Shown piece by piece: positions 1 to 25,215 of a DNA stretch of 25,215 nucleotides (positions are counted from its first letter, which is position 1; each line of letters starts with the position of its first letter). This stretch comes from a virus. A program made the position numbers and the translations under genes. Where the stretch lies: the IMG/VR virus record IMGVR_UViG_3300037089_000725, positions 1 through 25,215 of that record, one strand, 5' to 3'. The notes below the pieces were generated by a model. It ran no database searches. It saw only the letters and a program-made list of their open reading frames with translations, and had not been told where the DNA came from.

Positions 1-53
1 ATTTGATCTTTATTCGGCCTCGACGGATCGGGCCGACCGGAGGTAGGCAATGA
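1..53 (+). other. Possible 3' end of an upstream phage gene, frame ambiguous
   Basis: Two frames are open from the left edge. One ends at TAG 44-46 with the residues FDLYSASTDRADRR. The other ends at TGA 51-53, overlapping the next start codon as ATGA, an arrangement common in translationally coupled phage genes. Too little sequence is present to choose between them or to name a product. The GGAGGT at 39-44 serves as the ribosome binding site of the next gene. Confidence 0.25.
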
Positions 54-352
54 TAGAAATTGAAACGGCAATCACTCATACGCAAAGAGCTTTCGAAGAT
101 GTGAAACGGGCCTCCCGGACGCGGTCGAACCTTGAGGATATTCGCGCGGAACTCTATCTCGTCTTATTGGATTTGATCGCCCTGGAGGCGGGAATAGGGC
201 CCCCGCAGGCTCTGACGGTGGAAAGGGCCATGCTCAAAATTAAGAAGCAAAACATCGACCGACTCGCACGCGCGAAACGCGCGCAACTGGATGAGACCGC
301 ACTCAGCGAAGGGGCCCTGGCAATGTTGAAAGGCCTCGACGAATCGGGTTAG
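50..352 (+). CDS. Small helical phage protein of unknown function
   Basis: This 100-residue protein starts at ATG 50, five bases after a strong GGAGGT ribosome binding site. It is charged and looks almost entirely helical: the N-terminal half (about residues 5-50) has regular heptad-like spacing of hydrophobic residues, and the middle is rich in Lys and Arg (KIKKQN, RAKRAQ). I see no membrane segment, cysteine pair or enzymatic motif and do not recognise the family. It sits four bases upstream of a membrane-anchored coiled-coil gene and two genes upstream of the gp27-like gene. In Mu this is the neighbourhood of gp24-gp26, small proteins of poorly known role. A role in lysis or packaging would be inference from position only. 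Confidence 0.6.
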   Translation: MIEIETAITHTQRAFEDVKRASRTRSNLEDIRAELYLVLLDLIALEAGIGPPQALTVERAMLKIKKQNIDRLARAKRAQLDETALSEGALAMLKGLDESG

Positions 353-356
353 GCGC

Positions 357-647
357 ATGGCGCAGGATGACAACCGAGAGGATTCCCATATTTCACGCTT
401 TGAACGACTCATCGGCGCCCTCCTGCGCCTCATTGATCAGCTCGGGAACCTCAATGAAAATCTTGGAAACGAGTTTGATCATACTCGAAAAATCACTTAC
501 GAGATTAGAGAAGCCATCGAAAGAACTCGGGAAAAACTCGACCGGAAACTCTCAAACATCATGATCGCCCTGATCATTCTGGAAGGTCTTCAGTCGATCG
601 TTTTTTTGGCGGCATGGTTCATTTCATATGCGAAGGTCAGGCCCTGA
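357..647 (+). CDS. Membrane-anchored coiled-coil protein, XhlA-like architecture
   Basis: The 96-residue protein has a polar N-terminus, a long amphipathic helix or coiled coil at about residues 15-66 (IDQLGNLNENLGNEF, then REAIERTREKLDRKL), and one hydrophobic segment at about 67-91 (IMIALIILEGLQSIVFLAAW) with a short basic tail. This order matches the layout of XhlA-type proteins, which sit at the membrane and assist holin-mediated lysis in some phages. It could equally be an unrelated small membrane protein; no sequence identity to XhlA is claimed. Its stop overlaps the next start (TGATG, 645-649), so the two genes are probably translationally coupled. In Mu-like phages lysis and small membrane genes lie just before the packaging genes, which agrees. 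No endolysin is visible in the window. Confidence 0.6.
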   Translation: MAQDDNREDSHISRFERLIGALLRLIDQLGNLNENLGNEFDHTRKITYEIREAIERTREKLDRKLSNIMIALIILEGLQSIVFLAAWFISYAKVRP

Positions 648-1255
648 TGAAGCGACGACAGAGAGCGGACCCGGATCTGAAGCGCAAGCATTTCCGCTTG
701 GTGGCGTTATTGGAGCCGAAGGGCCTGCTTGAGGATTTTCACCGCTATATGGATGCTCCGGGGGTCACTTATGAGAGCGGCCGGAAATGGGTTTTGGAGC
801 AGACCGGCGAGGATATCGGGGGAACGTCAGTTTACCGCTATTTGCTCGACCGCAAGCAGAAGATCCGCCGCATGCAGGAACGTAACTCCGAGGCGGATGC
901 GCTGATGAAGGAACTCAGGACCAAAAGTTCCGATGAAATGGCCCAGATCCGGGATACGCTGATTTTCAACCAGTTTCTAACGATCCAGGATGAACTCAAG
1001 GACGCGCCGATCGACAAACTGGCGCTGAGGATGGTGCAGGGCCAGAACGTGGCCATCAAAAGAGAGGCGCTGGAATTGGAACGCCAGAAGGTGGACCTCC
1101 AGAAACAGATGCTGGAATTCAGAAAAGCCACGGCCCAGAAGGCGAAAGAAGCCATCGCCGGGATCCCGGACGAGAAATTAGCGGCCGCAAATCCCGAGGA
1201 ATTACGCAAAGCGGTGGATGAGGCAATCGCGACGAGATTGGGATTGGACGCATGA
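647..1255 (+). CDS. Mu gp27-like protein (DUF3486), probable terminase small-subunit role
   Basis: Translation most likely begins at ATG 647, overlapping the previous stop, and gives 202 residues; an in-frame ATG at 614 lies inside the upstream gene and lacks a good ribosome binding site. The N-terminus is basic (MKRRQRADPDLKRKH) and is followed by a short helical region that could bind DNA (about 30-70, ending TSVYRYLLDRKQKI). Then comes a long charged helical stretch (about 75-180, ERQKVDLQKQMLEF). This plan, and the position directly before a gp28-like terminase, match the DUF3486/Mu gp27 family. In Mu-like phages this protein is thought to act in DNA packaging, as a small terminase subunit. 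Family assignment is from pattern and context, not a database match. Confidence 0.75.
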   Translation: MKRRQRADPDLKRKHFRLVALLEPKGLLEDFHRYMDAPGVTYESGRKWVLEQTGEDIGGTSVYRYLLDRKQKIRRMQERNSEADALMKELRTKSSDEMAQIRDTLIFNQFLTIQDELKDAPIDKLALRMVQGQNVAIKREALELERQKVDLQKQMLEFRKATAQKAKEAIAGIPDEKLAAANPEELRKAVDEAIATRLGLDA

Positions 1256-1260
1256 ATAGC

Positions 1261-1273
1261 AATTAGGAATTAG
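1261..1273 (+). repeat. AATTAGGAATTAG linker, copy 1
   Basis: The short spacer between the gp27-like gene and the terminase contains AATTAGGAATTAG, five bases before ATG 1279. Related linkers recur at 4274-4290 and 5187-5201. It supplies the AGGA-like ribosome binding site for the next gene. Confidence 0.6.
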
Positions 1274-1278
1274 AAACA

Positions 1279-2784
1279 ATGAAGAAGACCGACGCGCTGA
1301 AAAAATATTTCCTGCCCTACCAGGCCGAAGTCATCAAGGATCCGGCGCGATATATTCTCTATGAGAAGAGTGCCCGCATCGGAATCACCCACGCCGTGGC
1401 CTATAAGGTCGTGGAGGATTGCTGCAAGAAGAAGCGCTGGCATAAGACCTGGTGGTACCAGGCGAACGACAAGGCCACCGCGAAGGAGTTCATCAACGAC
1501 ATTGAACTCTTCGCCAAGCTCTTTAACTATGCCTACAGCTTCATCGGCGAGCGGGTGATCGACGAAGAGAACGACATCAAAGCCTTCATCGCCGAGTTTG
1601 AAGACGGTCACCGGGTCATCGCGCTCAGTTCCAATCCCAAGGCGCTCTACGGCAAGGGCGGCAACGTCATCCTCGATGAATATGCACTCCACCCCCAGGC
1701 CGGCGATCTCTACAAGGCGGCCCAGCGGTGCATCATGTGGGGCGGATGTTTCCTGATCTTCTCGCAGCACCAATCTGAAAAGACCGAATTCAACCGCCTC
1801 TGCAAAGAAGCCCGCGCTGTGGCCGCCGGAAAACTCAGGGCCGGGAAAGACACGCTCCCCTGGTCGCATCACCTCACCTCGATCCGCGATGCCGTAGCTG
1901 CGGGTCTATTCGATAAGTTGAAAGCCCTGGGCGCTACGGAAGCCGAGACGGCCGAGCAGTTTCTTGAACTGCTCCGCGCCGGATGCAAAGACGAAGAGCA
2001 TTTCAATATGATCTATTTGTGCATCCCGGCCACCGAGGCGGATGCCTATATCGCCTACGGCTTGATTGACGGCTGCGTGGATCCTCAAATCGAGGCGAAT
2101 CCGCCGTGGGCGCGGCTCCTCATCGATAAAGCCGAAGAGTTATATCCAATCTTCAGGAACTCAGGCATCGATCCGGATCCCCGAAACGCGCAGCTCCTTG
2201 AAATCCTCGACAAATTCAAGCCGGAACTCCAGGGCGAGCTCTATCTGGGACGCGATATTGGCCGCAAACGGGATCTCACGGTCGACTGGATTGCCGCTCG
2301 CGAGGGGCGGAAATTGCGCACACGCGCTGTAATTGAACTGGATAAGAAGCCTTTCTTTGTTCAGAAGAAGATCCTCTTCGCACTGCTGGCGCTCGAAAAC
2401 ATGACCCGCGCCTCGATCGATTCCACCGGCCTGGGGGCGCAGATGGCCGAGGAAGCGATCGACCTGTTTGGAACCAAGGCCGAAGCGATTGATTTCACCG
2501 GGCCAGTGAAAGAAGCCCTGGCCGGACTAGTTCTAAGAACCTTCCAAGATAACGAGATCGTCATTCCGTCGGCGAGCCAATTACGCGAATCGGTTCATTC
2601 GGTGAAGCGATATCCCACGCCCACCGGGCATTTTCGGTTCGATGCTGACCGCACGGATGCCACGGGACATGCGGACCATTTCTGGGCGCTGGGATTGATG
2701 CTCAATGCACAATCCGGGCCGGCAGTGACGGTGGATTTTGTTTCCAGTCGGGAGAAATTGGCAAGTTCGCGGATAACGATGTGA
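1279..2784 (+). CDS. Terminase large subunit, Mu gp28-like
   Basis: This 501-residue protein is the motor and nuclease that fills the prohead with DNA. The ATPase half has a divergent Walker A (SARIGIT, about residues 31-37) and a Walker B with catalytic acid (NVILDEY, D133-E134). The RNase H-like nuclease half has three acidic positions in the expected order: LGRDIGRKRDLTV with D326, ASIDSTGLG with D381, and TGHADHFWAL with D466. Length is a little under that of Mu gp28. The gene follows the gp27-like gene and precedes the portal, as in Mu. The ATG at 1279 is preceded by the AATTAGGAATTAG linker. Mu-type terminases package by a headful mechanism that starts near the left end of the integrated genome; that is known for Mu, and inferred here. 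Confidence 0.93.
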   Translation: MKKTDALKKYFLPYQAEVIKDPARYILYEKSARIGITHAVAYKVVEDCCKKKRWHKTWWYQANDKATAKEFINDIELFAKLFNYAYSFIGERVIDEENDIKAFIAEFEDGHRVIALSSNPKALYGKGGNVILDEYALHPQAGDLYKAAQRCIMWGGCFLIFSQHQSEKTEFNRLCKEARAVAAGKLRAGKDTLPWSHHLTSIRDAVAAGLFDKLKALGATEAETAEQFLELLRAGCKDEEHFNMIYLCIPATEADAYIAYGLIDGCVDPQIEANPPWARLLIDKAEELYPIFRNSGIDPDPRNAQLLEILDKFKPELQGELYLGRDIGRKRDLTVDWIAAREGRKLRTRAVIELDKKPFFVQKKILFALLALENMTRASIDSTGLGAQMAEEAIDLFGTKAEAIDFTGPVKEALAGLVLRTFQDNEIVIPSASQLRESVHSVKRYPTPTGHFRFDADRTDATGHADHFWALGLMLNAQSGPAVTVDFVSSREKLASSRITM

Positions 2785-2804
2785 CGGTACCGAAGCGATA
2801 AACC

Positions 2805-4286
2805 ATGGCCAAGAAAAAACAATTTGCGAAGCTACCGAGCGCGGATCTTCTTGCGGGCGAAGTGGTATCCCAGGACATGCTGACAAGGGCGGGATGGCGC
2901 AGTTCGAACGCCATTCCCACCATCACCAATCCGTCCGCGGCCTGGCAGACCATGATGCACCAGCATGGCGCGCGGGCGGTAGAACAGTACTATGCCGACT
3001 TCGAGGAGAAGCATACCCATTACGGGGCCCAGCTCGAGACCCGTCGCGAGGCCCTTCTTTCCCGCGATACCTCTGTGATCTCCGTCAGCGAGAACCCGGA
3101 GGACCTGAAGATCCGCGACGCCGTCAAGGGCATGCTCAAGGCGATCCGCCAGTTCCACACAGTGCGGGAGGGCGGTCTCGATGCTCTCAACGAAGGCGTG
3201 GCGATCGCCGAACTGAAATGGGGCTATAAGGACGGGTTGCTGATGCCGCTCGAAATCAAATGGCGGTCGCAATTTCTATTCTCCTTCGGCGGGATGGTGG
3301 AGGCCCAGAATGGCGAATTGCGATTGTGTCCCGACGGAACGGGCGATGGGACTCCCGTCAGTGCACTGAACGCGGACGAGCGGTTCAAATTCATTGTGGT
3401 GACCAGCAAGCCGAAAAAGGGCAATCGCTGGGGATCTCCCCTGGGCCGCCGCGTATTCTGGCCAATCTGGTTCGAGTTGCAGGGCGCAAGGACCTGGCTG
3501 AAGTTCATGGAAAAAGGAACCGGGACGGTTATCGCGCGATATCCGACCGGATCGGACCTCAGGAAAAAAGATCAGGCACTCGAAGCGGCGCAGACGATCA
3601 ACGAGGATGTGGCCTGCGCCGTTGCCGATGGCATGAACATTGAGATCCTCGAAAAAGCGCGGTCCGGATCCACCGACGTTTACATGAACTGGGTAAAGGA
3701 ATATTGCCAGGCCATGATCAGCCGGCGCGTGCTGGGACAACTGGGAACCTCGGAGGGAATTGCCCATGGCGGAGGGCGCGCCGCCGTCGAGACATTGAAG
3801 ATCGTTCAGCAGGAAAAGATGAAGAGCGATGCCAACATGGAAGAAGACTGGGTGAACGATCAACTCATCGCCACATTTATCTTAATGAATTTCGGTCCCA
3901 ATATCCCGGGGCCGCGCTATCAGGTTGAGGTGCAGGAAAAGGCGGATCTGGCCGCGGCATCCGTCGTCAAGGCGCGCCTGCAGCAGATGGGGCTCCCGAT
4001 CAGCGCAGCGGCCACTCGAAAACAGTTCGACGAGCCCGAACCGGTAAAGCCGGAAGATATATTGATGCCGATTCCCGGCACCCATCCGGCCGGCGGGACC
4101 GGGGGAGCTACGGGCGCTGACAATCCGATCCCCGCTGAATTTTCTGCTCCGACAACGGCGGTTCCAGGACGGACGGAAGAACATGGCCATGAAACCGGGA
4201 CGGTTATCGCGAGTCTGGAGAACAAACAGGTGATTCCACTTTATCAGGAATTCGTGAGTGCTATTGAAACCGAAATAAGGAATTAG
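2805..4286 (+). CDS. Portal protein, Mu gp29-like (DUF935)
   Basis: A 493-residue protein of the size and position of the DUF935 portal family, which forms the twelve-subunit ring at the vertex where DNA enters and the tail joins. Recognisable family-like stretches include LNEGVAIAELKWGYKDG (about residues 128-144), the GNRWGSPLGRRVFWPIWFE segment (about 206-224) and the ARYPTGSDLRKKDQAL segment further on. The C-terminal 80 residues are Pro/Gly-rich and look disordered (IPGTHPAGGTGGATGAD). The gene lies 20 bases after the terminase. Its last codons are supplied by a copy of the AATTAGGAAT linker, so the C-terminus EIRN may be accidental extension rather than conserved sequence. Confidence 0.9.
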   Translation: MAKKKQFAKLPSADLLAGEVVSQDMLTRAGWRSSNAIPTITNPSAAWQTMMHQHGARAVEQYYADFEEKHTHYGAQLETRREALLSRDTSVISVSENPEDLKIRDAVKGMLKAIRQFHTVREGGLDALNEGVAIAELKWGYKDGLLMPLEIKWRSQFLFSFGGMVEAQNGELRLCPDGTGDGTPVSALNADERFKFIVVTSKPKKGNRWGSPLGRRVFWPIWFELQGARTWLKFMEKGTGTVIARYPTGSDLRKKDQALEAAQTINEDVACAVADGMNIEILEKARSGSTDVYMNWVKEYCQAMISRRVLGQLGTSEGIAHGGGRAAVETLKIVQQEKMKSDANMEEDWVNDQLIATFILMNFGPNIPGPRYQVEVQEKADLAAASVVKARLQQMGLPISAAATRKQFDEPEPVKPEDILMPIPGTHPAGGTGGATGADNPIPAEFSAPTTAVPGRTEEHGHETGTVIASLENKQVIPLYQEFVSAIETEIRN

Positions 4287-4290
4287 GAAT
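4274..4290 (+). repeat. AATAAGGAATTAGGAAT linker, copy 2
   Basis: The linker encodes the last residues and TAG stop (4284-4286) of the portal gene and at the same time carries the GGA ribosome binding site and start of the minor head gene at 4289. Two GGAAT units lie in tandem. Confidence 0.6.
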
Positions 4291-5188
4291 GCAAAAGCAA
4301 CTCAGGTTAAAAGGCCTCAACGATTGGAAACTCAAATTCTCGCGGAAATTTGGGCAGGCCATCGTTCTGTCGAATCTGCTAGGGCGCGCGCACGTCCGGG
4401 TCGAAGCGAAACTCGATGCCAATGTTCAGCCGAAGCCGTCGGACCAGGCGCTCTTCGCTGCCTTCGAACAGTCGCGAGAGGCCGGCGCGGCCGCCGGGGC
4501 CGTCCTTTTCCAGAATGTTCTCGGCAGCATCAACGTACCGCCGACTGCCGCCATCGAGACTTTGAGAAACAAGGTTCCCATGACGCAGGCCGCCTGGGAG
4601 CGGCTGAACGCGCAGGCGAGGCTTGGCGCCTGGTATATCGCCGGAGTCGAATCGGTAGACCTCATCGCGCGAGCCCAAAAGCTTTTGATCGAGGGCCTGG
4701 AGCAGGGACTAACGACCGACGAGATCATCAGAAACATTCGCGAGGCTTATGCCTCCTACGGTGTGACGCCGGACAATTCGAGTCACATCGACACCATGGT
4801 GCAGACGAATCTAATGCAGGCCTACAACGCGGGTCGCATCTCGCAAATGCTCGACCCGGCGGTCATGGCTGCATTGCCTTATTGGGTCTATCGAACCATG
4901 GGCGACAACCGCGTGCGGCCGGCCCATCGGGCATTACAGGGATTTATTGCGCGGGCCGACGATCCGTTCTGGAGAAAATATTATCCTCCCAACGGATTCA
5001 ATTGCCGCTGCATGGTGGACGCCATCGGGAATGAGCATGCTCGAGAGGTTGCCGGAAATCAGAATTTCGCGGCGCCGGCTGCCGGACGGATCCCGTCAGT
5101 CAACGGGCAAACGGCCGTTCCGGATCAGGGCTTCGGCGGATGGCCCGGAGGTTTTTGGGAAAACCTGGTGACGACAGGAAAAATTTAA
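4289..5188 (+). CDS. Minor head protein, Mu F (gp30)-like / SPP1 gp7-like
   Basis: The 299-residue protein carries the Mu F-like head morphogenesis domain in its second half. Typical marks are the helix with SHIDTMVQTNLMQAYNAGR (about residues 168-186), the YWVYRTMGDNRVRPAHRAL segment (about 197-216) and the zinc-knuckle-like PPNGFNCRCMVDA with C239 and C241. In Mu and SPP1 this protein joins the capsid in few copies and is thought to act with the portal during prohead assembly or DNA ejection. The gene starts two bases after the portal stop, so the pair is probably co-translated. It is shorter than Mu F because the domain ends near the C-terminus, without a long extension. Confidence 0.88.
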   Translation: MQKQLRLKGLNDWKLKFSRKFGQAIVLSNLLGRAHVRVEAKLDANVQPKPSDQALFAAFEQSREAGAAAGAVLFQNVLGSINVPPTAAIETLRNKVPMTQAAWERLNAQARLGAWYIAGVESVDLIARAQKLLIEGLEQGLTTDEIIRNIREAYASYGVTPDNSSHIDTMVQTNLMQAYNAGRISQMLDPAVMAALPYWVYRTMGDNRVRPAHRALQGFIARADDPFWRKYYPPNGFNCRCMVDAIGNEHAREVAGNQNFAAPAAGRIPSVNGQTAVPDQGFGGWPGGFWENLVTTGKI

Positions 5189-5201
5189 AATTAGGAATAA
5201 G
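5187..5201 (+). repeat. AAAATTAGGAATAAG linker, copy 3
   Basis: Third copy of the AATTAGGAAT linker, here overlapping the stop of the minor head gene and ending two bases before ATG 5204. Confidence 0.5.
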
Positions 5202-5203
5202 AC

Positions 5204-5440
5204 ATGGACGATTTGATTGAAGCGGGATCCGGGAATGAAGGCGAGGACCAAAAGATCGACTGCGTCCAATGCCAGTACTATTTCACCTGGTGGGTGAAGG
5301 AGCGGGAATTTTACCGCGGAAAGGGCTTCGATCCGCCAAAACGGCGCCCGGTGTGCCGAAGATTTCGAAAAGCCGCCCGGGAGGGTCAAAATCGGCCAGG
5401 GAGAAATGGCCCTAATTCGCCATTAGAGGGCCAAGGCTGA
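5204..5440 (+). CDS. Small zinc-ribbon-like protein with a degenerate second metal knuckle
   Basis: The 78-residue protein resembles the 'probable zinc-ribbon' family (zf-trcl type), whose members read roughly D-C-x2-C-x-x-x-F....E-x-x-F-Y-x-x-K-G-F...PKRCPxCR. Here the first knuckle is intact (IDCVQCQYYF, C20 and C23) and so is the signature REFYRGKGFDPPKR (about 34-47). The second knuckle reads RRPVCRRF, with Arg48 where a Cys is expected and only C51 kept. Metal binding by three cysteines plus another ligand, or loss of metal, are both possible. The tail (52-78) is basic and Gly/Asn-rich. It lies between the minor head and protease genes, so it is carried as part of the head operon; its role is unknown. 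Confidence 0.7.
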   Translation: MDDLIEAGSGNEGEDQKIDCVQCQYYFTWWVKEREFYRGKGFDPPKRRPVCRRFRKAAREGQNRPGRNGPNSPLEGQG

Positions 5441-5482
5441 TTTCGGGGTACCTGGAGCACCTTCCAGCCCCACGGTGAGCTT

Positions 5483-5511
5483 TTAACATACTTTCTACGC
5501 TTTTTTACAAT
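5483..5511 (+). promoter_or_regulatory. Sigma70-type promoter candidate upstream of the protease/capsid genes
   Basis: TTAACA at 5483-5488 and TACAAT at 5506-5511 each match five of six bases of the bacterial consensus boxes, with an exact 17-base spacer. They lie in an unusually AT-rich 157-base gap (5441-5597), the longest non-coding stretch in the head region. Initiation would fall near 5518, about 80 bases before the protease start. This may give the capsid genes their own transcript. No experimental support is available, and a Mu C-type activator site was not identified. Confidence 0.5.
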
Positions 5512-5597
5512 GGTTTGGAAGACCTCAGATGAAGAGAATGACACTTTTTCGGAAGTGAAGCACAAAAGAGGTCAAAAAAGGCATTTTGGAGGGCGGG

Positions 5598-6728
5598 ATG
5601 GGACGAATTTTTGAGAAATTCGACGACGGCGCCTGGGTGGAGGTCTGGGCCCCGGGAAAATATCCCCAGGGATCCTACACGGAGAGTGATCTTCACGACA
5701 TCGCGACCTCCTACAATCCGGAAAATATCCACGAGGCGAAAGTCAACGTCGACCATGGGGACAAATCGAAGGGGTTCGCCGTCGTCGCCGCTGTGAAAGA
5801 AGCTGCGGGAAAACTTTATGCCAAGTACGACAAGATCACCGACTCGCTGAAATATTTGAACCGCGACGGGATGCTGAACGGCTGGTCCATTGAACTCGAT
5901 AAGCTGAAGGATTCGGGAAAATGGTATCTGACCGGGATCAGCGCGCTCATCAACAAACAACCGCAAGTGAAGGGACTGGCGCCCGCCATATTCGAGGAGG
6001 GCGTCGCGCTCGCCTATTTCTTTGACCTCGACCAACCGAACCAAAACAAGGAGGGATCCATGGACTTAGAAGGACTCAAGAAATGGTTTTCCGAACAATT
6101 GACCGCGCTGAGCGATCAGTTAAAGGAGTTGAAAGCAAAATTCACCAACAAGGCCGCCACGGACGAAGGGACCGTCAAATTCGAGGATCTCAGCAAAACG
6201 TTCACCTCCTCGATCGACAAGCTCCAGGCCGATTTCACGGCGAAATTCACGGATATGAGCGCCAAGATCGTCGAAGGCGAAACCGCCAAGGCGGAACTGG
6301 CAAAGCAAAAGAAAGATTCGCTGCTGGGTCAGATCAAGGCCTTTTGCGAAAAGTTGTCCGGCGACGGCAAGTTTCTTCCGGCCTTCGAAAAACGCGGCAT
6401 GGTTGCCTTCATGGAACGCCTGGCTGAAGCCGACGAGAAGCAGACGGTGAAATTCTCCGATGCCAAAGGCGAAGAGAAAACCGTGGGCCTGCTCGATTGG
6501 TTCCAGGGCTTCATGAGCGATTTCAAGCCCATCATCAACTTCGCTGAAATTGTGACGCCCAAGATGCAGGGCTCCGGGATGCAGTTCGCGAAGGTTCAGT
6601 TCGACGAGCAGGTGACGAAGACCATGCAAACCGAAAAGCTCAACCGGGCTGCGGCCATCGCGAAAGTCATGAACACCCAGCCGGATCTTTATGAAAAGGC
6701 CAAGACGGGCGCCGCCGCGGCGAAATAG
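5598..6728 (+). CDS. Prohead protease with fused scaffold domain, Mu I-like
   Basis: ATG 5598 follows GGAGGGCGGG and gives 376 residues; an earlier in-frame TTG at 5586 lacks a binding site. The first 140 residues look like a Mu I-type head maturation protease: strands around RIFEKFDDG and EVWAPGKYP, then VNVDHGDK with H53, then LNGWSIELDKL with S97, then a GISALINKQPQVKGLAP segment near the domain end. H53 and S97 are plausible catalytic residues by comparison with phage serine proteases that use a conserved His and Ser, but this is inference. Residues about 155-300 are highly charged and helical, as in scaffold domains. In Mu the protease gene I encodes the scaffold Z in its 3' part, and the same arrangement is visible here. 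Confidence 0.85.
   Translation: MGRIFEKFDDGAWVEVWAPGKYPQGSYTESDLHDIATSYNPENIHEAKVNVDHGDKSKGFAVVAAVKEAAGKLYAKYDKITDSLKYLNRDGMLNGWSIELDKLKDSGKWYLTGISALINKQPQVKGLAPAIFEEGVALAYFFDLDQPNQNKEGSMDLEGLKKWFSEQLTALSDQLKELKAKFTNKAATDEGTVKFEDLSKTFTSSIDKLQADFTAKFTDMSAKIVEGETAKAELAKQKKDSLLGQIKAFCEKLSGDGKFLPAFEKRGMVAFMERLAEADEKQTVKFSDAKGEEKTVGLLDWFQGFMSDFKPIINFAEIVTPKMQGSGMQFAKVQFDEQVTKTMQTEKLNRAAAIAKVMNTQPDLYEKAKTGAAAAK
6048..6062 (+). promoter_or_regulatory. Internal ribosome binding site and start for the nested scaffold
   Basis: AAGGAGG at 6048-6054 is a perfect Shine-Dalgarno sequence, five bases before an in-frame ATG at 6060. It lies inside the protease gene exactly at the boundary between protease and scaffold domains. 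Confidence 0.8.
6060..6728 (+). CDS. Scaffold protein, nested in frame in the protease gene (Mu Z-like)
   Basis: Internal initiation at ATG 6060 would yield a 222-residue protein identical to the C-terminal part of the protease-scaffold fusion (fusion residues 155-376). It begins MDLEGLKKWFSEQLTALSD and continues as a long charged helix to about residue 100, then a more compact region with LLDWFQGFMSDFKPI. Scaffold proteins fill the prohead interior, guide capsid assembly and are then cut by the protease. The ribosome binding site is stronger than that of most genes here, consistent with a high scaffold to protease ratio. This is the Mu I/Z and lambda C/Nu3 strategy; the product itself is inferred. 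Confidence 0.75.
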   Translation: MDLEGLKKWFSEQLTALSDQLKELKAKFTNKAATDEGTVKFEDLSKTFTSSIDKLQADFTAKFTDMSAKIVEGETAKAELAKQKKDSLLGQIKAFCEKLSGDGKFLPAFEKRGMVAFMERLAEADEKQTVKFSDAKGEEKTVGLLDWFQGFMSDFKPIINFAEIVTPKMQGSGMQFAKVQFDEQVTKTMQTEKLNRAAAIAKVMNTQPDLYEKAKTGAAAAK

Positions 6729-6781
6729 CTTCAGATCTCTGTTCCGCCGTGCGGGATGGAAGCATTTCAAACTTAAAACGC

Positions 6782-6799
6782 GCCCCGATTAGTTGGGGC
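6782..6799 (+). other. Hairpin GCCCC/GGGGC before the decoration gene
   Basis: A five-base-pair GC stem with an eight-base loop lies in the 92-base gap after the protease-scaffold gene. There is no T-run, so intrinsic termination is unlikely; mRNA processing or stabilisation is possible. Confidence 0.3.
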
Positions 6800-6820
6800 A
6801 GACAGAAAGTGAGGAATCAA

Positions 6821-7552
6821 ATGAGAGAAGGACCCATCACAGTTATGGAGGGAGAACCTCTCCACCATAAACTTTATCATTGCGTCTACCTCGACCCGAC
6901 CACCGGCAAGGCACTGCTTGCCGGAGCGGGCGAAGGCACGCATGTCATCAACGACTACGCCGACGGTGCTTGCACACTGCCCATCGGGGGAGAAGCGGAG
7001 GTCAAGCTCGGGGCTGCTGTTGCGGCCGGGGCGCGTCTGGTCTCCGATTCCAATGGACATGCCATCGCCGGAGCGGGCGGTGAATCCATTGGCAAGGCGC
7101 TCGAAGCGGGTGATACCGACCAGGTGATCCACTACCAGGTTGAGGCGCAATCGGGAGCACCCTTGCTGGCGCTTGTTTCTGGCGCGGACCTCCGGACGAA
7201 ACAGTATTACATCACCAAGTTCTCGGCCGGGAAACTGATCCTGGCGACGGCTGGAACCGGTTTTGCCGCCGTACAGAACGCCCCGAACACCGACGCGGCC
7301 GCCTTTGTGCCGGCGCCCTATGGGAAGGTGATCCTGGGCGAGACCCTGGTTGCTGGGGACCGCTTCACGGCGGATGCCTCCGGGAAGGCCGTGGCGGTGA
7401 CCAACCACACGCACATCGAAAATACGGCCGAGGCCTATGCCAAGAACGCCACGACGGCCGCGGCCACCGTGGTCGAGTCTCCGGGGATCTTGGTGGAAGG
7501 CGGCGACGCGAACGACGTGGTGGCCTATTTCGCCGCGCCCGCTCGCATCTAG
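6821..7552 (+). CDS. Capsid decoration-like protein with two DUF2190-like repeats
   Basis: The 243-residue protein starts at ATG 6821 after GTGAGGAA; an upstream in-frame start at 6749 would cover the intergenic hairpin. It is rich in Ala, Gly and Val and contains two copies of a small beta-rich unit: VKLGAAVAAGARLVSDSNG at about residues 61-79, followed by GESIGKALEAGDTD, and VILGETLVAGDRFTADASG at about 170-188. Units of this form are typical of DUF2190-like head decoration proteins, which trimerise on the outside of mature capsids and stabilise them. The position just before the major capsid gene fits, as in lambda D/E. The assignment rests on the repeat pattern and position. Confidence 0.65.
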   Translation: MREGPITVMEGEPLHHKLYHCVYLDPTTGKALLAGAGEGTHVINDYADGACTLPIGGEAEVKLGAAVAAGARLVSDSNGHAIAGAGGESIGKALEAGDTDQVIHYQVEAQSGAPLLALVSGADLRTKQYYITKFSAGKLILATAGTGFAAVQNAPNTDAAAFVPAPYGKVILGETLVAGDRFTADASGKAVAVTNHTHIENTAEAYAKNATTAAATVVESPGILVEGGDANDVVAYFAAPARI

Positions 7553-7580
7553 CCGAAGCGGTTGCCATTGAACTATTGAA

Positions 7581-7610
7581 CGCGCCGCTGGAATATCGAA
7601 CGGCGGCGCG
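7581..7610 (+). other. GC-rich hairpin upstream of the major capsid gene
   Basis: CGCGCCGC (7581-7588) and GCGGCGCG (7603-7610) form a perfect eight-base-pair stem with a 14-base loop. It is not followed by a T-run. It may protect the 5' end of a processed capsid transcript or tune transcription. Confidence 0.4.
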
Positions 7611-7645
7611 ATGAATCCAAACGAACGATTTCCAAGGAGGGAATG

Positions 7646-8566
7646 ATGCCATTACAAGATTTTGTGAAAAACGTAATCCTCTCGGATTTCTCGGTGGCCT
7701 ACCAGCCGCCGGCTACCGTGGGGCAATTCCTGTTTCCATCCGTGCCGGATTGCGCGATGGCCGGGATCTACCCCAAATGGGGCCGAGAAGCATTTCGGAT
7801 CCTCAAGGATGAACGCGCGCTTTCGAGCGAACCCATCCTGGTGCAACAGGCTCCGACCTGGGGCGAATACCGCACCAAGGAATATTCGCGCAAAACCGCC
7901 ATCGACAAGCGGCTCACCAAAGCCGGTGTGATCGGTCCGTCATTGTTGCAGGGCGGGACAATCCTCGTCACGACCGGTCACGAGATGTCGAAGGAAAAGC
8001 GCATCGTCGACCTGGTGAACAATAAGAACGTGATGCTGCAGAACAGCTCTCCCACGTCGACGGATGCATGGGATACCTCTACGGCGGACATCCTCGGGCA
8101 GTGGCAGGATGCACAGGAGGAGATCAGCCTCGCGGCCATGGTGGCGCCCAATATCGCCGTCATTCCCCTGCATGTTCGCAACATCATCCGGAAGAGCTCT
8201 CAAATCCGGGCCGAGTTTCCGACCTTCAATGGCCTGATCACCGACGCCATGTTGGCCGAGATTCTCGAAGTGGACCAAATCGTCGTGCCGCGGGTGATGT
8301 ACGTAACGTCGCCCAAAGGCAGGACCGAGGTGGTGGCGCCATTGTGGGGAGAGAGCGTGTTGCTCGCTTACGTGGATCCCAATCCGGGAATCATGACCAT
8401 CTCCCTGGGCTACCAGATGATCAATGAACCGCGAACGATCTATACGCGGTACAACGACGACATCAAGTCCTGGGAAATCATGGTCGAGGCTGACCAGGCT
8501 GAGGAATTGGTGGCAGCGCAGTGCGCCCATCTCTTCTCTGACGTGCTAACTCCTCCGGGATCTTAG
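7646..8566 (+). CDS. Major capsid protein, HK97-fold candidate
   Basis: Two ATG codons stand in tandem (7643 and 7646); AAGGAGG at 7634-7640 is better spaced for the second, giving 306 residues. The protein opens with strands and a loop (SVAYQPPATVGQFLFPSVPD, about 15-34), has a Tyr/Trp-rich extended arm (GIYPKWGREAFRI), a charged helical spine (AWDTSTADILGQWQDAQEEI, about 135-154) and a beta-rich C-terminal half with WGESVLLAYVDPNP. Length, abundance-type ribosome binding site and position after protease, scaffold and decoration genes support the major capsid call. It does not resemble Mu gpT in what I can recall; it looks more like capsid proteins of transposable or temperate siphophages. 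The HK97 fold is inferred from context. Confidence 0.8.
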   Translation: MPLQDFVKNVILSDFSVAYQPPATVGQFLFPSVPDCAMAGIYPKWGREAFRILKDERALSSEPILVQQAPTWGEYRTKEYSRKTAIDKRLTKAGVIGPSLLQGGTILVTTGHEMSKEKRIVDLVNNKNVMLQNSSPTSTDAWDTSTADILGQWQDAQEEISLAAMVAPNIAVIPLHVRNIIRKSSQIRAEFPTFNGLITDAMLAEILEVDQIVVPRVMYVTSPKGRTEVVAPLWGESVLLAYVDPNPGIMTISLGYQMINEPRTIYTRYNDDIKSWEIMVEADQAEELVAAQCAHLFSDVLTPPGS

Positions 8567-8585
8567 ACCGCCGGAAGGCAGGAGA

Positions 8586-8616
8586 TCCGGGATATCCGCT
8601 CTTTAGGCATCCCGGA
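8586..8616 (+). other. Hairpin TCCGGGAT/ATCCCGGA after the capsid gene
   Basis: A perfect eight-base-pair stem with a 15-base loop, 20 bases after the capsid stop. It lacks a clear T-run. Together with the second hairpin at 8645-8670 it fills the capsid to gp36 gap and may limit read-through or stabilise the abundant capsid mRNA. Confidence 0.45.
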
Positions 8617-8644
8617 AACTTCTCGACATGACCATGGCCTGATA

Positions 8645-8670
8645 GCCCAGGCGCGTTCTTACACCTGGGC
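8645..8670 (+). other. Hairpin GCCCAGG/CCTGGGC before the gp36-like gene
   Basis: A seven-base-pair stem with a 12-base loop, ending 20 bases before ATG 8691. No T-run follows. Second of two consecutive hairpins downstream of the capsid gene. Confidence 0.4.
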
Positions 8671-8690
8671 CGCCAGGGCAGGAGTGATTT

Positions 8691-9119
8691 ATGCCCTACG
8701 CTACCCAAGATGACCTTCTCCATCGGGTCACAGCCGCTCAACTCGAGCAGCTCACGGATCCGGATGGGACGAATGGCGAGACCGATGATGACCGCGTCAC
8801 CGAGGTGATTCGAGACGCCACGGGATTGATCGATAGCTACGCCTCGACGCGCTACTCGATTCCCCTGGCTGAGACTGACCAGGTGAAGCGCATGGCAATG
8901 GACCTGGCGCTTTATTTTTTGAACTATCCGCCGAATTCCGATGAGCGGGAGAAGAAATACGATCGCAATCTCTCGCTCCTGAAAGACGTTTCGGCCGGAA
9001 AGGCCACGCTCGACGGCCAGGCCTCCGGCGCCGCAACGGAGCAGGCTGGATCCTCAGGCGGCCCGATGCGGGATGACCGAGAACGATTCTCGGATGATAA
9101 GAAGTTGCGCGACTTCTAA
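8691..9119 (+). CDS. Head-tail connector protein, Mu gp36-like (DUF1320)
   Basis: The 142-residue protein opens with the family-typical MPYATQDDLLHRV, followed by LTDPDG, then DDDRVTEVIRDATGLIDSY and the YSIPLAE region, and a helix DQVKRMAMDLALYFL (about 64-78). This is the DUF1320 pattern: a short helical bundle that probably sits below the portal as an adaptor. The C-terminal 40 residues are Gly/Ser/Ala-rich and likely flexible, ending DDKKLRDF. ATG 8691 lies after GGAGTGATTT. The gene follows the capsid gene as gp36 follows the head genes in Mu. Confidence 0.85.
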   Translation: MPYATQDDLLHRVTAAQLEQLTDPDGTNGETDDDRVTEVIRDATGLIDSYASTRYSIPLAETDQVKRMAMDLALYFLNYPPNSDEREKKYDRNLSLLKDVSAGKATLDGQASGAATEQAGSSGGPMRDDRERFSDDKKLRDF

Positions 9120-9124
9120 GGCGC

Positions 9125-9157
9125 CGGGTGCCAGAAAACCCTGACACCTGGCATCCG
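9125..9157 (+). other. Hairpin in a CTGACACCTGG-type spacer
   Basis: The 60-base spacer between the gp36-like and gpG-like genes folds into a ten-base-pair RNA stem with one G-U pair (9125-9134 with 9148-9157). It also contains CCTGACACCTGG and CCTGACAGCTGG, two near copies of one unit, so the spacer may derive from an expanded short repeat. Confidence 0.4.
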
Positions 9158-9179
9158 ATACCTGACAGCTGGATTTGAT

Positions 9180-9716
9180 ATGCCTGGATTCACATTCTCG
9201 ATCCGCAGTGAGGACGTCGACCGACGCCTGGGATTAATGTCGGCGAAGATTCAGAACAAGACTGACGTCCTAAAGATCATCGGAAACGTGGGGGTCGAGG
9301 AATCGCATACGATTTTTGAAGAAGGCGGGTCGCCTGCTGGGATCTGGAAGCCGTCTTTGAGAGCAACGATCCAAGGCGGGAAAACCCTGATGGACAAGGG
9401 GCGGCTGCGAGGGTCGATCGGTTTTGAGATCGTGAGCGCAACGGGCGTTGCGATCGGGACTAATTTGAAATACGCCAAGACCCATCAGTTTGGGATGGTT
9501 ATTAAGGCCAAAGCTGGCGGATACCTCAGATTCAAGCTGGCCGGGGGAGGAGTCACTTGGTGGTCATCGCCGGAACAATTGGCGAGAGGAATGGTAAGCC
9601 CCTGGCGCATGGTGAAACAGGTGACCATACCGGCGCGGCCATTCCTGGCGTGGACCGATCGGGCCATGGAAAACGCCAACCGAGGGATCACGGATTATTT
9701 CATGCTGGATCGGTAA
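9180..9716 (+). CDS. Virion morphogenesis protein, Mu gpG-like (tail completion)
   Basis: The 178-residue protein fits the Mu gpG / phage virion morphogenesis family. It has a helical N-terminal half with GNVGVEESHTIFEEGGSP, then the family-typical WKPSLRATIQGG and TLMDKGRLRGSI (about 57-81), strands with VAIGTNLKYAKTHQFG (about 90-105), and the conserved ending IPARPFLAWTDRA. Proteins of this family act at the head-tail joint or tail terminus. In Mu the G gene lies between F and I, upstream of the capsid gene; here it has moved downstream among the connector genes, as in many other Mu-like prophages. I see no ribosome binding site better than TGGATTTGAT before ATG 9180. Confidence 0.82.
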   Translation: MPGFTFSIRSEDVDRRLGLMSAKIQNKTDVLKIIGNVGVEESHTIFEEGGSPAGIWKPSLRATIQGGKTLMDKGRLRGSIGFEIVSATGVAIGTNLKYAKTHQFGMVIKAKAGGYLRFKLAGGGVTWWSSPEQLARGMVSPWRMVKQVTIPARPFLAWTDRAMENANRGITDYFMLDR

Positions 9717-9740
9717 TCCCTGGCGGCAGGAACGGACGGA

Positions 9741-10232
9741 ATGATAACTCTAATCGAAATCGAAGACGCCATCATTCAAATCCTCCAGGATGCCGGGGAC
9801 CTGGAAGCCGTCAGCGACACGAGCATCACCACCTATGGCGATTCCCTCAATGTCGCCCTGGAAGATTATCTCAAGGCCCAGCTGGCGCGGTTTCCGCTGA
9901 TCCTGGTGGTCTTCGGCGGCGTGCAGTCGGTCCAGGAGCACGATATCGATGGCGTCAATTACCAGGAAACCCAGAATTGGGGGGTTCTCGTGGCCGATCG
10001 CAACCTTGGGAGCGAACAGTTCGCGCGCCGCGGGCAGGAGGAACACGGAACCACCGGAACCTATGCCCTGCAGGAGATGGTTCGCGACCTTTTGCACAAC
10101 GCCTCACTCGGCGACGAGAACGAGATCCACAAGATGAAATTCCGGTCCTCAAACGAAGTCATGAATGCCAACGGGGTGAGCGCCTATGCGCTCACATTCC
10201 AGGTCGAGGTGGAACGAACCTCGGCAAATTAA
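9741..10232 (+). CDS. Mu gp37-like protein (DUF1834), probable tail terminator
   Basis: The 163-residue protein begins MITLIEIEDAIIQILQD and continues with ARFPLILVVFGGVQSVQEHD (about 50-69), NYQETQNWGVLVADRNL (about 73-89) and a central GTYALQEMVRDLLHN helix. The hydrophobic strand, acidic loop and helix order is that of DUF1834 (Mu gp37). These proteins follow gp36 and resemble tail terminator proteins that cap the tail tube and dock it to the head. The C-terminus ALTFQVEVERTSAN is a typical final strand. The stop is immediately followed by the AAGGAG of the tube gene. Confidence 0.78.
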   Translation: MITLIEIEDAIIQILQDAGDLEAVSDTSITTYGDSLNVALEDYLKAQLARFPLILVVFGGVQSVQEHDIDGVNYQETQNWGVLVADRNLGSEQFARRGQEEHGTTGTYALQEMVRDLLHNASLGDENEIHKMKFRSSNEVMNANGVSAYALTFQVEVERTSAN

Positions 10233-10242
10233 GGAGAAAACC

Positions 10243-11502
10243 ATGTCCAACGATTTTCAAAGATCCGAAACCCTCAAGGTAGCCTTGGCGATCGCGAAGG
10301 AAACCGATTTTCTGACCCCGCTTCTTGACGCGGCTATCGGCGTGGTGCTGCCCTTCAATGGGTTCGGCGTCGCGCCCCTGAAGCGCGAGATTGAAGACGA
10401 CAGTAAATTCTTCGGAAAGGGCCACGGCGATCCCACCGAGATCCGCCCGATGGGCGATCAATGGGGCGCCAGCCGCACTTATCGCGCCTCCGACAAATCG
10501 CTGGCGCTGCTCCTGCCGCTCCTGTTGGGGAATGTGGTGACCTACACGCCCACCATAGCCACGACCGCCCGGCGCCATATCGTGAAATTCTGGGATCCCA
10601 TCGGGGGAAGCAACGAGGCGCTCTCCACCTCCTGGATCGAGGCTTACGCCGACACGCAGAAGAAGATCTCCGGCGTCGTCATCAGTCAGGTGCAATTGAA
10701 CGCCGCCAAGAAATACCAGGTCGATCTGGTCACGCAATACTTGGCGCGGCTGGCCGTGGACAACGTCGCGGTGCTCCCGGCGGTTTTTTCAACTGCCAAG
10801 TTTCTGCGGCTCGAAAAAATCGAGCTGGGCACCTTTGCAACCCTCGTCGACGTTTCCAAGAAGGTTACGAACGTCGCGATCACTTTCAACCAGAACCCAC
10901 AGCTCATGTTCACCCCCGGCGCGCCCACCGGTCAGGAGTATTACGCCAATGTCGCCCTGATCGGCTCGCAGACTGCTACGCTCGACCTCACCCTGGCCTA
11001 CGCCAATGCCCTCGCGGATTACACGGTGGACGGGACGGAATTGCGATGCCGCATCACCTTCAAAGGAGCGACGATCGAAACGAATTTCGACGTGGAGATG
11101 ATCGTCGATTTCCCGCGCATGGTAGTCGACAATGACGCCGTGAGCGACAATAATTCCACGCTCAGCCTGGCGTTGAAATTCAGCGAGAAGACCGTCCTGC
11201 GACATGAGACGACCATCGCCTCCGGCACGGCCACGAGCGGCACTACCTCGTCGCTCACGAAAACCGCCGAAACGTTTGTGACCAAGGGCGTCAAGGAAGG
11301 CGCTCTGATCACCATGAACACCGGGGCTGAAGGAGCCCTGGAAACCCGCACCATCATCGAGGACTCGCTCGCCGAGACGACGGTGCATTTCACGCCGGTA
11401 GCCACCAACGCGGTCACCAGCACCACGACTTTTTCCGTCACCCAGGGCTCGAAAGTGGTCGTGACGCTCCAGAACGCCGAGACGGTGTTGCCGCGTCAAT
11501 AA
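10243..11502 (+). CDS. Probable major tail tube protein of a non-contractile tail
   Basis: Start ATG 10243 follows AAGGAG at 10231-10236; the protein has 419 residues. Residues about 90-330 are beta-rich and alternate as in tail tube proteins: TTARRHIVKFWDPIGG, YQVDLVTQYLARLAVDN, EYYANVALIGSQTATLDLTL and FKGATIETNFDVEMIVDFPR. The last 90 residues are Thr/Ser/Val-rich with strands (TVHFTPVATNAVTSTTTFSV) and look like an added Ig-like surface domain, a common decoration of siphophage tube proteins. No FluMu-type sheath gene lies nearby, so this should be the main tail structural protein. A position between tail terminator and the overlapping chaperone frames supports this. Family identity was not recognised outright; the call depends on position and strand pattern. 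Confidence 0.65.
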   Translation: MSNDFQRSETLKVALAIAKETDFLTPLLDAAIGVVLPFNGFGVAPLKREIEDDSKFFGKGHGDPTEIRPMGDQWGASRTYRASDKSLALLLPLLLGNVVTYTPTIATTARRHIVKFWDPIGGSNEALSTSWIEAYADTQKKISGVVISQVQLNAAKKYQVDLVTQYLARLAVDNVAVLPAVFSTAKFLRLEKIELGTFATLVDVSKKVTNVAITFNQNPQLMFTPGAPTGQEYYANVALIGSQTATLDLTLAYANALADYTVDGTELRCRITFKGATIETNFDVEMIVDFPRMVVDNDAVSDNNSTLSLALKFSEKTVLRHETTIASGTATSGTTSSLTKTAETFVTKGVKEGALITMNTGAEGALETRTIIEDSLAETTVHFTPVATNAVTSTTTFSVTQGSKVVVTLQNAETVLPRQ

Positions 11503-11532
11503 AGCCTCGCGAGCCACGCGCCTCCATTACAT

Positions 11533-11559
11533 CCTCCATGGTCAGACATGCCGTGGAGG
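11533..11559 (+). other. Hairpin after the tube gene
   Basis: CCTCCATGG (11533-11541) and CCGTGGAGG (11551-11559) form nine base pairs including one G-U, with a nine-base loop. It lies 30 bases after the stop of the probable tube gene, in a 109-base gap that otherwise shows only the AAAGGAAAA binding site of the next gene. Without a T-run it may act as mRNA stabiliser or weak terminator that sets the high tube to chaperone ratio. Confidence 0.4.
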
Positions 11560-11611
11560 CATGGCGGGTAGAGAAATTTAAACGCACCTTACAAACCCAA
11601 AGGAAAAGCAC

Positions 11612-12415
11612 ATGACCGAAGAAACCAATATACCAGCAAGCAACGTTGTCAGCATCGACTCGACAGGGCCCGCAACCACCCCGGCAGGCCTGTTTGAATG
11701 CCGCCCCGAGGAAGAATATGTGGTGATGATTCCTGAACGTGCGCGAGGATCGATCCGCGTCGTCCACGTCTTTTCGCATATCACCTCCAAAGAATGGATC
11801 GCACTCGATCATAGCAACGTGCTCATCATGCGGCAAATCAGCGACGATTTGAACGAACTCGAAACCGGTGCCTTTGAGCAGGCGATCGCGCTCTATGATC
11901 TGCACATTCAGCGCGTCGAGATCTGGATCCCGAAGGACGCCGGATGGGTCGCCTCAGGTAAGGAAATGCCGGAGGAAAATGTCAGTTCGCTCGAAAAATT
12001 CAAGACCATTAACGCGCTCACGCGAGTCGAAAAAAGCGAATATGCGCGGACCTTCTCTCCTGACAGTTTTCTGGCCTCGGCAGGTTCCTCGGAGATTTGG
12101 CTCCGGGCCATCCAGAATGACCACTGGGTTTTGCTCGGCCACCAATTCCGTAAGCGGACCACCGAGGAGGAAAAACGATTCAAGAGATTGACTTCGCGAA
12201 TTCAGTCGGTCCGCGGTGCGCGCAAAAACACCAGTCGGTTCCCCTCGGATCTGGGCGGCGAAACGGAGCTTTATGACGAGGTTTTCGAGGCCTCGACCGG
12301 CTACATCGACCAAGGTATGCCGATCACCTCGCCTGCGGAAATTCCGCCCTATCACAAAAGGCTGGCGCTTCGGGAACTATTCCAAGGGGATTCGGTGGAC
12401 GCGGGGGAAGAATAA
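11612..12415 (+). CDS. Probable tail assembly chaperone, zero-frame product
   Basis: The 267-residue protein starts at ATG 11612 after AAAGGAAAAG. The first 30 residues look disordered (Pro/Thr/Ser-rich). Residues 30-130 mix strands and helices (EYVVMIPERARGSIRVVHVF, then LNELETGAFEQAIALYDLHI), and the C-terminal part is charged. I recognise no family. The tail chaperone assignment comes from genome order (after the tube gene, upstream of the tape measure) and from the overlapping -1 open frame that runs from 12277 past this stop, the usual G/GT design in long-tailed phages. In that design the short form and a rarer frameshifted long form coat the tape measure during tail assembly. Confidence 0.55.
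   Translation: MTEETNIPASNVVSIDSTGPATTPAGLFECRPEEEYVVMIPERARGSIRVVHVFSHITSKEWIALDHSNVLIMRQISDDLNELETGAFEQAIALYDLHIQRVEIWIPKDAGWVASGKEMPEENVSSLEKFKTINALTRVEKSEYARTFSPDSFLASAGSSEIWLRAIQNDHWVLLGHQFRKRTTEEEKRFKRLTSRIQSVRGARKNTSRFPSDLGGETELYDEVFEASTGYIDQGMPITSPAEIPPYHKRLALRELFQGDSVDAGEE
12403..12409 (+). promoter_or_regulatory. Candidate -1 frameshift site GGGGGAA
   Basis: In the zero frame the sequence reads GCG GGG GAA GAA TAA (12401-12415). A one-base slip backward at G-GGG-GAA keeps Gly pairing in the P site but mispairs one base in the A site, so it is an imperfect slippery heptamer. It sits two codons before the stop, and the -1 frame is open from 12277 to 12873. No other heptamer in the overlap fits the X-XXY-YYZ rule better. 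A slip elsewhere in 12277-12415 cannot be excluded. Confidence 0.4.
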
Positions 12416-12873
12416 CGCTCCGGGAAACGGCTCGGAGCGGTGACGAAGAGGTCCCGGACGAGGAGCGGTATTCATTTCGGGCGGCCATACGGAAATTGCT
12501 TCTGGCATCCGAAAATGCTCGCCGCAATGAGGCCCAGCAGGAAACCCTCCCGGGGCGGGTGAATGTTAAAGACTTCTGCCCCGGGATCGGGCGGTGCATC
12601 GAGACGGCGCTCGATCCGAGCGCCTGTGAGGGATGCAGCGAGCGCCGCTACCAGGTTTATTCGGAGGCGCCAACCGAGCGCTGGAACAATGCGGTTTCGC
12701 TGACGCTGTGGCTCGACGCGAAGTTCATGGCGGGTTGGCGGCCGAGCGATTTAAACGCACTCTCGCCGGAAGAGTGGGAAATGCGCGAGATCTTGGTCAT
12801 CGAACGCAATTGGATGGAACGCCAGGTCATGGATCGAGAACGGCAGAAAATGAAAAAGCCATCTGATTTGTAA
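12406..12873 (+). CDS. Probable frameshift extension of the tail assembly chaperone, Cys-rich
   Basis: This frame has no ATG; the first start-like codons are a TTG at 12496 and a GTG at 12559, both without a ribosome binding site. It is open from 12277 and overlaps the previous gene by 139 bases in the -1 frame, so translation by ribosomal frameshift is the simplest reading. A slip near 12406 would add about 155 residues and give a 420-residue fusion. Within it lies a four-cysteine cluster, FCPGIGRC then DPSACEGC, spaced C-x5-C-x9-C-x2-C, which could bind a metal. The rest is helical and charged with Trp-rich stretches (NNAVSLTLWLDAKFMAGW), ending KMKKPSDL. If the TTG is used instead, the product has 125 residues. 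Confidence 0.55.
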   Translation, partial: GRITLRETARSGDEEVPDEERYSFRAAIRKLLLASENARRNEAQQETLPGRVNVKDFCPGIGRCIETALDPSACEGCSERRYQVYSEAPTERWNNAVSLTLWLDAKFMAGWRPSDLNALSPEEWEMREILVIERNWMERQVMDRERQKMKKPSDL

Positions 12874-12882
12874 AGGGAAAAT

Positions 12883-14397
12883 ATGAGTCTCGACGCAACC
12901 AAGAATTTTGCGAAAGTCACCGTCAGCACGGGCTACGGCTCAGGCGATATATCGATTGTTCTGGCGACAGGCGCGGGCGCAAAATTGCCGCAACCATCAA
13001 CAGATGGCGCATTCAATCTCGTCTGGTGGGATTCGGCCTCTTATGGCGACCCGTCGGATGATCCAAACGTTGAAATTGTGCGGGTGACGGCTCGGACGAC
13101 CGACACCCTGACCGTGATACGCGGACAGGAAGCAACCCCCGCCTCGAACAAGAATACATCCGCCCATACCTACCTCATGATCCTGGGTGCGACCGCGAAG
13201 ATGTTCACCGACATTCAATCGGCATTAGCGAGCGCCGGGGCGATCTCATCGGTCTCGAATACCGACGGGACGTTGACCATCAACCCCACGACGGGCGCCG
13301 TGGTGGCTTCTCTTGCCCTTGGGCATGCGAATACGTGGACAGGGGCGCAGACGTTCGGTGACGCGCTTCTAATCGCCACGACGCCTAAGTTCACGACCGG
13401 GATCAAGGACGCCAACGGAAATATCATCATTGGATTCACGGCGACGGGTTCAGCGGTGGATTACCTTTTGATCGCGAATGCGGCCACGGCCAATCCCTCA
13501 ATGGTTATTTTGAGCGCTGCGGGAGCAAGTACCAACATTAGCCTTCAACTCCTTCCGAAGGGATCGGGGGTCATCTGGCTAGGGCCGACAAGCGACAATA
13601 ATTATTTCGACCGGAACCAATCCAATTATTTGAAGATTTATGGTGGCAATCATGCTTTCATAATAAGCGCCTGGGGTCAAATGGTTCCGCTTCGCATGTT
13701 TTTTGGGCCAGATTTTTATTCTCCATGTATTGAAATGAAAACTTCAACCGCCACTTCTTCCGACAATATTTCAAATCACCTCAGCGTCGTGAGGCACCTC
13801 TACATCGAGGCTCAAAAGGGAGAAACCAGCGATTCCTCAATCGATGATGCGGGTAATATTGGGGTAAATCTCGGGGATGGAAGACCCGCAGCTAGCGGAA
13901 CCAACAATGGTGGCCCAGCCTCCAATTTTGAAATTTTATTTGCTGTGGGGGGAGCAGGTGTCGGTAGTGGGACAAAAGGGACCGATAGTGCTGTTAACTA
14001 TGTAGAGAAGGCTCATGGGGCACGATCAAACTTCCAAGCGGTTTCAATCCTCTTGGCCTCTTCTGCTGGTGGAACGCTCACAGCAACAAACCTGATTCCT
14101 GCGGGCTCCACTGTGCTCAGTTGCACAAGCCGAGTGACTACAGCTTTTGGAACCTCCAATGGCCTGACCTCGATCAGCATCGGGGATGGAACGATAGCAA
14201 ATCTGTTCTCCAACAATTCAGCTATTACTTTGGCTTCTGTGACCAATTCTACGAACTACCTGAGCACGTTTGCGCCGAAATTCTACCCGGCGGCAACCTC
14301 CATTATGATCACCGGCAACGGTGGAACGGGCTTCGATGCAACGGGAGCAATCAGAATCACGCTCTGGTACTTTAACGACAGCCCTCCGACGAGTTAG
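12883..14397 (+). CDS. Tail fibre-like or receptor-binding protein
   Basis: A 504-residue, beta-rich protein. The N-terminal 115 residues (MSLDATKNFAKVTVSTGYG, then GAGAKLPQPSTDGAFNLVWW and DDPNVEIVRVTARTTDTLTV) form the attachment-type domain seen at the start of many fibre-like proteins in metagenomic phages. After a linker with SNTDGTLTINPTTG and WTGAQTFGD, common in fibre shafts, comes a more variable middle (about residues 210-380), then a C-terminal unit with NLIPAGSTVLSCTSRVTTAFG and SISIGDGTIANLF, ending ITLWYFND. The middle is visibly more AT-rich than its flanks, as expected for an exchanged receptor-binding segment. ATG 12883 follows AAAGGGAAA. Function is inferred from composition and order of these segments. 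Confidence 0.65.
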   Translation: MSLDATKNFAKVTVSTGYGSGDISIVLATGAGAKLPQPSTDGAFNLVWWDSASYGDPSDDPNVEIVRVTARTTDTLTVIRGQEATPASNKNTSAHTYLMILGATAKMFTDIQSALASAGAISSVSNTDGTLTINPTTGAVVASLALGHANTWTGAQTFGDALLIATTPKFTTGIKDANGNIIIGFTATGSAVDYLLIANAATANPSMVILSAAGASTNISLQLLPKGSGVIWLGPTSDNNYFDRNQSNYLKIYGGNHAFIISAWGQMVPLRMFFGPDFYSPCIEMKTSTATSSDNISNHLSVVRHLYIEAQKGETSDSSIDDAGNIGVNLGDGRPAASGTNNGGPASNFEILFAVGGAGVGSGTKGTDSAVNYVEKAHGARSNFQAVSILLASSAGGTLTATNLIPAGSTVLSCTSRVTTAFGTSNGLTSISIGDGTIANLFSNNSAITLASVTNSTNYLSTFAPKFYPAATSIMITGNGGTGFDATGAIRITLWYFNDSPPTS

Positions 14398-14414
14398 AGG
14401 AAGGAAGAAAACCG

Positions 14415-14819
14415 ATGTCTCTTCAAATTACGAAAACGCTGGGAACGGGAGCGACCGTCACCTATTGGAAGATCATCGCATATCACTACGATGGCAAGAA
14501 CACCATCGCCAACGTCGCCGGGTGGCTCAGCAAAGACCTCTGCGATGGCGGGGCCGAACCTGCATTGGTGGTGGATTCTATTTTCCCAGTCGAAACTCCC
14601 GCATCACCCGAAGACGGAGGCGTGAAATTGGGAGGAGGCCTGCGATTGGAGGGCGGGGAGCTGGGCGGTGAAGACCTTATGGCCGTCGGACCCGCCGCAT
14701 TCAAACCCTTGCTGACGGCCGACAATGAAGGACAGTCGGCCCTCGATGTGATCATGAATTCGCTTGAGGCTCAGGTTTTGACGGACCCATATTTCGACGG
14801 CGCCATCGCGGTCGAATAG
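14415..14819 (+). CDS. Small structural or accessory protein, unknown
   Basis: The 134-residue protein starts at ATG 14415 after AGGAAGGAAG. The N-terminal 55 residues form alternating strands (TGATVTYWKIIAYHYDGKNT, then VAGWLSKDLCDGG). The middle is a Gly/Glu/Leu low-complexity stretch with repeats of the form LGGGLRLEGGELGGEDL (about 72-88). The C-terminus is helical (GQSALDVIMNSLEAQVL). The first part could be an attachment domain and the Gly-rich part a flexible tether. I do not recognise it. It lies in the fibre-like cassette, 17 bases after the preceding gene. Confidence 0.55.
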   Translation: MSLQITKTLGTGATVTYWKIIAYHYDGKNTIANVAGWLSKDLCDGGAEPALVVDSIFPVETPASPEDGGVKLGGGLRLEGGELGGEDLMAVGPAAFKPLLTADNEGQSALDVIMNSLEAQVLTDPYFDGAIAVE

Positions 14820-14864
14820 ATCATCTTGCAGTGGCCCAGCACAAATAAAAAAGGGGAGGCCCAC

Positions 14865-15152
14865 ATGGCTAAAAGTAAAAAGGTAATCTCGATCGCGAAT
14901 GCGGCGGTTCGGGAACCCGCCAAAGTCATTGAATTGACCGAAGAAGAAAAGACCGAGCTTCGGGGCAATTTGGGCGTCGAGCATGTGAAACGACTGGAAC
15001 TGGATCTGATTATGGAGCAGCGGAACTCGCTCCTCTGGAAGTTTCGCATGAACCATTCGGCCAGCGAGGCCGGATGGGATCTCAAACTGGACGAGAAGGG
15101 CAATTTTTGGTTGGAAGAGAAACCAAATTGCCCCACTCCACCCAATTCATAA
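14865..15152 (+). CDS. Small charged protein of unknown function
   Basis: ATG 14865 is preceded by GGGGAGG and gives 95 residues. The first 30 residues are basic and Ala-rich (MAKSKKVISIANAAVREPA), followed by a helical segment (IELTEEEKTELRGNLGVEHV, KRLELDLIMEQRNSLLWKF), then WDLKLDEKGNFWLEEKPN, a two-stranded ending. No cysteine pattern or membrane segment is present beyond a single Cys near the C-terminus. It may be a chaperone for a neighbouring fibre protein, but only proximity suggests this. Confidence 0.55.
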   Translation: MAKSKKVISIANAAVREPAKVIELTEEEKTELRGNLGVEHVKRLELDLIMEQRNSLLWKFRMNHSASEAGWDLKLDEKGNFWLEEKPNCPTPPNS

Positions 15153-15161
15153 GGAATAGGT

Positions 15162-16007
15162 ATGGCTTCTTCCATTTTAGGCGGCGGTACTTTAGGAAGC
15201 GCACCCCTGGGCGGTAGCCTCGGTGGTATCCCCGTCTCGCAGACCTTTGTCGGCAACCAGGAAAGCTTGTTGCGATTGCTGCTCGCCAGAATCCCGAATC
15301 AGGAAACTGGGTTTGGCTTGGCATCGGCGCGAGTCATGAATTATGGATCAAATCTCGGTCTTGCCAGCCCCCGCACAAAGAATTATGAGACCAAGTTCGG
15401 CTTGCTTCAAGGCCGGATGACAAACCAAGAGGCCACGATGGCGATCGCCGTTTCCCGGCTGGTCCATGACGAATGGATTTTCGCCTTGAAACAAACTTGG
15501 CAGACGGCGATGGAATATCTTCTGGGCGTTCCGAAGACCACGCCTTCGACGCAGGAAAATCTGTTGAATCTTGCGAAGGTGGAAATCCTAAGCCATGAAA
15601 ATCTTTTGGGTCTACTGGAAGGACTTTTATTTAACCAGGAGGCACGCGGGGTTTCGGTTTCCCTTCGGATTTTATCGCAGGAAGCAAAGTTCTCGTTGGT
15701 TTCCGACAGCGCTGAGACCATGGAATATTTGCACTCGATCAACGCCGGCAAGTTGTCGCTTCAGGAATGGATGCTTGGGCTCAACCGGCTCACGGTGATC
15801 TGGAAAGAGGCCAAGGGCCAGGTTTATTCATCCAATTTTATCCACCAGGAGGCCAAGGGTTGGGTTATTCAGAAAACGATTGTTTCCTATGAGGCGATGC
15901 TGGATCTGTTGGTCTCGATGCTATTTCTGAAGGCTTCGTTTGTGATCTCGGCGACAGCCACCGGGGAATTTGTGCTGAACGTTTATCTGAAGGAAGATTT
16001 TTCTTAA
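15162..16007 (+). CDS. Protein built from sixteen 14-residue repeats (NQE repeat), probable fibre or shaft
   Basis: The 281-residue protein has a Gly/Ser/Leu N-terminus (LGGGTLGSAPLGGSLGG), then residues 31-254 divide without gaps into sixteen consecutive 14-residue units, and a 27-residue ending rich in strands (VISATATGEFVLNVYL). Units read x-N-Q-E-x-x-L-x-L-x-x-x-x-x, for example PNQETGFGLASARV, LSHENLLGLLEGLL and FNQEARGVSVSLRI. Glu at unit position 4 is present in 15 of 16 units, an aliphatic residue at position 9 in 15, and Gln at position 3 in 8. The alternating pattern suggests short beta strands joined by turns. Repeats of about 15 residues form the triple beta-spiral of adenovirus and reovirus fibres, so a trimeric shaft is plausible, but this is inference. 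I know of no named family with this unit. Confidence 0.7.
   Translation: MASSILGGGTLGSAPLGGSLGGIPVSQTFVGNQESLLRLLLARIPNQETGFGLASARVMNYGSNLGLASPRTKNYETKFGLLQGRMTNQEATMAIAVSRLVHDEWIFALKQTWQTAMEYLLGVPKTTPSTQENLLNLAKVEILSHENLLGLLEGLLFNQEARGVSVSLRILSQEAKFSLVSDSAETMEYLHSINAGKLSLQEWMLGLNRLTVIWKEAKGQVYSSNFIHQEAKGWVIQKTIVSYEAMLDLLVSMLFLKASFVISATATGEFVLNVYLKEDFS
15252..15923 (+). repeat. Sixteen tandem 42-bp coding units
   Basis: The units encode the 14-residue NQE repeats. They have diverged so far in DNA that they are visible mainly in the protein. Units five apart look more alike than neighbours (unit 7 TAMEYLLGV and unit 12 ETMEYLHSI; unit 10 FNQEARGVSV and unit 15 IHQEAKGWVI), which hints at an older 70-residue duplication. 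Confidence 0.75.
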
Positions 16008-16044
16008 TCGGCAAGCGAAAGGAATTGAACAAAAGGAGAAACAT

Positions 16045-16785
16045 ATGAGCATTGCAGCCACAGATCTCAAGGCATACCAAGCGGCCAGCATGCCGGAAGA
16101 TGATGCCTCCGCGGCGGGCGGCGCTATCGCGACAACCGGCAAGGTGGAACTTACCGACATTTCCGTAGTCGATACCGTGACCTATGTTTCGGACGGTGCG
16201 GACACGCGGAATTGCACCGTGACGGGCCGGGATGCCTCCGGTGGGATCGTTACCGAAACCAAGGCGCTCAATGGGGCAACCCCGATCGTCGGCTCGCGGT
16301 CCTTCGAGCGCATCCTGAAAGTCGTTCTGGCTTCCGGGGATGCATCGAGGACGGTGACGATCACAAAAACCGCAGGAGGCGCGACCATCTGCACGCTGGA
16401 GCCGAACATCACCAGCACCCGGCGACTCTTCTACGACTCGTCCAGTGCAACCACCGGAGCGAAAGTGCGCTATGAGAAGTTCTTCTACAAGAACACTCAT
16501 GGCGAGCTCCAATTGAATGGTGCCCTGGTAACATTGACCGCCGACGCCAGCGCCAAGATCAACATCGGGTTGGCGACAAGCAAGGGCGACACCGGGAGCC
16601 TCGCCAACCGCCTGGCGGCACCCGATGGCGTTTCATTCTCCGGGGTCGGCATAGCGCTCACCATTCCCACCGCGGCCTTGGCGGCCGGTGAAACGATCGG
16701 CGTTTGGGTGCAGCAATCCCTGGCGCAGAACGATGCGGCATTAAAAGGCGTGTTCACGACGCAGATCAGCGGCACTTCGACCTGA
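16045..16785 (+). CDS. Beta-rich structural protein, probable tail-associated
   Basis: The 246-residue protein starts at ATG 16045 after AAAAGGAGAAA. It opens with SIAATDLKAYQAASMPEDD, followed by ASAAGGAIATTGKVEL and a series of strands typical of phage surface proteins (VTYVSDGADTRNCTVTGRDA, then SRTVTITKTAGG). The second half reads like a jelly-roll or Ig-like domain (VRYEKFFYKNTHGELQLNGA, then PDGVSFSGVGIALTIPTAAL and GVWVQQSLAQNDAALKG). Such genes are common in Mu-like and related siphophages near fibre genes, without a proven role. No enzymatic motif is seen. Confidence 0.6.
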   Translation: MSIAATDLKAYQAASMPEDDASAAGGAIATTGKVELTDISVVDTVTYVSDGADTRNCTVTGRDASGGIVTETKALNGATPIVGSRSFERILKVVLASGDASRTVTITKTAGGATICTLEPNITSTRRLFYDSSSATTGAKVRYEKFFYKNTHGELQLNGALVTLTADASAKINIGLATSKGDTGSLANRLAAPDGVSFSGVGIALTIPTAALAAGETIGVWVQQSLAQNDAALKGVFTTQISGTST

Positions 16786-16818
16786 TCGTGTTGGTTTGAA
16801 CTGGAAAATAGTAAGAAA

Positions 16819-16989
16819 ATGGACATCTCTCAAATTACCTATTCCTGCCAATTGTGCGGCGCTGACATTACGGCGATCGTGGAAGCGGTACCTTGGGACG
16901 CAGAAGTTCATGGGATCGAATGCCCGAACAAGGAATGCCCAATGACGTCAACGATTCAAAGATTTCCGGAAAAAGCCGCGACCGATTAA
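16819..16989 (+). CDS. 56-residue zinc-ribbon-like protein
   Basis: A short reading frame from ATG 16819 to TAA 16987-16989. The protein has two cysteine pairs spaced as in small zinc ribbons: SCQLCGAD (C10, C13) and IECPNKECPM (C35, C40). The second pair is C-x4-C rather than C-x2-C, a variant also found in some ribbons. The ending TSTIQRFPEKAATD is polar. A weak AGTAAGAAA stands before the start, and the next gene begins 16 bases after the stop, so the frame fills an otherwise empty gap neatly. Phage genomes often carry Com-like small zinc proteins, of which Mu Com is one, but a match to Com is not claimed. Confidence 0.6.
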   Translation: MDISQITYSCQLCGADITAIVEAVPWDAEVHGIECPNKECPMTSTIQRFPEKAATD

Positions 16990-17005
16990 GGGATGAAGGA
17001 GACTT

Positions 17006-17320
17006 GTGGTGATTCCAACGCTGGTGGCTGGTGATATAGGAACAATCCTCATCGTGACGTGCATCAATGAGGTCACGCAGTTGCCCCTTGATCTGGCAGA
17101 CGCGACCGCCAAGCTTCGTTTCAAAATTGCAAACGGCAGCGCCATCGAACGCACGGCAACCGTGCTGTCTCCAACGACGTCCGGAAAAGTTCAATACCAA
17201 TTCACGTCAGGGGATTTGACCAAGGGACGGCTCCGGGGAGAAATTCGAATCAGCAAATCCGGCTTCCTTTTAACCCAATCCGAATTGTTTTTCATAAATG
17301 TTCGCGACCCGCTTACCTGA
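17006..17320 (+). CDS. BppU-like N-terminal domain protein, baseplate or tail accessory
   Basis: The start is one of two tandem GTG codons (17006 or 17009), both after AAGGAG at 16996-17001. The product has 103 or 104 residues in one beta-sandwich-like unit: AGDIGTILIVTCINEVTQLP, LDLADATAKLRFKIANGS, GKVQYQFTSGDLTKGRLRGE and SGFLLTQSELFFINV. This order of strands, with a polymer-like 'D-L-x-x-A-x-x-K-L-R-F' and 'G-K-V-Q-Y-x-F-x-x-x-D-L', is the pattern of the N-terminal domain of BppU baseplate proteins of siphophages. Here it stands alone, without the receptor-binding C-terminus. It lies directly before the tape measure gene. Confidence 0.7.
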   Translation: MVIPTLVAGDIGTILIVTCINEVTQLPLDLADATAKLRFKIANGSAIERTATVLSPTTSGKVQYQFTSGDLTKGRLRGEIRISKSGFLLTQSELFFINVRDPLT

Positions 17321-17344
17321 AGATGAAGGCTGATCGCAGCAAAA

Positions 17345-17362
17345 GCGCCACCGCGGTGGCGC
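17345..17362. promoter_or_regulatory. Perfect 18-bp palindrome before the tape measure gene
   Basis: GCGCCACCGCGGTGGCGC is fully self-complementary and ends 12 bases before ATG 17375. No Shine-Dalgarno sequence is visible between it and the start. As RNA it folds to a tight stem; as DNA it could be an operator for a dimeric protein. A downstream T-run is absent. Confidence 0.5.
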
Positions 17363-17374
17363 ATTCCAAATAAA

Positions 17375-20300
17375 ATGGGCAATAATAGCACAGTACAAAT
17401 CGTCATCGATGTCAGCGCCGGCCAATCGACCCAGGCGATCGAGGCGGTCCGCGGCTCTCTCGCCAATATGGGCGTTCAGGCCGACGTCTCTTCGAAGCAA
17501 AGTATTGCCGGTAGCGAAGGGATGCTCTCGTCGTTCGGCAGGGTTCGAGATATTCTCGGCGCCATTGGGATCACGATTGGATTGACGCAGTTGGTCAGTT
17601 TTCTCCGAGATTCCGTTTCAATGGCGCTCGAATATGAAAAAGCCTGGGACGAGGTCCGGATCATCACCAATTTGAATGATCAGCAAATCGGTGCGCTGGC
17701 CGCCCAAATTGGCAATCTCAATCCCCTTCTTGGTACCTCTACCCAACTCGCCAAGGGTCTCTTCGACACACTCAAGGCCGGAGTTGAGCCCGCCCAATCG
17801 ATCGATTATGTCACCACGGCCGCAAAGCTTGCCAAAGTGACTTTTAGTGATCTAGGCACCGCCGTCGATATCGTGACCGGCATCCAAAAACAATACAATT
17901 TGCCCGCCTCGGAGGCTGTTCGCATCTCCGACGAGTTGTTCACGGTCTGGAAACAAAGCAAGGGCGACCTGGCCGATTTCGGAGGACGACTGGGTCTCAT
18001 CATCAGCCAGGCTGCCGGGGTCCATATCAGTCTCGAGGATGTTCTCGCCTCTTATTTGGTCTTGAAAGAAAATTTTGGAACCTCGAAGGCGGCCCTTGCG
18101 CCCCTCGGCGAGGTCATCGATTTGATCTCCAATCAGGGCGGAATTCTAACGACCAAAATGCACGCCGTCGGTGTGGAATTCGACACCACGCAATTTCACG
18201 GCAAGGACCTTCAGGAATGTCTGCGCATCCTGGTGGATTATCTTCAGAAAAACGGCATTGGACTCGACCAGGTGGTCGGTTCGGGCAGGAATATGGCCGC
18301 CGTCCTAAAATTGACCACGGATACATCCGGCGAATTGGCTCAGAAATTGGACGATTTGAAAAGTTCAGCCGGCGCGGTCGACGAAAAGTTCGGTCAGTTA
18401 TCCCAAACGGTCGGCGAGCGCGTCACTGCGGCATGGAATTCATTCAAAGACAACATGGCGGCCGTGGGCGTGGCTTTTGTCAAATTCGGCGACGCTGCCT
18501 TGGCCAGCGTCGAGATCCTCGATCATTGGTTCCAAGCCATCGCGGGCAGTCAGATTCCGTTAACACAGGACAGGATCGCCATCCTTGAGTACGCCGCAAC
18601 GCTCAGTGATTCCACCACCGTGACAACCGCTTTGGCTAAGGAAAAAGACAAACTGATCACACTGCTGACCATGGAGGCCCTCAAGAATAAGGAAACCGCC
18701 GACGCGCAGGCCAAATCTAACCTTGAGGTAGATAAAGCGGTGGCATCTGCGGATGCATTCATACTACAGAATGACCAATTAACCCAAGCCGTGATGAAAC
18801 AAAATCCGGCCATTGAACTGGCATATCTCAACTATCAGAATAGCGAAAAGGCGATGAAGGGATGGACGGCGGCCGCCACTGATAATGCGAATGCCCACAA
18901 GACGACCGCGGCGGAAATCGCGAAAGCCGAAGCGGCGCAAAAGAAACTCATTGAGACCACCCAGGCCTACCAGAAAGAGATTCTGGATCTGCAACAGGTC
19001 CAGGCGAAGGCCGAGGCCGACCAAGAGGGCGAGATCGAGAAAATTTGGGCGGCAATTCAGGCGGAAATGCAGAAAGAGGTCCAGACCTCGAATGACCTTG
19101 TCGCTACTCACAAATTCACCGCCGACCAACGCACCAAAATTCAGACGGAATTGATGGCTACTTTGGTTTCTTTGGATCAGGACCGGCAGCACAAAATCGA
19201 GGTCATCCTGGCTAAAGATCTATCGGATTTGGAGGAAAACCGCATCAAGATGCTTGAGGCGTTTTCCAAAACCGCCCAGCAGATGGCCGATGAAGATATT
19301 AAGCAGGTGGAGCGAACGGCTGAGGCCCGCAGCCACGATTTTGCTGGCATCTTGAAAGATTTCAATCAATACGCCGCCGAAGCCGCGGACATTGGAAAAT
19401 CGTCCGCCGATCAACAGATTGCGCAAACGGAGCGCTGGTACCAGGGCGAGATCACTCGATTGGAGGACCTGAAAAAACAATATCCCAAATACGCCTCCCT
19501 GATCAATGCCACCGAAGTGAATGTGGGCCTCGTCCATGACGAGCGGATCCGCAAGGCCAAGGAAGCGGATCTGGGATTCCTGGTATGGTCGGCAGCGCAA
19601 TGGAAAGATTGGTTTGGGGATCTGGTCGCCCGTTCCAACACCTTCGGGGAATTCTTCTCGAATTTCTGGGACGATATGCTCACCATGCTGAAGAAAATCA
19701 TCGCCCGCATGGTGATTGAATGGATCTACGGGCTTTTGGGGATGCAATCGGCCTCGTCGTCGATCAATGTCGCGGGCGGCATCGCCGGATCGGCCAGTGC
19801 GGCTGGGGGTCTATCAGGTTTGCTTAGCGGCGGTCTGTCAGGTTTGCTTTCCGGTCCGGGAGGCTTGTTGGCTGGTTTGGGACTTATTGGCGCCGGGAGC
19901 GCGGTCGGGAGCAGTGGTCCCGGAACTGGGGCCATAAGCGGCGCACTGACCGGGGCGGGAATTACCATTGGGCTGAATTCGCTTTTGACCGCGATCGGCG
20001 TTGGGATCGCCGGTCCCATCGGGATAGCCATTCTGGGCGTTAGCACCTTGATTGGTGCGATTTCGGGGATGTTTACTCGCGGCACCGTTCGGACTGCGGC
20101 GGCCACCTCCGAGCAGGACCTGACGAATCAGGTTGGCGCCGTCCTCGATCAATTTCACGCCGGGAGTATTACGGCCGCCGTGGCGCAATCGCAGGTCGAA
20201 GCGCTTTGGGAGGCCTTCGAGAAGGCCTTTGCCAATGGCAACAAATATCAGCAGGCGGCCATAGCACATGTAGGGCCTCTGATCCAGCAGGTCCTGGCGG

Positions 20301-21331
20301 ACCTCGCTACTGAGGTCACCAAGGCTTCGGCCGCGGATTCGATCAAGAGCCTCCAGGACCAGATGACTACACTCGACGCCGCCTACGATACGACCAAGCA
20401 GCATATCGTGGATTTGAAGACGGAATTTGATTCTAACAACGCCACGTTGAGTTCCGCCACCTATTGGCAGGGCCGATACAATGATTTGATTAAGGATGCC
20501 GCCGATGCGCTCTCCAGTGCCACGGCCACGGTTGAGGGGATTACGGGCGATATTGCTTCTCTCCAACTCCAGATCCAGCGCGATCAATTGCAGGCCGCCA
20601 TCGATAACGCCACAACCGACGATCAGCGGGCGGCCGCCCAAGCCGCCATGGATGCCTTCGAACACCAGCAAACGGTGGACGAGGCGGCGGCTCGCGTCGT
20701 CTTGCTCGCCCAGAAACAGCAGGATTTGATCTTAGCCCAAGCAGCCGAGGCGCAGGCCCAGATCGATTTTGCGGCGGCGCAGGTGCGAGCCGCGGCCGAG
20801 GTCGAGCAAGAAAAGGTGCTGCTCCTGGCGCGCCAGGAAGCGATCATCCAGGAAACGGCGCTCACGTATCAGCAACTCGAAGCTATTGACCAGCAACGAA
20901 TCGCCATATTGGAACTCGTCGCATCGCTTGCGCAAGTTATTGGTGATACCGACCTCATGGCGGCCACCGAGACGCAACTTGCCGATGCGCGGGCCCGGAT
21001 GGATCAGACCATGCTCGATGGGGCGGCCGCCCTGGCGGATATGTTCGCACAACTGCAGGTCCTGGCCACCCAACTCGGTTTGACGCTGACCCTGACCGGG
21101 CCGCCGGAGATCAATCCGGGAGGCACCCCCACGCCCAGCTTTGCGCAGGCGCCCGGCGCAGGAAATAGCGGTACCACGCCGGCGGTGGTGATTAATGTCA
21201 TCGTTCCTGTCACGGCGATTGACTCGCAGGGTGTCGCGGATTTTGTGAACGGCAAAGCATTCCAGAATAGCCTGAGTGCTGCCATTGCGAATAACACGAA
21301 GATTGTTCAAACGCTGAGGAAGAAGCTCTAA
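17375..21331 (+). CDS. Tail tape measure protein
   Basis: At 1318 residues this is the longest gene and sets tail length; at the usual 0.15 nm per residue it predicts a tail near 200 nm. The N-terminal 85 residues contain polar strands, then a hydrophobic helix (DILGAIGITIGLTQLVSFL, about 59-77). Residues 90-400 match the phage minor tail / tape measure core (EKAWDEVRIITNL, FDTLKAGVEPAQSIDYVTT, GFGG-type loop DFGGRLGLIISQAAG). Long Ala/Gln/Lys-rich coiled coils follow (about 480-760 and 980-1230). Between them a Gly-rich hydrophobic stretch at about 795-900 (GLSGLLSGGLSGLLSG, IGIAILGVSTLIGAISGMF) could insert in the host membrane during ejection. No peptidoglycan hydrolase motif was found. 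The start lacks a clear binding site. Confidence 0.9.
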   Translation: MGNNSTVQIVIDVSAGQSTQAIEAVRGSLANMGVQADVSSKQSIAGSEGMLSSFGRVRDILGAIGITIGLTQLVSFLRDSVSMALEYEKAWDEVRIITNLNDQQIGALAAQIGNLNPLLGTSTQLAKGLFDTLKAGVEPAQSIDYVTTAAKLAKVTFSDLGTAVDIVTGIQKQYNLPASEAVRISDELFTVWKQSKGDLADFGGRLGLIISQAAGVHISLEDVLASYLVLKENFGTSKAALAPLGEVIDLISNQGGILTTKMHAVGVEFDTTQFHGKDLQECLRILVDYLQKNGIGLDQVVGSGRNMAAVLKLTTDTSGELAQKLDDLKSSAGAVDEKFGQLSQTVGERVTAAWNSFKDNMAAVGVAFVKFGDAALASVEILDHWFQAIAGSQIPLTQDRIAILEYAATLSDSTTVTTALAKEKDKLITLLTMEALKNKETADAQAKSNLEVDKAVASADAFILQNDQLTQAVMKQNPAIELAYLNYQNSEKAMKGWTAAATDNANAHKTTAAEIAKAEAAQKKLIETTQAYQKEILDLQQVQAKAEADQEGEIEKIWAAIQAEMQKEVQTSNDLVATHKFTADQRTKIQTELMATLVSLDQDRQHKIEVILAKDLSDLEENRIKMLEAFSKTAQQMADEDIKQVERTAEARSHDFAGILKDFNQYAAEAADIGKSSADQQIAQTERWYQGEITRLEDLKKQYPKYASLINATEVNVGLVHDERIRKAKEADLGFLVWSAAQWKDWFGDLVARSNTFGEFFSNFWDDMLTMLKKIIARMVIEWIYGLLGMQSASSSINVAGGIAGSASAAGGLSGLLSGGLSGLLSGPGGLLAGLGLIGAGSAVGSSGPGTGAISGALTGAGITIGLNSLLTAIGVGIAGPIGIAILGVSTLIGAISGMFTRGTVRTAAATSEQDLTNQVGAVLDQFHAGSITAAVAQSQVEALWEAFEKAFANGNKYQQAAIAHVGPLIQQVLADLATEVTKASAADSIKSLQDQMTTLDAAYDTTKQHIVDLKTEFDSNNATLSSATYWQGRYNDLIKDAADALSSATATVEGITGDIASLQLQIQRDQLQAAIDNATTDDQRAAAQAAMDAFEHQQTVDEAAARVVLLAQKQQDLILAQAAEAQAQIDFAAAQVRAAAEVEQEKVLLLARQEAIIQETALTYQQLEAIDQQRIAILELVASLAQVIGDTDLMAATETQLADARARMDQTMLDGAAALADMFAQLQVLATQLGLTLTLTGPPEINPGGTPTPSFAQAPGAGNSGTTPAVVINVIVPVTAIDSQGVADFVNGKAFQNSLSAAIANNTKIVQTLRKKL

Positions 21332-22095
21332 TGAAGCCGCGCTACATTTACCCCAACCTTCTGGCCGGCGCCGCGGTGGCGCTAACGCCATCGAGCGAAG
21401 ATGCTGCCTACCCGAAGGCGAATCTTTTTTGCGAGCGCCAGGGAAAGCCCTTTCAGTTTACCGGGCACGCCGATGAGAACGTGGTCATTGATCTGGGATC
21501 CGCCCAAAGCATCACCGCCATTGCCATTTTGAACCACAATTTCACCGCCAACGCCACCATCACACTCCAGGCGAATTCCGCGAGCTCCTGGAGCTCGCCG
21601 CCCTTGAGCCAGGTCATCCCATGGGCCGAGGGCGCCATCGGCGCATTCTGCAATGCCTCTTATCGATATTGGAGACTGCGCATTCAGGATTCGAATAACG
21701 CTTGGAGACTACGGACCGGTGAATTGGTCCTCGGCGTTTATGGCCAACTTCCCTTCTATCTCTACCAGTCGCCTTTTACGGATGATGATTTAGTGATGCA
21801 GCACTCGACGGATTATGGCCAATCCTGGGTTTACCAGCTCGCCGCGCAGCGCTCCTGGCAATTGGGATTGTCGGGGGTGACGGATACCGTGCGCGCGGCC
21901 ATTATCGCGCTGAAGCGGGCCCTTGGAGGACCGGCTCATCCGTTTGTTTTTTGGACCGACGGCGCTTCAGACGGCCCCTATTTCGTTCGGATGAAGGAAA
22001 CCCTCCAGACGAAGGGCACCTTTTTTAATTCAAATGAGCTACAGCTCGAATTGACCGAGGATCCCATTGGAATTGGTTTTGGAGTTTCCTTATAG
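21331..22095 (+). CDS. Distal tail / tail-tip protein with discoidin-like domain
   Basis: The start overlaps the tape measure stop (TAATG), so translation is coupled. The 254-residue protein has an N-terminal F5/8 type C-like (discoidin) fold: YPKANLFCERQGKPFQFTG, then ENVVIDLGSAQSITAIAILN (about 48-67), then SYRYWRLRIQDSNNAWRLRT (about 110-129), where the strand order and the Y-W-R-L-R core are typical. Such modules often bind sugars. The C-terminal 100 residues (QHSTDYGQSWVYQL, RAAIIALKRALGGPAHPFVF) resemble the second half of distal tail proteins that close the tube end. The position just after the tape measure supports a Dit-like role. The assignment combines motif and order. Confidence 0.68.
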   Translation: MKPRYIYPNLLAGAAVALTPSSEDAAYPKANLFCERQGKPFQFTGHADENVVIDLGSAQSITAIAILNHNFTANATITLQANSASSWSSPPLSQVIPWAEGAIGAFCNASYRYWRLRIQDSNNAWRLRTGELVLGVYGQLPFYLYQSPFTDDDLVMQHSTDYGQSWVYQLAAQRSWQLGLSGVTDTVRAAIIALKRALGGPAHPFVFWTDGASDGPYFVRMKETLQTKGTFFNSNELQLELTEDPIGIGFGVSL

Positions 22096-22101
22096 ACCGC
22101 A

Positions 22102-24924
22102 ATGACCTTTGAAGATTTCGCCAAAAAATATACCTCCCGGCCGATCGTTTTGCTGGAAATCGATTTTGATTCGGGCATTCGTCGCTATGCCTCCATCGAT
22201 GTGGCGGGTGCCGATTTCTATTCCGGAAAGGTGCTCTCCTTTGGTTCCGCGACTCGCGCCATGGGGCGCGAGACCGGCGAATATGAGATCTCCAACGTCA
22301 CGACCACATTATCAAATCTCGATCTGGAATTCTCGCGCCTACTGGCCACCGAGCCGATCCGCAATCGTGACGTCCGCTATAAGGTGGGATTCGTCGGTCT
22401 CGCACTGGAGGGTTTTCGGACCGTAATGCCCGGGATCATTGATGATTACCAGATCTCCGGGGATTCATTCATCATCACGGTCCGGGATGCGTCCTCGGCC
22501 TATTTTGACCAGATGCCGCCAGCCGTGGTGCAAAAGACGGATTTCCCCAATTGCGACCAATCCTCGGAAGGCAACGCGATTCCGATCATCTTTGGCGAGG
22601 TCACTTCAGTCGGCGGCCTTGGGGGCGGCGCCATGCCGGCGCTCTATGTCGACACGACCGCTTTCAAATACCTCATTGCCGGCCATCCCGTGCTGTCTGT
22701 TGACGCCGTTTATGCCGATGGGGTCCCAGTGTCCATTCCTACTATTTCGGGGGATTCCCTCGGCACGTATCTTACCTTTGGTACCGATCAGGGCACCTCC
22801 AAGATCACCTGGGACGGGCAAGGCTTGCCATATGCCTGTATCCACCACACCGGGACATATCCTGGGACGGGAGATGCTTCGTCTTACTGTCGTTTTTTAG
22901 ACCAGACCTATGAGATCGCCAGCGGAGATCATCTGGAATATGATATTTTCATTGATCCGCGCAATTCCAATTCCAAATACACGCTCGATTTCCGCATGGA
23001 CGACGGTTCTTGGTTTTCAGACACGCCAATTGAGGATGAGGATGGCTTCGGGCTATTGCTCGATTCCTCTTCGCCCGCTTTCGGGCTTTGGTACCACCGA
23101 ATTATCAATTTAAGTTCACTCGCCGGGAAGACAATCTCCAACTGGTGGTCCGCGCATCAAGGGACCGCCGCTGGCGATTACCGCATTAAGGTGGCGAATG
23201 CTAGAATCACCAACGGGGCCACCCTGAAGACCACAATCTATGATTCCGGTCCCATCACCGTGACGCAGGAAAGTGGCGGCTACACGGACATCATCTGCGC
23301 GGCAGGTGACCTCATCACGAATGCGGTCGATTGTTTCGAACAATTCCTGCTCATGATTCCAAATTTCTCCTCCGCTAAGATCAATTATGTGAGCTTTTGC
23401 GCCGCCTGCGCGATATGCGCCGCTCGCAGTTATGTTTTTTCAAATGGTCTTTTTGAAAAGCTGGATGTTCATGATTGGATCAGCAGGCTGGTTGGATCCT
23501 TCGATGCCGCATTCTTTGTTGACCACGAGGGGCTATTTTCACTGTCGATTTCCGATCCCGGAAATACCGCCAACCAGGTCGCGGTTTTCTCCGATATGGA
23601 TGATATTTTGAAGAGCAGTCTGGTGATCTCGCCACGGTTCACCGACCTGACCAACCGAATCGGATACCGATACGGGTACCGCCCCTCCAAGGGCGATTGG
23701 ACCCATTCCGATGAAGCAAAATCCTCGGCATCGATCGCCTCGCTGTTGCGAGAATACAGCAGCGAAGTCGATCTTTGGTTCATCTCCGACGCCGCCGCTG
23801 CCATGGATCTGATCACGCGAAAATTGAACCGCCTCCGGGACGGCTCCTTCGACGTAGTTCTGAAAGAACCTCTCTACGCTCTGATCGTCGATCTGGCCGA
23901 CAAAATTGGAGTCAGCCATCGGTTCGGTCCCAACGCCGCTGGGTCAGGATGGAAAGCGCGAGATTTCTACGTTGACCGGATATTGCTCGACCTCGATCAA
24001 AAGTCGGTCGAGATCGAGGCCACCGATCTCCAGGCTTCCGATATTCCAATTGCCTTCGCCTTCACCGATGTCGTCGTCGGCACGCTGGCCACCGTGATCA
24101 CCTCCGATCCCATCATCGTGACCGGAGTCAATGTTCCCATTGCTATTTCGATCACTGGCGGGGAATATCAGGTCGGCGGTGGCGCCTGGAAATCTGACGG
24201 CGGCATGGTTGAAAACGGCCAAGCGGTCCGGGTCCGAATAACTTCGGCCAGCGAATTTTCAACGCACGTCTCCTGTACGCTGACGATCGGCGGGGTGAGT
24301 GATGATTTTGACGTCACCACCGAGGCGATGGACAACAGCCCCGATGCATTTGACCTTGGCGATATAACGGATTCCGGGCGCTCTGTGCTCAATGAATCCA
24401 ACACGGTCCATGTTTCCGGCATAAACACTGCGATCGCCATCTCGATCAGCGGTGGCGGAGGGCAATATAGAAAGAATGGCGGCGGGTGGACCAGCGCTGC
24501 TGGAACGGTCGTGAATGGCGATTCGGTTGAGGTTATTTTAACCTCATCCCCCGATTGGGACGAGATGGTTTCTACCACCCTCAATATCGGCGGGGTCACG
24601 GACGCATTCACGGTTATGACCCATCTCGATACGACTCCGGACGATTTCTATTTTGATTACCAAGATGGCGTTCAATTCCACAGCACCATCTATTCCAACG
24701 TGGTTTTGATTGAAGGCATTAATTCGCCCGCCGCGGTCACGATCGTCGGTGGAGAATATTCCATCGATGTGGGCGGCTTCACGAGCGATCCCGGAGTGAT
24801 CAATAATTCCCTTAGTCTGCGATTGGCCTTGGTTTCCGCGAGCAATCCTGACCACGAGACCTCCTGCACGGTCACCGTCGGAGGCGTCGAATCGACCTTC
24901 ACGGTTCGGACCATCGCCGGTTAA
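22102..24924 (+). CDS. Tail hub/tip protein with three C-terminal Ig-like repeats
   Basis: The 940-residue protein is the last phage gene before the terminus. Its first 165 residues ([39 protein letters not shown]) look like the hub domain found in tail-tip proteins that follow tape measure and Dit genes in B3/D3112-like phages. A beta-sandwich insert at about 255-400 ([40 protein letters not shown]) resembles a carbohydrate-binding module. Residues about 410-650 return to hub-like sequence ([58 protein letters not shown]). From about 655 to the end there are three Ig-like repeats. These repeats are common in bacterial surface and secreted proteins and may contact the host surface. No hydrolase motif was found. 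Confidence 0.75.
24112..24915 (+). repeat. Three Ig-like repeats in the tail-tip gene
   Basis: Units begin near 24112, 24406 and 24700, a period of about 98 residues. Each reads like x-V-x-G-I-N-x-P-x-A-I-x-I-x-G-G-x-Y ... G-G-x-W-T-S ... N-G-x-x-V-x-V ... S-x-T-x-x-I-G-G-V-x-x-x-F-x-V-x-T. The second copy is closest to the first; the third has lost several glycines. Confidence 0.85.
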
Positions 24925-24960
24925 TTTTGGTCCCCGCGGATTGGCCATTTTTGGGGGGGT

Positions 24961-25054
24961 GGAAAATGCGGAAAATAAGTCAGAACTCGGTCCGATTTGG
25001 GGTAACTCTCAGGCGGTGACATTTTTTGTCATTTTGGCATTTTCCGCATTTTCC
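24961..25054. repeat. Perfect 16-bp inverted repeat flanking a 62-bp spacer near the right end
   Basis: GGAAAATGCGGAAAAT (24961-24976) is the exact reverse complement of ATTTTCCGCATTTTCC (25039-25054). Between them TGACA (25017-25021) and TGTCA (25027-25031) form a smaller dyad with a T5 loop. The run lies between the last tail gene and the terminal repeats. It may be a transcription terminator for the late operon, or a site for transposition proteins. No gene is seen in 24925-25121. Confidence 0.7.
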
Positions 25055-25065
25055 TACTCTCGAAT

Positions 25066-25121
25066 AAAGTGGGACAACTCTAATTTAAAGTGGGACACAC
25101 TCTCATTTAAAGTGGGCCGCA
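25066..25121. mobile_element. Probable right end of the transposable phage: three tandem AAAGTGGG repeats
   Basis: AAAGTGGG begins at 25066, 25087 and 25109, spacings 21 and 22 bp; the first two copies extend to TAAAGTGGGACA and the last two to ATTTAAAGTGGG. Read from the outside inward the end is 5'-TGCGGCCCACTTTAAATGAG, beginning with TG as do Mu and IS21-family ends, and IS21-family ends also carry repeated CCCACTTT-like sites. The repeats are probably transposase binding sites. The outer boundary at CA (25120-25121) is placed by the TG/CA rule and by the start of host coding sequence after it. Confidence 0.65.
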
Positions 25122-25123
25122 AT

Positions 25124-25215
25124 ATGCTCAATAATCTTTACAAGCAGACGCCCATGCAGTCCTCCTTCGGCGTCATCATGCTGGCCATCGTCAACGGCCA
25201 GCCGAAGGTGTTGAA
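25124..25215 (+). pseudogene. gyrA: Internal fragment of DNA gyrase subunit A (host), cut by the element and by the window edge
   Basis: Thirty codons in one frame read [20 protein letters not shown] then [10 protein letters not shown], the well-conserved GyrA segment that in the E. coli protein lies at roughly residues 330-360 (VVLNNLYSQTQLQVSFG). The catalytic Tyr and everything N-terminal to it are absent: the match starts only two bases after the inferred element end at 25121. The fragment has no ribosome binding site or start of its own and runs off the right edge. ParC is the main alternative, but LNNLYKQT and [17 protein letters not shown] fit GyrA better. It is host DNA by inference, either the flank of an integrated prophage or host DNA joined during transposition or packaging. 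Confidence 0.8.

Follow-up and report, generated by a model that had tools for sequence, protein, structure and literature searches.

A probable -1 programmed ribosomal frameshift at GGGGGAA joins two tail-region reading frames of a virus with Mu-like head genes

In the tail region of an uncultured bacterial virus, two reading frames of the same strand overlap in -1 relation, which raises the question whether they are separate genes or are translated as one unit. The window, i.e. the whole stretch of DNA that was analyzed, is the IMG/VR virus fragment IMGVR_UViG_3300037089_000725, positions 1-25,215. It harbors the Mu-like head genes Portal_Mu, Mu F, Gp36 and Gp37 together with a neck gene, and a tail module that includes a PhageMin_Tail tape measure gene at 17375-21331. 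The first of the two frames, ORF1, possesses the Shine-Dalgarno sequence AAAGGAA. The open stretch of the -1 frame extends over 12277-12873 and shares 139 bases with ORF1 ahead of the ORF1 stop; recomputed coordinates of both frames agree exactly with the overlap given by a first-pass annotation of this DNA.

11612-12415, plus strand: ORF1, zero-frame product of 267 aa (30.2 kDa), gpG-like in position, ending with TAA at 12413-12415
12409-12873, plus strand: ORF2, predicted -1 frame extension of 154 aa after the slip, with codon-position substitution bias

Homologues of the frameshift region were searched for in phages, plasmids, genome_contigs and viral_contigs. The searches yielded only L006 and L007, contigs of two other metagenomes with about 90% identity to the window in this part, plus the contig L014. 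The latter (11271-12185) is a distant relative, with 62% identity in TerL and about 28-30% in the putative tube; it breaks off within the putative tube gene, shortly before the frameshift region. Since L006 and L007 do not differ from each other in this region, they represent one comparison, on which conservation rests. Both contain ORF1 and ORF2 in the same -1 relation. The overlap of two frames, and nothing else, would suit a single gene that is decaying or was broken by a frameshift error in sequencing or assembly. However, the occurrence of the same relation in L006 and L007, which stem from other metagenomes, shows that it is not an assembly error, and the ORF1 stop is maintained although its last base differs (TAA in the window, TAG in the relatives). 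In addition, the third-position bias is strong in both ORFs. A broken or decaying gene is largely refuted by the relatives and is very improbable.

The substitutions between the window and the relatives were counted by codon position. ORF1 shows 7, 7 and 35 changes at first, second and third positions, respectively, and the ORF2 frame 2, 0 and 28 over 12559-12870. Directly behind the ORF1 stop (12416-12495) the ORF2 frame shows 3, 1 and 6 changes, four of these ten being located in the loop of a hairpin described below. When this loop is left out, seven of the ten changes in 12416-12558 occur at third positions of the -1 frame. By this pattern, the sequence is coding in the ORF1 frame up to the overlap and is under coding constraint in the -1 frame directly after the ORF1 stop.

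The following elements surround the stop of ORF1:

12384-12390, plus strand: AAGGGGA, a weak internal Shine-Dalgarno-like sequence 5' of the slip site
12403-12409, plus strand: slippery sequence G GGG GAA in ORF1 phase, a five-two motif, unchanged in both relatives
12410-12415, plus strand: 6-nt spacer holding the ORF1 stop, GAATAA (aligned with GAATAG in the relatives)
12416-12439, plus strand: putative stimulatory hairpin with the 9-bp stem CGCTCCGGG/CTCGGAGCG and the loop AAACGG (AAGACA in the relatives)

In the context G GGG GAA GAA TAA, one codon lies between GGGGGAA and the ORF1 stop. Of the XXXYYYZ-type and five-two slip motifs, GGGGGAA alone occurs within the overlap of the two frames, which contains no canonical XXXYYYZ heptamer; such a heptamer is usual, but not obligatory, for -1 sites. 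The first-pass annotation had named GGGGGAA as the best slip candidate and as non-canonical. Both points stand, but the sequence is a documented five-two motif (PMC10885494). PRFect gives it as the only sequence of this motif type and counts about a thousand motifs in SEA-PHAGES data. GGGGGAA recurs as an annotated slip motif in tail-chaperone genes of actinobacteriophages, for which the G-U re-pairing was explained (PMC10885494). The same heptamer has been proposed as the slip site in the tail-assembly genes of corynephage phi16 (PMC5506516).

The strongest element of the signal, not mentioned in the first-pass annotation, is the GC-rich hairpin (-15.5 kcal/mol) that begins 6 nt past the slip site, within the distance of roughly 5-9 nt expected at a -1 site. 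A 36-nt segment containing it folds at -17.1 kcal/mol with a z-score of -3.95 in the window and of -4.26 in the relatives, and none of 200 shuffled sequences was as stable. As z-scores of longer segments of the window are unremarkable (-1.3 and -0.2), the signal consists of one hairpin and not of a large structure. An equally stable hairpin 4-10 nt downstream of a would-be heptamer was present at 0.2% of the positions sampled in the window. GGGGGAA occurs three times in the 25 kb of the window, and the other two sites lack a comparably stable hairpin at this distance. Between the window and the relatives, none of the 18 stem bases but four of the six loop bases are changed (Fisher p 0.0014), and the slip site and the spacer length are unchanged. 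The homologue comparison suggested by the first-pass annotation thus shows the overlap relation and GGGGGAA to be kept, within one close comparison. An H-type pseudoknot has been proposed for phi16 (PMC5506516), whereas the present site has a simple hairpin, for the loop of which no pseudoknot pairing of at least 4 bp was found. AAGGGGA at 12384-12390 might speculatively act as a frameshift enhancer. Transcriptional rather than ribosomal slippage could also join the frames, as a five-G homopolymer lies at the junction. However, five Gs are a short run for polymerase slippage, and the hairpin is positioned at ribosomal spacing, 6 nt past the heptamer, which leaves this explanation with hardly any probability.

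The main rival explanation regards ORF2 as a separately initiated overlapping gene that would be coupled to ORF1 translation and start at the following codon, located by alignment and a start-codon survey:

12379-12381, plus strand: rival start of ORF2, ATT in the window, ATG in both relatives

In L006 and L007 this in-frame ATG would give rise to a 164-aa ORF2 with a 37-nt overlap. The absence of an ATG from the -1 frame, noted in the first-pass annotation, applies to the window, which contains none from 12277 to 12640, but not to the relatives. However, the window has ATT at 12379, and the best Shine-Dalgarno match ahead of the ATG in the relatives is weak (-3.4 kcal/mol, 3-nt spacing) compared to those of the surrounding genes, from putative tube through 246-aa gene (-5.3 to -9.2 kcal/mol). 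A second frame with its own ATG and ribosome binding site would, according to the first-pass annotation, refute the frameshift; such a start is present only in part, as the ATG of the relatives lacks a proper site and the window lacks the ATG. A further ATG of the relatives, at 12487, is ATA in the window. The first NTG codons in the -1 frame of the window are TTG at 12496, CTG at 12502 and GTG at 12559. TTG 12496 was rejected as a start of ORF2 because it corresponds to CTC in the relatives. ATA at 12412 was rejected despite the G-rich stretch ahead of it, since ATA is not known as an accepted start codon in bacteria. The only NTG codons before 12640 that are common to the window and the relatives are CTG 12502 and GTG 12559, both within the constrained region; no usable start codon common to them was found upstream of the constrained coding region. 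Judged from the alignment, translation of the -1 frame must already run close to the ORF1 stop. A separate start would also leave the slip motif and the hairpin with its conserved stem unexplained, and is unlikely.

A -1 programmed ribosomal frameshift joining ORF1 and ORF2, which the first-pass annotation had considered probable, is very likely: overlap, phase, motif, 6-nt spacer, stable stem with diverged loop, kept stop and -1 coding constraint all fit. Counted against it were the G-U re-pairing required in the A site, the deviation of GGGGGAA from XXXYYYZ and the ATG in the overlap of the relatives. Under a programmed frameshift, ORF1 and ORF2 would form a single translational unit, in which most ribosomes terminate at TAA 12413-12415 and release the 267-aa protein. 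The remaining minority would be halted for a time by the 9-bp hairpin and move back by one base on G GGG GAA, whereupon Gly-tRNA would re-pair on GGG and Glu-tRNA on GGA via a G-U pair. These ribosomes would go on at AGA ATA ACG and produce a fusion with a computed size of 420 aa and 48 kDa. We infer the occurrence of slipping at GGGGGAA and its efficiency from sequence.

As a control, both strands of 1.58 Mb of collected loci were scanned for sites where XXXYYYZ or GGGGGAA lies in phase no more than 60 nt from a stop and the -1 frame stays open for at least 80 codons beyond that stop. Slip motif and open frame were combined in 136 candidates, which were ranked by hairpin stability. The first seven were, in this order, RcapMu, the window, L006, L007, L076, L042 and RC1. 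The RcapMu site bears the depositor's annotation 'potential -1 frameshift', and DUF1799 is the -1 product at the sites of RcapMu, RC1, L076, L065, L064, L091 and L055; the -1 product of L042 had no family match. As the annotated RcapMu site and other DUF1799 sites rank high, the scan picks out sites of the chaperone type, with the window ranking in their midst. In L011 (25552-25600), a 10-bp hairpin of -17.5 kcal/mol begins 8 nt past the annotated GGGAAAC of RcapMu, and similar hairpins are located at L076 19797 and L042 10963.

Based on gene order and frameshift architecture, ORF1 and ORF2 probably constitute a tail assembly chaperone pair of the G/G-T type, with the fusion as the putative tube-recruiting form. 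Family searches gave no match for the putative tube gene (10243-11502), which adjoins the pair. ORF1 and ORF2 had no significant match in Pfam, PHROGs, NCBIfam or PDB sequences, and profile comparison revealed no similarity to the RcapMu/RC1 pair, shallow alignments giving both searches little power. Thus, the chaperone role is deduced solely from position and frameshift. AlphaFold models of ORF1 and ORF2 reached a mean pLDDT of about 40 and were left out of fold searches. The first-pass annotation had placed the pair between the tube and tape measure genes. The tape measure is supported by PHROGs and Pfam matches, but no family matches the tube, and the pair and the tape measure gene have at least four genes, several of them structural, between them. 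Intervening genes at this place are known from KL1, HK97 and SPP1 (PMC3483164).

The lambda gpG/gpGT-type tail assembly chaperone frameshift (Xu, Hendrix and Duda 2004, cited in PMC3483164 and PMC3091744) has a similar arrangement: ribosomes shift to the -1 frame shortly before the first ORF ends, the two products share their N-terminus, and the genes precede that of the tape measure. In contrast to lambda, the slip site is GGGGGAA instead of GGGAAAG, the first protein has 267 aa and several genes precede the tape measure; sequence homology to gpG/gpGT was not found. The Mu-like phages RcapMu (gp49/gp50) and RC1 share Mu-type head genes and a long tail, a slip site just ahead of the stop and a downstream hairpin. 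However, their GGGAAAC is directly followed by TGA, their pair with DUF1799 lies directly upstream of the tape measure and its proteins show no detected similarity to ORF1 and ORF2. The frameshift mechanism is ordinary and well known, whereas its sequence background is unusual. The locus adds a well-formed example of GGGGGAA plus hairpin from a phage with Mu-like head genes and tail-region proteins without sequence matches, and RNA architecture can reveal such gene pairs where homology fails.

ORF2 contains a conserved four-cysteine stretch, CPGIGRC...CEGC (window 12575-12640), which could bind metal and is without family match. Tentatively, the pair may belong to a new tail chaperone family in a Mu-like phage, in which the frameshift adds a domain with this possibly metal-binding stretch under the control of GGGGGAA and a simple hairpin. 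Downstream of the pair, a fibre-like 504-aa gene and the following 134-aa gene differ strongly among the window (12883-14819), L006 (10035-12055) and L007 (8726-10647). The genes flanking them are about 82-95% identical among the three contigs. In this comparison, the two genes form a variable region of the tail module that precedes the tape measure gene.
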